From: Paenibacillus pedocola
GTDB taxonomy: Bacteria > Bacillota > Bacilli > Paenibacillales > Paenibacillaceae
Length of the DNA: 64,000 nt
Direction: 5' to 3'
Assembly: GCF_031599675.1 (NCBI RefSeq)
Contig: NZ_CP134223.1
Span: 2,852,001-2,916,000, forward strand
Below the pieces are notes generated by a model. It made no database searches. It saw nothing but the letters and a program-made list of their open reading frames with translations, and had not been told where the DNA came from. The stretch's first letter is position 1, and every line of letters starts with the position of its first letter. Positions 1-64,000 of this stretch are shown here, one piece after another. A program made the translations under genes and the position numbers.

Positions 1-2
1 GC

Positions 3-56
3 GCCGGCGACTTCAGCCGCGGCGCGGCTATGAGTCCAGGGACGGTGCTAGGTTGA
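3..56 (+). CDS. fmt: Methionyl-tRNA formyltransferase, C-terminal end only
   Basis: Only the last 17 codons lie in the window. They read AGDFSRGAAMSPGTVLG followed by TGA at 54-56, resembling the C-terminus of Fmt, where a 'DF.RG....PGT.LG' ending is common. Fmt formylates initiator Met-tRNA in the cytoplasm. The stop overlaps the TTG start of rsmB in a TTGA overlap, and fmt-rsmB is the known order in Bacillus. The call rests on a short tail plus gene order. Confidence 0.7.
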   Translation, partial: AGDFSRGAAMSPGTVLG

Positions 57-1549
57 GCGCGGGCGGCAATAATGCGGGCCGTGGAGGGCACCGGCCTCAG
101 AGCAAGAGTGGAGCTGGTAAGGCTGCGGGCAGTACAGCACCTGCCGGAACCAAATCTGGAGCGGATCGCAAGAATATCCGCAAGAGCACCAAGCAGGCGG
201 CGGGTTCTGCCAGGGAGGTTGCGCTTGATGTTCTCGTGCGGGTCGAGCAGGAAGGGGCTTACAGCAATCTCCTGCTGAACAGCAGTTTGCAGAAGTCAGC
301 GCTTAGCCGTGAAGATTCAGGGCTGGTAACGGAACTTGTATACGGTACTATTTCGCGGATGCTCACCCTGGATCACGTCCTGGGAGATTTCGTGAGCAAG
401 GGCATCACGAAGCTGCAGCCTTGGGTACGAAATCTGCTGCGCCTAAGCCTGTATCAGATTATGTATTTGGACCGTATTCCATCCCATGCGGCTGTTAATG
501 AGGCGGTTAATATCGCTAAGAAGCGCGGTCATCAGGGTATTTCCGGTATGGTTAACGGTGTACTCCGCAGCGTCCTGCGCGCAGGCGATCTGCCGGTACT
601 TAGCAAGAATATTAGTGAGGCTGAGAGAATTTCCATTATCCATTCCCATCCGCTCTGGATGGTAGAGCGCTGGAGTGCAGAGTATGGGATCGAGACAGCA
701 GAGGCTATGTGCGCCGCTAACAATGAACCCCCGGCAGTCAGTGTTCGTGTGAACACAACGATGATCAGCCGTGATGGTCTGCTGGCGCAAATGCAGGAGT
801 CAGGACTGGATGCTGCTGCCTCTAAAGTAAGCCCGTATGGTATCGTGGTCAAAGGGGGCGGTAATCTGGCCCTGTCTGCCTGGTACAAGGACGGATATCT
901 GTCTGTGCAGGACGAGAGCTCCATGCTGGTCGCCGAAGCTGTAGAACCAGAGCCGGGAATGAGGGTGCTTGATTGCTGTGCAGCTCCCGGCGGTAAAAGC
1001 GCGCACATGGGTGAGCTGATGAAGGATGAAGGATATATTTATGCGAATGATCTGCATGCCCACAAAGCCAAACTGATCTCCGATCAGGCGGAACGCCTGG
1101 GGCTGGACAGCATCACTACAGGCAGCAGTGACGCGCTTGAACTTGCAGCAGCGCTGCCGCCGGAATCCTTTGACCGGATTCTGCTGGATGCGCCCTGCTC
1201 CGGTCTTGGGGTCATCCGCCGCAAACCGGATCTTAAATGGCGTAAGCAGCCTGATGACGTAGCCAGCGTAAGCGCTCTTCAGGGAGAACTGCTGCAGTCG
1301 GTGTCACGGCTGCTGAAGCCGGGCGGTGTGCTGGTGTACAGTACCTGTACAACTGAACAGGCCGAGAACAGCGGGATTGTGGCTGAATTTTTAGAACGGA
1401 ACCCGGATTTCGTTCCGGTGAGCTTTGAGACGCCTGTCTGGGAGCGTCTCGGCGGAACGGCGCTGGCCGCAGGTCAGGGAATTCAGCTGCTGCCGCAGCA
1501 TTTTGGAAGCGACGGATTTTATATTGCCCGGCTCCGGCGACTCTTGTAA
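53..1549 (+). CDS. rsmB: 16S rRNA (cytosine-967-C5)-methyltransferase RsmB
   Basis: SAM-dependent enzyme that methylates C967 of 16S rRNA. The order is a low-complexity basic Gly/Ala/Lys-rich leader of about 50 residues, an NusB-like RNA-binding domain, then a Rossmann methyltransferase domain with the SAM loop LDCCAAPGGKSAHM. The two family cysteines are present: LDAPCSGLG near residue 382 (motif IV) and YSTCTTEQAENSG near 432 (motif VI). At 498 residues it is slightly long because of the leader. The TTG start is chosen because it overlaps the fmt stop (TTGA), implying translational coupling. The frame stays open to the window edge, so an upstream start cannot be fully excluded. A terminator follows at 1581. 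Confidence 0.95.
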   Translation: MSAGGNNAGRGGHRPQSKSGAGKAAGSTAPAGTKSGADRKNIRKSTKQAAGSAREVALDVLVRVEQEGAYSNLLLNSSLQKSALSREDSGLVTELVYGTISRMLTLDHVLGDFVSKGITKLQPWVRNLLRLSLYQIMYLDRIPSHAAVNEAVNIAKKRGHQGISGMVNGVLRSVLRAGDLPVLSKNISEAERISIIHSHPLWMVERWSAEYGIETAEAMCAANNEPPAVSVRVNTTMISRDGLLAQMQESGLDAAASKVSPYGIVVKGGGNLALSAWYKDGYLSVQDESSMLVAEAVEPEPGMRVLDCCAAPGGKSAHMGELMKDEGYIYANDLHAHKAKLISDQAERLGLDSITTGSSDALELAAALPPESFDRILLDAPCSGLGVIRRKPDLKWRKQPDDVASVSALQGELLQSVSRLLKPGGVLVYSTCTTEQAENSGIVAEFLERNPDFVPVSFETPVWERLGGTALAAGQGIQLLPQHFGSDGFYIARLRRLL

Positions 1550-1580
1550 AATAGTAAACCGGCAGGGGAATTACAGATGT

Positions 1581-1619
1581 CCCGCCCGCAGATTTTAGTG
1601 CGCGGCGGGCTTTTCTTTT
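1581..1619 (+). terminator. Rho-independent terminator after rsmB
   Basis: CCCGCC plus CGCA pairs with TGCG plus GGCGGG (one bulged C), followed by CTTTTCTTTT. It separates rsmB from rlmN, so rlmN probably has its own promoter in 1620-1790, although no convincing -35/-10 pair was found there. The rlmN leader also holds the inverted repeat CGTCCTT-TT-AAGGACG at 1694-1709. Confidence 0.8.
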
Positions 1620-1798
1620 ACCGTCTCTGATATTTGTGTTAAAATAGGAAGAATGAGAAATAATACGCATATCCGTTAGGATAATCGTCATATCGTCCTT
1701 TTAAGGACGGTATTCGTTTTGTGCTGATACAGAAGCTGGTCCGCAGTCGTCCCGACCCATTGATTTTATACTTTATGAAAGAACAGGTGCTAAATATA

Positions 1799-2839
1799 AT
1801 GAAACCTTTAATATATGATTTCTCTTTGGAAGAGTTGCAGCAGTGGGCCAAAGATAACGGAGAGCCTGCTTTCCGCGGCGGCCAGATTTTCGACTGGCTG
1901 TACGTGAAACGCGTCAATGACTTTGAGTCCATGAGTAACCTGTCCAAGGCGCTCCGCGCCAAGCTGACGGAGCAGTTCAGCATTAATGCATTGACTGAGA
2001 TTACAAAACTGGAGTCTAAGGACGGAACCGTTAAATTCCTGTTCGGTCTGCATGATGATCATGCGATCGAGACAGTTATTATGAAACACAATTATGGAAA
2101 CAGCGTATGTGTTACGACACAGGTAGGGTGCCGGATTGGCTGTACATTTTGTGCCTCTACACTGGGCGGACTAAAGCGCGACCTTACAGCCGGCGAGATC
2201 GTTGCCCAGGTTGTCCGTTCCCAGCAGATTCTGGATGCACGCGGTGAACGCGTCAGCAGTATCGTAATTATGGGTACGGGAGAGCCGTTTGAGAATTATG
2301 ACGCCACGATGCGGTTCCTGCGTTTGATGATTCATGAGAAGGGACTCAATATCGGCCAGCGTCATATCACAGTATCTACAAGCGGAATTGTGCCGAACAT
2401 CTACAAATTTGCTGAGGAAGACACACAAATCAATCTGGCGATTTCGATTCATGCACCCAATGATGCGTTGCGCTCCAAGCTGATGCCGGTCAACCGGCGT
2501 TACCCGTTCGATGATGTAATTGAGTCCTTGCGTTATTATCAGGCCAAGACAGGCCGCCGGATCAGCTTCGAATATGCGCTGATTGGCGGAGTCAATGACC
2601 AGCCGGAGCATGCGAAAGAACTGGCCGGTGTGCTCAAGACCATGCTGTGCCATGTCAACCTGATTCCGGTCAATCATGTACCGGAGCGCAAATATGTGCG
2701 GACTTCCCGCAATGATATTTTTGAATTTCAGCGTATTCTGGCCGACCAGGGTGTGAATGTAACGATCCGCCGTGAGCAGGGCCATGATATTGCGGCCGCA
2801 TGCGGACAGCTGCGCGCCAAACATATGGAGTTGGGGTGA
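1799..2839 (+). CDS. rlmN: Dual-specificity 23S rRNA/tRNA A-C2 methyltransferase RlmN
   Basis: Radical SAM enzyme that makes 2-methyladenosine at A2503 of 23S rRNA and, in characterised members, at A37 of some tRNAs. The 4Fe-4S motif CRIGCTFC lies near residues 111-118, the GEPFENYD region follows, and the C-terminal DIAAACGQL segment carries the second catalytic cysteine. The open frame extends upstream to 1721, but ATG 1799 has an AGGTG ribosome binding site 9 nt away and gives 346 residues with the usual [13 protein letters not shown]-type N-terminus. The PP2C phosphatase gene follows after 6 nt, suggesting one operon through the PASTA kinase. Confidence 0.95.
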
Positions 2840-2845
2840 GGATAT

Positions 2846-3622
2846 TTGATCAGAACAGTTCATGCCAGCGACGTTGGCCGGGTACGTACCGTCAATGAGG
2901 ATTCGGTCTGGATCGGCACAACACGTCACGGTTATACCCTCGGCATTATTGCCGATGGAATGGGTGGACATTTAGCAGGAGACACTGCGAGCAAGCTCGC
3001 GCTGGAGACCATGCGCAGCACACTCGACGGGCTGCCGCCGGATCTTCCGGAGGAAGAGCTTAGAGAAGCGCTGTCGGCTGCCATAATGGAGGCCAACCGC
3101 ACAGTCTTTACCGAGGCTTCGCGCGACGAAAAGTACCATAACATGGGTACGACAGTGGTTGCTGTTCTACTTCAAGGGCCGGCAGGATATATTGGCCATA
3201 TCGGAGACAGCAGAGCCTATCTTGTTAAAGACGGTGCCGCAATTCAATTAACCGAGGATCATACGCTGGTCAATGAGCTGTTCAAAAACGGCCAGATCAG
3301 CCAGGAGGAGCTTGGCAATCATCCGCGCCGCAATGTACTGACTAGAGCGCTGGGGACGGATGCCGAGGTTAAGGCTGATTTGGCTCCCGTAAGCTTGTCC
3401 CTGGGGGAACTTCTGCTGCTGTGCAGTGACGGTCTGAGCAATTTCGTCAGCCAGGAGCATCTAGGCAAGGTTGCCGGAATTCATGAAATACCGTTAGAGG
3501 AAAGAGCGGATCGATTACTTCAACTGGCACTATTAGCCGGTGGCGGCGACAACATCAGCGTCGCTATGTTAGAACATCAAGGAGAGGCCGCTGTGCCCGA
3601 GACAAAGGAGTGGAATAGATGA
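2846..3622 (+). CDS. prpC: Stp1/PrpC family PP2C Ser/Thr protein phosphatase
   Basis: Metal-dependent cytoplasmic phosphatase that reverses phosphorylation by the adjacent PASTA kinase. PP2C signature elements are visible: NEDS near residue 17, the ADGMGGH metal-binding motif, GDSRAYL, and near the C-terminus CSDGLSNFVS and GGGDNISVAML. The TTG start follows GGGGTGAGGA. The stop overlaps the kinase start as ATGA (3619-3622), the classic phosphatase-kinase coupling of Gram-positives (PrpC-PrkC in Bacillus subtilis). Confidence 0.93.
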   Translation: MIRTVHASDVGRVRTVNEDSVWIGTTRHGYTLGIIADGMGGHLAGDTASKLALETMRSTLDGLPPDLPEEELREALSAAIMEANRTVFTEASRDEKYHNMGTTVVAVLLQGPAGYIGHIGDSRAYLVKDGAAIQLTEDHTLVNELFKNGQISQEELGNHPRRNVLTRALGTDAEVKADLAPVSLSLGELLLLCSDGLSNFVSQEHLGKVAGIHEIPLEERADRLLQLALLAGGGDNISVAMLEHQGEAAVPETKEWNR

Positions 3623-5817
3623 TCGGTCACGAATTGGGCGGCCGTTACCAAGTCATCGAACGGATCGGGGGAGGTGGCATGGCGCTTGTCTACAGAGCCC
3701 ATGACATTTTGCTTAACCGGAACGTCGCCATTAAAGTATTAAGAAATCAGTTTGTACATGACGAGGAGTTCATCCGCCGCTTCCGGCGTGAGGCACAATC
3801 GGCTGCTTCCTTATCGCATCCGAATGTAGTCAGTATCTACGATGTAGGTCAGGAAGAGGATGTCCATTACATCGTGATGGAGTATGTTGAAGGTAAGAAC
3901 CTGAATGAAATTATTAAAGAACGGGCGCCGCTTCAGGTAGATGAATCTATCCGGATTGCTTCCCAGATTTGCGATGCGCTTGATCATGCCCATCAGAATC
4001 AGATTATTCACCGTGATATTAAACCTCATAACATCCTGATTGGACGCAACGGCCGTGTTAAAGTAACGGATTTCGGTATAGCCCGTGCAGTTACTTCTAC
4101 CACAATTACCCAGACTGGTTCTGTAATTGGTTCTGTGCATTATTTTTCACCGGAGCATGCCAAAGGTGTGATGACCGGAGAAAAGTCCGATTTGTATTCG
4201 CTCGGAATAGTACTCTACCAGATGTTAACCGGTGTGCTGCCTTTTTTGGGTGAAAGCCCGATCAGCGTAGCGCTTAAGCATCTGCAGGAGGAATTTGAAG
4301 AGCCTCGGCTGCTGAATCCGCTGATTCCGCAAAGCGTGGAGAATGTGATCCTGCGTTCCATGCGCAAAAATCCGGATGAGCGGTATCAGTCTGCTAAGGA
4401 GATGCTTCAGGATCTGGAGACCTGCCTGCTGCCTGAACGGCGCAGCGAAGCCAAGGCCTTGTTCCATGATGAGGATGATGAAGACCGGACAAGGATTATC
4501 CCGGCGATCAAACCGATTCAGCGTGGTCTGGGCAGCCGCAGCGGCGGGGGTGAAGAGCGGATGCGCCGTATGGATGAGGAGGAAGACGTTCCGCCTGCAC
4601 TGAACAGCAAGAAGAAATGGGGGCGTCCGGCATTATGGATAGGTCTTACCCTGCTTTTATTGCTGGCCATGGGCAGTGTGGTCTGGTATGTGAACTCCAA
4701 GCTGGTGGTTGCCGAAGTCACTGTTCCGGATGTAACTAACCAAACTCTGGAAAAGGCTACCGCAATGCTGGATGAGGTTGGGCTGATCGTGGAGGATCCG
4801 GTTGTAGAGCAATACAACCCGAACTTTGACGAGAATGTCGTCTGGGAGCAGAATAAAAAGAAAGGCACTGTGGTAAAAGAAGGAACGCATGTTGTTCTAA
4901 CAGTGAGCACTGCAAAGCCTACTTCAAATGTGCCTTCATTGTCCGGCAAAACCTATGATGATGCTGTAAAAGCTTTAATGGCGGAAGGTGTGGAACAAAG
5001 CCGCATCAGCCCGGATCCGCGATTTAGCGAAGATTTCCCTGAAGGACAGGTAATCGGCACTGAACCGGCGGAAGGCAGCGAATATGATCCGGAGACAGCT
5101 ACAATTAAGGTCATTGTCAGTAAAGGTGAAGAAAGCAAGCCGATGCCTGACCTGACAGGCAAAACCCAGGATGAAGCCAAGGCAATATTGGAGGGCTTGG
5201 GACTGGTGCTGGATGAGGTCAGTGAAGATACCAGCTACTCCGTCGATAAAGGGAAAATCACGAAGCAATGGCCTTATGAGAAAGACGATATGGTATCTCC
5301 CGGAGATAAGATCTCCATCTCCCTGAGCACAGGATTCCCGCCGGAAGCGTTGAATTATACTTTCAATGTGCCGGTAGCACCTTCAAGCGACGGGAAGAAA
5401 ACTAAAATTCGTATCGTGTATTCCGATGCCCGCAACGATGGGGAGCCTCAGGAGTGGGGGACGCGTACGATAGCGAAGACCCAGGTATTGTCTGTGAATC
5501 TGGTTCTGGCTCCGAATAAAGACGGGGCGGTTTCGATCTACCAGGACGGGGAATACATCGAGGCTTATGAGATCCGCTATTCCGATGCCAAGAACGGCAC
5601 GGTACAGCAGCCAGAACCTCCGGCGACTCAGACACCAGAGCCCACGGTAGCACCTACCGAGACACCGGCAGAACCTACGATTGAACCGGAAATCCTGCCG
5701 CCGGGTTCAGAAGAAGGCGGAAATACAGGCGGTAACAACCAAACTGGGTATATCGTGAACAACGCCTCGGAAGGTCAAAGTAATAAAAAAGGTAAAGTGA
5801 AAAACAATAAGAATTAG
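3619..5817 (+). CDS. prkC: PASTA-domain Ser/Thr protein kinase PrkC
   Basis: Membrane kinase that senses muropeptides or lipid II and phosphorylates cell-wall and translation targets; in Bacillus it also triggers spore germination. The kinase domain (about residues 1-270) has the glycine loop GGGGMALVYRA, AIKVL lysine, HRDIKPHN catalytic loop, DFGIA and a TTTITQTGSVIGS activation segment. One membrane helix lies near 335-357. Three extracellular PASTA repeats follow (about 365-434, 435-503, 507-573), then a beta-rich region of roughly 80 residues and a Pro/Thr/Glu-rich and Asn/Lys-rich tail to residue 732. The tail is longer than in the Bacillus subtilis protein and may be a wall-spanning linker. 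Confidence 0.95.
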   Translation: MIGHELGGRYQVIERIGGGGMALVYRAHDILLNRNVAIKVLRNQFVHDEEFIRRFRREAQSAASLSHPNVVSIYDVGQEEDVHYIVMEYVEGKNLNEIIKERAPLQVDESIRIASQICDALDHAHQNQIIHRDIKPHNILIGRNGRVKVTDFGIARAVTSTTITQTGSVIGSVHYFSPEHAKGVMTGEKSDLYSLGIVLYQMLTGVLPFLGESPISVALKHLQEEFEEPRLLNPLIPQSVENVILRSMRKNPDERYQSAKEMLQDLETCLLPERRSEAKALFHDEDDEDRTRIIPAIKPIQRGLGSRSGGGEERMRRMDEEEDVPPALNSKKKWGRPALWIGLTLLLLLAMGSVVWYVNSKLVVAEVTVPDVTNQTLEKATAMLDEVGLIVEDPVVEQYNPNFDENVVWEQNKKKGTVVKEGTHVVLTVSTAKPTSNVPSLSGKTYDDAVKALMAEGVEQSRISPDPRFSEDFPEGQVIGTEPAEGSEYDPETATIKVIVSKGEESKPMPDLTGKTQDEAKAILEGLGLVLDEVSEDTSYSVDKGKITKQWPYEKDDMVSPGDKISISLSTGFPPEALNYTFNVPVAPSSDGKKTKIRIVYSDARNDGEPQEWGTRTIAKTQVLSVNLVLAPNKDGAVSIYQDGEYIEAYEIRYSDAKNGTVQQPEPPATQTPEPTVAPTETPAEPTIEPEILPPGSEEGGNTGGNNQTGYIVNNASEGQSNKKGKVKNNKN

Positions 5818-5950
5818 AGAAATATCTAATAAAAGAGAAAAGCTGCAGCAGTTCCAGTTCATTAGCGGTAAGGCTGCGGCAGCGAGATGACCCGGGGTGT
5901 TTTTAGCTTGGGTCATTTGCGCAAAATCAGGAGAGGAAGGCTCATTATGT

Positions 5951-6856
5951 ATGCCTGAAGGAATCATTGTAAAAGCGCTGAGCGGTTATTATTATGTAAA
6001 ACCGCTGCATAACGGATTCATTGCGACAGAAGAAGAGGCTGTACAGTGCCGTGGACGGGGGATCCTGAAGAAAAGGGGCGTCGCTCCGCTCGTAGGAGAC
6101 CGAATTATCTACGTTCTGACCGAAAACGGGGAAGGAATGGTTGATGAGATCCTCCCCCGGGAATCGGAATTAATCCGGCCGCCTGTAGCCAATGTCAAAC
6201 TGGCGGTGCTGCTGTTCTCGGTACGTGAGCCGGATATGAATTTGAATCTGCTGGATAAGTTTCTGGTGCATATCGAGCACTCCGGATTGGAACCCCTAAT
6301 TGTACTGACGAAGCAGGATTTGGCCGTTGACGAAGGTGAAGCCACAGCACTCGTGAAAGATCTGTACGAGCGTATCGGATATGAAGTGATGATTACCAGC
6401 TCTTTAACCGGCTCGGGCAGTGATGAGCTGCGCAACCGGCTGGCCGGAGTTATCAGTGTCTTCTCCGGTCAGTCCGGAGTCGGCAAATCGACGCTCTTAA
6501 ATCGGCTGGTGCCTGGGCTTGAGCTGGAAACAGGTGAAATCAGCATGCGGCTGGGGCGGGGGCGTCATACCACCCGCCATGTCGAGCTGATGGACATCGG
6601 GAACGGCGGATTTGTAGCTGATACACCAGGGTTCAGCCAGCTGGATTTTTTAGAACTGGGTGTGGAGGAGCTGTCGGTCTGTTTCCGGGAATTTGCTTCC
6701 TATGCGGAAAATTGCAAGTTCCGCGGCTGCAGCCATCTTCATGAGCCGGGCTGCCGGGTCATAGAGGCCTGGCAGGCCGGTGAGATCGCAGACAGCCGCT
6801 ATGATCACTACAAGCTGTTCTACAATGAAATGAAAGACAAAAAGCGGAGGTACTAA
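5951..6856 (+). CDS. rsgA: Ribosome small subunit-dependent GTPase RsgA
   Basis: Circularly permuted GTPase that checks late 30S maturation. An N-terminal OB-fold is followed by G4 (TKQD), then G1 (GQSGVGKST, near residue 173), the switch region GRGRHTTRHVEL, G3 (DTPG), and a zinc module with CKFRGCSHLHEPGC. The open frame starts earlier, but ATG 5951 gives the normal 301 residues and has a GGAGAGGAAGG ribosome binding site about 10 nt upstream. rpe starts 3 nt after the stop, as in Bacillus. Confidence 0.95.
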   Translation: MPEGIIVKALSGYYYVKPLHNGFIATEEEAVQCRGRGILKKRGVAPLVGDRIIYVLTENGEGMVDEILPRESELIRPPVANVKLAVLLFSVREPDMNLNLLDKFLVHIEHSGLEPLIVLTKQDLAVDEGEATALVKDLYERIGYEVMITSSLTGSGSDELRNRLAGVISVFSGQSGVGKSTLLNRLVPGLELETGEISMRLGRGRHTTRHVELMDIGNGGFVADTPGFSQLDFLELGVEELSVCFREFASYAENCKFRGCSHLHEPGCRVIEAWQAGEIADSRYDHYKLFYNEMKDKKRRY

Positions 6857-6859
6857 CCT

Positions 6860-7528
6860 ATGATATTACTAGCCCCATCCATTTTATCTGCCGATTTCGC
6901 AGCACTTGGTGCTGAAGTCGCGGAGGCTGAGGCCAGCGGCGCAGACTGGATTCATGTAGACGTGATGGACGGCCACTTTGTGCCGAATATTACACTTGGG
7001 CCACCGATTGTTAAGGCGGTAAAGGCGCATACCTCTTTGCCGCTGGATGTTCATTTGATGATTGAAAATCCGGAGCGTTATATCGCTGAGTTCGCAGCTG
7101 CTGGCGCATCTGTTATTACTGTACATGCCGAAGCATGCGTACATCTTCACCGTGTAGTTCACCAGATTAAGGAGCTGGGAATTATGGCGGGAGTGGCGAT
7201 TAATCCGGGAACCCCGGCTTCAGCTGTACGTGAGGTGCTTGAGGATGTGGATATGGTGCTGGTTATGACGGTGAACCCTGGTTTTGGCGGACAGGCTTTT
7301 ATTCCTAATACGATGCGTAAAATCCGCCAGATCCGTGAATGGGCCAATGAAATCAATCACAACAATCTGCGGATTGAAGTCGATGGAGGGGTTGCGGAGA
7401 ACACCGCTCCAATCGTCGCTGAGGCTGGCGCAGACGTGCTGGTGGCCGGCAATGCCGTATTTGGACGTACTGACCGTGCAGCTGCAATACGGGCAATCCG
7501 TGAGGCTGCAGAGAGTGCAGTCCGTTAA
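6860..7528 (+). CDS. rpe: Ribulose-phosphate 3-epimerase
   Basis: Interconverts D-ribulose-5-phosphate and D-xylulose-5-phosphate in the pentose phosphate pathway. The TIM barrel carries the expected metal and catalytic residues: [35 protein letters not shown] and EVDGG. Length is the family norm (222 residues). The start has a GGAGG site 9 nt upstream. It also links to the arabinose branch of this window, because AraD makes xylulose-5-phosphate. A strong terminator follows at 7592. Confidence 0.97.
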
Positions 7529-7591
7529 TTGCAGCTTATGAGCAAGCATTGAGGGATTAAGGTATAGGCCAAGTTATGGCCGCATAAATAT

Positions 7592-7627
7592 GGTTACATG
7601 AGCAGAAATCTCATGTAGCCTTTTTTT
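7592..7627 (+). terminator. Terminator after rpe
   Basis: An 11-bp stem GGTTACATGAG / CTCATGTAGCC (one G-T pair), loop CAGAAAT, then seven Ts. It ends the prpC-prkC-rsgA-rpe transcript and separates it from spoVM. Confidence 0.92.
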
Positions 7628-7728
7628 GTACATCAAGGGAGGTCTGCAGTTCGTCTGGGTTCAATTATGTATACGGAAATTAAGGGAAGTCTCCTACCGT
7701 ATGGCAAGAATTGATGGGAGGGTTAATG

Positions 7729-7809
7729 ATGAAATTTTACACGTTTAAGCTGCCAAGATTTTTGGGAGGTTTTGTTAAGGCGATATTGAACACGTTTCAG
7801 AAGAGCTGA
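7729..7809 (+). CDS. spoVM: Stage V sporulation protein M (26 residues)
   Basis: The translation is MKFYTFKLPRFLGG followed by FVKAILNTFQKS. It closely matches Bacillus SpoVM, including the proline near position 9 and the LGG turn. SpoVM is an amphipathic helix that recognises the convex forespore membrane, anchors SpoIVA and starts spore coat assembly. A GGGAGGG site lies 6 nt before ATG 7729; an adjacent in-frame ATG at 7726 is too close to it. Its place between rpe and rpmB matches Bacillus. It is flanked by terminators on both sides. A mother-cell sigma-E promoter would be expected in 7628-7715, but none was recognised with confidence. Confidence 0.93.
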   Translation: MKFYTFKLPRFLGGFVKAILNTFQKS

Positions 7810-7833
7810 GTTCATAACCGAACAGAGAACATG

Positions 7834-7869
7834 AAAAAAAGCACCTTACGAATGTAAAGGGTGCTTTTT
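7834..7869. terminator. Bidirectional terminator between spoVM and rpmB
   Basis: AAAAAGCACC..TTAC pairs with GTAA..GGGTGCTTTTT. A run of As on the left and Ts on the right lets it serve spoVM on the plus strand and rpmB on the minus strand. Confidence 0.85.
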
Positions 7870-7910
7870 GCTTCATATGAGATATCGCTGGGCCCTGGAA
7901 TAATCCAAGA

Positions 7911-8099
7911 CTAAACGCGTTCAACTTTGCCGGCTTTCAAAGCACGGGTGCTGACGTACACGCGTTTTGGTTTTCCGTTCACGAGAATACGGACCTTCTG
8001 AACGTTAACTCCCCAAGAACGACGGTTGCGGTTGTTTGCGTGAGACACGTGGTTACCGCTGCTTGGCTTCTTGCCTGTTACTGCACATTTGCGGGACAT
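7911..8099 (-). CDS. rpmB: 50S ribosomal protein bL28
   Basis: A 62-residue basic protein starting [20 protein letters not shown] and ending with the typical [20 protein letters not shown] segment, near-identical in design to Bacillus L28. It keeps only one cysteine of the zinc-type CxxC pairs. It is read opposite to its neighbours, as in Bacillus subtilis. A consensus AAGGAGGTG site lies just before the ATG, and a good sigma-A promoter sits at 8148-8177. Confidence 0.97.
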
Positions 8100-8147
8100 A
8101 GATTACACCTCCTTGTTACTTACACCTGCGTAAAACAATACTTAAAT

Positions 8148-8177
8148 ATAATATCACAGCAAAATTTGCTACGTCAA
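8148..8177 (-). promoter_or_regulatory. Sigma-A promoter of rpmB
   Basis: On the minus strand TTGACG (8172-8177) is followed by an 18-nt spacer and TATTAT (8148-8153), about 50 nt before the rpmB ATG. Confidence 0.7.
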
Positions 8178-8290
8178 CCGATTCAAAAACATTTATTTCT
8201 TTTGGCTCTTATAGTACAATGTAAATTAGTGCATTATGTCCAGTTAATCATAGAATTGATTAGGCATGAAGTTAGGAAGGGGAATTCTCA

Positions 8291-10069
8291 TTGAGTAAGC
8301 GTTCTATAAACGGAGCAGATTTTACCGCAATGGTACTCGCCGGTGCGGAAAAGCTGCAGCAGCATGCAGAGCACGTCAATTCCTTGAATGTATTTCCGGT
8401 TCCGGATGGAGATACAGGAACCAATATGAATTTGACGATGACCGCAGGTGCGAACGAATTGAAGAAGAATAATACCGCCTCAGTCGGTCAATGTGCAGGA
8501 GTACTCTCCAAAGGTCTATTGATGGGCGCACGGGGAAACTCCGGCGTTATTTTGTCACAGCTGTTCAGAGGTCTTGGACGCTACGCCGCCCAATATGATG
8601 AGCTGAACACGCAGCAGTTCGCAGCAGCGCTGCAGACCGGTGTGGATACGGCCTACAAAGCAGTGGTTAAGCCAGTGGAAGGAACCATCCTTACCGTCGC
8701 CAAAGAAGCTGCCAGACATGCCGTATACTATGCCCGCCGTACCACTGATATTACTGAACTTATGACAGAAGTATTGTCCAAGGCAAAAGAAGCGTTAGCC
8801 AATACACCGGAATTGCTGCCGGTCCTGAAGCAGGTTGGAGTAGTAGACTCCGGCGGCCAGGGTCTGGTCTACATTTATGAAGGATTCCATCAGCATTTGA
8901 CAAGCGGAAGCTCCGGCGTGCAGACCCCTGCGCAAGGACAAGCTCCTGCCCCTGCAGCTGCAGCGGTACCCGTGCTGACTAAACAAGAAAATGTATTGTC
9001 ATCCGTACAATCCTCCGCTCAATCCCAGCTTTCCACGGAGGATATCGAGTTTCTATATGATATGGAATTTTTCATCAACCGCCAGCTTGGCGCATCCGTG
9101 AAAGCGGATTTTGATGAGGAAGCTTTTAGGAAAGCGTTATCAGTCAACGGAGATTCCATTATTGTTATTTCCGATGATGAAACAATCAAAGTGCATGTGC
9201 ATTCCAAAACACCTGGTGAAGTGATGAGCTTAGCACTCCTATATGGAGAGATCACTCAAATTCATATTCTGAACATGCGTGAACAGCATCGTGACTTGTT
9301 GACCGCGGGGATGGATATTGCGCCTATGCCGGAGCTGTTCGCGGATATGCCTACAGAGCAGAGCTCAGTGCAGGCACCGGCTGTTCCGCCGGCGGATGAT
9401 ATGGCGCCATACGGTTTCATCGCTGTATCTTCAGGTGAAGGCATTTCCGATATATTCAAAAGCCTTGGGGTCGATGCCGTGCTTGCGGGCGGACAGACCA
9501 TGAATCCAAGCACAGAAGATTTCGTGAATGCGATTCACTTGATCTCTGCGAAGCATGTCTATATTCTGCCTAACAATTCCAACATCGTGCTTGCCGCACA
9601 GCAGGCCAAAGAGCTGCTCGAAGGTGAACGCGACATCACCGTGATCCCAAGCAAGAGCATTCCGCAAGGGATTGCTGCAGCCTTCGCCTTTCAGGAAGAG
9701 GATGCTGTGGACACCAATACCGAGAATATGCTCGAGGCCATTTCCCAAGTGAAGTCCGGGCAGGTAACGAATGCGGTCCGCGATACGGTCATCGAAGATC
9801 TGGAGATCAAATCCGGGCAGTTCATCGGTATTTCCAACTCGAAGATTGTAGCGGCCTCTGATGAGCTGCTTGCAGCCAGTAAGGCACTGCTTACGACCAT
9901 GCTGGAGAACGGGGATGAGATAGTTACCGTTCTGACCGGTTCAGATGCCGAAGCAGACGTAACAGATTCGCTCGGAAGCTGGCTGGAAGAAACGTATCCG
10001 CAGGTGGAAGTAGAAGTTCATGAAGGCGGACAACCGCTTTATTATTATCTTTTCTCTGTGGAACCATAG
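8291..10069 (+). CDS. fakA: Fatty acid kinase, ATP-binding subunit FakA (DAK/YloV family)
   Basis: Phosphorylates fatty acids bound to a FakB/DegV partner, producing acyl-phosphate for phospholipid synthesis. The N-terminal DhaL-type domain has the Mg-ATP motif PVPDGDTGTNMNLTM near residue 40 and a GARGNSGVILSQ loop. A middle DAK1_2-like domain and a C-terminal region follow to residue 592, the family length, with a Pro/Ala-rich linker near 215-240. TTG 8291 is chosen for its AGGAAGGGG site. The Asp23-family gene (yloU) that precedes this gene in Bacillus is absent here. The DegV partner gene lies 29 nt downstream. Confidence 0.92.
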   Translation: MSKRSINGADFTAMVLAGAEKLQQHAEHVNSLNVFPVPDGDTGTNMNLTMTAGANELKKNNTASVGQCAGVLSKGLLMGARGNSGVILSQLFRGLGRYAAQYDELNTQQFAAALQTGVDTAYKAVVKPVEGTILTVAKEAARHAVYYARRTTDITELMTEVLSKAKEALANTPELLPVLKQVGVVDSGGQGLVYIYEGFHQHLTSGSSGVQTPAQGQAPAPAAAAVPVLTKQENVLSSVQSSAQSQLSTEDIEFLYDMEFFINRQLGASVKADFDEEAFRKALSVNGDSIIVISDDETIKVHVHSKTPGEVMSLALLYGEITQIHILNMREQHRDLLTAGMDIAPMPELFADMPTEQSSVQAPAVPPADDMAPYGFIAVSSGEGISDIFKSLGVDAVLAGGQTMNPSTEDFVNAIHLISAKHVYILPNNSNIVLAAQQAKELLEGERDITVIPSKSIPQGIAAAFAFQEEDAVDTNTENMLEAISQVKSGQVTNAVRDTVIEDLEIKSGQFIGISNSKIVAASDELLAASKALLTTMLENGDEIVTVLTGSDAEADVTDSLGSWLEETYPQVEVEVHEGGQPLYYYLFSVEP

Positions 10070-10098
10070 GTTATTATTATAGTTTGGGGAGGAAACCC

Positions 10099-10959
10099 AT
10101 GAATCGTACGGTCATTGTCACTGACAGCACATCAGATATCCCGCCGGCACTGGCGGAGAAGTACGGCATTGAAGTCGTACCGCTTACGCTTATGTTCGGT
10201 GAAGAAGCTTTCCGGGATAATATCGATATGACACCGGAGCAGTTCTATGAGCGTCTTCCCCGCTCACCACAGTTACCGACAACTTCTCAGCCTTCCCCGG
10301 TTGAATATATGAAGGTATACAGCAGCATTTTGGAGCGTAATCCGGATAGCCGTATACTTTCTTTTCATATTTCTTCCGGGCTCAGCGGTACATACCAGTC
10401 CGCCGTGCTCGCCAAATCGATGCTTGAGGAACAGGGAGAAGTTATCACTGTTGTTGATTCACTGTCCGCATCCTACGGGTTCGGATTTATGGTAGTAGCA
10501 GCTGCGCGAATGGCAGCGGAAGGCAAGGCGCCGGCAGAAATTCTGGAATCCGTAGAACAGCTGCGCCAGTCCCGCAAGTTGTATTTTTTGGTCGATACAC
10601 TGGAATATCTGCAGAAAGGCGGCAGAATCGGCAAAGCGTCTGCAATTCTGGGCACGCTACTCAATATTAAGCCGATACTTTCCATTGATGCCGAAGGTAT
10701 CATCTATGCGGTAGAGAAGGTCAGAGGCCGTAAAAAGGCAGTAGCCCGAATGATCGAGCTGTTCAAGGGGGATCTGCCGGGTGTGGACAAAATCAACGTG
10801 GCCGTGGGTCATACGGCTGAACCGGCTTACGGCGAAGAATTCCTGCAGGAATTGGCCGGGCACTTTACCCTGGAAGAGAAGGTGCTGACCAATGTCGGTC
10901 CCGTTGTAGGCAGCCATGTGGGCAACGGTACTCTAGCCGTATTCATTTGGCCCGCGTAA
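10099..10959 (+). CDS. DegV family fatty-acid-binding protein (FakB-like)
   Basis: DegV-fold protein that holds a fatty acid in its cleft and presents it to FakA. The family start VIVTDSTSDIPP and conserved TSQPSP and HISSGLSGTYQSA segments that contact the carboxylate are visible, as is GGRIGKA in the C-terminal half. ATG 10099 is chosen over the more upstream in-frame start because GGGGAGGAAA sits just ahead of it, giving 286 residues. Direct adjacency to fakA supports a FakAB pair. Confidence 0.9.
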   Translation: MNRTVIVTDSTSDIPPALAEKYGIEVVPLTLMFGEEAFRDNIDMTPEQFYERLPRSPQLPTTSQPSPVEYMKVYSSILERNPDSRILSFHISSGLSGTYQSAVLAKSMLEEQGEVITVVDSLSASYGFGFMVVAAARMAAEGKAPAEILESVEQLRQSRKLYFLVDTLEYLQKGGRIGKASAILGTLLNIKPILSIDAEGIIYAVEKVRGRKKAVARMIELFKGDLPGVDKINVAVGHTAEPAYGEEFLQELAGHFTLEEKVLTNVGPVVGSHVGNGTLAVFIWPA

Positions 10960-10966
10960 ATAGGGG

Positions 10967-13024
10967 ATGAATACACTGCTATCATTAGATCAAATTGAAG
11001 TCAAACAAATAACTGGCGTGAGCGCTCAAAAGCAAAGTGAGCTTCACGCCTTTGGCGTCTTTACAGTGAAGGATTTGCTGGAGTATTATCCGTTCCGTTA
11101 TGAGGATTTCCGGCCTAAGACACTGAGTGAGGTCAAGCACGGCGACAAGGCTACACTGGTGGCTAAGGTGATCGGCATACCAGTGCTGCAGCGTTTTGGC
11201 GGCAAATCACGGATAAGCTGCAAAATGGTCGCCGAACCGTGGATGTTCACGGCGATCTGGTTCAATCAGACCTATGTCCGCGAACAGCTGACCGTTGGCC
11301 GTGAGATTGTGATTACGGGTAAATGGGATCAGAAGCGGAGCCAGATTAATGTAACGAATTATGAGTTTCCGGACCGCGGAGAGGGTAAGACAGGTACATT
11401 GCAGCCTGTCTATTCGGTCGGAGGGAAAATCACACAGACTTGGCTGCGTAAGGTCATCAATCAGGCCATGCAGCAGTTTGGAGAGCTGATTCCGGAGATC
11501 CTGCCGCAGGTAATCCTTCGGAAATATGATTTCATGCCGCGTAAACGGGCAATTGCTACGATTCATCAGCCCGAAGATACCCGAGAAGGCCAGCAGGGAC
11601 GGCGCCGGATGGTGTACGAGGAGCTCTTTCTGTTCCAGCTCAAGGTGCAGGCATTCCGCGTGCTGAATCAGGGCAGAATGGATGGTGTGGTGCACACGGT
11701 CGATAATTCTACAGTCCGCCAGTTTGTGCGCAGCCTTCCGTTTGAGCTGACGGATGCCCAGAAGCATGTGGAGCTGGAGATTCTGCAGGATATGCGTTCC
11801 GGCTACTGCATGAACCGTCTGCTTCAAGGGGATGTGGGCTCCGGTAAAACGGTCCTCGCGGCCATTGCGCTGTACGCTACCGTAAGATCGGGTTTTCAGG
11901 GGGCGCTGATGGTGCCGACTGAAATTCTCGCCGAACAGCACATGCGCTCGCTGACCAAGATGTTCGAGCCTTTTGGCATCACAGTCGGCCTTCTGACGGG
12001 AAGCGTCAACGGCCGCAAGCGCAAGGAGCTGCTTGCTTCGCTGCAGATGGGGCTGCTCGATGTTGTGGTGGGAACCCACGCATTGATTCAGGAGGATGTA
12101 TTCTTTCGCGCACTCGGTCTGGTGGTCACGGATGAGCAGCACCGTTTCGGGGTGAACCAGCGCAGCATCTTGCGGCGCAAGGGCTACAATCCTGATGTGC
12201 TCACGATGACGGCGACGCCGATACCGCGTACGCTTGCGATAACAGTATTCGGTGATATGGACGTGTCTACACTGTCTGAGCGCCCGAAAGGGCGAGTGCC
12301 TATTACTACCTATTGGGTCAAGCATGACCTGATGGAACGGGTGCTGAAGCTGGTGAACCGGGAGGTAGACCAGGGCAGACAGGCGTATCTGATTTGTCCG
12401 CTCATCGAGGAGTCGGAGAAGCTGGATGTGCAGAACGCGATCGATCTGCATGTGCAGATGTCTCAAGCTTTCCCCGGCTACAAGGTAGGATTGCTGCACG
12501 GACGGATGACCCCAGCGGAAAAAGATGAGGTCATGCGGGCCTTCTATAGTAATGAGATTCAGCTGCTCGTCTCCACTACAGTGGTAGAGGTCGGAGTTGA
12601 TGTTCCTAACGCCACACTGATGATCATCATGGACGCTGACCGATTTGGCCTGTCGCAGCTGCACCAGCTGCGCGGCCGGGTCGGCCGCGGCCAGCATGCT
12701 TCCTACTGTGTACTTGTGGCCGATCCGAAATCGGAAATTGGCCGGGAGCGGATGACAGCCATGACCGACACGGATGACGGGTTCGAAGTGTCGCGGCGCG
12801 ATTTAGAGCTGCGGGGTCCTGGGGATTTCTTCGGCACGAAGCAGAGCGGCCTTCCGGAATTCCGGCTGGCGGACATGACAGCTGATTTCGAAGTGCTGGA
12901 GCAGGCACGAGATGATGCCGCCGGGCTGCTGAAAGAGGCGTCATTCTGGACTTCACCCGATTATGCGCCGCTGCGCAGCTATTTACAGAGCGAGCAAATA
13001 TTCCAAGGCGATATAATTGATTAA
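10967..13024 (+). CDS. recG: ATP-dependent DNA helicase RecG
   Basis: Branch-migration helicase that remodels stalled forks and Holliday junctions. An N-terminal wedge/OB domain (residues 1-200) is followed by SF2 motifs: LLQGDVGSGKT (Walker A, near 288), DEQHRFG (motif II, near 389), TMTATPIPRT (motif III), QLRGRVGRG (motif VI), and a C-terminal TRG-type segment. Length 685 is normal. An in-frame TAG at 10961 excludes earlier starts. The only purine-rich site, AGGGG at 10962-10966, abuts the ATG, so the ribosome binding site is poorly spaced. Confidence 0.96.
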   Translation: MNTLLSLDQIEVKQITGVSAQKQSELHAFGVFTVKDLLEYYPFRYEDFRPKTLSEVKHGDKATLVAKVIGIPVLQRFGGKSRISCKMVAEPWMFTAIWFNQTYVREQLTVGREIVITGKWDQKRSQINVTNYEFPDRGEGKTGTLQPVYSVGGKITQTWLRKVINQAMQQFGELIPEILPQVILRKYDFMPRKRAIATIHQPEDTREGQQGRRRMVYEELFLFQLKVQAFRVLNQGRMDGVVHTVDNSTVRQFVRSLPFELTDAQKHVELEILQDMRSGYCMNRLLQGDVGSGKTVLAAIALYATVRSGFQGALMVPTEILAEQHMRSLTKMFEPFGITVGLLTGSVNGRKRKELLASLQMGLLDVVVGTHALIQEDVFFRALGLVVTDEQHRFGVNQRSILRRKGYNPDVLTMTATPIPRTLAITVFGDMDVSTLSERPKGRVPITTYWVKHDLMERVLKLVNREVDQGRQAYLICPLIEESEKLDVQNAIDLHVQMSQAFPGYKVGLLHGRMTPAEKDEVMRAFYSNEIQLLVSTTVVEVGVDVPNATLMIIMDADRFGLSQLHQLRGRVGRGQHASYCVLVADPKSEIGRERMTAMTDTDDGFEVSRRDLELRGPGDFFGTKQSGLPEFRLADMTADFEVLEQARDDAAGLLKEASFWTSPDYAPLRSYLQSEQIFQGDIID

Positions 13025-13090
13025 ATAGGCACATGCGGCCGCCTGCCCTCATATACTGTGAATGATTGGATATGACGGGAGGTGCTGCAT

Positions 13091-13378
13091 TTGGGTTATC
13101 AGCAATACGGAATCAGTCCACAGCTGGTGGAGCGGATCAAGCTGAAGATGAAGAATCCGGCGGTTAAGGAACGGATTAAGAACATGATTAACGGGATCTC
13201 CAAGCAGGAGCTGCAGGATACAGCGGTGGTACGCAGGCTTGTACGCAATGCCTCGGCAGTGCTGAGCGAGAAACTGACAGGGGCCCAGGAGGAACAGATC
13301 GTTAAATTTGTAATTGCGCAGAAGATAGATCCCAGCAATACTTTTCATCTTATACGTTTATGGGGGATGTTCCGCTGA
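13091..13378 (+). CDS. Small SpoVIF-like sporulation protein
   Basis: A 95-residue, mostly helical, basic protein. The middle and end (NGISKQELQDTAVVRRLVRN, then EEQIVKFVIAQKI and a terminal LIRLWGMF) resemble the SpoVIF family (YjcC of Bacillus subtilis), which acts late in spore coat maturation. TTG 13091 is preferred because GGGAGG lies 7 nt upstream; a GTG at 13082 overlaps that site. It sits 66 nt after recG and before a strong terminator. The family assignment is from memory of the pattern and should be confirmed by a profile search. Confidence 0.6.
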   Translation: MGYQQYGISPQLVERIKLKMKNPAVKERIKNMINGISKQELQDTAVVRRLVRNASAVLSEKLTGAQEEQIVKFVIAQKIDPSNTFHLIRLWGMFR

Positions 13379-13409
13379 GTGCGGAGGATGCCTGGTATCC
13401 GGCACAATT

Positions 13410-13451
13410 AAAGGCCGTTCCCGCAATGAATATTGCGGAAACGGCCTTTTT
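13410..13451 (+). terminator. Terminator after the recG/SpoVIF-like unit
   Basis: AAAGGCCGTT pairs with AACGGCCTTT, continued by CCGCAAT/ATTGCGG after one mismatch, loop GAAT, then five Ts. Confidence 0.92.
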
Positions 13452-13586
13452 GCGTTTCACTGCAGGTGCATAAGACAGATGATTTTGAATATATACACAG
13501 TTTCTCTGCATCCCGCAGAACCTATTGGGTAAAACTCCATATAAGGGTTAGCGTAGATCCATGAAATCTTGGAAGGAGCTGAGGTA

Positions 13587-16295
13587 TTGAATTCAAAGCC
13601 GGCAACGAAAGAAACTGCAGATAACATACCCTATCATACGCTGGATCATGGTGAGGTACTCAGGCGTCTGGAATCAGCGAAGAACGGATTAACAACCCCA
13701 GAGGCAGCACAGAGGCTCGAGCATTACGGAAAAAATATGCTTCAGGAAACAAAGAAGAAGTCTCTGCTGGCAAAATTTATGGAGCAATTCAAAAATGTAA
13801 TGATTTTTATTCTGCTGGCCGCTGCGATACTGTCGGGGATTTTGGGAGAATGGACGGATACGGTCATTATTTTGCTGGTTGTGATCCTGAATGCTGTGCT
13901 TGGGGTTATCCAGGAGAATAAAGCGGAACAGGCGCTGGAAGCTCTGAAAAGTATGTCTTCACCGATGGCGAGAATCCGCCGGGACGGACAGGTTATGGAG
14001 ATCAAAAGCGAGGAGCTCGTACCAGGCGATATTGTACTGCTGGAAGCCGGGAACGTCGTGCCAGCCGACCTTAGGGTACTCGAATCTGCATCTCTCCAGA
14101 CCGAGGAAGCGGCACTGACCGGAGAATCCCTGCCGTCAGATAAACATGCCGGGGCACTGGAAGGCACGGATCTTGCACTCGGGGATCGCACCAATATGGC
14201 CTATATGAGCAGCAGTGTGACTTACGGCAGAGGAGTAGGAGTGGTTACGGCAACGGGAATGTTGACTGAGGTCGGCAGAATCGCGGGTTTTATAGCCCAG
14301 GCTGAACAGGATGTAACCCCGCTGCAAAAGAAACTGGATGAGCTAGGGAAATATTTTACGTATATAATTTTGGGAGTTTGCGTTGTGATTTTTGCCGTCG
14401 GAATTCTAGAGGGCAGAGAAATGCTGGATATGCTGCTCACTTCCATTTCACTGGCTGTAGCGGCGATTCCGGAAGGCCTGCCGGCGATTGTGACGATAAT
14501 TCTGGCCCTTGGTGTCCAGCGGATGGCCAAGCGCAAGGCTATTATCCGCAAGCTTCCAGCGGTGGAGACACTGGGCAGTACCGAAATCATTTGCTCCGAC
14601 AAGACGGGTACGCTGACGCTCAACCAAATGACTGTGGAGAAGCTGTTCGTAAACGGCCAATCTATAGAGGCCACAGACGCAGTCAAAAGCGAATCCGGAG
14701 GAGAACTGCTGCTGCAGGCGATGACGCTGTGCAATGATTCCAGTATCGATGAGAGTAAGGAAGTCAAAGCCGGGAAAACGAAAAGCGGCAAAGCAATCAT
14801 CGGCGACCCGACAGAGACTGCACTGGTTGATTATGCACTGAGCATCGGGGTGGATAAGCGCGAGCTGGAAAAGCGGAATCCCCGGAAAAGAGAGCTGCCT
14901 TTTGATTCCGACCGCAAGCTAATGACTACGGTCCATGCACAGGAGCAGGGCGGGGAATTCCGCGCCTATACCAAGGGCGCACCCGATGTGCTGCTGTCCA
15001 AGTGCAGCTATATCTACGAAGCCGGCCATGTCGTTCCGCTGACGGATGAGCACTCCCGGCAAATTACAGCCCGCAATAAGCAGCTGGCTGACGAAGCGCT
15101 GCGTGTTTTGGCTTTTGCTTACCGTGATTACGGAGAACTTCTTGATGAGATGACGCCGGAGAGCGCAGAGACGGAGCTTGTATTCATCGGGCTGTGCGGG
15201 ATGATTGACCCTCCGCGGGATGAAGTCCGAGATGCGGTAGCCGTCTGCCGCAAGGCGGGCATCCGTCCGGTCATGATTACCGGCGACCACAGGGATACAG
15301 CTGCGGCCATAGCCAAACGTCTGGGCATCATTGACGATGACCGCAGTGTGCTGACCGGCCGGGAACTGGACAAGATCAGTGAAGCTGATTTTGCCGAGAA
15401 GGTGACCGATTACTCTGTGTATGCGCGTGTCTCCCCTGAACATAAAGTACGGATCGTCAAAGCCTGGAGGCAGAAGGGTAAGATTGTCGCTATGACCGGA
15501 GACGGAGTGAATGATGCACCTGCGCTGAAATCTGCGGATATCGGTGTAGGCATGGGTATCACCGGAACGGATGTGGCTAAAGGTGTCTCTGATATGGTGC
15601 TTGCTGATGATAATTTTACAACGATTGTAGTTGCTGTTGAAGAAGGGCGGAAGGTGTACAGCAATATCCGTAAAGCTATTCAGTTCCTGCTGTCCGCCAA
15701 TCTCGGAGAAGTGCTGACCTTGTTCATCGCAACGATGATTGGCTGGCGCATTCTTGAGCCGATTCATATTCTCTGGATCAATCTGGTGACGGACACCCTG
15801 CCTGCATTGGCACTGGGCCTGGAGAAGGCCGGGGAAGATGTAATGAAACGGAAGCCCCGCAAGTCAAGCAGCAGCATATTTGCCGGCGGAGTGGGTGCCG
15901 GTATTGTGTATCAGGGAATTATTGAAGCAGCGCTGACACTGCTGGTCTATTACTGGGCGCACACGCATTATGATGAGGGCGTTGCGGTTACGATGGCATT
16001 TGCTACTCTGGGACTGCTCCAGATCACCCATGCCTTCAACGTCAGATCCAATACCAAATCACTATTCCAGATCGGATGGTTTACCAACCGCTTTATGCTG
16101 GGAGCATCCCTGATCTCAGGCCTGCTGCTGGTACTGGTAATCATCATACCGGGTCTGAACGAATGGTTTGGCGTGGAGCATCTGAGCGGCCTGCAATGGG
16201 GAATTGTCTGCGGTGCTGCCATAGCTATTGTAGTTATTGTGGAAATCGTAAAGCTGTTTCTCCGGATGAGCGGCAAAGGAAAGACCTGGGATTAA
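13587..16295 (+). CDS. Type II cation-transporting P-type ATPase (Ca2+-ATPase-like)
   Basis: Membrane pump of about 902 residues, probably exporting Ca2+. Actuator motif TGES is near residue 178, VAAIPEGLPAIVT (transmembrane 4) follows, then phosphorylation site SDKTGTLTLNQM near 338 and hinge MTGDGVNDAPALKSADIG. The transmembrane 4 PEGL, transmembrane 5 SANLGEV and transmembrane 6 NLVTDTLPALALG segments fit the SERCA/PacL group rather than heavy-metal pumps. TTG 13587 is chosen because GGAAGGAG lies 8 nt upstream; the longer frame would begin inside that site. It stands alone between two terminators. Confidence 0.9.
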   Translation: MNSKPATKETADNIPYHTLDHGEVLRRLESAKNGLTTPEAAQRLEHYGKNMLQETKKKSLLAKFMEQFKNVMIFILLAAAILSGILGEWTDTVIILLVVILNAVLGVIQENKAEQALEALKSMSSPMARIRRDGQVMEIKSEELVPGDIVLLEAGNVVPADLRVLESASLQTEEAALTGESLPSDKHAGALEGTDLALGDRTNMAYMSSSVTYGRGVGVVTATGMLTEVGRIAGFIAQAEQDVTPLQKKLDELGKYFTYIILGVCVVIFAVGILEGREMLDMLLTSISLAVAAIPEGLPAIVTIILALGVQRMAKRKAIIRKLPAVETLGSTEIICSDKTGTLTLNQMTVEKLFVNGQSIEATDAVKSESGGELLLQAMTLCNDSSIDESKEVKAGKTKSGKAIIGDPTETALVDYALSIGVDKRELEKRNPRKRELPFDSDRKLMTTVHAQEQGGEFRAYTKGAPDVLLSKCSYIYEAGHVVPLTDEHSRQITARNKQLADEALRVLAFAYRDYGELLDEMTPESAETELVFIGLCGMIDPPRDEVRDAVAVCRKAGIRPVMITGDHRDTAAAIAKRLGIIDDDRSVLTGRELDKISEADFAEKVTDYSVYARVSPEHKVRIVKAWRQKGKIVAMTGDGVNDAPALKSADIGVGMGITGTDVAKGVSDMVLADDNFTTIVVAVEEGRKVYSNIRKAIQFLLSANLGEVLTLFIATMIGWRILEPIHILWINLVTDTLPALALGLEKAGEDVMKRKPRKSSSSIFAGGVGAGIVYQGIIEAALTLLVYYWAHTHYDEGVAVTMAFATLGLLQITHAFNVRSNTKSLFQIGWFTNRFMLGASLISGLLLVLVIIIPGLNEWFGVEHLSGLQWGIVCGAAIAIVVIVEIVKLFLRMSGKGKTWD

Positions 16296-16300
16296 CATGC

Positions 16301-16340
16301 AAAGAGCCTGGTAGTCCAGTTACGGACTCCAGGCTCTTTT
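16301..16340. terminator. Bidirectional terminator between the P-ATPase and the NlpC/P60 gene
   Basis: AAAGAGCCTGG..AGTCC pairs with GGACT..CCAGGCTCTTTT. It sits between convergent genes and is A-rich on the left and T-rich on the right. Confidence 0.9.
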
Positions 16341-16364
16341 ACCCTCAGCAAAGCGGTCGGAATT

Positions 16365-17303
16365 TTAAAGCACACGCTGCATATGCAGGATGACATTATG
16401 CCAATAGCCGGTGTCGAGCTCGCTGATCTGTACGCCGGGTTCACCCCAGGTATGGATGAATTTCCCGCCGCCGATATAAATGCCGACATGGCCTGGTACA
16501 GCATCACTCTCAAAGCGTCCGGGCACCGTGAAGAAAATCAGGTCGCCGGTCTGCAGATCATCGCGGCTTACCCGGCGGCCGATATTGTCCTGATCTCTAG
16601 CCAGCCGCGGCAGAGTGACACCGAATTTTTTAAATACATGCCGGGTAAAAGAAGAGCAGTCAAATTTCTTGGTTTCCTCGTAAGAGCCGGCACCAAAATC
16701 ATAAGGTACACCTAAGAACTTTTTGGCGTAATCCACCAGTTCTCCGGTGTCAACATTCGAGGCACTCTGGATGCGCAGCGGTTTAGAACCGTCGGTAATT
16801 CCGTTCCTGCCTGTACTAACACCGGTATCTTTGTCCTTAGGGGGAGCAATATTGATCTCCCCACTGCTCGGATTCCAGCCCACTTCAGTCTGGAGCAGCT
16901 TGGACAGCGCTGTAGGCGTGATGTAGATTTGACCGTCGCGGCGAACCGGAGCATCCGGCAAAGTGATTTTCTCACCTAACGAAAAGACCTGGACTGAATC
17001 CGGCTTTAACATATACATCACGTCAGTGTAGCCGATCTTGGCATATCCACCGCTGGAGGTGTCATCCTTCATCCTGTAGCCAATAGAAGCAGCCGCCGGC
17101 TTCAGCGGAATCCAGAATTTTCCTTGCTTGTCGGTAATGGATGATTTCTCGTAATAGCTGCCTACAAAATTTCCAGCCGGATTAACAGCGTTCACTTTAG
17201 GTTTAGTATCGGTTTTGTAATATCCGCATGCGCTGCCGGTGAGGGAAAACGCCAATAGTATTGCTGCGGTGGCAACTGATTTTTTCTGTGCAGAAATTGT
17301 CAT
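16365..17303 (-). CDS. NlpC/P60 cell-wall hydrolase lipoprotein with an N-terminal stalk-like domain
   Basis: Probable extracellular gamma-D-Glu-diamino acid endopeptidase. A signal peptide ends in the lipobox LTGSAC. Residues about 60-150 resemble a copper-amine-oxidase-like beta domain (paired segments such as WIPLKPAAASIGYRM and IYITPTALSKLL), and residues about 185-312 form NlpC/P60. The catalytic Cys is in KFDCSSFTRHVF (near 213), with His in PGHVGIYIG and a third polar position in KFIHTWG. The GGAG site lies 8-9 nt before the ATG. It is divergent from the ABC operon at 17646. The target bond is inferred from the family. Confidence 0.88.
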   Translation of the reverse strand: MTISAQKKSVATAAILLAFSLTGSACGYYKTDTKPKVNAVNPAGNFVGSYYEKSSITDKQGKFWIPLKPAAASIGYRMKDDTSSGGYAKIGYTDVMYMLKPDSVQVFSLGEKITLPDAPVRRDGQIYITPTALSKLLQTEVGWNPSSGEINIAPPKDKDTGVSTGRNGITDGSKPLRIQSASNVDTGELVDYAKKFLGVPYDFGAGSYEETKKFDCSSFTRHVFKKFGVTLPRLARDQDNIGRRVSRDDLQTGDLIFFTVPGRFESDAVPGHVGIYIGGGKFIHTWGEPGVQISELDTGYWHNVILHMQRVL

Positions 17304-17480
17304 ATGTCACGCTCCATCTTCATACTGTAGCTTAAGTTTGCACAGCCGGGTGTTGTTTCATAAGATCGGATGGTGTAAACATCTTGGGTAAACTTCCTGA
17401 TTTTATAAGAAAAAGCTGCAATGAGGATGCGGGCCGCAGGAATCTGCACGGAATGTAATATCTGGATCATTCATAAATGA

Positions 17481-17509
17481 TTGACGGATAAACAACGTCC
17501 ATATAATAT
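17481..17509 (+). promoter_or_regulatory. Promoter and leader of the TrpXYZ-like ABC operon
   Basis: TTGACG (17481-17486) is followed either by TATAAT at 15 nt (17502) or by TAATAT at 17 nt (17504). The 342-bp gap 17304-17645 between divergent genes holds this promoter and a leader of roughly 130 nt containing the hairpin GCTTTTA-TCTT-TAAAAGC (17565-17582). No T-box or other known riboswitch was recognised, and nothing else was seen in the gap. Confidence 0.55.
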
Positions 17510-17645
17510 TAGTTAATAGATTTGCTGTATTAAATGGGAGATTCGTGTGAACTTTCGCTTTAATGCTTTTATCTTTAAAAGCGATAATGCTGAGTCGCTC
17601 ACTTTGATGCACGCGCTGATACCGTAAATGAAAAGGGGTTATTTG

Positions 17646-18722
17646 ATGAAGAAAAAGAATATTTGGGCAGGCTTAAGCCTGTGTTTGATGCTCGTAGCAG
17701 CAGGCTGCGGAAACAACAATGCAGCGAACACAGAAAATGCTGCTAACGCTGGGAATTCACCGGCAACAACTACCAATGCCCCTGCTAATGCCGGAGCTAA
17801 CGACGCCAAATCCTATAAAATTGCAATCTCCCAATATGTTGAGCATCCTTCGCTGGATGCCACACGTGAAGGGTTCCTGGCCGCACTCAAGGACGCCGGA
17901 ATCGTAGAAGGCGAGAACCTTAAGGTGGATCTTGAGAATGCTCAGGCCGATCAGGCTAACAACCTGTCCATCGCGCAGAAGATTGCCGGAGATAAGAATG
18001 ATCTTGTCCTGGCGATTGCTACACCGTCAGCCCAATCAATTGTACAGAATGTGAAAGACACCCCAATTTTGTTTGCAGCTGTTACTGATCCGCTGGATGC
18101 CAAGATTGTTACTGACCTGGAGCATCCGGGCGGCAATGTATCCGGAGCATCTGATACGAATCCGGAAGCTATCACCCGGCTGATGAACTTCATAGCAACG
18201 CAGTTCCCTAACGTGAAGAAGCTGGGGCTAGTGATTAATGAAGGCGAGCCCAATGCAGTCGTCATGGCTGATATTGCCAAGAAAGAGCTGGACAAACACG
18301 GCATCGAGCTGGTGAAGGCGGCGATCACGAATACTTCCGAAGTGAAGCAGGCTGCAGAGTCCCTCGTCGGCCGTGTGGATGCCTTCTATATCACCCTTGA
18401 TAACTCCGTCGTGAGCGGTGTGGATGCAATCATCCAGACGGCAAATGACAACAAGATTCCTTTCTTCTCGGCTGACCGCGACACCGTAGAGAAAGGCGCT
18501 TTTGCTACAGTCGGCTTTAAGTATTATGATCATGGCTACCAGGTTGGTGAAATGGCTGTTGAAGTGCTTAAGAACGGTACCAGCCCTGGAGATATGAAAG
18601 TGACGATGCAAGAGAAGCTGGACCTGATTCTTAACCTGAAGGCAGCAGCTGCCCAGGGTATAGAAGTCACAGATGCCATGAAAGCTGAAGTCGCCGATCA
18701 GGCAAGCAATATCATTCAATAA
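17646..18722 (+). CDS. ABC transporter substrate-binding lipoprotein (TrpX/DUF534 family)
   Basis: Extracellular lipoprotein of 358 residues: signal sequence, lipobox VAAGC, an Asn/Ala/Thr-rich linker, then a two-lobed periplasmic-binding fold. Conserved segments YVEHPSLDATREGF, ATPSAQSI and AAVTDPLDAKIV fit the ABC_sub_bind (TrpX-like) family. Some members are predicted to bind tryptophan or related compounds, but no ligand can be read here. ATG 17646 is chosen because AAAAGGGG is about 8 nt upstream. Permease and ATPase genes follow, forming a complete importer. Confidence 0.88.
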   Translation: MKKKNIWAGLSLCLMLVAAGCGNNNAANTENAANAGNSPATTTNAPANAGANDAKSYKIAISQYVEHPSLDATREGFLAALKDAGIVEGENLKVDLENAQADQANNLSIAQKIAGDKNDLVLAIATPSAQSIVQNVKDTPILFAAVTDPLDAKIVTDLEHPGGNVSGASDTNPEAITRLMNFIATQFPNVKKLGLVINEGEPNAVVMADIAKKELDKHGIELVKAAITNTSEVKQAAESLVGRVDAFYITLDNSVVSGVDAIIQTANDNKIPFFSADRDTVEKGAFATVGFKYYDHGYQVGEMAVEVLKNGTSPGDMKVTMQEKLDLILNLKAAAAQGIEVTDAMKAEVADQASNIIQ

Positions 18723-18790
18723 TTGTCAGACATCATTATGGGGCGATTCCCGGCGGGACGCCCCTTGCCGCTTGAGGGAGGAAGTCACCT

Positions 18791-19717
18791 ATGTATAATT
18801 CAATGCTTGGAGCCGTGGAAATGGGCCTCTTGTATGCTTTTATGGCTTTAGGGGTTTATATTACGTTCCGGATTCTCGATTTCCCGGATTTAACCGTGGA
18901 TGGAAGCTTTACAACCGGCGGTGCAATTGCCGCTGTGATGATTACAAACGGTTATTCACCATGGCTGGCTACTCTTTGTGCGCTGGCAGGAGGTATGCTG
19001 GCCGGCATGTGTACAGGCCTGCTGCATACCAAAGGTAAGATTAACGGACTGCTGTCAGGGATACTGATGATGATTGCGCTTTATTCGATCAACCTGCGGA
19101 TATTAGGCAAACCGAATGTTTCGCTGATGGGGGAAACAACATTATTCAGCTCGATTAACCCGCTGCTTGTAATGCCGTTTGTTGTGATCCTGGTTAAGGT
19201 TCTAATGGATCTGTTTCTGCGGACTGACCTGGGACTCGCTCTGCGGGCAACAGGAGACAATGCGCGGATGATCCGCAGCTTTGGCGTGAACACCGATACT
19301 ACGACTATTCTCGGCATCAGCCTGTCGAACGGGATGGTGGCGCTCTCGGGCGCACTAATCGCCCAGTATTCCACTTTTGCCGATTCATCTATGGGTATAG
19401 GAATGATTGTTATCGGTCTGGCCTCGGTAATTATCGGGGAAGCTATCTTTGGAGCACGTAGCGTATTCCGGGCCACATTGGCTGCAGTTCTCGGCTCTAT
19501 CGTGTACCGGATTGTTGTCGCACTGGCTCTGAGAGTTCCTTGGCTAGAGGCCTCCGATCTGAAACTGATTACAGCCATTATTGTCATTATTGCACTGCTG
19601 TTCCCTTCCCTTCAGCGTTATCTGAAAACGAAGAATACAGCACGCAGGCGTACGGCCGAGCTTGAAGATCTGGCGTTGCGCAACAAGAAAGGGGGAGCAG
19701 CTGATGCTAAAGCTTGA
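18791..19717 (+). CDS. ABC transporter permease (TrpY-like, BPD_transp_2 family)
   Basis: Hydrophobic protein of 308 residues with about 8-9 membrane helices and the family segment LDFPDLTVDGSF near the N-terminus, typical of permeases partnered with TrpX-like binding proteins. A basic cytoplasmic tail ends DAKA. The start has a GGGAGGAAG site. The 3' end overlaps the ATPase gene by 14 nt, indicating coupled translation. Substrate unknown. Confidence 0.87.
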   Translation: MYNSMLGAVEMGLLYAFMALGVYITFRILDFPDLTVDGSFTTGGAIAAVMITNGYSPWLATLCALAGGMLAGMCTGLLHTKGKINGLLSGILMMIALYSINLRILGKPNVSLMGETTLFSSINPLLVMPFVVILVKVLMDLFLRTDLGLALRATGDNARMIRSFGVNTDTTTILGISLSNGMVALSGALIAQYSTFADSSMGIGMIVIGLASVIIGEAIFGARSVFRATLAAVLGSIVYRIVVALALRVPWLEASDLKLITAIIVIIALLFPSLQRYLKTKNTARRRTAELEDLALRNKKGGAADAKA

Positions 19718-20498
19718 TAATGTCTCCAAGCTGTTCAATCCCGGCACACCCGATGAGAAAATCGCGCTGTTCGGCATTGATCTGGAGCTTCGTGCCGGAG
19801 ATTTCGTGACGATTATCGGAAGCAACGGAGCAGGCAAGTCTACGCTGATGAATGTGATTTCCGGCGTGATGCGGCCGGATCTGGGCGAAGCCCGGATCGA
19901 TGGAAGCTCTATCAGCCACTTGCCGGAGTTCCAGCGGGCCCGCTGGATCGGGCGGGTCTTTCAGGACCCGATGGCCGGAACAGCGCCGCATATGACCATT
20001 GAAGAGAACTTGGCGATGGCTTACAAGAGAGGCCAGAAGCGCGGGCTATCCTTTGGCGTTAATGCCGCCAGACGATCTATGTTCCGCGAACAGCTGAGCC
20101 GCCTGGGTATCGGGCTGGAGAACCGGCTGCGCGCCAAAGTGGGACTTCTGTCCGGCGGGGAGCGGCAGGCGCTCAGCCTGCTGATGGCGACCTTTACCCA
20201 GCCGCAAATTTTGCTGCTGGATGAGCATACGGCAGCACTCGATCCTGCCCGGGCGGAACTGATTACCAAGCTGACCGAATCCATCGTCCGCGAGATGAAG
20301 CTCACGACGCTGATGGTTACCCATAACATGGAACAAGCAATCCGCCTGGGTAACCGTCTGATCATGATGGATAAAGGATCGGTTATTCTGGATATTGATG
20401 AAGAGCGAAAGAAGGATCTGACTGTAGAACGTCTGCTTGGCGAGTTTGAAGCGATCAGCGGACACAAGCTGGCGGATGACCGGATGATGCTCGGCTAA
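19704..20498 (+). CDS. ABC transporter ATP-binding protein (TrpZ-like)
   Basis: ATPase of the importer, 264 residues. Walker A is IIGSNGAGKST, the Q-loop region is GRVFQDPMAG, the signature is LLSGGERQALSL, Walker B is ILLLDEHTAALDP, and the switch histidine is in MVTHNME. ATG 19704 with GGGGGAGC upstream is preferred to the longer frame that begins inside the permease gene. A strong terminator at 20540 ends the operon. Confidence 0.92.
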   Translation: MLKLDNVSKLFNPGTPDEKIALFGIDLELRAGDFVTIIGSNGAGKSTLMNVISGVMRPDLGEARIDGSSISHLPEFQRARWIGRVFQDPMAGTAPHMTIEENLAMAYKRGQKRGLSFGVNAARRSMFREQLSRLGIGLENRLRAKVGLLSGGERQALSLLMATFTQPQILLLDEHTAALDPARAELITKLTESIVREMKLTTLMVTHNMEQAIRLGNRLIMMDKGSVILDIDEERKKDLTVERLLGEFEAISGHKLADDRMMLG

Positions 20499-20539
20499 TC
20501 ATAACTGTAACGGCAGGACTTAACACTGGATAGAGATGT

Positions 20540-20586
20540 AAAGACTTGAACACAGTTAAGCAACATACTGTGATTCAAGTCTTTTT
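20540..20586 (+). terminator. Terminator of the TrpXYZ-like operon
   Basis: AAAGACTTGAA and CACAGT pair with ACTGTG and TTCAAGTCTTT, followed by further Ts. Confidence 0.92.
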
Positions 20587-20662
20587 GGTTTATAACAGAG
20601 GCTGTATTCCGAATAAATAGCTGTTAGAATAGGATAATTACAGTATCAAGGAGGCGGTTCCA

Positions 20663-20719
20663 TTGGCAACTCTAATAATGCGGACAGATATAAGAAGGAT
20701 AGCGCCTGATCGTCCATAA
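20663..20719 (+). CDS. Possible 18-residue peptide upstream of the GNAT gene
   Basis: TTG 20663 follows a near-consensus AAGGAGGCGG site by 7 nt and reads MATLIMRTDIRRIAPDRP before TAA. It is out of frame with the next gene, which starts 33 nt later. It may be a leader peptide, a remnant of an older start region, or chance. No homolog is recognised. Confidence 0.3.
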   Translation: MATLIMRTDIRRIAPDRP

Positions 20720-20751
20720 ACTGCGTATTTCCTTCCTGATGAGGGTCGTAT

Positions 20752-21627
20752 ATGCAAAATTATCAAATTACAAAAATGAAGGACTTTTCCAAAGCTCAAA
20801 TTGATCCAATCCACAGACTGGAACAATTATGCAAGACATTTGATTGTTCAAGTTTAAGAGTGGGCTTAGAAAGTCTTAAAGAAATTGACGGTGATGAAGC
20901 CTTTCTGTGCCATACCGGTAACCAGATCATCGGATTCCTCAGCTGGTATACCTCGGATGGGAAGGAAGCGAATATTAATGGTATGGTCCACCCGGACTAC
21001 CGCCGCCAGGGTATATTTCGCGGATTACTGGAACATGCCGCATCAGACATGCAGACACAGGGCATCGAAACTTACCGTTTCAGGATTCCGGCCAATTCTG
21101 AGCCAGGTATGGAGTGTATTCGGTATCTAGGCGCTGATTTTGCAACATCTGAATTTACCATGATGCTAAATCGCGGACAAGTGGAAGACTCTTTGCTGCC
21201 CAGTCACTCCATAGATCTGCGGCTTGAGCAGGCTTCCGATTTTGAGTTCATGGTTAGCTGCTCCTCCCTGGCGTTTGGCGATTCAGAATCATGGACCAGA
21301 AGTTATTTAACACGTACCAAAGGACCGGAACGGATCACTTACATTGCAACGGAGAGCATGATTCCGGTCGGGATGATCAGAATCAATTACCTGGCAGCAG
21401 GTCTTGCTGTCATTCATGATTTTTGTGTGCTTCCTGCATACCAGGGCAAAGGGCTGGGTGGTGAAATCCTTGGTGCGGCAGTTAAACTCTTGCTGGATCA
21501 GAAGGATGTTCGGGTGCGTCTTGGAGTCATCACTCACAATAGGCGGGCATTGAATCTGTATCAGAGAGCAGGATTTGAGATCTCTGCGGAGTCTCATTAT
21601 TATGTGATCGCGGCGGACAAATTCTAA
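20752..21627 (+). CDS. Tandem GNAT-domain N-acetyltransferase
   Basis: 291-residue protein with two GNAT folds. The N-terminal copy has GMVHPDYRRQGIFRGLLEHA near residues 80-100 as acetyl-CoA loop; the C-terminal copy has HDFCVLPAYQGKGLGGEIL near 220-240 and ends NRRALNLYQRAGFEI. The architecture recalls mycothiol-synthase-type double GNAT proteins, but the acceptor is unknown. The start has GAGGG about 8 nt upstream. It is monocistronic and followed by a very strong terminator. Confidence 0.85.
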   Translation: MQNYQITKMKDFSKAQIDPIHRLEQLCKTFDCSSLRVGLESLKEIDGDEAFLCHTGNQIIGFLSWYTSDGKEANINGMVHPDYRRQGIFRGLLEHAASDMQTQGIETYRFRIPANSEPGMECIRYLGADFATSEFTMMLNRGQVEDSLLPSHSIDLRLEQASDFEFMVSCSSLAFGDSESWTRSYLTRTKGPERITYIATESMIPVGMIRINYLAAGLAVIHDFCVLPAYQGKGLGGEILGAAVKLLLDQKDVRVRLGVITHNRRALNLYQRAGFEISAESHYYVIAADKF

Positions 21628-21655
21628 TATGTATTAAAAGTTTTCCTAAATGATA

Positions 21656-21702
21656 ATCGCCCTGCATCCGGTCTGTTTGACCGGGTGCAGGGCGATCTTC
21701 TT
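21656..21702. terminator. Terminator between the GNAT gene and araR
   Basis: An 18-bp GC-rich stem beginning ATCGCCCTGCATCC and ending GGGTGCAGGGCGAT, loop TGTTT, then CTTCTT. It lies between convergent genes. Confidence 0.85.
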
Positions 21703-21733
21703 ATATTCTGGCCGAGGTGTGTGCCTGTGCAGC

Positions 21734-22816
21734 TTATCTTTTCCTTACCGTCTCGCCTTCAACCAGCACAGGCTGATAGTAGGTTTGATCGCGCAGATCC
21801 TTTTTTCCCTGCAGCTTCTTTATAACCCAGTCGGCGGCATCCCGCCCCATTTGTTCCTGAGGGTGGGTCAAGGTCGTCAGTGTGATGTTCGCATTTTTGG
21901 CAATATAAGAATTATCCTGGCCAATAATGGACAACTCTCCGGGAACCGAAATATCAAGTTGTCTGCACACCTGTACGACCTCCAGGCCAACCTCATCGTT
22001 ATAACAGACAATTGCAGTTAATGCGCCTCTATTTTCGGTCAGGAAGTTCTTTAAGTTGGCGGACAGCTCCTGCTTCGTCTCTGTATAGAAGGAAAGGACC
22101 TGTTCCGGGTGAAACCGTAGCTTGGCTTCTCCGAGTGCTTTGATATAGCCTTTCATCCGGTACTTTCCCTGCAAATCGTCCATTTTGGCGATGATCCCAA
22201 TCTGTGTGTGTCCGTTAGAGATCAATTCCTTAGTAGCCAGGTAGCTGGATTGAACGTCATCGAGGCAAAAGAAAGGAACCTCCAATTCCTCATAATAGGC
22301 ATTAATCATGATGAACGGGACATCCTGTTCTTTGAACGTCAGGTAGTAGGCGATATTGGGATTGTACAGGTTACTTTTCGTAGGCTCAATGATCAGACCG
22401 TCCACCCCAAAGGACAGCATCATCTCTAGTGCTTTCTTTTCCTGGGCGACATCGTTATTTGTACTGGCCAGCAGCAAGGAATAATCATCTTCGTTCAATC
22501 TGGACTCAATCCCGCGGATAATGGAAGGGAAGATGTAATCAGAGATGTAAGTCGTAATGACGCCGATTGTTTTATTATTGGAATTCCCGCCGGTTTTGGA
22601 GCGGAACTGATTGCTGACATAAGTGCCCGAGCCTTTCTCACTTCGCAGGAAACCTTCGTTTGCAAGCTCCAAAATCGCCTTTCGTACCGTCTGCCGGCTG
22701 ACTTGATACATCTCCTGCAGAGCGGATTCCGTGGGGATCTGGTTCCCTACGCTGTATGTTCCTGATAGAATATTGCTTTTTATATCTTCAAGGATGACCT
22801 GATACTTTGGTTTCAC
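21734..22816 (-). CDS. araR: Arabinose repressor AraR (GntR-type HTH with LacI-type sensor)
   Basis: 360-residue transcription factor. Residues 1-70 are a GntR winged helix (IPTESALQEMYQVSRQTVRK); residues about 80-360 are a LacI/periplasmic-binding-like sensor starting NKTIGVITTYISDYIFPSII, a segment almost identical to Bacillus AraR as recalled. Family knowledge: L-arabinose releases AraR from its operators. It is divergent from araB across a 292-bp gap holding AraR-like sites, so autoregulation and control of araBDA are inferred. The GTG start has AAGAAGGAA upstream. Confidence 0.93.
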   Translation of the reverse strand: MKPKYQVILEDIKSNILSGTYSVGNQIPTESALQEMYQVSRQTVRKAILELANEGFLRSEKGSGTYVSNQFRSKTGGNSNNKTIGVITTYISDYIFPSIIRGIESRLNEDDYSLLLASTNNDVAQEKKALEMMLSFGVDGLIIEPTKSNLYNPNIAYYLTFKEQDVPFIMINAYYEELEVPFFCLDDVQSSYLATKELISNGHTQIGIIAKMDDLQGKYRMKGYIKALGEAKLRFHPEQVLSFYTETKQELSANLKNFLTENRGALTAIVCYNDEVGLEVVQVCRQLDISVPGELSIIGQDNSYIAKNANITLTTLTHPQEQMGRDAADWVIKKLQGKKDLRDQTYYQPVLVEGETVRKR

Positions 22817-22889
22817 ACGATTCCTTCTTTCCTGGTTGTTCTAATACTACTTTGTCGTTCCGTAATAGTTGTATGTACATATTCTAGCA

Positions 22890-22906
22890 CAGTTACGAAC
22901 AAATTA
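22890..22906. promoter_or_regulatory. AraR-like operator, araR-proximal
   Basis: CAGTTACGAACAAATTA shares the core TACGAACAAA with the site in the araB promoter. On the araR strand a TATAAT (22904-22909) overlaps it and a TAGAAT-like box follows, so binding here would block araR transcription. A nearby palindrome TATGTACATA (22872-22881) may be a further half-site. Confidence 0.5.
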
Positions 22907-23000
22907 TAATCCATCGTCTTACCATGAACATAAATTTGAGGTGGATATTAGAAAAATGTCGCTTAATCAGGATATTTGTATGTATAACTATTAAAGTGTG

Positions 23001-23029
23001 TTGACAAATGTACGAACAAAAAATATACT
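23001..23029 (+). promoter_or_regulatory. araB promoter with embedded AraR-like operator
   Basis: TTGACA (23001-23006), 17-nt spacer, TATACT (23024-23029). The spacer contains ACAAATGTACGAACAAA (23005-23021); its complement reads TTTGTTCGTACATTTGT, close to the AraR operator core of Bacillus as recalled (ATTTGT.CGTAC). Its position between the -35 and -10 boxes suits direct repression. Confidence 0.75.
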
Positions 23030-23044
23030 TGAGCAGTAAATAAG

Positions 23045-23058
23045 GGAAAGCGCCTTCT
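23045..23058 (+). promoter_or_regulatory. Possible cre site in the araB leader
   Basis: GGAAAGCGCCTTCT matches 11 of 14 positions of a TGAAAGCGCTTTCA-type catabolite-responsive element. It lies just after the expected araB transcription start, where CcpA would block elongation. It is weaker than the cre at 36449. Confidence 0.35.
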
Positions 23059-23108
23059 TTCAATATTATAGCGAATAAAACAGTTGTTCAGAGAGGAGTA
23101 ACGTGTGC

Positions 23109-24722
23109 ATGGATCAAGACATTAAACAAGCGATACTCAAGGGAGAAACCTCACTGGGTATCGAATTTGGATCCACACGTATCAAGGCAGTGCTGATTGA
23201 TCAACGTTTTGAGACAATCGCATCTGGTAGTTATGAGTGGGAGAACCTCCTGGCAGACGGATATTGGACGTACAACTTAGAGAGTATTATCTCTGGTCTG
23301 CAAGAGGCTTACAGTGGAATGAAACAAGAGGTTGAACGGAAATATGGAATCACGATCCGCACAGTGGGGTCGATTGGATTCTCTGCAATGATGCACGGCT
23401 ATATGGCTTTTGACAGCGAGGGTGAGCTGCTTGTTCCGTTCCGGACCTGGCGTAATGCGACAACGGGTGCTGCAGCAAAAGAGTTAACTGAACTATTTAA
23501 ATTTAACATTCCTGAGCGGTGGAGTATTGCCCACCTGTATCAAGCGATATTGAACGAAGAAGACCATGTATCACGTATTGACTTCGTTACAACGCTGGCC
23601 GGCTATATTCACTGGCTGCTGACCGGCAATAAGGCCATTGGTATCGGTGATGCTTCCGGTATGTTGCCGATTGATGAAGCTACTCATGATTTCAATGAAA
23701 CGATGGTTAAGCAATTTGATGAACTCGTTGCAGCCAAAGGCTACTCCTGGAAGCTGAAGGATATTCTTCCTGAGGTCAATATTTCAGGTCAGCAGGCTGG
23801 TGTGCTCTCCGCAGCAGGTGCCAAAATCTTAGATAAATCCGAAAACCTGCAGCCGGGTATTCCGCTTTGTCCTCCAGAAGGTGATGCGGGAACAGGGATG
23901 GTTGCCACGAACAGTGTAAGAAAGCGGACGGGTAATGTCTCGGTGGGAACTTCGGTTTTTGCTATGCTTGTATTGGAACAGGAGCTTTCCGCGGTATATC
24001 CGGAGATTGATATGGTAACTACGCCGAATGGTAATCCGGTCGGAATGGTTCATGCCAACAACTGCTCTAGTGATATCAACGCCTGGCTGGGCTTGTTCCG
24101 TGAATTCTATGAAGCCATGGGACTTAAGGCGGATGTCAATCATTTATACGGTGTGATGTTCAATAAGGCTTTGGAGGCAGATCCGGACGGCGGCGGCTTG
24201 CTCAGCTATGGTTATTTCTCGGGAGAGAATATTACTGGTATCGAAAAGGGCCGGCCGCTGTTTGTCCGTTCCCCGGAGAGCCGTTTCAATCTGGCTAACT
24301 TCATGCGTACTCATCTGTTTACGGCTTTTGGTGCTTTGAAAATCGGAATGGACATTCTGACCAAACGCGAAAATGTCGCCATTGACAGCATTCTGGCACA
24401 CGGCGGTTTATTTAAAACTCCGATTGTCGGGCAAAAAATTGTTGCGGCTGCGCTGAATGTTCCTGTATCCGTAATGTCGACAGCCGGAGAAGGCGGAGCA
24501 TGGGGGATGGCCATTCTGGCTTCTTACATGAGTAACAAGGAACAGCAGGAAACCTTGGAAGACTTCCTCGACCAAAAAGTATTTAAAGATGCTGAGGGCC
24601 AGGAAATTTACCCTGACGGCTCCGATGTTAAGGGCTTTGAGACATTTATGGAACGCTACACTCAGGGTCTGGCCATTGAGCAGGCTGCTGTAGATAATCT
24701 AGTGGAGAACCGGAGGGGTTAG
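23109..24722 (+). CDS. araB: FGGY-family carbohydrate kinase, L-ribulokinase role
   Basis: Predicted to phosphorylate L-ribulose to L-ribulose-5-phosphate. About 537 residues with an actin-like fold: N-terminal phosphate loop [29 protein letters not shown], the middle [15 protein letters not shown] segment and a C-terminal [12 protein letters not shown] nucleotide-site loop. It differs from the short classical AraB and looks like the alternative FGGY kinases found in Clostridium and Paenibacillus arabinose clusters. The role is inferred from position in an araB-araD-araA operon. ATG 23109 is 10 nt from AGGAG; a GTG at 23103 is an alternative start. Confidence 0.85.
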
Positions 24723-24723
24723 T

Positions 24724-25419
24724 GTGTTAGAGCAACTGAAGGAAGAAGTATTTCAGGCGAATCTGGATTTGCCTAAACATGGACTCGTGAAATACACCTG
24801 GGGAAATGTAAGCGCCGTTGACCGTGAGAGCCGCTTATTTGTTATCAAACCCAGCGGCGTAAATTACGACAAAATGAAGCCTAGTGACATGGTAGTTGTT
24901 GATTTTGACGGCAAAGTAGTTGAAGGGGAGATGAGACCTTCTTCAGATACACCAACCCATGCGGTACTGTATAAGCACTACGAGGAGATCGGCGGTATCG
25001 TGCATACACATTCGACCTGGGCGACCATTTGGGCTCAAGCCGGCCTGGATGTACCTGTTATGGGAACTACTCATGCAGACACGTTCTATGGTTCTGTTCC
25101 TTGTGCCCGGTTCTTAACCCAAGAGGAGATTGACCGTGGTTATGAAGCGGAAACCGGCCGTGTCATCATCGAGACGTTTGAGCAGCGCGGGCTGGATATT
25201 TTAGCAGTACCCGGTGTTCTGCTTAAAGGCCATGCTCCCTTCACCTGGGGCAAAGATGCGAAATCGGCAGTCATGAACAGCGTCGTGCTTGAAGAGGTTT
25301 CGAAAATGAATCTGTTCGCAAGACAATTGAACAGCTTCGCTGAAGAATTGCCGCAGCGTATTCTGGATAAGCATTATTTGCGCAAACACGGGAAAGACGC
25401 CTACTACGGGCAGAAGTAA
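24724..25419 (+). CDS. araD: L-ribulose-5-phosphate 4-epimerase
   Basis: Class II aldolase-fold zinc enzyme converting L-ribulose-5-phosphate to D-xylulose-5-phosphate. The metal histidines are in GGIVHTHSTWATIWAQAG and the third in LKGHAPFTWG; GTTHADTFYG and VNYDKMKPSDMVVVD are also characteristic. 231 residues is normal. The GTG start follows the araB stop by 1 nt, with GGAGGGG in the end of araB as ribosome binding site, so the two are translationally coupled. Confidence 0.95.
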   Translation: MLEQLKEEVFQANLDLPKHGLVKYTWGNVSAVDRESRLFVIKPSGVNYDKMKPSDMVVVDFDGKVVEGEMRPSSDTPTHAVLYKHYEEIGGIVHTHSTWATIWAQAGLDVPVMGTTHADTFYGSVPCARFLTQEEIDRGYEAETGRVIIETFEQRGLDILAVPGVLLKGHAPFTWGKDAKSAVMNSVVLEEVSKMNLFARQLNSFAEELPQRILDKHYLRKHGKDAYYGQK

Positions 25420-25453
25420 ACCAAACCAACAACTCATGAAAAGAGGATGAATA

Positions 25454-26878
25454 ATGTCAACAGCAGGAACAAAAGTATTCTGGTTTGTCGTAGGTTCACA
25501 ACATCTGTACGGGGAAGAAGCACTCGCGGAAGTTAAAGCTAATGCACAAGTAATGACCGATGCCCTGAATGAAAGCGGCGTTCTGCCATACCCGCTGGTA
25601 TTGCAGGATCTGGCAGTTAGTGCAGACAAAATTACTACCCTCATGAAGGAAGTTAACTATCGTGACGAGGTTGCCGGGGTTATTACCTGGATGCATACTT
25701 TCTCCCCTGCAAAAATGTGGATCCGCGGGACTAAATTACTGCAGAAGCCGCTGCTTCATCTGGCTACGCAATACAATGAAAGTATTCCTTGGGCTACCAT
25801 CGACATGGACTTCATGAACCTCAATCAGGCTGCTCATGGTGACCGTGAATATGGATTTATCAATGCCCGTCTGAAGAAACAGAATAAAGTGGTAGTAGGG
25901 TACTGGGGACGTGCAGAAGTTCAGAAGCAAATCGCAGAGTGGATGGATGTAGCGGTTGCTTACAATGAAAGCTTCACGATCAAGGTTGCACGCTTTGGCG
26001 ATAACATGCGCAACGTTGGCGTAACGGAAGGCGATAAGGTAGAAGCGCAGATTCAATTTGGCTGGACCGTTGACTACTTCGGCATCGGCGATCTTGTTCA
26101 GTACGTAAATGCTGTAAAGGAAGAAGAAATTGATGCTCTGTTTGCTGAGTATGCTGAACTTTATGATTTCGAATATGGATCATACAGCAAGGAAGCCTGG
26201 GAAGCCAGCGTAAAAGTTCAGGCGAGTTATGAAATTGCCCTCAAACGCTTCCTGGATAACGGCGGCTATACAGCCTTCACAACGAACTTTGAAGATCTCT
26301 ACGGAATGAAACAGCTTCCAGGTCTGGCCGTTCAGCGTCTGATGGCACAAGGATACGGTTTCGCCGGAGAAGGAGATTGGAAGACTGCAGCACTCGATCG
26401 TCTGTTGAAAGTAATGAGCCATAACCAGAACACCGGTTTCATGGAAGATTATACTTATGAATTGACCGCAGGCCAAGAATCGATTCTGCAATCCCACATG
26501 CTTGAGGTTGACCCGACACTGGCCAGCAATAAACCTAAGGTTCTCGTATCCCCGCTCGGCATCGGCGACCGTGAAGATCCGGCCCGTCTGGTGTTTGACG
26601 GTAAGGCAGGAGATGGCGTGGTTGTTTCCATGGCTGACTTCGGCACGCATTACAAACTGCTGATCAATGAGGTTACTGCCTTTGAACCGACAGTTCCTGC
26701 TCCAAATCTTCCTGTAGCCCGTGTACTGTGGAACGTAAAGCCAAACTTCCAGGACGGGGTTAAAGCATGGATTGAAAACGGCGGCGGTCACCACACTGTG
26801 GTTTCCTTGAATCTGACGACAGATCAAATCGTTACTTATGCTAAGCTGGTTAACCTGGAATACGTAGTTATTAAATAA
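25454..26878 (+). CDS. araA: L-arabinose isomerase
   Basis: Interconverts L-arabinose and L-ribulose, the first step of the pathway. The 474-residue length is typical. Diagnostic segments include [16 protein letters not shown] at the N-terminus, [46 protein letters not shown] (with the metal-binding Glu) and the C-terminal [12 protein letters not shown] metal histidines. AAGAGGATG lies upstream of ATG 25454. It is the last gene of araBDA; a terminator follows at 26900. Confidence 0.97.
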
Positions 26879-26899
26879 TTCAGAAGATTATCCGCTTCC

Positions 26900-26939
26900 A
26901 AAAAGCATTGGGTTCCTTCACAGGACTCAATGCTTTTTT
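26900..26939 (+). terminator. Terminator of araBDA
   Basis: AAAAGCATTG pairs with CAATGCTTTT around a GGTTCC-type inner stem, ending in six Ts. Confidence 0.9.
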
Positions 26940-27044
26940 GTGATGATATGGATGAAGATACACAAATCCGGTTTGTCAAAAGACTGACCATCCGGTTCAC
27001 TTTCGTGTATGTGAGGTAAAGGTTAAGGAAAGAACTTCATAGGT

Positions 27045-27060
27045 CAGCAAAATTTTGCTG
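27045..27060. promoter_or_regulatory. Perfect 16-bp palindrome before the SDR gene
   Basis: CAGCAAAATTTTGCTG lies 30 nt upstream of the ATG at 27091. It could be a repressor operator or a short mRNA hairpin. The matching regulator is unknown. Confidence 0.4.
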
Positions 27061-27090
27061 GTTCTACTACTGTGAGGAGGAAGCAGAGAT

Positions 27091-27882
27091 ATGACAGTTC
27101 AAAAGCTTGCAGGCAAGGTAGCGATTGTAACAGGCGGGGGTTCGGGTATCGGACGGGCATCGGTGCTGGAATTCGCAAGAAACGGTGCTAAGGTCGTAAT
27201 GCTAGACCGTACTCCGGAACATGCCGAAAAAGTAAAACGGCAGATCGAACAGGAAGGCGGGGAAGCCGTTGTGATTGCCTGTGATATCGAGCACCCGCAG
27301 CAGGTGGAAGAAGCGGTGAAACAGGCTGCCGAGAAGTGGGGGCGGCTGGATATCGTCTTTGCCAATGCCGGCATTAACGGGGCGATGACACCGATTGAGA
27401 CGATGGATATCGAAGCCTGGGACCAGACGATTCATATTAATCTCCGTGGAACGTTTGCGACAGTCAAATATGCGATCCCATATATGAAGGAGAAAGGCGG
27501 CAGCATTCTGATCAACAGCTCGATCAACGGCAACCGCGTATTCTCAAATATCGGATTTTCGGCATACAGCACGACTAAGGCAGGCCAGGTTGCTTTTATG
27601 AAAATGGCGGCACTGGAGCTGGCTCAATACAAAATCAGGGTCAATGCCATCTGCCCGGGTGCGATCACTACCAATATTGATGACAACACCTATCCATCCG
27701 ACGATCTGAAAGAAGTGCAGATTGAAGTGAACTTTCCGGATGGCGGACAGCCGCTGGAGGATGGACCCGGACGGCCTGATCAGGTGGCCAGACTGGCACT
27801 GTTCCTGGCTTCAGAAGATTCAGATCACATTACGGGTACGGAAATCTATTGCGACGGCGCAGAATCGCTCCTGCATGGCTAG
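27091..27882 (+). CDS. SDR-family NAD(P)-dependent oxidoreductase
   Basis: Classical short-chain dehydrogenase of 263 residues. The nucleotide loop is VTGGGSGIGRAS near residue 15, NAGINGAM follows, the catalytic Ser is in LINSSINGN and the YxxxK pair is YSTTKAG; it ends ITGTEIYCDGAE. Asp in MLDRTPEH after beta-2 suggests NAD(H) rather than NADP(H). Substrate unknown; position after araBDA hints at sugar or polyol oxidation, but a terminator lies between. Ribosome binding site GAGGAGGAAG. Confidence 0.88.
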   Translation: MTVQKLAGKVAIVTGGGSGIGRASVLEFARNGAKVVMLDRTPEHAEKVKRQIEQEGGEAVVIACDIEHPQQVEEAVKQAAEKWGRLDIVFANAGINGAMTPIETMDIEAWDQTIHINLRGTFATVKYAIPYMKEKGGSILINSSINGNRVFSNIGFSAYSTTKAGQVAFMKMAALELAQYKIRVNAICPGAITTNIDDNTYPSDDLKEVQIEVNFPDGGQPLEDGPGRPDQVARLALFLASEDSDHITGTEIYCDGAESLLHG

Positions 27883-27936
27883 GTCATTCTAATTCTGTTC
27901 AGCCGGGCATAAAATAAACAGAATAGTTCCTTATCT

Positions 27937-28027
27937 GAAGAAACGGATTCCGTCCTCAGCAGTCCTGCATAGCCCTCAGCGGCAGATATGAGATGCAGTT
28001 TGCGGCAGGCCGGCAATGCGTTTCTTC
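27937..28027. other. Structured intergenic element upstream of the mgtC-like gene
   Basis: About 91 nt closed by the perfect 9-bp pair GAAGAAACG (27937-27945) / CGTTTCTTC (28019-28027). Inside, CTGCAT (27965-27970) pairs with ATGCAG (27993-27998) and CTCA (27975-27978) with TGAG (27989-27992). The gap 27883-28172 has no other gene. The element matches no M-box or mgtA-type leader that I recognise, and it might simply be a terminator of the SDR gene without a clean T-run. Confidence 0.4.
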
Positions 28028-28172
28028 TTGCTATAAATAAACTAAAGCTTTTGCACTGTTTTCAGGTATACTGATCCTATCTGTTTTTTTTTATATGGCT
28101 GATGCTTCCGGAGCGAGTTTTGTACGGAGTCAACCAGAGATGATTATGCTAACAAAACTTTTAGGAGGAATT

Positions 28173-28895
28173 ATGAGTATTGATCTGCACACGGAATCCA
28201 TTGTAAAACTGCTTGTGGCCATGCTGTTCGGGCTGTTCATCGGTATTGACCGGCAATTGAAGCAGAAACCGCTGGGGATTCGGACCAGTATGGTCATTAG
28301 TATTGCAAGCTGTCTGGTTACACTTGTCTCCATTCATGCTTACGACAAATTCGGGGGGAACGAGCATCCCAATATGGACCCGATGCGTCTGGCGGCGCAG
28401 ATCGTCAGCGGGATCGGTTTCCTGGGGGCAGGCGTTATCCTGCGCAGAGGCGGGGATGCCATATCGGGTCTGACTTCTGCAGCACTGATCTGGACGGCTT
28501 CCGGGATTGGAATCGCGGTCGGCGCCGGTTTTTATGTAGAAGCGGGTTATGCAGTTGTGCTCCTGATGTTCGCGGTCAATGCTGTCCCACTGTTAATCAA
28601 AGCGGTTGGCCCGGAAGTGCTGAACAAACATGAAATTTCAGTGAAAATCATTATGGAGCCGAACTATGTACTGACCGAGGTGATTCAGAAGATTGAAGGG
28701 CGGCAGATGACCGATAAGCGAAAAACGCGGAGTCCCGGCCGGACCATCCGGCGGATGAAAATTAAAGATCTGGATGACGGCAGACAGCTGATCGATATGG
28801 TGCTGTCAGCACCGGACCGGGATTATGCTACGGAAATTTATTATGATGTGAAGAAAATCGAACATGTGATGAGCGTAGAAGTCGAACAGTTATAA
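28173..28895 (+). CDS. MgtC/SapB family membrane protein
   Basis: 240 residues: about five N-terminal membrane helices with the MgtC signature region (MLFGLFIGIDRQLKQKPLGIRTS, then AAQIVSGIGFLGAGVILRR) and a cytoplasmic C-terminal ACT-like domain of roughly 85 residues. Family members modulate Mg2+ homeostasis and, in pathogens, the F-ATPase. ATG 28173 is chosen because TAGGAGGAA is 5 nt upstream; the open frame extends to 28095 without a comparable site. Confidence 0.88.
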   Translation: MSIDLHTESIVKLLVAMLFGLFIGIDRQLKQKPLGIRTSMVISIASCLVTLVSIHAYDKFGGNEHPNMDPMRLAAQIVSGIGFLGAGVILRRGGDAISGLTSAALIWTASGIGIAVGAGFYVEAGYAVVLLMFAVNAVPLLIKAVGPEVLNKHEISVKIIMEPNYVLTEVIQKIEGRQMTDKRKTRSPGRTIRRMKIKDLDDGRQLIDMVLSAPDRDYATEIYYDVKKIEHVMSVEVEQL

Positions 28896-28903
28896 AAATG
28901 CCA

Positions 28904-28918
28904 TGTTTCCGCTTACTC
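28904..28918 (-). promoter_or_regulatory. Possible cre site upstream of the aldose epimerase gene
   Basis: On the minus strand GAGTAAGCGGAAACA agrees with 13 of 15 positions of WTGNAARCGNWWWCA. It lies 62 nt before the galM-like start, consistent with carbon catabolite control. Confidence 0.35.
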
Positions 28919-28979
28919 AAATGTGTTAATCTATTTAAGAGAGTCATTTTGAGATTATGGAAGGGAGAAGGAAATTACG

Positions 28980-29969
28980 ATGTCAATTACTGCATATGAA
29001 GGACATTATGAGGGAGAAGCTGCAGTCTGGCTGAAGGCCGGACGTTATGAGGCGGCAATCCTGCCGGGGATCGGGGGGAACCTGATCTGTTTCCGCGATA
29101 CCGAAAACGGTTACCGTTTCCTGCATGAGCCAGGAGCGGAAGAGATGGAAGGGTTCAAGGCTAATCCGGGAATTCACGGGATACCAGTACTGTTTCCTCC
29201 AAACCGCTATGAAGACGGCGAGTTCCCCTGGAATGGACAAACCTACCGGTTCCCGGTGAATGAGACAGCAACAGGCAACCATCTGCATGGCTTTTTACAT
29301 ACAGCTGCGTGGGAAGTTGAGGAATTCGGCAGCGGTAGAAGTGAAAGCTTCGTCACTGTAGCGATCAAAGTGGATGAGAATCACCCGTCCTATCAATACC
29401 TGCCGTTTAAATATACCATCAAGCTGCGCTATACACTTGGTGAAGGCGGCTTGTCCCAACAGCTGCTGGTGCATAATGACGGTGAAGAACTGATGCCTTG
29501 CCTGCTGGCGTTCCATACGGCAATCAATGCACCGTTCGCGCCGGGAAGCACCGCTCAGGATTACCTTGTGAAGCTGACCATCGGCGAACGCTGGAACCTC
29601 AACAATCGCATGCTGCCAACGGGTACCTTCCAGGAGCTGACCGCTGAAGAGATCGCTTTGCGTAATCAAGGCGTGAATCCGTTCTATGCGGCAATGGACA
29701 ACCATTATACTGCAGTAGCGCAGAATGGCCGTAACCGTATGGAGCTTACCGACAGCAAGGCCGGTGTAACTCTGGTCTATGATGTCGGAACTTCGTACAA
29801 GCAGTGGATGATCTGGAACAATGGGGCGACCGAAGGCTTCTTCTGCCCTGAGCCGCAGATTAACCTGGTCAATGCACCGAAGGTGGACCTTCCAGCTGAT
29901 GAAATCGGTTTGTTCGGCCTTGAGCCAGGTGAATACTGGGAAGAAACCAGCCGTCTGTATGTAAAATAG
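28980..29969 (+). CDS. Aldose 1-epimerase (GalM-like)
   Basis: 329-residue beta-sandwich mutarotase-family protein. Early GIGGNLICFRD, the active-site region GNHLHGFLHTAAWEV with catalytic His, AFHTAINAPF and a final FCPEPQINLVNAP with the likely catalytic Glu region support the family. It probably interconverts alpha and beta anomers of imported sugars and would serve the arabinose or monosaccharide importer genes nearby. Ribosome binding site GAAGGGAGAAGGAA. A strong terminator follows. Confidence 0.87.
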   Translation: MSITAYEGHYEGEAAVWLKAGRYEAAILPGIGGNLICFRDTENGYRFLHEPGAEEMEGFKANPGIHGIPVLFPPNRYEDGEFPWNGQTYRFPVNETATGNHLHGFLHTAAWEVEEFGSGRSESFVTVAIKVDENHPSYQYLPFKYTIKLRYTLGEGGLSQQLLVHNDGEELMPCLLAFHTAINAPFAPGSTAQDYLVKLTIGERWNLNNRMLPTGTFQELTAEEIALRNQGVNPFYAAMDNHYTAVAQNGRNRMELTDSKAGVTLVYDVGTSYKQWMIWNNGATEGFFCPEPQINLVNAPKVDLPADEIGLFGLEPGEYWEETSRLYVK

Positions 29970-30011
29970 CAGGGCTTCTCTGGGACAGCATACTGTGCAG
30001 GGATCTAAAGT

Positions 30012-30052
30012 AAGGCGGAATGCAGTGAAGTTTGCTGCGTTCCGCCTTTTTT
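30012..30052 (+). terminator. Terminator after the aldose epimerase gene
   Basis: AAGGCGGAA.GCAG pairs with CTGC.TTCCGCCTT, followed by TTTT. Confidence 0.92.
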
Positions 30053-30163
30053 GCTGTTTAGGAGGATTAGATAGGTATACGCTGAGCGGAACCTTGCGCA
30101 GAATAGTGGCAGTGCATGGAGATTTTCCAGCGGGTTTTTAATGCTGTTTTAAGCAAAGTGGCG

Positions 30164-30183
30164 TATACTACACGTTTAGTATA
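30164..30183. promoter_or_regulatory. Inverted repeat over a -10 box upstream of the LTA-synthase-like gene
   Basis: TATACTA-CACGTT-TAGTATA has perfect 7-bp arms; the left arm contains TATACT, a good -10 hexamer. The site ends 18 nt before TTG 30201, so it would act as operator or as a hairpin at the transcript start. No clear -35 box is seen. Confidence 0.45.
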
Positions 30184-30200
30184 GATTGGAGTGATTGTAC

Positions 30201-32006
30201 TTGCGTCATATGCTGCGTTCATGGCGGCTTGGCATCCTGCTGCTGAGCTTGCTCCTTACGGGGCTTTTGCTGAATTTGTTTATGCAGGTAGCCACATTGG
30301 AGCTGAATCTGTTAAAAGTCTTCCTATGGATCGGGGAATATCCACTGCTTTATGCTGCCGGCAGTCTGTTTTTCTTCTTTCTTCTGCTGGCCTGTTCAGC
30401 ACTCTTACCTAATCTTTATTTAGGCCCGGTGCTTATCTCCCTGGTATGTGCTGTTCTGGGGATCGCAGACTATAAAAAGCTGACAACCACCGGAGAGCCG
30501 CTGTTCCCCTGGGATTTACTGCTGCTCAAAAATGCCGGGGAAATGAGCAAAATTACCAAGGGAATGGTGTCGCCGCTGGCGCTTGCCGCTGCAGTTCTGC
30601 TCGTCGCCGCACTTCTCTGGGTATTGATGAAGCTGCCGAAGACGAAGCTCCGCTTGCCGCTGCGGGTGCTTTTTGCCGGGATTTCCGCTGTGCTGCTTGC
30701 CGGATTTATAATCATGGTCGGCGGGCAGACCACGCTTGCTTCCTCACTGAAGTACCAGAATATATTCTGGAACCAGAAGGTGAACTACACGCAGAACGGG
30801 TTTCTCTTTGCCTTTGCCGGAAATCTGCGGCAGAATCTGCTGGAGCAGCCCGACGGTTACAGCCGTAAGGCCATTGAAGAGATCGCTGCCAAATACAGCG
30901 CATTACCGGATTCTGCTGCTGCGGCTACTGCTGTTGAGCAGCCCAATATCATCTTTATGATGGATGAAGCCTTTTTCGATCCGACCCGGCTGAGCGGGCT
31001 CACCTACAGTGAGGATCCGCTGAAGTTCATACATCAGGAAGAGTCTGCCACACCTTCGGGTTATCTGCTCTCCCCTGAATTCGGCGGTAATACGGCCAAT
31101 GTCGAGTTTGAGGCTTTGACCGGAATGTCGATGTATTTCCTTAACGACGGATCGATTCCGTACCAGCAGCGGATTGTGAAAATGTCTACGCTCCCTTCCA
31201 TAGTCAGCATTCTGAAAGACCGGGGCTACCGGGCACTGGCCCTGCATCCGTTTGATGAGACCTTCTATAACCGTAACCGCGTCTATCCGGTGCTGGGTTT
31301 CGACTCTTTTACCAGTGACAAGGATCTGGAGCAAGCGGCCCGGATGACCCCGGACGGTTATATTTCAGACAAGGCTGCTGTGCAGGAGGCTGTGCGCGAG
31401 CTTAAGACTTCAGCTTCCCCGGCGTTCCTGCACCTGGTAACAATGCAGAACCATTTTCCGTTCACCAAGGGACTCAATGGACCGAATACGATTGCTGTAA
31501 ACGGCGTTCAGGCGGGTTATAAGGATGAGCTTGAAACCTACTTCCAGGACACCAAGCTGACAGACGAGGCGCTTGTCTTTCTGCAGCAGGAGCTGAAGAC
31601 AATTGAGCGGCCGACGATTGCCGTATTCTGGGGGGATCACTTGCCGGCGTTGTCGGCAGGAATCTATGCGGATGCAGGCTGGGACAGTGAACCTCGGCTT
31701 AAGCATGAGACAAAGCTGATGATCCTGGCGAACTTTGACATCGGCAGTACAGCCCTCGGTACGATTAGCCCGGCTTATCTCGGACCGACGGTTTTCCGGC
31801 TGTCCGGGCAGGCAATGCCGGCTTACTATAAGCTGCTGGAGCAAGTGCAGGCGGAAATTCCCGGCCTTAGCAAAAGTGTGCTAATCGGCGCTTCGGGCCC
31901 ACTCACCGGGTTGACAGAGAAGCAGCAGAAGCTGCTGGATGACTACCGGCTGGTGGAATACGACATGCTGGAGGGTGAAAACTACTCGGAAAGTCTGCTT
32001 TTCTGA
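30201..32006 (+). CDS. LTA synthase family membrane sulfatase (phosphoglycerol transferase-like)
   Basis: 601-residue polytopic enzyme: about five N-terminal membrane helices (to residue 190) and an extracellular sulfatase-fold domain. Metal and nucleophile motifs are visible: NIIFMMDEAFFDPT, the catalytic Thr in GGNTANVEFEALTGMS, LALHPFDETFYNR and FWGDHLPAL with metal-binding Asp/His. This subclass transfers glycerol-phosphate or related groups to envelope polymers; the exact polymer is unknown. TTG 30201 is selected because GGAGTGA is properly spaced; TTG 30195 and ATG 30210 are alternatives. Confidence 0.87.
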   Translation: MRHMLRSWRLGILLLSLLLTGLLLNLFMQVATLELNLLKVFLWIGEYPLLYAAGSLFFFFLLLACSALLPNLYLGPVLISLVCAVLGIADYKKLTTTGEPLFPWDLLLLKNAGEMSKITKGMVSPLALAAAVLLVAALLWVLMKLPKTKLRLPLRVLFAGISAVLLAGFIIMVGGQTTLASSLKYQNIFWNQKVNYTQNGFLFAFAGNLRQNLLEQPDGYSRKAIEEIAAKYSALPDSAAAATAVEQPNIIFMMDEAFFDPTRLSGLTYSEDPLKFIHQEESATPSGYLLSPEFGGNTANVEFEALTGMSMYFLNDGSIPYQQRIVKMSTLPSIVSILKDRGYRALALHPFDETFYNRNRVYPVLGFDSFTSDKDLEQAARMTPDGYISDKAAVQEAVRELKTSASPAFLHLVTMQNHFPFTKGLNGPNTIAVNGVQAGYKDELETYFQDTKLTDEALVFLQQELKTIERPTIAVFWGDHLPALSAGIYADAGWDSEPRLKHETKLMILANFDIGSTALGTISPAYLGPTVFRLSGQAMPAYYKLLEQVQAEIPGLSKSVLIGASGPLTGLTEKQQKLLDDYRLVEYDMLEGENYSESLLF

Positions 32007-32050
32007 AGTGCGGGTCCGCTGTCACCCCTAAATCATAGTTTGAAATTAAT

Positions 32051-32077
32051 GGGCTCACCATACAGGTGGGCCTTATT
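32051..32077 (+). terminator. Weak terminator after the LTA-synthase-like gene
   Basis: GGCTCACC pairs with GGTGGGCC (one G-T pair), followed by the imperfect tract TTATT. Confidence 0.5.
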
Positions 32078-32212
32078 GCTGCAGGCAAGTCAGTCGAACA
32101 AGTGGTTAATCATGACATGAATCCCACTTAAATTTCTATTTCCTTCCCCGGGTAAACAAGGTATTATGGCGATAGCTATTTATCTTAGTTGGTTTTGAAA
32201 GGGGTTACATTT

Positions 32213-33226
32213 GTGAAAAAGCTGTGGCTGGTCTATGTGCTGCTGATCGGGATTTTCCTCATTTATGTACTGAATTACAAGCTGCAGGCAAACAGCACAG
32301 ATGCATGGGAAACCGCAGGATTGCGCGGCAATATTGAAGATAAATATGTGATGGTGACCTTCCAGATCGGAATCGACTACTGGAAAAGTGTTCTCAAGGG
32401 TTTTGAGGATGCCGCGGAAGAACTGAATGTATCAGTCGAATACCATGGCTCCACCCAGCATGATGCCAATGAGCAGATGACGGTGCTGGAGCAGATTATT
32501 GCCAAGAAGCCGGCCGGCATCGCCATATCGGCAGTCAATTCCAAGCTGTTGACGGAGACGATCAATAAGGCGGTAGACAGCGGAATACCGGTTGTCTTAT
32601 TTGATTCCGGTGCGCCGGACAGCAAGGCCTATTCATTTCTCGGTACCGATAACTATAATGCAGGAGTAGAGGCCGCGCGAAAAATGGCCGAGCTAACCGG
32701 AGGCAAAGGTGAAGTGGCCATTATTACTACACCTGAACAGCATAATCACCAGGAGCGGACAGACGGGTTCAGTATGACCATCCGCAGCGAGTTTCCGGAG
32801 ATGAAGGTGACTGCCATCAAGGACGGGCGCGGGGATCAGGTGGCCTCCAGGGAAGCCGCGGAGCAGCTGTTGACAGCGTATCCGCAGCTGGATGGGATTT
32901 TTGCCACGGAGTCTAATGGCGGGATCGGGGTGGCGGAAGCCGTAGAGAAAATGCAGGGCAGTCGCTCCTTGCTTAAGATTATAAGCTTTGATACGGATAA
33001 AGGTACGCTGGATCTGGTCAAAGAAGGCAAAATCGCCGCAACGATGGCCCAAGGCACCTGGAATATGGGTTACTGGTCGCTGACAGAGCTGTTCCGTTTA
33101 CACCGGGATTTGCAGGAGGATTCCTCCGCTTATGACAATAATAAGCCGCTGCCGGTGCCGGACAAAGTAGATACCGGAATTGATGTGGTAACCCGGGCAA
33201 ATGTGGACAATTATTATGCCAAGTAG
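32213..33226 (+). CDS. Membrane-anchored sugar-binding sensor protein (AraP/XylFII-like)
   Basis: 337-residue periplasmic-binding-type protein held by an uncleaved N-terminal helix (LWLVYVLLIGIFLIYVL) without a lipobox cysteine. The ligand domain has type I sugar-binding features: QIGIDYWKSVLKG, IAISAVNSKLL, DSGAPDS, GTDNYNAG and ATESNGGIGVAEA. Followed after 24 nt by a sensor kinase and then a response regulator, it matches three-component sugar sensors such as AraP-AraS-AraT of Geobacillus and XylFII-LytS-YesN of Clostridium, where the binding protein presents sugar to the kinase. The GTG start has AAAGGGG 8 nt upstream. Confidence 0.85.
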   Translation: MKKLWLVYVLLIGIFLIYVLNYKLQANSTDAWETAGLRGNIEDKYVMVTFQIGIDYWKSVLKGFEDAAEELNVSVEYHGSTQHDANEQMTVLEQIIAKKPAGIAISAVNSKLLTETINKAVDSGIPVVLFDSGAPDSKAYSFLGTDNYNAGVEAARKMAELTGGKGEVAIITTPEQHNHQERTDGFSMTIRSEFPEMKVTAIKDGRGDQVASREAAEQLLTAYPQLDGIFATESNGGIGVAEAVEKMQGSRSLLKIISFDTDKGTLDLVKEGKIAATMAQGTWNMGYWSLTELFRLHRDLQEDSSAYDNNKPLPVPDKVDTGIDVVTRANVDNYYAK

Positions 33227-33250
33227 GCTGGGCAGGGGGAGGAAGGCCAC

Positions 33251-35110
33251 ATGCAGAGGAGCAGCTTAACGATCGAAAAGCTGAAGTTGAACAACCTGCC
33301 GATCAGGTATAAGCTGATTATCCATTTTCTGCTGATCAGCATCCTGCCGTCCATTGGACTTGGACTATTAATCGGCTGGACGGTGGACCGCAGAGTTGAA
33401 GAACAGAGCAGTGAGAATACGATGCAGCTGATCGGCAAGGTGAATACCGCCCTGGAGAATGATGTTGAGAATCTTCAGAAGATCACTTACTTAATCTCGT
33501 TTGATCCGGGGGTTCAAGCCTTTTTGAAGGGGACGATGAAGGACAGGGCTGAGCCGGGCGGTACCGGTGTAAACGGGGAGTCGGCGGAATATAATATCCG
33601 CAAATTTTTGCAGGGCTTCACTACACTAAGCTCTGAAATCGCCGGAATAATGCTGGTGAATCAGGCAGGTGAGTTCATCAGCAATGAGATGTATACCCGG
33701 CCGGGAACCGAAGTGAAGAATGAAGCATGGTACAAAGCAGCGGCCGCCAATAAAGGAATCTTTAAAATGATCGGACATCCTTACGGCCGCGCAGTTATGT
33801 CTCATGCCGACTACAAGGAGAGCGAGGTCGTCTCAGCCGTCAGAGCAATTGTGGATCCTGATACCCAGGTGGTCCAGGGTGTTGTGCTGGTCGATCTGAA
33901 GCTGCGGGTTATTGCAGAGACAGCAAGGGATGTGACACTGGGCAAAACCGGATATTTAACCGTAGTCGATGACAATGGTGAGCTCGTCTATGCGCCGCAG
34001 CATCCCTTTATGCAGTCGATTCCGGCCGGGCTGTTCAGCGAGACGTCCGGGATCACTTCCGAAACGGTAAACGGCCGTGATATCCAGCTGATTTACCGTA
34101 CCTCGTCCTTTACCGGCTGGACGACAGTTGGCGTCTTTCCTATGGATGAATCGGCGTATGGAGTCCGGGAGATTACCTTTAATGTGGTCACCTTCGTATT
34201 TGTGGTCTGCATGCTAGGGATGACAGCATCGTTCTATTTGGCTTATTCAATCTCCCGCCCTATCGGGCAGCTTGCTTCCTTTATGAGTAAGGCGCAGTCA
34301 GGAGACCTCACGATCCGCTATTGGGGCAAACGCTCGGACGAAATCGGGATGCTGGGCCGCAGCTTTAATACAATGCTGGCTCAGATCAGCCGGCTGCTCA
34401 CCCTGACTGAACTTCAGGCGAGGCAGAAGCGGGAAGCGGAGCTGCGTAGTCTGCAGGCACATATCAAGCCGCATTTTCTCTACAATACACTGGATACCAT
34501 TCACTGGATGGCCCGCAGCAGAGGCGCCGACGATATCGCGGAGGTTGTACAATCCTTATCCAAGCTGTTCCGTCTCGGCCTCAGCAAGGGCAGCGACATC
34601 ATCCCGCTCTCCGATGAGCTGGAGCATATCGTCAGTTATCTGAAAATCCAGCATACCCGCTACAGCAGTAAGCTGTCCTACACTATTGATTCGGAGCCGC
34701 AGTTCGGGGAGCTGTATGTGCTGAAATTACTGCTCCAGCCGATTGTAGAGAATGCAATCTATCACGGAATTAAGGAGCGGCGCGGTCCCGGAAATATCAG
34801 GATCGCTGTGGCTGAGCACGGCGGTGACTTGGTTCTGACGGTAGCCGACGACGGCGCCGGCATTCCGGCGGAGCGGCTTGCACAGCTGAGGAAACGCCTG
34901 GATGACATAGGTGCGGGCAGCATCGAAGCGGAGCAGCCCATACCAGAAAGCGCCGGCACCGGCTACGGCATCCTGAACGTACAGGCGCGGATCAGACTGA
35001 CTTACGGAGAGCCATATGGCCTAAGTATTGACAGTGAACCGGGCAGGGGTACCCTTGTGACTGTCCGTCATCCCGTAGTCCGCAGCAGCTATCCTGAAGA
35101 TCATAAATAA
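33251..35110 (+). CDS. YesM/LytS-type sensor histidine kinase
   Basis: 619-residue membrane kinase: helix near residues 20-40, extracellular dCache-like domain to about 305, second helix (VVTFVFVVCMLGMTASFYLA), HAMP linker, His_kinase domain with phospho-acceptor in LQAHIKPHFLYNTLDTIHW near residue 415, and HATPase_c with VENAIYHGIKE (N box), ADDGAGIP (G1) and GTGYGILNV (G2). It probably receives the sugar signal through the upstream binding protein and phosphorylates the response regulator encoded 19 nt downstream. GGGGGAGGAAGG precedes ATG 33251. Confidence 0.92.
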   Translation: MQRSSLTIEKLKLNNLPIRYKLIIHFLLISILPSIGLGLLIGWTVDRRVEEQSSENTMQLIGKVNTALENDVENLQKITYLISFDPGVQAFLKGTMKDRAEPGGTGVNGESAEYNIRKFLQGFTTLSSEIAGIMLVNQAGEFISNEMYTRPGTEVKNEAWYKAAAANKGIFKMIGHPYGRAVMSHADYKESEVVSAVRAIVDPDTQVVQGVVLVDLKLRVIAETARDVTLGKTGYLTVVDDNGELVYAPQHPFMQSIPAGLFSETSGITSETVNGRDIQLIYRTSSFTGWTTVGVFPMDESAYGVREITFNVVTFVFVVCMLGMTASFYLAYSISRPIGQLASFMSKAQSGDLTIRYWGKRSDEIGMLGRSFNTMLAQISRLLTLTELQARQKREAELRSLQAHIKPHFLYNTLDTIHWMARSRGADDIAEVVQSLSKLFRLGLSKGSDIIPLSDELEHIVSYLKIQHTRYSSKLSYTIDSEPQFGELYVLKLLLQPIVENAIYHGIKERRGPGNIRIAVAEHGGDLVLTVADDGAGIPAERLAQLRKRLDDIGAGSIEAEQPIPESAGTGYGILNVQARIRLTYGEPYGLSIDSEPGRGTLVTVRHPVVRSSYPEDHK

Positions 35111-35129
35111 GGGAGGAAGCCATAGAGCT

Positions 35130-36362
35130 ATGGATAAGTGGAAGGTTCTAATCGCTGATGACGAAGATATTATCCGTGACGGGATCAGGCGTTGCGTAGA
35201 CTGGGATGCGCTCGGGCTGCAGGTTGCAGCAGAGGCTGAGGATGGGGAAGAGGCGCTTGAACTTGCGCTGCACCACTCCGTGCATATCGCACTGGTGGAT
35301 CTGAACATGCCGATCATGCATGGCATGGAGCTGATGAAGCAGCTTAGAGAGCGGCTGCCCTTATGCAGGATTATTGTAATCACCGGGCATGATGAGTTTA
35401 CCTATGCCCAGGAGTCGATCCGCCTGCAGGTCAATGATTATATTCTCAAGCCTGCAGATCCGCAAGCCCTGATGCAGGTACTGCGCGGGGTGAGGGATGA
35501 TCTGGAGGCGGAGCGCCGGCAAAGCGAGCATCTGCAGCAGGCCTCCAGGCAGATCCTGAAGAACTTTCCGCTGCTGCGCGAACGCTTCTGCCAGGAATGG
35601 CTGGACGGCAACCTCAGCCGGGAGGAAATCTGCGAGCAGCTGCAATTTCTAAAGCTGCCTCAGGCGCCTCCTCAGCTGATCTCTATTATCCGCTGGCGGG
35701 GGGAAGTCCGCCAGCCCGCGATGAAGGAGAACGAGCGGCAGCTGTTTCTGTTTGCCATCGAGAATATCAGTACCGAGCTGCTGGAGCCTTACCCGAAGGT
35801 AATCTTCCGCGATGCTGCCGGACTGATTGTAATCCTGCTCTGGGATGCCGGAGGCGAACCGGTCCTGGCCGGCATTGAAGCAGCGGTTCGCAGTCATCTC
35901 AAAATTGCGGTTGAGGTGGGCATACAGCAGGCAGACGCAGATATCACCGGCCTGCCCGCAGCCTACCGGAAATGCAGAGTGGCCCTGGCCAAGGAGCAGC
36001 CCTTATCACCGCTGGTCCGCCGGGCCAGGCAGTATGTGCAGGAGCATTACACGGAATATGGTCTGAGTCTGGAGTCGATGGCCGGTATCCTGCAGGCCTC
36101 GCCGGTGTACCTCAGCCGTCTTTTCAAGCAGGAGCTGGGCGAATCGTTCGGAACGTATCTGACCCAAATCCGGATCCGTAAGGCTGCGCAGCTGCTGCAC
36201 TCCACAGATATGAGCATCAATGAAGTGGCAGAGCGGTCAGGCTATGAGACGCAGCACTATTTCAGTACAGCCTTTAAGAAACAAACCGGTGTCTCTCCCC
36301 TGCAATTCCGCAAAGGCGTGCTCCCGGAAGAAGGGGACAGCGGAGTGCCCGGGAACGGCTGA
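35130..36362 (+). CDS. YesN-type response regulator with AraC HTH output
   Basis: 410 residues. The N-terminal receiver begins VLIADDEDIIRDGIRR and has the phospho-acceptor Asp in HIALVDLNMPIMHG (near 55) and Lys in ILKPADP. A variable linker follows, then a C-terminal AraC/XylS double helix-turn-helix (about 305-400: LESMAGILQASPVYLSRLFK and INEVAERSGYETQHYFSTAF). It very likely activates the importer genes that start at 36597. Ribosome binding site GGGAGGAAG. A terminator lies between it and the importer, so the importer has its own promoter. Confidence 0.93.
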   Translation: MDKWKVLIADDEDIIRDGIRRCVDWDALGLQVAAEAEDGEEALELALHHSVHIALVDLNMPIMHGMELMKQLRERLPLCRIIVITGHDEFTYAQESIRLQVNDYILKPADPQALMQVLRGVRDDLEAERRQSEHLQQASRQILKNFPLLRERFCQEWLDGNLSREEICEQLQFLKLPQAPPQLISIIRWRGEVRQPAMKENERQLFLFAIENISTELLEPYPKVIFRDAAGLIVILLWDAGGEPVLAGIEAAVRSHLKIAVEVGIQQADADITGLPAAYRKCRVALAKEQPLSPLVRRARQYVQEHYTEYGLSLESMAGILQASPVYLSRLFKQELGESFGTYLTQIRIRKAAQLLHSTDMSINEVAERSGYETQHYFSTAFKKQTGVSPLQFRKGVLPEEGDSGVPGNG

Positions 36363-36403
36363 GCTCCGGCCCGATTCAGTGCAAAATTTCTGCAATCATA
36401 CAC

Positions 36404-36442
36404 TAAGCACATGCTGGCTATAAGCGGTATGTGCTTATTTTT
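36404..36442 (+). terminator. Terminator after the response regulator gene
   Basis: TAAGCACAT pairs with ATGTGCTTA over a 16-nt loop, followed by TTTTT. Confidence 0.82.
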
Positions 36443-36448
36443 CGTTTT

Positions 36449-36463
36449 ATGAAAGCGTAAACA
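36449..36463 (+). promoter_or_regulatory. cre box upstream of the sugar importer operon
   Basis: ATGAAAGCGTAAACA fits every position of the recalled consensus WTGNAARCGNWWWCA. It lies about 75-90 bp before the expected transcription start, so CcpA could repress by interfering with the response regulator. Overlapping it, AAACAAC-AAAGG-TTTGTTT (36459-36477) is an inverted repeat that may be the response-regulator site. Confidence 0.65.
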
Positions 36464-36524
36464 ACAAAGGTTTGTTTTTTATAAAAACAGTAGCTTCAGT
36501 GTAAATACGCCGCCATACCCCGGT

Positions 36525-36533
36525 TGCTATACT
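36525..36533 (+). promoter_or_regulatory. Extended -10 promoter of the sugar importer operon
   Basis: TGC-TATACT is an extended -10 element with no good -35 box 16-18 nt upstream, typical of promoters needing an activator. The start codon of the binding protein is 63 nt further on. Confidence 0.6.
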
Positions 36534-36596
36534 CAACTTGTCGAACGGGTGGCACCCGCTTCGGACGAACAACAGACCAGTTCAGGGGGTATCAGG

Positions 36597-37682
36597 ATGA
36601 AGAAGGTTTCATTAATGATGTTGACGCTTGCTCTAATGCTGATGATGTCCGCTTGCAGTAACGGGAACGGCTCAGGCAGCTCAGAAGGAAAGGAAGGCAA
36701 AGTGGGTATCGCGATGCCTACGAAATCCTCAGAGCGCTGGGTGAATGACGGCAACAACATGGTGAAGGAATTTGAAGCGCTGGGGTATGGGACAGACCTG
36801 CAATATGCGGAGGATGTCGTAGAGAATCAGGTGTCGCAGATTGAGAATATGATCACGAAAGGCGTAAAGGCGCTTGTCATTGCTTCAATCGATGGAGAGG
36901 CGCTGACTGATGTGCTGCAAAAAGCGCATGACGCAGGCGTGAAAGTCATTGCTTACGACCGGCTGATCAAAAAGAGTGAATACGTGGACTACTACGCTAC
37001 CTTTGACAACTTCAAAGTCGGTGTGCTCCAAGGCTCTTACATTGAAGAAAAGCTGGGCTTGAAAGAAGGCAAAGGCCCCTTCAACATCGAGCTGTTCGGC
37101 GGCTCGCCGGATGATAACAATGCCTACTTCTTCTTCGATGGCGCAATGTCCATCCTGAAGCCTTATATCGATTCCGGCAAGCTGGTCGTCCGCAGCAAAC
37201 AGACCACGATGGAGCAGGTAGCTACACTGCGCTGGGATGGAGCCACTGCCCAGTCGCGGATGGATAATCTGCTGAGTGCCAATTATGCCAGCGATAATCT
37301 CGACGCCGTGCTTTCCCCGTATGACGGCATCAGCATCGGCATTCTTTCTTCGCTGAAGGGCGTTGGTTACGGATCCGGGGACAAGAAGCTTCCGGTGGTA
37401 ACCGGACAGGACGCCGAGCTGGCCTCTGTGAAATCGATCCTGGCCGGAGAACAGACACAGACGGTTTTTAAAGATACGCGTGAGCTGGCCAAAAAAGCGG
37501 TGCAAATGACCGAGAGCGTGCTTAAAGGCACGGAAGCAGAAGTCAATGACACAACCACCTATGATAATGGAGTCAAAATCGTCCCTTCCTACCTGCTGGA
37601 GCCTGTCTCTGTTGACGCAAGCAACGTGGATAAGGTGTTGGTGGAAGGCGGCTACTATACCAAAGACCAGCTGGGTCAATAA
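36597..37682 (+). CDS. chvE: Multiple-monosaccharide ABC importer, sugar-binding lipoprotein (ChvE-like)
   Basis: 361 residues with a signal peptide and lipobox (MLMMSAC), a Gly/Ser linker, then a type I sugar-binding fold: [60 protein letters not shown] and [13 protein letters not shown]. This is the ChvE/GguA-B class, whose members bind xylose, arabinose, glucose or galactose. The neighbouring arabinose genes favour a pentose. ATG 36597 follows AGGGGG by 7 nt; the longer frame has no such site. First gene of a three-gene importer. Confidence 0.88.
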
Positions 37683-37779
37683 CCGGTTGAATCATTATTA
37701 ACGGCATGCAGCGGCAGCTCCCTCGGGAACTGCCGCCGGCATACCGCTGCACAGTACCAAGGAAAGCTGGGTGAGACTG

Positions 37780-39309
37780 ATGAGTGAGTATATTTTGGAG
37801 ATGAAGAGCATCACGAAGACTTTTCCAGGAGTCAAAGCACTCTCGAACGTGAACCTGCAGGTGAAGGCAGGCGAAATCCATGCACTCTGCGGGGAGAACG
37901 GGGCCGGAAAGTCTACGCTGATGAAGGTGCTTAGCGGAGTCTATCCGCACGGAACGTATGAAGGGGATATTCTGTTCGGCGGTGAGGTGTGCCAGTTCAA
38001 GGATATCAAAGACAGTGAAAGACTGGGGATTGTCATTATTCATCAGGAACTGGCGCTGATTCCGTATTTGTCGATTTCGGAAAATATCTTCCTCGGCAAT
38101 GAGAGGGCGAATCGTGGAGTGATTAACTGGAGTGAGACAACGGTGAGGACGAAGGAGCTGCTGGAGACGGTCGGCCTTCAGGAATCGCCGCTTACCCGGG
38201 TATCCACAATTGGTGTGGGCAAGCAGCAGCTGGTGGAGATTGCCAAAGCACTCTCCAAGGAAGTGAAGCTGCTCATTCTCGACGAGCCTACAGCAGCGCT
38301 GAACGAGGATGACAGCGAAAATCTGCTGACGCTGATCCTTGAGCTGAAGAAGCGGGGGATCTCTTCGATTATCATTTCACACAAATTGAACGAAATCGAG
38401 AAGGTAGCGGATTCTGTAACGATTTTGCGGGATGGCCAGACCATCAAGACACTGGATATGAAGCTGGATGCGGTCACGGAGGATGTCATTATAAAAGGTA
38501 TGGTCGGCCGGGATTTGACTAACCGCTATCCGGAGCGGACACCTGAACTCGGGGAGACCATCTTCGAAATCCGTAACTGGGAGGTGTATCACCCCACGCA
38601 GGCTGACCGCAAAATGCTCGATCAGATCAATCTGCATATCCGCCGCGGGGAAGTAGTCGGTATTGCCGGTCTGATGGGCGCAGGGCGGACAGAGCTGGCG
38701 ATGAGCGTATTTGGCAAGTCCTACGGCAAGCGAATCAGCGGTCAGCTGTACATGCATGGCCGGGAGGTCCATTTAAATAACATCAACCAAGCCATTGAAG
38801 GCGGACTGGCCTATGTGACGGAGGACCGCAAACAATATGGGCTGATCCTCATCGACGATATTAAACGCAATATTTCACTCAGCAGCCTGAAGAAGCTGTC
38901 CCGCCGGGGCGTAATCAATGAGAACGAGGAAGTGCTGGTGGCTGAGGAATACCGCAGGAAATTGAACATTAAGACGCCTAGCATTTTGCAGAAAACAGTC
39001 AATCTAAGCGGCGGTAACCAGCAAAAAGTGGTTCTCAGCAAATGGATCTATGCCCAGCCGGATGTGCTCATACTGGATGAGCCGACAAGGGGGATTGATG
39101 TGGGTGCCAAATACGAAATTTATTCTATCATCAACGGGCTGGCAGCAGAAGGCAGAGGCGTGCTGGTCATCTCTTCCGAGCTCCCGGAGATCATCGGGAT
39201 GTGCGACCGGATTTATACCATGTGCGAAGGACGGATTACAGGGGAAGTTGAACGGCAGGATGCCACGCAGGAGCTGCTGATGAAATTTATGACACGAAGC
39301 AGGGGGTAG
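37780..39309 (+). CDS. mmsA: Multiple-monosaccharide ABC importer, double ATPase subunit
   Basis: 509-residue protein with two fused ATPase domains. Domain 1 has Walker [26 protein letters not shown], signature [15 protein letters not shown] and Walker [12 protein letters not shown]. Domain 2 has the degenerate Walker [29 protein letters not shown] and [14 protein letters not shown]. This asymmetry is standard for RbsA/XylG/MmsA proteins. ATG 37780 is preferred over GTG 37771, with GGGTGA ahead of it. Confidence 0.93.
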
Positions 39310-39315
39310 CACCAT

Positions 39316-40479
39316 ATGGGAACAATCAGTGAAATTTTCAAAAAGAATATCCGCCAATACGGCATGATTATTGCCTTAATCTTTATTTCAGTCTTTTTTC
39401 AAATTCTGACGGATGGCATTCTGCTCAAGCCGCTTAACGTCACGAACCTTATTTTGCAAAACAGCTATATCCTGGTGCTTGCTATCGGCATGGTGCTGGT
39501 TATCATCACCGGACATATCGATCTTTCCGTAGGGTCCGTTGCCGCCTTCATCGGGGCACTGTCAGCGATTATGATGGTGGATATGCAGATGAATCCGGTG
39601 CTTGCCGTCATCCTCTCCCTGCTGATGGGGGCGCTTGTCGGTGCCTGGCAGGGATTCTGGGTCGCCTATATCAAAATTCCCGCATTTATCGTTACTCTGG
39701 CAGGAATGCTGCTGTTCCGCGGGTTAACGATGATTGTGCTGAACGGGCAGTCGATCGCCCCTTTTCCCAAAGCTTTTCAAAAAATCAGCTCCGGCTTCAT
39801 CCCGGATTTCATCGGCGGAAGCTCGCTGAATGTGCTGACGCTGGTCGCAGGCATCATTCTTTCCGTCCTGATCGTCTATCAGGAATTCAGAACACGCAAA
39901 ATCTCCGTGAAATACGGGTTTGAGCTTCCGCCGGTATGGATATCCATTACCAAAGCGGCCGCCTTGGTTGTCGTAATTAATCTGTTCACCTTCGTTCTCG
40001 CCCAATATAACGGGATTCCGAACATCCTCGTAATCCTGCTGGTGCTGATTGCGATTTACTCCTTTGTCATGAACAACATGACGATGGGCCGTCATATCTA
40101 TGCACTGGGCGGGAACGAGAAGGCAGCCAGCCTCTCCGGTGTGAAGACCAAACGGGTGACCTTCTGGGTATTCGTTAATATGGGCGTTCTTGCCGCATTG
40201 TCCGGCCTGGTCTTTGCTGCACGCCTTAACTCCGCAACACCGAAAGCGGGTACGAACTTTGAGCTGGATGCCATTGCAGCCTGCTTCATCGGCGGAGCTT
40301 CCGCTTCAGGCGGAATCGGAACGGTGGTCGGGGCGATTATCGGAGGTCTGGTTATGGGCGTTATGAATAACGGTATGTCCCTGGTTGGCCTCGGTGTCGA
40401 TTGGCAGCAGGGGATTAAAGGGCTGGTGCTGCTGCTCGCGGTGGGCTTCGATATTTACAACAAGTCTAAGACAGCTTAG
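39316..40479 (+). CDS. mmsB: Multiple-monosaccharide ABC importer, permease subunit
   Basis: 387-residue permease with about ten membrane helices. Family markers are ITGHIDLSVGSVAAFIGALS near residue 70, PAFIVTLAGMLLFRGLT, GGNEKAASLSGVKT and the final GAIIGGLVMGVMNNGMSLVG. A long variable loop near residues 150-230 is usual for the MmsB/GguB type, which is longer than RbsC. It starts 6 nt after the ATPase stop, and a terminator follows. Confidence 0.93.
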   Translation: MGTISEIFKKNIRQYGMIIALIFISVFFQILTDGILLKPLNVTNLILQNSYILVLAIGMVLVIITGHIDLSVGSVAAFIGALSAIMMVDMQMNPVLAVILSLLMGALVGAWQGFWVAYIKIPAFIVTLAGMLLFRGLTMIVLNGQSIAPFPKAFQKISSGFIPDFIGGSSLNVLTLVAGIILSVLIVYQEFRTRKISVKYGFELPPVWISITKAAALVVVINLFTFVLAQYNGIPNILVILLVLIAIYSFVMNNMTMGRHIYALGGNEKAASLSGVKTKRVTFWVFVNMGVLAALSGLVFAARLNSATPKAGTNFELDAIAACFIGGASASGGIGTVVGAIIGGLVMGVMNNGMSLVGLGVDWQQGIKGLVLLLAVGFDIYNKSKTA

Positions 40480-40512
40480 ACACGAAGTCTGATGATAATA
40501 GAAAAAATGGTG

Positions 40513-40555
40513 AGCCGTTTTCCCGATCTGCCGGGAAACCGGCTTTTGTTTTTGG
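40513..40555 (+). terminator. Terminator of the sugar importer operon
   Basis: AGCCG.TTTTCCCG pairs with CGGGAAA.CCGGCT, followed by TTTGTTTTT. Confidence 0.85.
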
Positions 40556-40681
40556 ATATCCGATGGAACAACTTGTGTTAATAGACGTATATCTTGTAGG
40601 ATATGGATGCAGGCACAAATAATTGTCCATGCAATCATGTGAAGTCAGCTTTAACCTGATGAACTATACAGGAGGCCGGAG

Positions 40682-41350
40682 ATGCAGATTATTGCGATGC
40701 TGACAATGCTGATTGACCATATCGGCTATATTTTTTTCCCGGGGGAGCTTGGCTGGAGATATATTGGAAGAATTGCTTTTCCGATTTACTGCTACGCGCT
40801 GGTGCAAGGGCATATACATACTAAATCGAGGCCCCGATATTTGCGGAGGCTGTTCCTGATTGCCTTAATTGCCCAGGTGCCGTATAATTTAGCGCTGGAC
40901 CCCGGCGGCTGGAATGTTGTATTTACGCTGCTGCTCTCCGCGATCGTGCTGGTCATTCTGGATAAGCTGCCCTCGCTGTGGCTTGGCATTCCGGTTGTGC
41001 TGGCGGCAATTTTCCTGATGGATTATTTCCCGATTGATTACAATGCCTACGGGCTGGTTTTGGTGCTGATTTTCCGTTATGCACGTTCCTACTGGCTGAT
41101 TGCGGGGCATTTTTTGCTGAATGGCTTCTATTTATTTTATAGCGGCTGGCTGGTCCAGTTGTTCAGCATTGTTCCTACAATATTCATCGCCTTAACGCCA
41201 GGGATATGGGGCTTTCTGGAGAAAAAAAGGCTGCCGCGCTGGATGTGGTGGTCCTTTTATCCGGCTCATCTGGCGGTGCTGGCAGCAGTGAAGATTCTGA
41301 CTTCCAGAGAATGGGTAACTATTGAGTGGAGAAGTCTGCTCACTTTATAA
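40682..41350 (+). CDS. TraX family membrane protein
   Basis: 222 residues with about eight hydrophobic segments. The N-terminal IIAMLTMLIDHIGYIFFP and GRIAFPIYCYALVQGH are hallmark TraX segments. TraX was named for pilin acetylation in F plasmids; chromosomal Firmicute copies are unlinked to conjugation and probably act as membrane acyltransferases of unknown target. The ribosome binding site contains GGAGG. No conjugation genes lie nearby. Confidence 0.85.
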   Translation: MQIIAMLTMLIDHIGYIFFPGELGWRYIGRIAFPIYCYALVQGHIHTKSRPRYLRRLFLIALIAQVPYNLALDPGGWNVVFTLLLSAIVLVILDKLPSLWLGIPVVLAAIFLMDYFPIDYNAYGLVLVLIFRYARSYWLIAGHFLLNGFYLFYSGWLVQLFSIVPTIFIALTPGIWGFLEKKRLPRWMWWSFYPAHLAVLAAVKILTSREWVTIEWRSLLTL

Positions 41351-41441
41351 ATTTTTTACATATAGGCACTTGCAAATTCAAGTCCTTCCTCATTTGAGTT
41401 GATGGATAGATTTAACAAATATTCGTAAAAGGAGTCTTGCT

Positions 41442-42956
41442 ATGAGGAAAATGAAAGCACGAACAAAGTGGCTGATGCCGGTTCTGGCACTGCTGCTGAT
41501 TCTGGCAGGTTGCCAAAGCGTTGGCGGTCTGGATGTCAATAAGGCGCTGCTGGGGGGTCTGGATGTTAAGTCGTCGGAATCAAGTACAACCTTTGCATTA
41601 AATGTGGTTCCGGCAAGCGGAATAACCAGTGAAGATCAAGAAATCATCGATCTTATTAATTCTTTTTCAGTTAATATCGCGCATGTAAAGCTGCAGGATA
41701 ACGGAAACGTTTCTGCTGCCGGAACGGTCGCGTATAAGCAATCCGCTGTGCCGTTTACCTTCTTTATGGATAAAGAAGCGGTTGTGTTCACCGCTGAAGG
41801 CGCGAAACAGCCGTTCTACTTCCCTCTGGAGAGCTATGAAGATTCCATGGGTATTGAAGGATTGGATCAGGCCAAAATCCAGGATATCTCCAAGCTTGTT
41901 ACAGGGTTTGTTGTGAAGAATCTTCCAAACCCGGCCGCCATCAGTGCTTCTTCGGTAAGTGAAAACGTCTATGGCCAGCAGCTGAATCTGACTAAGCTAC
42001 ATACGGAAATCACAGGTGATGAGCTGCCTGCTTTAGTGAAAGGGTTCCTGAAATCAGTCTCCAAAGATACAGAAGGCTTTACTGCTCTGATCAGCGGCCT
42101 CTATGATTACCTGTATCCGATTCTGACCGCAGCTGATGTGGATTCAGAGCTGAATGATCTCGGATTTGGTGATATTCCGCTGGAAGACAAAGATGGTGTT
42201 GTAACTGTAGCCCATGATGCTGCCAAGCTGGCTGTGGATGCGCTGCTGCTTGTTTATGATAAACAGCTCGAAAGTCTGTATGAATCTACTCCTGAGCTGA
42301 AGACCATTCTGAGCAAAGATACGAAGCTGCAGGTGGATCTATTTGTGGACAGCGGGCTGCATATCCGTAAGCAGAATGTCGATCTAAAGGTTGCACTGCC
42401 AGCCAGCGAAGATCTGCCGATCCAGAGCCTTTCAATGAAGATGGAAAGTCAGACCTGGAATGTGAACGGACCGGTTACAGCTGATCCGATCCCTACCAAA
42501 GGTGCACTGGATTTGTCTTCAGCAAGTCTTACACCGGGTGAAACCCTTCGCAGCTTTGAAACAGGTTCTACCGTATACAACCTGCTTAAGGATGACTTAG
42601 GCATTACGGCGAGAACCTTAGTCATCGCTCCGGATGATGAGTATTATTATCCGATTGTTGAAGGAGGCACGACTTATGTTCCGCTGCGTTACGTGGCAGA
42701 AGACCTTGATGCAGCAGTGACATGGGATGGTGCAAACCGGGCGATTACAGTTACCGATGATGTATACGGCGATAAGCTGGTGTTCAAAATCGGTTCCGAT
42801 CAGGCGCTCATTAAAGGCACTACTGTAAAGCTTCCACAGCCGGTATTCGTTGATGAATACGGCGATGCCTATGTGCCGCTCCGCATCCTTGCAGAGGCGC
42901 TGCATGCCAAGGTAGAGAAGGATGAGGAAGGTTATATATTCATTGACCGTCCGTAG
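41442..42956 (+). CDS. Lipoprotein with C-terminal copper-amine-oxidase-like stalk domain
   Basis: 504 residues. A signal peptide ends in lipobox LILAGC. Residues about 30-370 are a beta-rich, weakly conserved secreted region I cannot assign. The last 110 residues carry two YVPLRY/YVPLRI repeats (TTYVPLRYVAEDLDAAVTWD and DAYVPLRILAEALHAKVEKD) typical of the copper amine oxidase N-terminal-like domain common in Paenibacillus surface proteins; this domain does not imply copper or oxidase activity. AAAGGAG lies 7 nt before ATG 41442. Confidence 0.8.
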   Translation: MRKMKARTKWLMPVLALLLILAGCQSVGGLDVNKALLGGLDVKSSESSTTFALNVVPASGITSEDQEIIDLINSFSVNIAHVKLQDNGNVSAAGTVAYKQSAVPFTFFMDKEAVVFTAEGAKQPFYFPLESYEDSMGIEGLDQAKIQDISKLVTGFVVKNLPNPAAISASSVSENVYGQQLNLTKLHTEITGDELPALVKGFLKSVSKDTEGFTALISGLYDYLYPILTAADVDSELNDLGFGDIPLEDKDGVVTVAHDAAKLAVDALLLVYDKQLESLYESTPELKTILSKDTKLQVDLFVDSGLHIRKQNVDLKVALPASEDLPIQSLSMKMESQTWNVNGPVTADPIPTKGALDLSSASLTPGETLRSFETGSTVYNLLKDDLGITARTLVIAPDDEYYYPIVEGGTTYVPLRYVAEDLDAAVTWDGANRAITVTDDVYGDKLVFKIGSDQALIKGTTVKLPQPVFVDEYGDAYVPLRILAEALHAKVEKDEEGYIFIDRP

Positions 42957-42979
42957 GATAACTTATTATGTATAACACT

Positions 42980-43022
42980 AGAAGGCCGAAGCTCCTGAAA
43001 TTCAGGGCTTTGGCCTTCTTTG
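42980..43022. terminator. Terminator between the stalk lipoprotein and the metallophosphoesterase
   Basis: AGAAGGCC..AAGC..CCTGAA pairs with TTCAGG..GCTT..GGCCTTCT between convergent genes, with Ts on the right. Confidence 0.88.
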
Positions 43023-43068
43023 TATCGACTGGGTTCTATGGAATATACCTCTGATGGAGTCTAGGCTC

Positions 43069-44505
43069 CTATTGTGTGGTTAGAATCATTTCGAGCGATA
43101 CTTTACTCACTTCCTGCGGCTCCAGCATGCTGTCAATATATCCTGACATGAATCCTTCCTTCTGACTCTCCCATAACTTATAGCCGGGCATGGCTTTGAT
43201 CTCTGCGGCAGCGCTGGCGGCTTGACCGGCAAAATATTTCACATTCAGCTTAGACATCATTTCAGCCATGGACTGTTTTTCCGATTCTGTGAAAGGACTA
43301 TCCTGCAGATTATTTAATGCTTTGTTGTATGACCCCCCGGCAAAGCTCTGCTCAGCGTAAGCCTTAAAGTTTAACAGATTGGGGTCGGTGATCCCTTCCG
43401 CAGCAGCCCAGCCCTCAACATCAACAGATACGGTATTATAGCTGACTTTTCGGGAGAGCGGATCAAAGGTCATGGCACCATACTGATGCGGGTTGACAGC
43501 AAACGCACTTGTGGCAATATCATATACCGGCAGGGCATCGGAGTCAGCTGTACTCTCCTGACCCGTGGCCGGATCACGGCGGATATCCTGCATGTGGATA
43601 TGACCGGATAACACGAGATTCAGGCCGTCCTTGCGCAGCATTTTCATTGTTTCCTGACTGTTATTCAGCTTAAAGCCGGAAATAGGCATGGAGGTGTGGC
43701 TGAGCAGGTTATGGTGCATTACTGTAATGATGGAGGCGTGCTGCTCAGCTGCCAGCTTCACACAGTCATCCATCCAGTCTAAAGTCTCCGGCAGAATCCG
43801 CCCGTCTGTCTGCGGAAATTCATATTTCTCATTATTCCGGTACTGACTGCTGTCGATCATGAGCAACCATAATCCGGGTGCAGCGCTGACAACATAACTC
43901 AGACTGTTCTGATCGCGCGATATCGCCTCATCATATCCATAATCAGCATATAACGCTGTAAAGTCCTCATCGGTAATGTGTCCGGTAACAATCTGCTGAT
44001 CTCCCTTGAAGGATCTTGCCCAAGGATTGAACAGATCATGATTCCCGGGAATGACATAAACAGAGGTCCCCAGCTCCTCAATACGCTTCAGCTTGGCCGC
44101 AAGCTGCTTATGGCTGCTCGCTTCACCGTTGTTCGTCAGATCGCCGCTCAGGATCAGGAATTCCGGCTTCTGCTGCTGCACATCATACACTAGGGCTTCC
44201 ATCAGCTCATCGCTGTAGGGTAGCATTTTACCATCCCCGCTGGATACATAGCTTTGAAAGGCGGCTCCGCCGTCCTGCAGTGCTTTATCAAGATAATGGG
44301 TGTCGGTAGCTACCCAGAAGGAAACAGGCTCTTTAGAGTCCTTAGGATTTGAGGGAGCAGCGGCAGTGGAAGCTTCAATGGAGACAGTTGACGATATTGT
44401 GTCCCGGCACCCTCCCAGAAGCGATGCGGAGATAATCAGTATAGATAAAGCGAAAAGCGGTGCTTTTTTTAGCGGAATAAGTGCTTTTTGCGGTAATAAT
44501 TTCAT
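43069..44505 (-). CDS. Secreted metallophosphoesterase lipoprotein
   Basis: 478 residues with signal peptide and lipobox SLLGGC. Calcineurin-like motifs occur in order: ATDTHYLD, LSGDLTNNGE, VIPGNHDLFN, ITVMHHNLL and LSGHIHMQD, giving a complete two-metal site. A C-terminal helical region of about 110 residues follows. The substrate could be a nucleotide, phospholipid or wall-linked phosphate. The 5' leader on this strand holds the hairpin TTCAGC-CAATTT-GCTGAA (44521-44538). Confidence 0.85.
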   Translation of the reverse strand: MKLLPQKALIPLKKAPLFALSILIISASLLGGCRDTISSTVSIEASTAAAPSNPKDSKEPVSFWVATDTHYLDKALQDGGAAFQSYVSSGDGKMLPYSDELMEALVYDVQQQKPEFLILSGDLTNNGEASSHKQLAAKLKRIEELGTSVYVIPGNHDLFNPWARSFKGDQQIVTGHITDEDFTALYADYGYDEAISRDQNSLSYVVSAAPGLWLLMIDSSQYRNNEKYEFPQTDGRILPETLDWMDDCVKLAAEQHASIITVMHHNLLSHTSMPISGFKLNNSQETMKMLRKDGLNLVLSGHIHMQDIRRDPATGQESTADSDALPVYDIATSAFAVNPHQYGAMTFDPLSRKVSYNTVSVDVEGWAAAEGITDPNLLNFKAYAEQSFAGGSYNKALNNLQDSPFTESEKQSMAEMMSKLNVKYFAGQAASAAAEIKAMPGYKLWESQKEGFMSGYIDSMLEPQEVSKVSLEMILTTQ

Positions 44506-44705
44506 GTTTTATGACCTTCCTTCAGCAAATTGGCTGAATTATTGTAGCTTATCTGTAGCTACATTGTATATCGGAAAATAGGAGGTGTTTCGAAAATAGT
44601 CTATGTGATTATAGAAAATAGTGGAAGGTGAATAAATCGCCGGATTACTGCGACAATAAGTGTGGGGACTCCGTGTGATTTTAGGAAAATGTTGTGAAAT
44701 AGATG

Positions 44706-44754
44706 TTGTTTTATCGGAATAAAAGTGTTATGATATAAAAAAGTTAGTTACTAA
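44706..44754 (+). promoter_or_regulatory. Nitroreductase promoter with an adjacent palindrome
   Basis: TTGTTT (44706-44711), 17-nt spacer, TATGAT (44729-44734). The palindrome TTAGT-T-ACTAA (44744-44754) sits over the expected transcription start and resembles small MarR/HxlR-type operators. No regulator gene is adjacent. Confidence 0.6.
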
Positions 44755-44776
44755 TATTAATGGAGGTAGTTATTTT

Positions 44777-45376
44777 ATGTCTAAAACATTTCTGGAAGCT
44801 GTAGAAGCAAGACGTTCCGTATACGCCATCAGCAAAGAATCCCCGGTTTCCGATGCACAGATCAAGGATATTGTTGAAGCGGCGGTATTACATAGCCCAA
44901 CTTCATTTAACTCCCAAAGCTCCAGAGCTGTAGTTCTTCTGGGCGAACAGCACGACAAGCTGTGGGATATTACAGCAGAAACGCTTCGTAAGATTGTACC
45001 TACTGAGCAATTCGAAGGTACAGCTCAAAAGTTGTCTTCGTTCAAAGCCGGCTACGGCTCAGTATTATTCTTCGAAGACCAGACAGTCGTGAAGAGTCTC
45101 CAAGAGAACTTTGCGCTGTATGCTGATAATTTCCCGATTTGGTCTAACCAATCCTCCGGTATTCTGCAGTTTGTTGTGTGGACGGCATTTGCTGAAGCGG
45201 GTCTGGGCGCTTCGCTCCAGCACTACAACCCGCTGATTGACGACGAAGTAAAAGCAACGTTCGGAATTCCGGCCGAGTGGAAGCTGATTGCCCAAATGCC
45301 ATTCGGCAAGACGGTTACCCCTCCAGGGGAAAAAGAATTCCAGCCGATCGAAGAACGTGTAAAAGTGTTTAAATAA
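44777..45376 (+). CDS. Nitroreductase family FMN oxidoreductase
   Basis: 199-residue protein of the YdgI/HBN1-like nitroreductase group. FMN-binding features are EARRSVYAISKE near the N-terminus, HSPTSFNSQSSRAVVL, GILQFVVWTAFAEAGLGASLQHYNPL, and a C-terminal AQMPFGKTVTPPGEKEFQPI. It probably reduces nitro, quinone or related compounds with NAD(P)H. The start has GGAGGT about 9 nt upstream. The downstream terminator hairpin also carries the ribosome binding site of the next gene. Confidence 0.9.
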   Translation: MSKTFLEAVEARRSVYAISKESPVSDAQIKDIVEAAVLHSPTSFNSQSSRAVVLLGEQHDKLWDITAETLRKIVPTEQFEGTAQKLSSFKAGYGSVLFFEDQTVVKSLQENFALYADNFPIWSNQSSGILQFVVWTAFAEAGLGASLQHYNPLIDDEVKATFGIPAEWKLIAQMPFGKTVTPPGEKEFQPIEERVKVFK

Positions 45377-45397
45377 GCACATAACAGAAATGTTTAG

Positions 45398-45448
45398 AAC
45401 CTCCTTGATCAGGCTAAGTATAACTATAACCTGATCAAGGAGGTTTTT
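45398..45448 (+). terminator. Terminator hairpin that also contains the next gene's ribosome binding site
   Basis: Perfect 16-bp stem AACCTCCTTGATCAGG (45398-45413) / CCTGATCAAGGAGGTT (45430-45445), 16-nt loop, five Ts (45444-45448, two of them in the stem). The right arm contains AAGGAGG (45437-45443), exactly spaced for ATG 45452. Read-through mRNA would hide this site. GTTTAG (45392) and GGCTAA (45412), 14 nt apart, vaguely resemble a sigma-B promoter that would start inside the loop. Confidence 0.8.
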
Positions 45449-45451
45449 GTT

Positions 45452-45646
45452 ATGCCTTGGAACAAGGATGATTATCCGGACTCGCTGAAGAATTTCATGG
45501 CTCCCGTGCGCAACAAGGCGATTGAAATTGCCAATGCACTTTTGGAGGACGGCTATGACGAAGGGCGGGCGATCTCCATTGCTACGGCACAGGCCAAAGA
45601 ATGGGGCGAGAATCACGATAAACAAATCCGCAAGAAAAACACATAA
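45452..45646 (+). CDS. Small conserved protein (YdaT-like)
   Basis: 64-residue soluble protein, MPWNKDDYPDSLKNFMAPVR at the start, then an amphipathic helix and a charged tail. I recall similar MPW...DYPDS small proteins in Bacillus (YdaT, a general-stress protein); the exact family is uncertain. AAGGAGG is 8 nt before the ATG but lies inside the preceding terminator stem. No catalytic motif is visible. Confidence 0.75.
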   Translation: MPWNKDDYPDSLKNFMAPVRNKAIEIANALLEDGYDEGRAISIATAQAKEWGENHDKQIRKKNT

Positions 45647-45684
45647 TAGGACAATGATCTGATTGTAAGTCCAGCAGACAGCAA

Positions 45685-45713
45685 TCAGGCCCGGCGGAAT
45701 CCGCCGGGCCTGA
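45685..45713. terminator. GC-rich hairpin between convergent genes
   Basis: TCAGGCCCGGCGG pairs perfectly over 13 bp with CCGCCGGGCCTGA around the trinucleotide AAT. Neither side has a T-run, so it may stop transcription inefficiently or act as an mRNA 3' end stabiliser. Confidence 0.55.
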
Positions 45714-45726
45714 ATCATGTGCTTAA

Positions 45727-46932
45727 TTATTTAGTAGCAGGAGCTTCAGTTGCTGCTGCTTCTGCGCTAGCCTCAGGAGAAGCAGATGCTTCCGCTTTAT
45801 CCGTTAGCGTGTTAGTGATTTTAGCTTTGGCCGTCAGATCCTGGAGCCAAGTGGAAGACATTTCGGAAACCTTCTGCGAAATCAGTGTCTTTTTGATTTC
45901 GTCTTTCTTTTCTTCCAGCGTATATTCTTTTGCTTCTTTGCGGTCAGTCACTTTAATGACGTGGTAACCGTATTCGGTCTTCACAGCACCGCTGGTTTCT
46001 CCGACCTTAAGCTTAAAGGCGGCATCAGAGAACTCGGCAACCATGTCTGCCTTCTTGAAGAAGTCGAGATCCCCGCCTTTATCTTTCGAACCGGTATCCG
46101 AGGATTTCTCTTTAGCCAGAGTAGCGAAATCGGCACCGTCCTTAAGCTGTTGAACGATAGCATCGGCTTCCTCTTTTGTTGCAACAAGGATGTGGGAAGC
46201 GCGAACTTCTTCTTCCTGGTTAAAGGTAGCTTTATTTTCTGTATAGTAAGTTTTAATGTCTTCATCCGTCACCTTAACCTGCGGTTCAAGCAGCTTGCGG
46301 ATCTCAACCTGCAGCGGCATTTGCTCCTTAAGATCGTCCAGTGTCATCGAGCTTTGTGCCAATGCGGAATTCAGTGCCTCCTCACCGCCGAACTGGGTCT
46401 TTAAATCTTCAATCTCAGTATTGATATCTTCATCGGTAACGGTGATGTTGGCTTTCTTGGCTTCCTGATCTACGAGTGTAGTGGTAATCAGGTTTTGCAG
46501 GGTGGATTCACCACCGGCTTCAACAAGTTTATCATACAGCTGTGCTTTGGTAATGTCCGTACCATTTACGGAAGCTACCGCCGTACTGCTGTCATCTTTT
46601 TGGAATGGCGGTTTAATTAGTACAATAATCAGTGCTGCAGCGAGTACGATGGAAGCGATCATCCATCCTTTGCCGCCTTTAGAAGAAGGGGAGGAAGGAG
46701 GAGTGCTGCCGCCTACTTTGCTCATTACAGGAACACTTTCAGTTACGCCGCCTTGTGCAGGGACATCAGCCGGAATGTGAGCGGCTTCTTCTGTAGCTGT
46801 AACTTCCTGTACAGGAGCAGGTGCTGCTTCTGCATCAAGTGAACCTTCATTGTTGTTTACGGAAGGGGTAACCTCTTCCTGTGTTCCGTTGTTGCTTTGT
46901 TGCTCATTGCCTTCAAATTCTTTTTTGTCCAT
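45727..46932 (-). CDS. Membrane-anchored parvulin-type peptidyl-prolyl isomerase (PrsA/SurA-like)
   Basis: 401 residues. About 88 N-terminal acidic and Asn/Gln/Pro-rich residues precede a single helix (MIASIVLAAALIIVLI), then a SurA-like helical chaperone part and a parvulin domain (VRASHILVATKEEADAIVQQ to TEYGYHVIKVTDR). The C-terminus is Ala/Ser/Glu-rich. It has no lipobox, so it is tethered by a transmembrane helix with its long N-terminus predicted in the cytoplasm, unlike the PrsA lipoprotein. It probably helps fold exported proteins. The ribosome binding site GGGAG is rather far (12-13 nt) from the ATG. Confidence 0.85.
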   Translation of the reverse strand: MDKKEFEGNEQQSNNGTQEEVTPSVNNNEGSLDAEAAPAPVQEVTATEEAAHIPADVPAQGGVTESVPVMSKVGGSTPPSSPSSKGGKGWMIASIVLAAALIIVLIKPPFQKDDSSTAVASVNGTDITKAQLYDKLVEAGGESTLQNLITTTLVDQEAKKANITVTDEDINTEIEDLKTQFGGEEALNSALAQSSMTLDDLKEQMPLQVEIRKLLEPQVKVTDEDIKTYYTENKATFNQEEEVRASHILVATKEEADAIVQQLKDGADFATLAKEKSSDTGSKDKGGDLDFFKKADMVAEFSDAAFKLKVGETSGAVKTEYGYHVIKVTDRKEAKEYTLEEKKDEIKKTLISQKVSEMSSTWLQDLTAKAKITNTLTDKAEASASPEASAEAAATEAPATK

Positions 46933-47014
46933 TATAAGTAATGACTCCCTTCGATATAGGTGATGCCTGTCTTTCTACAACTTTACCAGAAATCATGATT
47001 CCAAACCTTAAGAA

Positions 47015-47042
47015 AGTATAAAAAAGCATAATTTCTTTTTAA
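47015..47042 (-). promoter_or_regulatory. Candidate promoter of the PrsA-like gene
   Basis: On the minus strand TTAAAA (47037-47042), 16-nt AT-rich spacer, TATACT (47015-47020), leaving a leader of about 75 nt. Confidence 0.45.
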
Positions 47043-47061
47043 GTTTCCATTAATATAAAGG

Positions 47062-47106
47062 AAAAAGCCGGAGCGGCATGGGATCCCCACGCACCTCCGG
47101 CTTATT
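47062..47106 (-). terminator. Terminator of the LytTR gene
   Basis: AAGCCGGAG pairs with CTCCGGCTT, followed on the minus strand by TTTCC; it lies 65 nt after the stop at 47171. Confidence 0.8.
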
Positions 47107-47170
47107 TGTAGGAAGTCACAAGAATGCATAAGTGTAACAGATTACGCATTCTTGTATCCACTTCAGATGC

Positions 47171-47506
47171 TTAAGAAGTAAGCCCTTTCAGCAAATGGCG
47201 TATGCTTTCCTGTTTCCGTCTGGGTACACGGACATTTTTGGCGTAGAGGCCCTTTTCTCCGAAATAGATGCAGTCATCTTCAATTGCACTGATCTTATTC
47301 AGATTCACGTAGCAGCCTCCGTAGACATGATAATAACTGGGATTCGACAATAAGCGGTTCAGTTGCTCGGCAGTCATTCTCTTTTTAATGTTATAGTTTC
47401 TGCCGTGAAAAATGACCAAATCATGGTCTCCGACCTTAAAGAACAGAATGTCTGTTTCCACCTCGAAGTCCTCATATACGTTTCTGGCTTCCAGCAGGCT
47501 GCTCAT
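47171..47506 (-). CDS. Stand-alone LytTR DNA-binding protein
   Basis: 111 residues consisting of little more than a LytTR domain: DILFFKVGDHDLVIFHGRNY, MTAEQLNRLLSNPSYYHVYG, CYVNLNKISAIEDDCIYFGE and VRVPRRKQESIRHLLKG. There is no receiver or membrane segment, so it is not an ordinary two-component regulator. ATG 47506 is chosen because AAAGGGGGAA precedes it. Its promoter carries a cre-like box, suggesting glucose control. Targets are unknown. Confidence 0.85.
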   Translation of the reverse strand: MSSLLEARNVYEDFEVETDILFFKVGDHDLVIFHGRNYNIKKRMTAEQLNRLLSNPSYYHVYGGCYVNLNKISAIEDDCIYFGEKGLYAKNVRVPRRKQESIRHLLKGLTS

Positions 47507-47539
47507 TCGTGTTCCCCCTTTATACAAAATAAAAGACAG

Positions 47540-47582
47540 ATGTTAGCGCTTTCATTATAGCATATTTCTTTTCTCTTGAGAA
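47540..47582 (-). promoter_or_regulatory. LytTR gene promoter overlapping a cre-like box
   Basis: On the minus strand TTCTCA (47577-47582), 17 nt, extended -10 TGC-TATAAT (TATAAT at 47554-47559). Immediately downstream, plus-strand ATGTTAGCGCTTTCA (47540-47554) matches 14 of 15 positions of WTGNAARCGNWWWCA and would block RNA polymerase if CcpA bound. Confidence 0.65.
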
Positions 47583-47728
47583 GTCTTATTTTTGAAATGT
47601 TTTTTGTCATTTTTTCCGTTGCATTTGTCATAGACGCTGAAAAATTGTAAATTATAAAGATGGCTGCTGAATTAATGACGGCTGGTAGGCATAAACACCG
47701 GATGGACTAATGGAGGAGGAATACCGAG

Positions 47729-48835
47729 ATGAATGAGCATTCAAAGCTGTTATTGTTTACCGGCTCCTACGCGAGTGCGGCAGAAAATGGAGTGCAAGTG
47801 TATGAATTTAACGGGGAAGCCGGGGGCACGTTAGACCTGCTGGATAGTGTAGAAGGAATTATTAACCCTACCTTTGTTAACGTGGACGCTGCGAATCATC
47901 GTTTGTACGCAATTGGGGAGAAAGCAAATGGTGAAGGCGGCAAGGAAGGCGAGGTAGTCTCCTTCGCAATTGATCCGCAGACCGGCAAGCTGACCGAACT
48001 GAACCGGATTTCCACGATGCCAGCTCTTGGAGCAGGGCAAACCACAACTTGCCATATTAACAGGGATGCGGATAGTGAATATATGGTGGTCTGCAGTTAT
48101 CACGGCGGCCTGGTAGGCTTAATCACAATGGATGAGAACGGCCAGCCCCTGCAGCTCATAGATACTGCTGTACATACCGGTAAAGGAACCGTACCCGGTC
48201 AGGAAAAGCCGCATCCGCATTCGGCTATCTTCAGTCCGGATGAACGATACCTGTTCGTTTCCGACCTTGGTCTCGATCTGATCCGTTCATACCGCATTAA
48301 CCGGGATCAGAATACCCTTGAGGCTCATGGCGAAACTAAGGTACAGCCTGGCGCAGGCCCGCGGCATTTTGTCTTCCACCCGGACGGCAAATCAGCTTAT
48401 GTAATTAATGAAATTGACTGCACTGTAACATCGTTCCTATATGACAGTGAGGCTGGAACGTTGCAGACTGCGGGTACCATTTCTACACTTCCTCAAGATT
48501 TCCCGGCGGAAAAGAACAGCTGCGCGGAGATCGCATTCTCGAAGGACGGACGTTTCTTATACGGCTCCAACCGTGGACATGACAGTATTGTAGTCTACGC
48601 TGTGAATCCGGACACTGCAGCACTGACGCTGGTGGAGCATGTGTCCACACGAGGCGGGCATCCGCGTCATTTCACTGTGACCCCGGACGGAGAATACTTA
48701 ATCGCAGCCAACCGCGATGGAAATAACCTGGTGGTATTCTCACTCGATACAGTCAGCGGGCGGCTGAGCTTTACAGGCAATACTGCTGAGCTGTCCAAGC
48801 CTGTTTGTGTTAAACCGGCTGTATTCCCTCTCTAG
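47729..48835 (+). CDS. Lactonase family protein (6-phosphogluconolactonase-like beta-propeller)
   Basis: 368-residue seven-bladed propeller of the YbhE/YkgB group, which hydrolyses 6-phosphogluconolactone in the oxidative pentose phosphate pathway or related lactones. Typical segments are LLFTGSYASAAENGVQVYEF, GQEKPHPHSAIFSPDERYLF, LGLDLIRSYRI, GAGPRHFVFHPDGKSAYVIN and GGHPRHFTVTPDGEYLIAAN. GGAGGAATA precedes the ATG. Genuine phosphogluconolactonase activity is likely but not certain. Confidence 0.85.
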   Translation: MNEHSKLLLFTGSYASAAENGVQVYEFNGEAGGTLDLLDSVEGIINPTFVNVDAANHRLYAIGEKANGEGGKEGEVVSFAIDPQTGKLTELNRISTMPALGAGQTTTCHINRDADSEYMVVCSYHGGLVGLITMDENGQPLQLIDTAVHTGKGTVPGQEKPHPHSAIFSPDERYLFVSDLGLDLIRSYRINRDQNTLEAHGETKVQPGAGPRHFVFHPDGKSAYVINEIDCTVTSFLYDSEAGTLQTAGTISTLPQDFPAEKNSCAEIAFSKDGRFLYGSNRGHDSIVVYAVNPDTAALTLVEHVSTRGGHPRHFTVTPDGEYLIAANRDGNNLVVFSLDTVSGRLSFTGNTAELSKPVCVKPAVFPL

Positions 48836-48887
48836 TAGACTTATATCCATTATAGGGAGCGGCCAATTATTCCGGCGGAACACCGGC

Positions 48888-48930
48888 AAAAGGAACACCG
48901 GACGGGTTAGCTCCGGTGTTCCTTTTGAAT
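48888..48930. terminator. Terminator between the lactonase and hfq-like genes
   Basis: AAAAGGAACACCGGA pairs over 15 bp with TCCGGTGTTCCTTTT around nine unpaired bases. A second copy of GGAACACCGG occurs 15 nt upstream (48877-48886). Confidence 0.88.
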
Positions 48931-48988
48931 TAAAACTGTTATGTTCGTTTGTCGGATTGAAGAAGCAGAATGATAAGGGAAGAGTAGC

Positions 48989-49210
48989 TTATTTAAGCGA
49001 GACGGGCTTTAACGGCACGATTGTCGAGACCGCCGATTTGAACAAAACGTTCTGTCTGCCATCACCCTGGCCCTGCAGGGTAATTGTATAAGCGTCATAA
49101 GAGGTAACGAGTCCCTGCATCTTGACCCCATTGGTTGTAAAAATCGTCACGGGCACCTTTGTTGAAATACACTGGTTCAACAAACGTTCCTGTAATTTTA
49201 GACTTTCCAC
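48989..49210 (-). CDS. hfq: Hfq-like RNA-binding protein (divergent)
   Basis: 73 residues with an Sm fold: SLKLQERLLNQCISTKVPVT, then Sm1 IFTTNGVKMQGLVTSYDAYT and Sm2 NVLFKSAVSTIVP. Hfq hexamers bind U-rich and A-rich RNA. The usual YKH of Sm2 is FKS here, so the His that contacts RNA on the proximal face is replaced by Ser. GTG 49210 is chosen because GGAG lies 9 nt upstream and the product has the same length as Bacillus Hfq; an in-frame ATG at 49225 has no such site. It is not next to miaA, the usual neighbour, so it may be a second copy. Confidence 0.82.
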   Translation of the reverse strand: MESLKLQERLLNQCISTKVPVTIFTTNGVKMQGLVTSYDAYTITLQGQGDGRQNVLFKSAVSTIVPLKPVSLK

Positions 49211-49250
49211 TTGGCAGCACTCCATCTTTTATGAATTGACTTCCGGGTTC

Positions 49251-49259
49251 ATTATAACA
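49251..49259 (-). promoter_or_regulatory. Extended -10 promoter of the hfq-like gene
   Basis: TGT-TATAAT on the minus strand, about 40 nt before the GTG start. No good -35 box is visible. Confidence 0.45.
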
Positions 49260-49318
49260 CGGGAATACCTATCCCAGGAAATGACTTCATAGACTACAAA
49301 ATAAACAAGGGGGCAGTT

Positions 49319-49963
49319 ATGCTTTATTATCGGAACTGGTCTAGAGGGGGCCGCTTTTTCTTGTTGTTTCTGCTGGGCTTTGCTGTCATTGCCGTACTTG
49401 TAATGTTTGACCAGACCGCATCCTTTGATAACTTCATCATACGTCATGTACAGTCAGCAGAGTCGCCTCTACTTACTGTGATAGCCAAAAACCTGTCTCT
49501 GGTAGGTTCGACTTGGTTTGTTGTTGTCATATCACTGGTGACTATAACACTGCTGTTCTTAGTGCTAAAACACCGGATGGAACTGATCCTGTTTGTCTGG
49601 GTTGCACTAGGCTCGCAGCTGCTGAATACATTGTTCAAGCTGTGGTTCCGCCGCGAGCGGCCTACACTTCACCGCTTGATCGAACAGGAAGGCTTCAGCT
49701 TTCCCAGCGGACATTCTATGGCGGCTTTTTCCTTGTACGGGGCTATTGCCTATTTGCTCTGGCGTCATATGCGGCATAGAGCGCAGAGGATTCTGCTCAT
49801 TCTGTTTACTGTCTTGATGACAGCTGGCATTGGCTGGAGCCGGGTTTATCTTGGTGTTCATTATCCCAGCGATGTTATCGGGGGATACGCTGCCAGCGGG
49901 GCATGGCTGATGTTGTCTATCGCAGGTTTCGAGGCATACCGGAGTAGAAAGCAGCGGAAATAA
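49319..49963 (+). CDS. PAP2 family membrane phosphatase (PgpB/BacA-2-like)
   Basis: 214 residues with about six membrane helices. The three PAP2 signature motifs are intact: KLWFRRERP, FPSGHSMAAF and SRVYLGVHYPSDV. It probably removes phosphate from phosphatidic acid, phosphatidylglycerophosphate or undecaprenyl pyrophosphate on the outer face of the membrane. Ribosome binding site AAGGGGG 5 nt before the ATG. It converges with the next gene over a hairpin. Confidence 0.92.
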   Translation: MLYYRNWSRGGRFFLLFLLGFAVIAVLVMFDQTASFDNFIIRHVQSAESPLLTVIAKNLSLVGSTWFVVVISLVTITLLFLVLKHRMELILFVWVALGSQLLNTLFKLWFRRERPTLHRLIEQEGFSFPSGHSMAAFSLYGAIAYLLWRHMRHRAQRILLILFTVLMTAGIGWSRVYLGVHYPSDVIGGYAASGAWLMLSIAGFEAYRSRKQRK

Positions 49964-49980
49964 ACTTGTCTGTACTAAAA

Positions 49981-50022
49981 AATACGGATACCAGCGGCTA
50001 GCTTTGCTAAGGTATCCGTATT
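49981..50022. terminator. Terminator serving the secreted-protein gene (and PAP2 gene)
   Basis: AATACGGATACC pairs over 12 bp with GGTATCCGTATT; the minus-strand side is followed by a T-run. Confidence 0.85.
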
Positions 50023-50030
50023 ATAATGCT

Positions 50031-50525
50031 TTATTTAGTCTTTAGCGGCTGCTCTGACGGTTTACCTTTATGGGCATTTGCGGCATTACTGATGCTAAGC
50101 TTCAGAAGCGCGGGAAGACCCGCCTTCAGCTTTTTGACTTCATCCTTCGTCAGCTGGCCGTCCTGAATGGTCTCATCCAGCTTTTGGCTTGCTGCGTCGC
50201 TCAGCTTCTGTATATATTGATCTTCGCTCCAGCCCTTTTTTTCCTTTGCCAGGCTGTAAAGGGTTTGTCCGCTCTTCAGGCTGTTCATCAGCTCAGCGCG
50301 GTCCATATCCAGCAGTTTGGCGGTTTCACTCAGGATAAAATGTCCTCCTGCCCTGAATCCCCGCGCGTGGTGCGGATGCGACGGCTGTTCTTGACCGGAT
50401 CGGACACTGTCCGCTGATGGCGCGGGTGTGCTGCCGGCAGAATTCTCTGCAAATGCAGCGGCTGGTGTCAGGCATAGCATGACGGATGCCGCAAATGCAG
50501 TTATTCTTTTAATGCTGCTATTCAT
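50031..50525 (-). CDS. Secreted alpha-helical protein of unknown function
   Basis: 164 residues. A classical signal peptide (ending AAAFAEN, type I cleavage) is followed by a Ser/Pro/His-rich linker and a helical region. LLDMDRAELMNSLKSGQTLY and the next segment up to KKLKAGLPALLKL look like paired 'elongation' helices as in small secreted YckD-like proteins, but I cannot name the family. AGGTGA precedes the ATG. It stands alone. Confidence 0.7.
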   Translation of the reverse strand: MNSSIKRITAFAASVMLCLTPAAAFAENSAGSTPAPSADSVRSGQEQPSHPHHARGFRAGGHFILSETAKLLDMDRAELMNSLKSGQTLYSLAKEKKGWSEDQYIQKLSDAASQKLDETIQDGQLTKDEVKKLKAGLPALLKLSISNAANAHKGKPSEQPLKTK

Positions 50526-50705
50526 GGGGTCACCTCTCGGGTATGTGATGGTACTGCTGTAATCAGTATTCCCGGGAAGCTGAAAGAATGCTGAAAGCCA
50601 GCTTAAGACTTTCTAAAAATTCGTCTTCCTGCTTCATGGGTAATTACATTTGTACTCTAATAGAGATTGACCGAAGCTTCCGGGGATATACATAAAAGGT
50701 GCGAA

Positions 50706-50836
50706 CAAAACTTAAAGCATATGCTTCCGAAGTGAGTTTGCGAAGCAATTTTAGTGGAGCTTATGCTATACAAAACTTTAGGCATATGCTTCCGAAGCGA
50801 GTTTTGCCGAAGTAATTTCAGTGGAGCTTATGCTAA
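50706..50836. repeat. Tandem repeat (65 and 67 bp units) upstream of the exporter gene
   Basis: Unit 1 (50706-50770) and unit 2 (50771-50837) both run CAAAACTT...GCATATGCTTCCGAAG...GAGTTT...CGAAG...AGTGGAGCTTATGCTA, differing by a few substitutions and a 2-nt indel. A third partial copy (CAAAACTTTAGG) begins at 50838 and merges into the ribosome binding site AGGAGGG of the next gene. The palindromes AGCATATGCT and CTTCCGAAG recur. In the 334-bp gap 50526-50859, the stretch 50526-50705 shows nothing else. Confidence 0.8.
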
Positions 50837-50859
50837 ACAAAACTTTAGGAGGGATGGAT

Positions 50860-51891
50860 TTGGCTTTTGGCGCCCGCATACTAAAAACAGGAATGGCAGT
50901 TACCCTTGCCCTCTATTTATCCGCTCTGCTGAATTTCACTTCTCCTGTCGGTGCGGCGATTGCTGCTATTTTTGCCATGCAGCCGTCCATCTACCGTTCA
51001 TGGCGTTATTTCCTGGACCAGATTCAGACGAGTACCATGGGCGCTGTGCTGGCGCTGCTTGGGGGTATGCTGCTGTCCAATGAACCGATTGCGGTCGGAC
51101 TTGTATGTATCCTGGTGATTATGATCAGTATGAAGATGAACCGTGCTGATACCATTGGCCTGACTCTGGTTACGGTCATTTCCGTGATGGAGGCTTCCGG
51201 ACAGTGGGAGTTTGCACTTACCCGGTTTTTGCTTACTCTGACGGGAATTGTCTCTGCATTCATCATCAATATCAGTGTATTTCCGCCGAAGCCGCGCAAG
51301 CAGTACATCCAGCAGATTGAGACCGTGTTTACCGGACTTTCGCTGCTGCTGCGGACTGCAGTGTCGCATGAGATGAAGGAGAGTGTATTTCGTGATGAGA
51401 AGAATGCGCTCGAGGGCTCGATAAAAGCGCTGGCAGACAAATATGCATTATTTGAAGAAGAGCAGAAGCAGCTGCGCCGGGCAAAATACAGCCAGACCAG
51501 ACAGATGGTGGTGTATAAGAATCTGCTGCATTCTTTGCAAAAAGGGTTTGAAGTGCTGGAAGCGGTAGACCGGCATTATTTCCAGGCGGAGCGGACAGAA
51601 CGGACGGATGAGCTGTTTGACCGGCATTTAGAGCAGCTGATCAAATACCATGAGTACATTCTGCTTAAGTTCGAAGATAAGCTGAAGCCGGGTGCTAATG
51701 ACTCGGAGCCGCTCGGAGACGACAATGACAGTTTTCTGAATGCTGCGATTCAGGGTTACGATCCAGAGAAATCAGGACAATTACGCTTGTCAGTTGTGGC
51801 AGCGGCGATTTATGATTATGGATACCAGCTCGAACGTCTCGACAAACTGGCGGATCAGATCAACCGGCAGAACGGGGATGAAAAGGAATAA
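50860..51891 (+). CDS. Aromatic acid exporter family protein (ArAE_1/FUSC-like)
   Basis: 343 residues: four to five N-terminal membrane helices starting FGARILKTGMAVTLALYLSA, with AAIAAIFAMQPSIYRSWRYF, and a cytoplasmic helical C-terminal domain of about 190 residues. This is the DUF939/ArAE_1 group of small-molecule exporters; substrate unknown. TTG 50860 is preferred: AGGAGGG (50847-50853) is 6 nt upstream and the product starts at the conserved core. Frames starting at 50821 or 50754 arise because the repeat contains GTGGAGCTTATG. Confidence 0.82.
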   Translation: MAFGARILKTGMAVTLALYLSALLNFTSPVGAAIAAIFAMQPSIYRSWRYFLDQIQTSTMGAVLALLGGMLLSNEPIAVGLVCILVIMISMKMNRADTIGLTLVTVISVMEASGQWEFALTRFLLTLTGIVSAFIINISVFPPKPRKQYIQQIETVFTGLSLLLRTAVSHEMKESVFRDEKNALEGSIKALADKYALFEEEQKQLRRAKYSQTRQMVVYKNLLHSLQKGFEVLEAVDRHYFQAERTERTDELFDRHLEQLIKYHEYILLKFEDKLKPGANDSEPLGDDNDSFLNAAIQGYDPEKSGQLRLSVVAAAIYDYGYQLERLDKLADQINRQNGDEKE

Positions 51892-51917
51892 CTGTACTTT
51901 TAAGCTGAACGCAAAAA

Positions 51918-51937
51918 ATCCGGCCTCAGGGGCCGGA
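51918..51937 (-). terminator. Short GC-rich hairpin after the exporter gene
   Basis: ATCCGGCC-TCAG-GGCCGGAT. The T-run lies on the minus-strand side, so it fits leftward transcription better than the exporter gene, although no leftward gene is seen here. Confidence 0.4.
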
Positions 51938-51992
51938 TCATATACATAGAATAAAAAAACATCATAGAGCACGTTGCGAAACACAGTACGAC

Positions 51993-52021
51993 TTGAAAAA
52001 GTGCAGCGAAGTTGTTAGAAT
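51993..52021 (+). promoter_or_regulatory. Sigma-A promoter of helD
   Basis: TTGAAA (51993-51998), 17-nt spacer, TAGAAT (52016-52021), about 95 nt before the start codon. Confidence 0.7.
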
Positions 52022-52121
52022 ATAAGGATATCGAAAGATAACAATATTTAGACATAGATAGTCAATTTAATTATAACATGTATGAATTGTAATGTCAACC
52101 TTCCAAAGGGGATGAAATGCA

Positions 52122-54479
52122 TTGGAGAAACATGATAGCGAGTGGCAAGCGGAACAAGAGAGGGTAACGGGAATTACGAAGCTGCTTACTGCCCGTATCC
52201 GGCAATTATCGGAGGAGCTTGGCCTCCATCGTAGCGATGTGGTAGATATGCGTAAAGACTTTTGGGAAGAGGTTACCGTGAACTTCAGCAGCCCGGATGA
52301 TCTGGGTGAAACTTCTACAAGCCTGCGGCAGCAGGCGCAAATTCTGAATGAACGTGAGCGCCATCACCTGCAGTCCAGCAAAGCGCTTAAGAAATATAAG
52401 AAGCTGGTAGTATCCCCGTATTTCGGACGGATTGATTTCTCTGATAGCGGAGATAGCGGAGCAGAGAAAATCTATCTCGGAATCGGATCTTTAATGGAGG
52501 ATAACGGCACATTCCTGATTTATGACTGGCGGGCGCCGATTTCCAGCTTATATTACGACGGCGCCCCCGGTCCCGCAGCTTATGAGACACCGGGCGGCCT
52601 GGTGAACGGCACCATGGAGCTTAAGCGCCAGTTTGTAATCGACAACGGCATCATTGAGGTAATGTTCGATACCGGGATGACTATCGGTGATGAATTGCTC
52701 CAGCAGGTGCTCAGCCACAGTGCGGATGACCGGATGAAGAGTATTGTCGCAACGATTCAAAAAGAGCAAAATGCCGTAATCCGTAATGACCGGAGCCGGA
52801 TGCTGGTGGTACAAGGGGCGGCCGGCAGTGGCAAAACATCAGCAGCACTGCAGCGAGTCGCCTATCTGCTCTACAAGTACCGTGAAGTGCTGCAGGCGGA
52901 TCAAATGCTTCTATTCTCACCGAATCCGTTGTTTAACAGCTATGTATCCACGGTTCTGCCTGAGCTTGGCGAAGAAAACATGCAGCAGACTACATTCCAG
53001 ATGTATCTCGAACACCGGCTGGGCCAGGAATTTCAGCTGGAGGATGTGTTCAGCCAGACGGAGAGCCTGCTCAACGCGCCGGATGGTCCGGCTGCGGCTG
53101 TGCGCCGTGAAGGGATTGGCTATAAATCCTCTGTTGCATTTCTGGATGCCATCCGGCGTTATGTGAATCTGCTGGAACATGAGGGTATGAAGTTTAAACC
53201 GCTGATGTTCCAGGGACGGGCAGTTGTCAGCAAAGAAGAGATGGAACGGCAGTTTTATGCCTATGACTCTAATATTAAGCTGGCGAACCGGATCGACCTG
53301 ATGACAGGCTGGCTGCTCAAAAAAATAGCCGCCTTCAGTGTGGAAGAGCGCAGTGCCTCCTGGGTAGAAGATCAGATTGAAGTGCTTGATTCCAGCGATT
53401 ATCAGCGTGCTTACCAGATGACACGGCGCAAAGGCGGCGCCCATGACAACAGCTTTGATGATTTTGATACCGAAAAAAGCATGCTGGCCCGCTACATTGT
53501 CAGCCAGCGCCTGAAGCCGCTTCGTGTTTGGACCAAACGTGGACGTTTCGTTGATGTAAAGGGGCTGTATAGCAGACTATTTTCAGACCGTCCGTTAATG
53601 GACAGTCTGAATGGCGATAGCGTTTTGCCGGAGGCGTGGGCTGAAATCTGTGCAATGACGCTGGATACCATCGCTGCCGGGGAGCTTGCTTATGAAGATG
53701 CGACCCCATTCCTTTACCTGAAGGAACTCAGCCAAGGCTTCCGGACGAATACGCTGATCCGTCATGTGATAGTGGATGAAGTACAGGATTACTCTCCATT
53801 CCAGCTGGAGTTCATGCGCAGGCTGTTCCCGCGGGCTAAGATGACAGTGCTCGGCGATTTGAACCAGGCGATCTATGCCCAGGGAGAAGTGCTGGGTGAT
53901 CTGGCCGGGCTGGTCAGTATTTACGGCGAGGAAAATACAGAGGTGATCTCCCTGACCCGAAGCTACCGCTCGACCTACGAGATTGTAGAGTTTACGCGGG
54001 CGATGATTCCGGGCGGAGAACGGATCGTTCCCTTTAACCGCCGTGGGGAGACTCCATCGTTAACTGTAGTGAACAGTGAGTCCGAACTGCTGGCTTCAGT
54101 GGAACAGGATGTGCTGAATCTGCATGCAGCCGGTTATCATTATGTGGCGGTCATCTGCAAAACAGCAGAGGAGAGCGCAGATGTGCATGCCAAGCTTCAG
54201 AACAGGCTTCCGGTCAGACTGGTTACAAAGGAGACTCCTAATTTCCAGAAGGGCACATTGGTTCTCCCGGCTTATCTGGCCAAAGGAGTAGAGTTCGATG
54301 CGGTTATTATTTACGACGGCTCGGATCAGAAATACAGCAGAGAAAATGAACGCAAGCTGTTTTATACGGCATGCACCCGCGCAATGCATCTGCTTCATAT
54401 CTACAGTCTGGGGCAGCTTAGCCGCTTTTTACCGGCTGCAGCCCGTGAGTCAGTGGCTGCAGGATCGTTGAAGAGCTGA
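52122..54479 (+). CDS. helD: RNA polymerase recycling motor HelD (UvrD-like helicase)
   Basis: 785-residue SF1 ATPase that removes stalled RNA polymerase from nucleic acids. An N-terminal helical arm (residues 1-60, charged coiled coil) would enter the secondary channel. A HelD-specific block FLIYDWRAPISSLYYDG follows near 130-145, then Walker A VVQGAAGSGKTSAALQRVAY near 230, DEVQDYSPFQ (motif II), GDLNQAIY (motif III), LTRSYRST and a C-terminal KGVEFDAVIIYD and YTACTRAM. TTG 52122 follows AAAGGGG. Monocistronic between its own promoter and a terminator. Confidence 0.92.
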   Translation: MEKHDSEWQAEQERVTGITKLLTARIRQLSEELGLHRSDVVDMRKDFWEEVTVNFSSPDDLGETSTSLRQQAQILNERERHHLQSSKALKKYKKLVVSPYFGRIDFSDSGDSGAEKIYLGIGSLMEDNGTFLIYDWRAPISSLYYDGAPGPAAYETPGGLVNGTMELKRQFVIDNGIIEVMFDTGMTIGDELLQQVLSHSADDRMKSIVATIQKEQNAVIRNDRSRMLVVQGAAGSGKTSAALQRVAYLLYKYREVLQADQMLLFSPNPLFNSYVSTVLPELGEENMQQTTFQMYLEHRLGQEFQLEDVFSQTESLLNAPDGPAAAVRREGIGYKSSVAFLDAIRRYVNLLEHEGMKFKPLMFQGRAVVSKEEMERQFYAYDSNIKLANRIDLMTGWLLKKIAAFSVEERSASWVEDQIEVLDSSDYQRAYQMTRRKGGAHDNSFDDFDTEKSMLARYIVSQRLKPLRVWTKRGRFVDVKGLYSRLFSDRPLMDSLNGDSVLPEAWAEICAMTLDTIAAGELAYEDATPFLYLKELSQGFRTNTLIRHVIVDEVQDYSPFQLEFMRRLFPRAKMTVLGDLNQAIYAQGEVLGDLAGLVSIYGEENTEVISLTRSYRSTYEIVEFTRAMIPGGERIVPFNRRGETPSLTVVNSESELLASVEQDVLNLHAAGYHYVAVICKTAEESADVHAKLQNRLPVRLVTKETPNFQKGTLVLPAYLAKGVEFDAVIIYDGSDQKYSRENERKLFYTACTRAMHLLHIYSLGQLSRFLPAAARESVAAGSLKS

Positions 54480-54503
54480 TTCGCCGCACCTGGCTGCTAC
54501 AAT

Positions 54504-54550
54504 AAAAGGCTAAAGACCATCCATTAACAGTTTGTGGTCTTTAGCCTTTT
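54504..54550. terminator. Bidirectional terminator between helD and the MFS gene
   Basis: AAAAGGCTAAAGACCA pairs over 16 bp with TGGTCTTTAGCCTTTT. Confidence 0.93.
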
Positions 54551-54561
54551 GGCGTTTTGAT

Positions 54562-55764
54562 TCATATATCGGAGACTCTAGATAATGCCGTACGGTTGCG
54601 GCGCTGTACCATAAGAATAATCATGTAGATGACCAGCAGAAGCAGAGGAGCAAGTGCAGAATAGCGGTACATTACAGCATAAGAGTTATAAAGGGCTACT
54701 GATCCAAGGAGCATGGTGCCGATGGCTACCCCGAAATCCAGTGAATTGAAAAACATGCCGTTTGCCATGCCCCGCTGCCGCACGTCTACAGATTGGATCA
54801 TCCAGGTCTGGAGCGCAGGCTGCATGGATCCGAAGCCGATGCCATAGCAAATTGCGGCGGGGAAGAGCGCGGCGGTTGAACCAGCAAAAGAGAGCAGCAT
54901 CAATCCGCCGATAATAAACAAGCTGCCGGGGATCAGCAAGGCTGCCGGGCCGAAGCGGTCATAAATTTTACCGGAGACCGGCCGTATGATGACGATGGCC
55001 ACAGCGTTAAACAGGAAAAAATAAGCAATATGCTCCAGATGAACCTCCTGGCCATATAAGGCAAGAAAACCAAGCAGGCCGCCGTAGGAGATAGACAGCA
55101 ACAGATTCAGCAGGCAAGGAATGAACAGCTTGCGGAATAGACTACCCTTAGGGCCGGGTGCTGAAACTGGAACGGGTTCTTTGTGATTGGCCGGCAGGCC
55201 TTTAGTCAGGCGGTAGCCAAGCGGCAGAATTAATGCAAGCGCAAGGCCGGTGCTCAGGAGCAGAGAACCGAAGCCCGGTCCCTGCAGCAGGCTGAGTCCG
55301 ATCAGCGGGCCGGCGGACATCGCAAGACTGGTGGACAACCCGAAATAGCCCATGCCTTCGCCCATCCGGCGGATGGGAATGACATCTGAGGCCATTGTGG
55401 GAAATGCGGTGCTGGCCATCCCGAACCCTATGCCGAAGAGCATCCGCATCAGCAGCAGGACGATAATGGTTCCTGACCAATAGTAGCCGGTTACAGCAGC
55501 AAGAGAGATTGCCAGACCGAGGAAGATCAGCAGATTGCGGCCGCCTTTTTCCATGGCTTTGGCGGCGAATAACCGGGAAGCGATGGCGCTTAAGGCGAAC
55601 AGACTGGTTACGAGACTGATTTGCACAGAGGAAGCATGAAGGGTTCCCTCAGCATAAACCGGCAGGGTGGACAATGTCATCTGCAGGCCGGTGAACAGCA
55701 GCAGATTGCAGAGAGTTAGTAGGATAAAGGATTTGGTCCATAAACGTTCAGAGGTATTATTCAA
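54562..55764 (-). CDS. MFS transporter, drug-efflux type
   Basis: 400 residues with 12 membrane helices. The N-terminal half has the loop 2-3 motif SRLFAAKAMEKGGR and a helix-4/5 region FGIGFGMASTAFPTMASDVI; the second half has RPVSGKIYDRFG. It resembles multidrug or sugar-efflux exporters (YfkF/AraJ-like); substrate unknown. The TTG start has AGGAG 9 nt upstream. It lies 12 nt after the MarR gene on the same strand, so it is probably the main target of that repressor. Confidence 0.88.
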   Translation of the reverse strand: MNNTSERLWTKSFILLTLCNLLLFTGLQMTLSTLPVYAEGTLHASSVQISLVTSLFALSAIASRLFAAKAMEKGGRNLLIFLGLAISLAAVTGYYWSGTIIVLLLMRMLFGIGFGMASTAFPTMASDVIPIRRMGEGMGYFGLSTSLAMSAGPLIGLSLLQGPGFGSLLLSTGLALALILPLGYRLTKGLPANHKEPVPVSAPGPKGSLFRKLFIPCLLNLLLSISYGGLLGFLALYGQEVHLEHIAYFFLFNAVAIVIIRPVSGKIYDRFGPAALLIPGSLFIIGGLMLLSFAGSTAALFPAAICYGIGFGSMQPALQTWMIQSVDVRQRGMANGMFFNSLDFGVAIGTMLLGSVALYNSYAVMYRYSALAPLLLLVIYMIILMVQRRNRTALSRVSDI

Positions 55765-55776
55765 TACGAATTGCTC

Positions 55777-56220
55777 CTATTCTTGATGTGGGTTCCCTGT
55801 GTTGTGATAGATGAGCTCAAGCATCTTCCGCAGCTGTTCAAGCTGCTCTGAGGTTAGTCCGGTGACTGAATTATCAATCACCTGCTGCTCCAGGGTCAGA
55901 GTGTTGTTGATTAATGCCTTGCCTTCCTCAGTTGCGTAGAGCTGGTAAGCACGGCGGTCACTCTTATTCATCGTTTTTGTGATAAAACCTTTTTTCTGGA
56001 GAAGTTCAACGATTCGGGCAGTGGTAGGCTGGTCCTTGGCTGCTGATGCGGCGACTTCTTTCTGGTTTATTCCGTCCCGGTCTACGATCATTAGCAGGAC
56101 AGACCATTGTTCAGGGGTAATATCGTAAGGCTTCAGTACACGGGCAAAGGCAGTTGAAATCCGCCGGTGAGTGGAGCCAAGCAGAAATCCGAGAAATTGC
56201 TGCGGTGAGGAACCAGACAT
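55777..56220 (-). CDS. MarR family transcriptional repressor
   Basis: 147-residue winged-helix regulator: LTPEQ-type region YDITPEQWSVLLMIVDRDG, recognition helix around AASAAKDQPTTARIVELLQK, and wing KTMNKSDRRAYQLYATEEG. ATG 56220 is chosen because GGAAGGAAG lies about 7 nt upstream; the longer frame would run back through its promoter. Two inverted repeats over the promoter suggest autorepression, with the MFS gene co-regulated. Confidence 0.92.
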   Translation of the reverse strand: MSGSSPQQFLGFLLGSTHRRISTAFARVLKPYDITPEQWSVLLMIVDRDGINQKEVAASAAKDQPTTARIVELLQKKGFITKTMNKSDRRAYQLYATEEGKALINNTLTLEQQVIDNSVTGLTSEQLEQLRKMLELIYHNTGNPHQE

Positions 56221-56243
56221 AACAAATCTTCCTTCCCAAATAG

Positions 56244-56283
56244 TTGTTATAACAATTATATTCATGACAATTAAAATTGTCAA
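56244..56283 (-). promoter_or_regulatory. MarR-MFS promoter with two operator-like palindromes
   Basis: Fully consensus on the minus strand: TTGACA (56278-56283), 17 nt, TATAAT (56255-56260). TGACAATT-TT-AATTGTCA in its reverse form spans 56265-56282 over the -35 box, and TTGTTATAACAA (56244-56255) is a perfect palindrome just after the -10 box. Confidence 0.8.
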
Positions 56284-56295
56284 TAAAGATAGAGC

Positions 56296-56361
56296 AAAAA
56301 GCACCCCCCGGAAAAATATCAGATCTTGCATAAGATCCAAAATATTTCTGGTGAGGTGCTT
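56296..56361 (-). terminator. Terminator of the transaldolase gene
   Basis: Outer pair AAGCACC / GGTGCTT with an inner GATCTT-ATGC-AAGATC hairpin, followed on the minus strand by TTTTTGC. Confidence 0.82.
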
Positions 56362-56383
56362 AAGTTGTAGTTAGCTTTGATTA

Positions 56384-57037
56384 TTATTTAGCCGCTTGCG
56401 GAACAGTTTCCCAGTCTTTCAGGAAACGCTCAATGCCGCTGTCTGTCAGCGGGTGTTTCCAGAGGGAAGGGAGCAGGGAGCCAGGGATTGTTGCAATGTG
56501 CGCTCCGGCAATGGCCGCTTCCTCTACATGTGCGATGTTGCGGATGCTGGCTGCAATAATTTCGGAAGAGAGTCCGTAGTTGGTCAGGATGGTTTTGAGA
56601 TCCTTGATCAGCTTCATACCGTCTACACCGATATCATCCAGACGTCCAACGAACGGGCTGATATAAGTAGCGCCTGCTTTGGCGGCCATCAGGCCTTGAG
56701 CGGCGGAGAATATGAGGGTAACGTTGGTCTTGATACCTTTTTTAGTCAGCTCGTAGCAGGCAGCCAGTCCATCTTCGGTCATAGGCAGTTTAATAACTAC
56801 GTTAGGTGCCCATTCCGCGATTTCGAAGGCTTCCTTAAGCATTTCTTCGGTTGTGAGGCCAATAACCTCTGCACTTACTGGACCAGGTACAATCTCAACG
56901 ATTTCTTTAATTACATCTTTGAACAGTCTGCCTTCTTTGGCGATCAGCGACGGGTTAGTCGTCACGCCATCCACTAATCCGAGGCGGGTAATACGTTTGA
57001 TTTCTTCAATGTTTCCGGTATCCAAGAAAAATTTCAT
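56384..57037 (-). CDS. tal: Transaldolase / fructose-6-phosphate aldolase family
   Basis: 217-residue short transaldolase: [30 protein letters not shown], the Schiff-base Lys in [13 protein letters not shown] (near residue 85), [30 protein letters not shown] and [13 protein letters not shown]. It moves dihydroxyacetone units between sugar phosphates in the non-oxidative pentose phosphate pathway. The small Bacillus TalA-type enzymes are mostly true transaldolases. GGGAGGA precedes the ATG. It has its own promoter and terminator. Confidence 0.95.
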
Positions 57038-57093
57038 TGTAAATTAATCCTCCCTTGATTTCATATGGATTGACAAACAGTATGCATATCTTC

Positions 57094-57122
57094 ATTATGT
57101 ATCATGCCACCTGAAGTTTCAA
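57094..57122 (-). promoter_or_regulatory. Sigma-A promoter of the transaldolase gene
   Basis: Minus strand TTGAAA (57117-57122), 17 nt, CATAAT (57094-57099), with a leader of about 50 nt. Confidence 0.65.
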
Positions 57123-57270
57123 CTGTTAATATGAATATTTCAAAATAACTTTATAGAACTCCCCCTTAGAAAAAAATGAATTCTACCTTTAGACCATTTC
57201 CCGGCACGTTCCTCCCATGATAATATAGAAACGGTATTGCTTAAATAGTTACGAATGGCTGGTGACAGTG

Positions 57271-57738
57271 ATGATAACTGTAATTGCCGGAGTTGCCCTG
57301 TTTCTGCTGGCAGCTGCCGGACTTCTCGCCTACCAGAACAGCAGGCTGATCGCTGAACAGGAAGCTGACAGCACTGCGGTCCCCGCGGGTATGCTGATGT
57401 ATTCCGTGTTTAATGAACGATTTTTGGAGAATGATGAAAGACCTGAAGCCGTTCCCCTATTTCAGTACACAGTGTTATCGGAGCCGGGTGAGCAGCTCTC
57501 TTTGGGAGAAACCGGAACAACGTTTGCCCTATGCCGTGTACCGGCCGGTACCGGAGAAATGATTCTTTGGGATGCACAAAACTGGATGGTGAACAATATC
57601 CGCAAGGCTGCTATCCAACGTGTGCTGATGGAGCATTCCGGATTTCCTGATAAAGCTGCCCGCAAAGGGGAGAAAGAGCTGATTTTAAATCTGGAGGCTA
57701 CGGTGAAGGAGGAAACCGGACATGCAGATCCATATTAA
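57271..57738 (+). CDS. Uncharacterised single-pass membrane protein upstream of a macro-domain gene
   Basis: 155 residues: a hydrophobic N-terminal helix (VIAGVALFLLAAAGLLAY), then a soluble alpha/beta region with no motif I recognise. ATG 57271 is used with GGTGA upstream; GTG 57268 and 57262 are alternatives. Its end overlaps the macro-domain gene by 17 nt, so the two are translated together and may act in one process. Confidence 0.65.
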   Translation: MITVIAGVALFLLAAAGLLAYQNSRLIAEQEADSTAVPAGMLMYSVFNERFLENDERPEAVPLFQYTVLSEPGEQLSLGETGTTFALCRVPAGTGEMILWDAQNWMVNNIRKAAIQRVLMEHSGFPDKAARKGEKELILNLEATVKEETGHADPY

Positions 57739-58276
57739 TCATGTGGATATCTCAGTCAGTGTAGGAGATATTACAACCTGGCAGGGCGATATGATCGTGA
57801 ACGCCTCCAACTCGGGACTGTATGGAGGCGGCGGTGTGGATGGTGCGATCCATCGTGCAGGCGGACCGCAAATTGCTGCCGAATGCGCGGTCATCCGCCA
57901 GAAACAGGGAGGCATCCTGCCGGGGGAAGCTGCTGTTACTACCGCAGGAAAATTGCCGTACCTGGGGATCATACATACCGTCGGACCGATTTGGAAAGGC
58001 GGCGGTGCAGGAGAGGCCGCAATTTTGGCCAAATGTTATATAAGCAGCCTTGACATGGCGGTTGCCCGCGGCGCGCAAAGCATTGCTTTTCCGAACATCA
58101 GCACGGGGGTTTATAATTTCCCTAAGCTGCTCGCCTGCCAGACGGCGCTTTCTACAGTGATCCAATATGTGTCTGACAGGGATTCCCGGTTGCTGCCACT
58201 GAAGACCATTGCGTTTATTTGCTTCGAGCAGGACAATGCTAAACTGTATGAGGAAACGCTTAAAAGTTATATGTAA
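57722..58276 (+). CDS. Macro domain protein (ADP-ribose binding, probable deacylase/hydrolase)
   Basis: 184 residues, a single macro domain of the MacroD/YmdB type: VGDITTWQGDMIVNASNSGL near residues 14-33, GGGGVDGAIHRAGG (the catalytic and ribose loop), PYLGIIHTVGPIW and SIAFPNISTGVYNFP. Members hydrolyse O-acetyl-ADP-ribose or remove ADP-ribose from proteins. It overlaps the upstream membrane-protein gene and is followed after 38 nt by an acetyltransferase gene. Confidence 0.92.
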   Translation: MQIHINHVDISVSVGDITTWQGDMIVNASNSGLYGGGGVDGAIHRAGGPQIAAECAVIRQKQGGILPGEAAVTTAGKLPYLGIIHTVGPIWKGGGAGEAAILAKCYISSLDMAVARGAQSIAFPNISTGVYNFPKLLACQTALSTVIQYVSDRDSRLLPLKTIAFICFEQDNAKLYEETLKSYM

Positions 58277-58314
58277 AGAAACCGGAATGCCGGATGAAAC
58301 GGGGGAAGCGGGAG

Positions 58315-58791
58315 ATGTCATCTGTTACTGAAGTGAAATTTGTTGAAGTTAATCCTGATAATGAGGACTTGCATGAGCTGATCAACCGCCTGGATGAAGA
58401 TTTAAAGGTGAGGTATCCTCATGAAATGATTTATGTTGTGGATTTCTCCGATCCCAAAGTTCACGAGATGACCTTCGTAGTGGCTTATCTCAGCGGGAAA
58501 CCGGTGGGCTGCGGAGCACTGCGGCCGCTTGACAGCGAGAGCAAGGTCATGGAACTGAAACGATTCTACGTGGATCCGGGCAGCCGCAAGCAGGGGATTG
58601 CGAACAAAATGCTGCTCCACCTTGAGGCCAGAGCAATGGCTGCCGGCTACGGGGAGATTAAGCTGGAGACAGGAATTAAGCAGCCGGAAGCCATCGCACT
58701 CTACGTAAAACACGGCTACCGGCCGATTGATCTGTTCGGTCCTTATATTGCTGATCCGGACAGCCTCTGCTACGGCAAAATATTGTCCTGA
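58315..58791 (+). CDS. GNAT family N-acetyltransferase
   Basis: 158 residues. The acetyl-CoA loop is RFYVDPGSRKQGIANKMLLH near residues 83-102, with MTFVVAYLSGKPVGCGALRP before it and ALYVKHGYRPIDLFGPYI after it. ATG 58315 is preferred to the upstream in-frame ATG 58294, with GGGGGAAG/GGGAG ahead. Likely last gene of the 57271-58791 unit. Acceptor unknown. Confidence 0.88.
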   Translation: MSSVTEVKFVEVNPDNEDLHELINRLDEDLKVRYPHEMIYVVDFSDPKVHEMTFVVAYLSGKPVGCGALRPLDSESKVMELKRFYVDPGSRKQGIANKMLLHLEARAMAAGYGEIKLETGIKQPEAIALYVKHGYRPIDLFGPYIADPDSLCYGKILS

Positions 58792-58800
58792 CCGTAAGGG

Positions 58801-58998
58801 TTAAGCATGGTATTTGCCGGAGGGTGCGTTGAGTACCCATTCGAGCATAAGGATCATATCCTCGAGTCTGCCAATCTGCGCGTTCAGACTCTCCCGCTGG
58901 GGGCTGTCTGATTCAAGGGGGGCAAGGCGGGTCTCCAGGGCTCTGCACTGGATCGTTAGTTCATTGATTTTGGATTGAATCTGATTTTCGGTTCTCAT
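58801..58998 (-). CDS. Small coiled-coil protein of unknown function
   Basis: 65 residues, almost wholly helical: NQIQSKINELTIQCRALETR followed by another Leu-rich heptad-like stretch. The start has a consensus AGGAGGAT site. No family is recognised. It converges with the GNAT gene 9 nt away without an obvious terminator. Confidence 0.7.
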   Translation of the reverse strand: MRTENQIQSKINELTIQCRALETRLAPLESDSPQRESLNAQIGRLEDMILMLEWVLNAPSGKYHA

Positions 58999-59071
58999 CC
59001 GGAATCCTCCTGGTGATTATAGGTTAAAGTCATGATTAGTTCATTATAACGGATAACATGGAGGTATTAAA

Positions 59072-59758
59072 ATGAGTGTCAATGTGAAGCAGCTGGCTGC
59101 GGAGAAAGCCGTGGAATATGTGCAGGACGGTATGAAGGTGGGACTGGGTACCGGTTCTACCGCCTATTGGGCCATCCGTAAGCTGGGAGAGCGCGTGCAG
59201 CAGGGTCTGAAAATTACCGCGGTCGCGACTTCCCGGGCTTCCGAGGATCAGGCGCGCGAGCTGGGGATTCCGCTGGTTGCTTTTGGCGATATTGACAGCC
59301 TGGATCTGACAATTGACGGCGCGGATGAATTGGACGGGGAGCTTCAGCTGATTAAAGGGGGAGGCGGGGCTCTGCTGCGCGAGAAAATCGTAGCTATGGG
59401 CAGCACCCGCATGATTGTTGTTGCCGACGAGAGTAAAGCGGTACAGACGCTTGGTAAATTTCCGCTGCCGGTAGAGATTGTTCCCTTTGCCTGGGAATGG
59501 ACGGTCGCGAAGCTCGCGAAGCTCGGCTGCAAACCGGAGCTGCGCCGAAGCGGCGAGGAGCTCTACAAGACGGATAACGGCAATTTTATTGCAGACTGCC
59601 GGTTTGAAGCCATTCCTTCCGCTCCTGAACTGGCCTTATCGTTGCAGGGTATTTCAGGTGTAGTGGATCACGGACTGTTCATCGGAATCGCCAGTATGGC
59701 GATTATCGGCAAGAATGACGGCAGCATCGAAATTATCGAAGGTGAGAACCATCTCTAA
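59072..59758 (+). CDS. rpiA: Ribose-5-phosphate isomerase A
   Basis: Interconverts ribose-5-phosphate and ribulose-5-phosphate. 228 residues with GLGTGSTAYWAIRKLGERV near residue 25, TIDGADELDGELQLIKGGGG (catalytic Asp/Glu), LREKIVA, VVADESKAV and the C-terminal GVVDHGLFIG. GGAGGT lies upstream of the ATG. It complements rpe, transaldolase and araBDA in this window. Confidence 0.97.
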   Translation: MSVNVKQLAAEKAVEYVQDGMKVGLGTGSTAYWAIRKLGERVQQGLKITAVATSRASEDQARELGIPLVAFGDIDSLDLTIDGADELDGELQLIKGGGGALLREKIVAMGSTRMIVVADESKAVQTLGKFPLPVEIVPFAWEWTVAKLAKLGCKPELRRSGEELYKTDNGNFIADCRFEAIPSAPELALSLQGISGVVDHGLFIGIASMAIIGKNDGSIEIIEGENHL

Positions 59759-60233
59759 ACCGCGAAAACAACGAAGCAGTCCTTCACGTACCGGAAGCTC
59801 ACAGATCCGTCCGCGGCTTCAGCTTGGGAAATGGATGTTGCTGTTTCTGTATAGTGCGGCCGTGATATACTGGATGTTTCTTGGTTTTGGACGAACGGTC
59901 CGGACGGAGGGGCCGCTGAAATATAATCTGGAGCTGCTGCGTACCGTGAAGCTTTATTTTAATTTGGATAACGGAGTCTCCGTCACCGGCAGATTGATTA
60001 ATCTCGCTGGCAATGTGGCTGTGTTCATTCCGTTTGGCGTGTTATACCCGTTGCTGCTGAGAAAATTTCGTTCCTTACTCATACTGACCTTATGGGCAGT
60101 TCCTAGTATTTTGCTGCTGGAAATCTTTCAGATGCTGCTGCGGGTCGGCAGCTTCGATGTGGATGATCTGCTGCTCAATCTAATAGGTGTATGGTTAGGA
60201 TATTTATTGCTTCGTATGAATAAACACATTTAG
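59715..60233 (+). CDS. VanZ family membrane protein
   Basis: About 172 residues: basic N-terminus, then four membrane helices with VanZ hallmarks LINLAGNVAVFIPFGVLYPL and ILLLEIFQMLLRVGSFDVDD LLLN (read continuously). VanZ-like proteins are linked to low-level glycopeptide resistance or envelope functions. The gene overlaps the end of rpiA. The start is uncertain: ATG 59715 or GTG 59742, neither with a well-placed ribosome binding site, so coupling to rpiA translation is likely. Confidence 0.82.
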   Translation: MTAASKLSKVRTISKPRKQRSSPSRTGSSQIRPRLQLGKWMLLFLYSAAVIYWMFLGFGRTVRTEGPLKYNLELLRTVKLYFNLDNGVSVTGRLINLAGNVAVFIPFGVLYPLLLRKFRSLLILTLWAVPSILLLEIFQMLLRVGSFDVDDLLLNLIGVWLGYLLLRMNKHI

Positions 60234-60247
60234 GAGGATTAACATTT

Positions 60248-60688
60248 ATGCTGATAGATCTGAAGCAGCGCATCGGAACAGCTGAAGTGGATGAGCTGCT
60301 GTCTTACGCCGTAATCGATGAACCGGATGCACTGTGGCGCGCTTCAGCCGAATATAGCAAGCATGCTGCGCTGCAGCTGTACGGCTGGGAAGAAGAGGGG
60401 CTGCTGCTAGGCCTGGTAGGCTTCGAAGAGACCGAGGACGGTTCACTGGACATCCGCCACATTGCTGTTCTGCCTGAGAACAGAGGCAAAGGCTATGCGC
60501 GCGGCATGATTCTTGAGCTGCTGACTGCCCGTCAGCCGCGTTACCTGCTTGCAGAGACTGAAGATGAGATTGCTGCGGACTTTTACCGTGCGCTGGGTTT
60601 CATGGTGTACAGTCTTGGCGAGAATCCGGCGGGCATTGAGATGTTCCGCTGTGTGTATGAAGTTGAAGAGACCGAAGACGAAGAATAA
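60248..60688 (+). CDS. GNAT family N-acetyltransferase
   Basis: 146 residues: LLLGLVGFEETEDGSLDIRH, acetyl-CoA loop IAVLPENRGKGYARGMILEL near residues 77-96, and AADFYRALGFMVYSL; acidic C-terminus. TAGGAGGA lies upstream of the ATG. It follows the VanZ gene by 14 nt and is followed by a terminator, so it ends the rpiA-VanZ-GNAT unit. Acceptor unknown. Confidence 0.88.
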   Translation: MLIDLKQRIGTAEVDELLSYAVIDEPDALWRASAEYSKHAALQLYGWEEEGLLLGLVGFEETEDGSLDIRHIAVLPENRGKGYARGMILELLTARQPRYLLAETEDEIAADFYRALGFMVYSLGENPAGIEMFRCVYEVEETEDEE

Positions 60689-60716
60689 AGGGCACTCCGC
60701 TGGTGCCGTTCAAATG

Positions 60717-60751
60717 AAGCTATCCGGGAGCCCATCCCGGGTAGCTTTTTT
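60717..60751 (+). terminator. Terminator of the rpiA-VanZ-GNAT unit
   Basis: AAGCTA.CCGGGA pairs with TCCCGG.TAGCTT, followed by TTTT. Confidence 0.92.
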
Positions 60752-60799
60752 GTTGTCTATAGGTAGTGAAAGATTCCGCAGAAAGGAGCCCGTGCCGGG

Positions 60800-60844
60800 T
60801 TGACTTTTTAGGCCGATGACAATATAGTTTTACTGTGAAACTAT
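60800..60844 (+). promoter_or_regulatory. MarR-MMPL promoter with operator-like inverted repeat
   Basis: TTGACT (60800-60805), 17 nt, TATAGT (60823-60828). ATAGTTT-TACTGTG-AAACTAT (60824-60844) overlaps the -10 box and transcription start; a further half-site GAACTAT follows at 60854. Confidence 0.7.
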
Positions 60845-60880
60845 TCTACTCGTGAACTATTATGGGAACAGGAGGCAGCA

Positions 60881-61357
60881 GTGTTGAAGGAAGATGCAGA
60901 ACGGTGGATAAACCGCTACGTGGATGCCTATCTCGTAGTGACAAGGCAGATCAATGCCCGGATCAAGGAGCGGATGGCCGAAGGTCTGACGAGTGATCAG
61001 TTTCTGATTCTGCGGCTGATCAAAGGCCAGGCGATGTGCACCTCCACCTATCTGGCGGAAGCCGTATGTGTCGGCAAGAGCTCAATTACCGCAATTATTA
61101 ACCGGCTTGTTGAAGCGGGAATGATCGAACGGACCCGTGATGAGCATGACCGGCGCCAGGTATACTTGTCGCTCACTGAGCTGGGGGAGCAAATATATCT
61201 GCTGGCTGAAAAGCAGGTAAAGGAAGTGATCTCTCCTTATCTGCTCTATTTTATGGAAGAAGATATCGAGAAATTCATCACCATGTTTGAGAAGCTGGCA
61301 TTTTTAATGCAGGAGAAACAGGAGGGAGAAACGATTGAAGACCATACTGAAAGCTAG
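60881..61357 (+). CDS. MarR family transcriptional regulator
   Basis: 158 residues, winged helix: LTSDQFLILRLIKGQAMCTS, recognition region VCVGKSSITAIINRLVEAGM and wing RTRDEHDRRQVYLSLTELGE. The GTG start (or TTG 60884) follows GGAGG. Its 3' end overlaps the MMPL transporter gene by 23 nt. The inverted repeat over its promoter suggests it represses its own operon until an inducer, perhaps an exported compound, is bound. Confidence 0.92.
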   Translation: MLKEDAERWINRYVDAYLVVTRQINARIKERMAEGLTSDQFLILRLIKGQAMCTSTYLAEAVCVGKSSITAIINRLVEAGMIERTRDEHDRRQVYLSLTELGEQIYLLAEKQVKEVISPYLLYFMEEDIEKFITMFEKLAFLMQEKQEGETIEDHTES

Positions 61358-64000
61358 ATGGGCTGTGATAACAGTCTGGCTCGCCGTCGCTGTAGTATTA
61401 TTCATGACTGCGCCGGCCATGTCCGATCTGGTTCGCGAGAAGGGGCAAATCTCCGTTCCGGACGGATATACCTCCTCCCGAGCAGCCGAAATTATGCGGG
61501 AGGTCGCAGCTGCCAAGGGCGGAGAGACGCTGCATCAGGTAGCTCTTGTGTTCAATAAGCCGGAGGGGCTTAGCGCCGAAGATAAAGAGAGCATCAAACA
61601 AGGCGTGGAGAAGCTGGCTGGAGACAAGGAGGCGCTTAAGCTTGACTCCATAACAGATCCTTTTTCGCAGTCAGAGCTGGCGGATACGCTGATTGCCAAA
61701 GACGGTAATACCATCATGGTGGCGCTGTCGGTAAAAGGCGGGGAGGAAGAGGTAAAAGCGTTGCCGGATAAGGTGGATGAATTGCTCGGAGATGTCACTG
61801 CCGATCATTATCTTACCAGTGAAGGGCTGATCACCGAAGATACGATTGTCAGCTCGGAAGCCGGCCTGAAGAAATCAGAATATATTACCGTTATTTTTAT
61901 TCTGCTGATTCTGTTTGTCGTATTCCGTTCCTTCGTGGCGCCGTTTGTGCCGCTGCTGACGGTGGGACTGAGTTATATTGTATCGCAGTCGATCGTGTCC
62001 TTCCTGGTTGACCGTTTTGACTTCCCGCTGTCGACCTTCACACAGATCTTCATGGTGGCCGTGATGTTCGGGATCGGGACGGATTACTGCATTCTGCTGA
62101 TCAGCCGCTTTAAGGAAGAAATGGCTACTGCAGAAGATACGAAAAGCGCCATTATAGCAACATACCGCAAGGCAGGAGGTACGGTGTTCTATTCGGGACT
62201 TGCCGTATTCGTCGGCTTTTTGGCAATCGGCCTCTCGAAGTTCATGCTGTACCGTTCAGCGGTGGCCGTGGCGGTAGGAATTGCTGTGATGCTGCTTGCC
62301 CTCGTGACCGTTGTTCCCTTCTTTATGGCTGTCCTGGGCAAAAAGCTGTTCTGGCCTTCACGCGGCAAGCTGGAGCATAGTGAAAGCCGGATTTGGGGAG
62401 CGGCAGGCTCCTTCTCGCTGAAAAGACCCTGGGCGGCGCTGCTGATTGTAGCGGCTGTCGTTGCTCCGTTCCTGATTACTTATGACGGGAAGCTGTCTTT
62501 CAACAGCATGGATGAGATCGGCTCGAATTATGCCTCGGTGAAAGGCTTTAATATCATTTCGGAGAGCTTTGGCCCGGGTGAATCGATGCCGGGTAAAATC
62601 GTGATCAAAAATGACGACCGCATGGACAGCTCTGAATATATGGGACTGGCTGAAAAAATCAGCCGCGAGCTGGAAAAGGTGGATGGCGTCAAGTCGGTAC
62701 GCAGCATGTCTCGGCCAACCGGAGAACAAATCAATGATTTTCTGATTCCGACCCAGGTTGCTACACTGTCAGACGGACTGGATCAGAGCAATGACGGACT
62801 GAACAAGATCCAGTCGGGGCTTGCGGAAGCAAGCAAGCAGCTGAGCGACAATGAACCGAAGCTCCAGGAGGCTGTGTCCGGCAGTGCGAAGCTGACGGAA
62901 GGGACGGCGGAGCTCAAACAGGGCATTGCTGCACTTGGCGACGGCCTCTCCCGGATTGAGAGCGGCATTAAGAGCGGCTCTGCCGGTGCCGGAGAGATCA
63001 AAGCCGGTCTGGCCCAGGCTGCAGCCAGTGCGAAGCAGCTGGCAGATGCGAATGCTGCGCTGCTTCAAGGCTATAAGAAGATTGGCGCAGGATTGACTGC
63101 GCTTGACGGAGGCCTTGGCGGGCTGCAAACCCAGCTTGAAGGTGTGGCCTCCGCATTAACCGGGCTGGATGCTTCATTCACCGGCCTTGAAGGCAGTCAT
63201 CCTGAGCTGCTTCAAGATATGAATTACCAGACAATCAAAGGTACCGTAACTCAAACCGGTACAGGAGCTTCACAGCTTGCAGCAGGGCTCGGCCAGATTT
63301 CCGGCCAGCTTCAAAGCGCAGCGGCAGGCTTGACTGAAGCTAACACCGGTTATGCCAAGGCGGCGGCAGGTCAGACAGCGCTGGCCCAGGGCCTTGAGAA
63401 GCTGGTGGCCGGAATCGGGCAGCTGCAGACAGGGCTGAACCAGGCGGCAGCCGGCCAGGGCCGGATTGTGGATCAGATTCCGTCGATCAGCAGCGGGCTG
63501 GATCAGCTGCAGGGCGGACAACAGCAGCTGGCTGACGGTTTTGGACAGCTGACCGGGCAGATTGGCGAGCTGACCAGCGGTCTAAGCGACAGTGCGGACG
63601 GCCTAAAGCAGATCACCACGGGCCTGAGCTCTGCCCAGGATTACCTGCAGCAGATTCAGGATGCCAAAGACGATGAGCTAAGCGGATTCTTTGTTCCGGC
63701 GGAAGCTCTGGAAGCCGATGGCATGCAGCAGGTGTTTGACACGTATCTCTCTGACGACCGCAAGGTGATGACGCTGGATGTTGTATTTTCTTACAATCCT
63801 TACAGCTCTGAAGCGATTGACAGTATGGGAGATATTCAAGCGGCAGTGGACCGTGCGGTCAAAGGCACGAAGCTGGAAAATGCCGAGACGGCCATCAGCG
63901 GCGTAACCAGCACCTACAGCGATTTGCAAAAGATCTCTAATGAGGACTATACACGGACGGTTGTGCTGATGCTTGCGGGGATTTTTATCATTCTCGTATT
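61335..64000 (+). CDS. MMPL/RND-type membrane transporter, 3' end outside the window
   Basis: 888 codons are visible and the frame is open at the window end. After an N-terminal helix and an extracellular porter-like domain, about five helices follow with the MMPL region VAVMFGIGTDYCILLISRFK near residue 245. A second extracellular domain carries a long helical stretch (about residues 480-760) rich in alternating Gly/Leu/Gln/Ala segments such as LAAGLGQISGQLQSAAAGL, as in YdgH/YhgE-like proteins, then a new membrane helix begins. It probably exports lipids or hydrophobic drugs. TTG 61335 follows GGAGGGAG. Regulated with the overlapping MarR gene. Confidence 0.88.
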   Translation, partial: MKTILKARWAVITVWLAVAVVLFMTAPAMSDLVREKGQISVPDGYTSSRAAEIMREVAAAKGGETLHQVALVFNKPEGLSAEDKESIKQGVEKLAGDKEALKLDSITDPFSQSELADTLIAKDGNTIMVALSVKGGEEEVKALPDKVDELLGDVTADHYLTSEGLITEDTIVSSEAGLKKSEYITVIFILLILFVVFRSFVAPFVPLLTVGLSYIVSQSIVSFLVDRFDFPLSTFTQIFMVAVMFGIGTDYCILLISRFKEEMATAEDTKSAIIATYRKAGGTVFYSGLAVFVGFLAIGLSKFMLYRSAVAVAVGIAVMLLALVTVVPFFMAVLGKKLFWPSRGKLEHSESRIWGAAGSFSLKRPWAALLIVAAVVAPFLITYDGKLSFNSMDEIGSNYASVKGFNIISESFGPGESMPGKIVIKNDDRMDSSEYMGLAEKISRELEKVDGVKSVRSMSRPTGEQINDFLIPTQVATLSDGLDQSNDGLNKIQSGLAEASKQLSDNEPKLQEAVSGSAKLTEGTAELKQGIAALGDGLSRIESGIKSGSAGAGEIKAGLAQAAASAKQLADANAALLQGYKKIGAGLTALDGGLGGLQTQLEGVASALTGLDASFTGLEGSHPELLQDMNYQTIKGTVTQTGTGASQLAAGLGQISGQLQSAAAGLTEANTGYAKAAAGQTALAQGLEKLVAGIGQLQTGLNQAAAGQGRIVDQIPSISSGLDQLQGGQQQLADGFGQLTGQIGELTSGLSDSADGLKQITTGLSSAQDYLQQIQDAKDDELSGFFVPAEALEADGMQQVFDTYLSDDRKVMTLDVVFSYNPYSSEAIDSMGDIQAAVDRAVKGTKLENAETAISGVTSTYSDLQKISNEDYTRTVVLMLAGIFIILV

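Follow-up and report, generated by a model that had tools for sequence, protein, structure and literature searches.

A candidate gate against upstream transcription in Paenibacillus pedocola: a predicted terminator hairpin overlapping a probable SigB-type promoter and the Shine-Dalgarno sequence of a small gene

Results and discussion

Organization of the locus

The window analyzed here, the whole stretch of 64,000 nucleotides from Paenibacillus pedocola (contig NZ_CP134223.1), belongs to a genome of 6.47 Mb assembled as one contig. Between a nitroreductase gene and an open reading frame (ORF) of 64 codons lies an inverted repeat able to form a stem of 16 Watson-Crick pairs, none of them mismatched. 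The features of the locus, all on the + strand, are as follows:

44777..45376: nitroreductase gene, 199 aa (Pfam PF00881, E 7e-23), whose message is predicted to end at the stem
45380..45390 with 45444-45454: possible outer pairing that includes the start codon (fold)
45392..45397: GTTTAG, SigB-type -35 element
45398..45413: left arm AACCTCCTTGATCAGG, made up of the 14-nt promoter spacer and the GG of the -10 element (sequence, fold)
45412..45417: GGCTAA, SigB-type -10 element, with its final four bases in the loop (GG.TA columns invariant in 35 of 35 aligned sequences)
45414..45429: loop of 16 nt (sequence), with a transcription start predicted near 45423-45428 from the position of the -10 element
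45430..45445: right arm CCTGATCAAGGAGGTT, with the Shine-Dalgarno (SD) sequence inside (sequence, fold)
45437..45443: AAGGAGG, SD sequence of the small gene
45444..45448: U-run of the terminator, within the SD-ATG spacer
45452..45646: small gene encoding a conserved 64-aa MPW protein of stress type and unassigned function (ORF list; matches in the genus)

On the 3' side of the hairpin, AAGGAGG is followed by TTTTTGTT and then by the ATG at 45452, which leaves an SD-ATG spacer of 8 nt (45444-45451), and GTTTAG and GGCTAA, separated by 14 nt, straddle the left arm. The original prediction of a perfect 16-bp stem with AAGGAGG in its right arm, 8 nt before the ATG, holds at every base. Two features go beyond it: the left arm consists of the promoter spacer and the first two bases of the -10 element, and an outer pairing is possible. 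The outer pairing was considered as a functional part and set aside: it is altered already in the near relatives L003 and L037 and is thus probably incidental.

The segment 45398-45470 folds with -32.2 kcal/mol (z -7.4; matched by none of 200 shuffles), and the cost of opening the region from SD to AUG has a z of 8.7 that none of 60 dinucleotide shuffles of the upstream DNA reached. In a ranking that relied on a crude gene caller, this cost was the second highest among 177 SD-led ORFs from 464 kb (the window and 20 pieces of 20 kb), and the top-ranked start, a TTG within a U-run, is probably false; opening costs alone were used, since the stem-length column of the ranking contained implausible rows. 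A 16-bp stem followed immediately by TTTTT has the form of an intrinsic terminator, namely a stable stem with an adjoining U-run, and the assignment of this stem as the terminator of the nitroreductase gene is, from its sequence, well supported. The hairpin is missing from our terminator scan because the scan accepts only loops of 3-8 nt. A search of Rfam returned nine matches at E values up to 1, none above its gathering score; one of them, to the L20 leader on the minus strand at 45676-45803 (33.3 bits, E 0.0003, gathering score 58.7), lies at the 3' end of a PrsA-like gene and is probably due to chance.

Conservation of the stem and the U-run

The 158 loci collected for the small gene contain 138 distinct upstream sequences, and all counts below refer to distinct sequences, not to independent events. 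The same nitroreductase gene lies upstream, with an SD sequence present, in 46 loci, and 69 loci with an SD sequence lie elsewhere; outside these two sets are three loci with truncated genes (L020, L173 and L174) and 20 without an SD-like motif. A stem was called strong when opening cost at least 12.5 kcal/mol and at least 5 SD bases were paired, and this classification was made without the GTTT/CCTCC pattern used below for selection. A strong stem over the SD sequence is predicted in 44 of the 46 nitroreductase-adjacent loci, the stemless ones being L009 and L151, and a T-run of at least 4 accompanies it in 42 of those 44 (hereafter the terminator-lid loci), the two without it being L142 and L146. 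Among the 69 loci elsewhere, where the opening cost has a median of 7.8 and a maximum of 16.3 kcal/mol, only four (L130, L017, L091 and L092) pass the stem criterion, and a T-run of at least 4 is present in two of the 69. In 44 of the 46 nitroreductase-adjacent loci, no more than 3 of 60 shuffles attained the opening cost. The 69 others lie near background (mean z 0.19; 10 of 69 at this level), and a lid as a general trait of the orthologs was accordingly rejected.

Several individual loci deserve mention. In statistics that used two long folds, the stem without a U-run is clear in L146 (z -4.1, 0 of 200 shuffles; 0 of 60 in a second shuffle test) and weak in L142 (z -2.2, 3 of 200; 3 of 60 in the second test). 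L009 gave 7.0 kcal/mol, hence no stem, in the classification versus 12.2 kcal/mol on a shorter RNA, and in L007 the nitroreductase gene reads as cut and the gap to GTTT is 148 nt. A pattern describing the whole element matched 40 of 100 genomes of the genus, and the reversed pattern matched none. The original prediction had named loss of the overlap in all relatives as a refutation; the overlap is kept in 42 of the 46 nitroreductase-adjacent loci, with covariation in the stem, and the refuting case did not occur. A second set of 36 loci, in groups of 18 (Cohnella-like), 13 and 4 with one locus ungrouped, gave combined p values of 0.06, 0.11 and 0.24 for the three groups. Within the Cohnella-like group, L204, L205, L206 and L208 have a lid-like stem over the SD sequence without a U-run (1-5 of 200 shuffles as high; group p 0.06).

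Covariation and phylogeny

An alignment of 35 sequences was picked by a pattern requiring GTTT, most of CCTCC, and GGAGGTTT, which means that its invariance is partly built in, while the -10 element and the inner stem lie outside the selection. In this alignment, 89.2% of cells pair (86.7% in shuffled alignments), 16 cells are changed on both sides versus 7.7 after shuffling, and the covariation score is 0.123 versus 0.089; none of 500 shuffles reached any of these three values, although kinship among the sequences can beat such shuffles without any structure. Two other measures, 4 pairs with double changes and 13 types of pair, did not rise above the shuffles, of which 188 and 172 of 500, respectively, reached them. 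When the partner was slid by one column, pairing fell to 49% or 60%. The five CCTCC/GGAGG pairs are intact in all 35 sequences, in part through the selection of the set, and open pairs occur at column 14 in 13 sequences, at column 15 in 7 and at column 20 in 19; such a firm stem base fits either function, terminator or lid. The arms thus vary with some compensation, and the promoter hexamers stay constant.

A tree of 49 nitroreductase proteins places L009 with all 42 terminator-lid loci in a single group of 43 (96/86). L142 and L146 group with the three loci carrying truncated small genes (group of 5; 99/95), and L151 sits on a long branch. With a root placed only by midpoint and L009 at an unresolved fork, the stem of L009 may have been lost or may never have been present. 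The stem without a U-run may be older than the terminator or may be a decayed terminator.

The probable embedded SigB-type promoter

The pair GTTTAG-N14-GGCTAA falls within the SigB-type form with -35 and -10 hexamers at 12-17 nt, the third base of its -10 element being C, not G. All 42 terminator-lid loci contain the pattern GTTT-N14-GG.TA, and in 32 of them GTTT lies 60 nt before the ATG. Neither GTTT, which is not part of the stem, nor the final four bases of GGCTAA, which fall in the loop, is needed for a terminator. Among the orthologs with an SD sequence outside the terminator-lid set, G[TA]TT-N14-16-GG[GC]TAA was found at 21 of 73, and 30 shuffling rounds each gave none. From this, the promoter appears to predate the hairpin.

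In the cited passages of PMC9847131, the SigB consensus is given as GTTTAA/GGGTAT and the Bacillales form as KTTTW-N12-17-GGGWAW, sigB, rsbV and rsbW are reported in Paenibacillus, and two B. subtilis promoters with a GGCTA -10 element are described, of which that of yaaI is SigB-dependent and that of ykaA is not. The P. pedocola genome itself contains an operon of an anti-anti-sigma gene (rsbV), rsbW and a sigma gene of SigB type. Its RsbW scores above the cut-off of NF003144 and below that of TIGR01924, and its sigma protein best fits SigBFG and Sigma_B (205 bits), below both cut-offs (234 and 315). GTTTCA-N14-GGGTTA precedes this operon, and GTTTGA-N13-GGGTAA precedes a gene for a YflT-domain stress protein. 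The promoter pattern gave four hits (one in the control), including one with no plausible ORF behind it and one before a 57-codon ORF without a Pfam match. In locus L023 of genome G000 (3060-3150, minus strand), the SigB-like promoter of the operon follows immediately after a terminator-like stem with a T-run.

The suggestion that the two hexamers resemble a sigma-B promoter is supported by their conservation, by the SigB-like promoters at other loci and by the rsbV-rsbW-sigma operon. Judged by its sequence, the embedded promoter is likely of SigB type, and we infer that SigB itself is the factor that reads it.

Predicted accessibility of the SD sequence in long and loop-started RNA

Across the 42 terminator-lid loci, the median cost of opening the SD sequence is 13.8 kcal/mol in the long RNA versus 4.4-4.7 kcal/mol in RNAs starting 5-11 nt past the -10 element; for a start 8 nt past it (median 4.7 kcal/mol), the cost is below that of the long RNA in 42 of 42. 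This agrees with the earlier proposal that a start in the loop would remove the left arm and free the SD sequence. Over the region from SD to AUG, the medians are 17.0 kcal/mol for the long and about 7 kcal/mol for the loop-started RNA, for which the values remain at 12-14 kcal/mol in L006, L007, L010, L145 and L147. The arrangement of the phage T4 gene e type, in which the SD sequence or AUG is paired in the long RNA and the 5' arm is missing from the RNA of the near promoter, is therefore predicted in all 42.

GTTT follows the nitroreductase stop codon at a distance of 6-22 nt in 41 of the 42 loci (148 nt in L007), which puts the start of the stem in these 41 at 12-28 nt after the stop codon. 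In E. coli, hindrance of a terminator by a ribosome was strong 5 nt past the stop codon and slight at 28 nt (cited passages of PMC4824070). The stem would accordingly lie in the range of ribosome hindrance, so that some read-through would be expected, and with it work for a lid. On these folding models, a lid function in cells is plausible.

The small protein and its relatives

The 64-aa protein has matches in 75 genomes out of 100 searched in the genus, with two or three fragments among them, and its nearest relatives in named genomes are those of Paenibacillus auburnensis (98%), P. ihuae (98%) and P. typhae (95%). Pfam gave no match for the protein, to DUF2188 (PF09954) or to any other family, and a search of solved structures found nothing better than E 0.098. 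A DUF2188 domain is present in two long orthologs, L016 and L131, after the shared N-terminal part. The B. subtilis homolog is presumably ydaT.

In L173 and L174 (G051 and G075), the promoter, the SD sequence and the N-terminal half are absent between the nitroreductase stop codon and the remainder of the gene, and in L020 (G013) the SD sequence and the N-terminal half are absent and the promoter region is kept. Proteins 68-77% identical to the small protein occur in part of the loci L101-L139 and in L114, in genomes titled as Bacteroidota genera or Calidithermus; this identity is unusually high for such a distance and is perhaps the result of horizontal transfer.

Proposed mechanism and rival explanations

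We propose that the 16-bp stem with its U-run serves as the intrinsic terminator of the nitroreductase gene, that its right arm also provides the SD sequence for the small gene, and that its left arm is the spacer of a SigB-type promoter starting in the loop. A polymerase arriving from the nitroreductase gene would transcribe both arms and mostly terminate, and any read-through RNA would carry the lid closed over the SD sequence. A polymerase from the embedded promoter would transcribe the right arm alone; lacking the left arm, its RNA would form neither terminator nor lid, the SD sequence would be open, and the small protein would be made solely from its own promoter. We give this combination of terminator, lid and embedded SigB-type promoter somewhat better than an even chance of being correct. 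Its architecture is well supported by the sequence comparisons, and the start in the loop, the termination and the relevance of the lid for residual read-through are what we infer from it. The original prediction had spoken of a promoter-specific translation switch; the overlap, the covariation and the promoter speak for its substance, but the word switch overstates the case, as the arrangement amounts to a gate that holds off transcription from upstream, with the promoter as its on-signal.

The stem could also be a terminator and nothing more, with its GGAGG-rich arm reused as an SD sequence in a short intergenic space and the SD sequence hidden without any selected effect, and we regard this as a real, if lesser, possibility. 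The U-run is retained in 42 of the 44 loci with a stem and conserved together with it, so that selection for termination alone could explain the stem; the strongest pairs lie at the stem base, as terminators require; and stems of the CCTCC..GGAGGTTTTT type abound in the genus (a pattern with an ATG after the stem matched 73 of 100 genomes), the ORF behind being shorter than 60 codons in 27 of 39 distinct cases outside this gene. A stem covering the SD sequence without a U-run in L146 (0 of 60 shuffles), and weakly in L142 (3 of 60), argues against it, as does the fact that read-through RNA, whenever made, necessarily carries the lid.

Sigma factors related to SigB have similar promoters, and the same gate might be operated by a SigF/SigG-type sporulation factor; two SigBFG matches in the genome (283.6 and 279.9 bits, above the cut-off) outscore the SigB-type one. 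We nevertheless consider such a reader improbable: the conserved GGnTAA is nearer to the SigB forms in the cited passages of PMC9847131 than to the SigF form, and ydaT, the presumed homolog, belongs to a published SigB gene set (cited passages of PMC7824861). The repeat covers the -10 element and the predicted start site, as an operator for a dimeric regulator would, but the inner arms change with pairing partly kept, which suits RNA pairing better than a fixed binding site, and a U-run accompanies the stem, making a DNA operator very unlikely. An RNA thermometer, in which heat would open the stem of the long RNA, has in its favor only the position of the SD sequence within the stem; at a computed mean unpaired probability of GGAGG of 0.005 even at 70 C, the stem is so stable that this explanation is scarcely credible and was dropped.

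Comparison with known systems

In the insertion sequences IS10 and IS50, read-through RNA forms a structure across the start region of the transposase gene, which is thereby protected against outside transcription, and in riboswitch and attenuator platforms a single stem both terminates and hides the SD sequence. The former differ from the locus described here in being mobile elements and are not known to have a terminator or a SigB-type promoter; in the latter, a ligand or a ribosome switches one transcript, whereas the present locus would select between two start sites. The cited passages of PMC8450116 and PMC4265352 do not describe the protection of the IS10 and IS50 transposase genes. In phage T4, the long RNAs of gene e (lysozyme), I-TevI and related late genes have a helix over the SD sequence and/or the AUG, and, as proposed here, a promoter at the helix starts RNAs that lack the 5' part and are translated (PMC3014915, PMC2988022). 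T4 differs in using phage late promoters, in contrast to an alternative stress sigma factor here, and the cited passages of these papers describe no U-run that would make the helix the terminator of the upstream gene. The Bacillales SigB regulon shares the GTTT-N14-GGnTA promoter, and the cited passages of PMC9847131 describe no member with its promoter inside the terminator of an upstream gene.

By this comparison, the principle is known from T4, and what appears new is its union with an intrinsic terminator at a chromosomal stress-type gene. We recognized no promoter inside a terminator whose arm is the SD sequence of the next gene in the literature covered, which comprised titles, abstracts and cited passages and left most subscription journals outside its scope. 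If the proposed mechanism is true, the choice of promoter would decide completion and translation of the message together, with three elements in about 60 bases, the lid of T4 late genes would extend to a chromosomal stress gene, and read-through RNA seen in transcriptomes need not give protein. Natural loci with a stem and a U-run, with a stem only and with neither could separate the terminator from the lid.

Related stems elsewhere in the genus

The looser pattern CCTCC..GGAGGTTTTT..ATG matched 73 of 100 genomes of the genus. From its list, 50 loci were examined, 20 of them picked by eye, which gave 39 distinct cases besides this gene: the 27 before ORFs of fewer than 60 codons and 12 before longer ones. 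Three cases that were folded (L283, L296 and L286) gave -22.2 to -26.9 kcal/mol. The stems of L283 and L296 lie ahead of tyrosine recombinases (PF00589), and that of L286 ahead of a protein with a putative P-loop-like motif, GPSTSGKST, read by eye. L263 has the same type of stem as L286 (genomes G050 and G040, respectively), a perfect 14-bp stem with AAGGAGG in its right arm, a U-run and an ORF of more than 240 codons; the L263 protein has no Pfam match. As these parts recur at unrelated genes, the hairpin may represent a class and not a single case, and we tentatively suggest, as a possibility that we consider the less probable one, that a terminator and lid with an alternative-sigma promoter in the loop is a device shielding chosen genes from the transcription of their neighbors.

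SD-in-terminator stems before tyrosine recombinase genes were seen in L283, L285 and L296 (G009, G113 and G102) and may protect these genes of mobile elements from transcription entering from outside. Just upstream in L283 and L285 lies a putative tRNA-like gene, read by eye.
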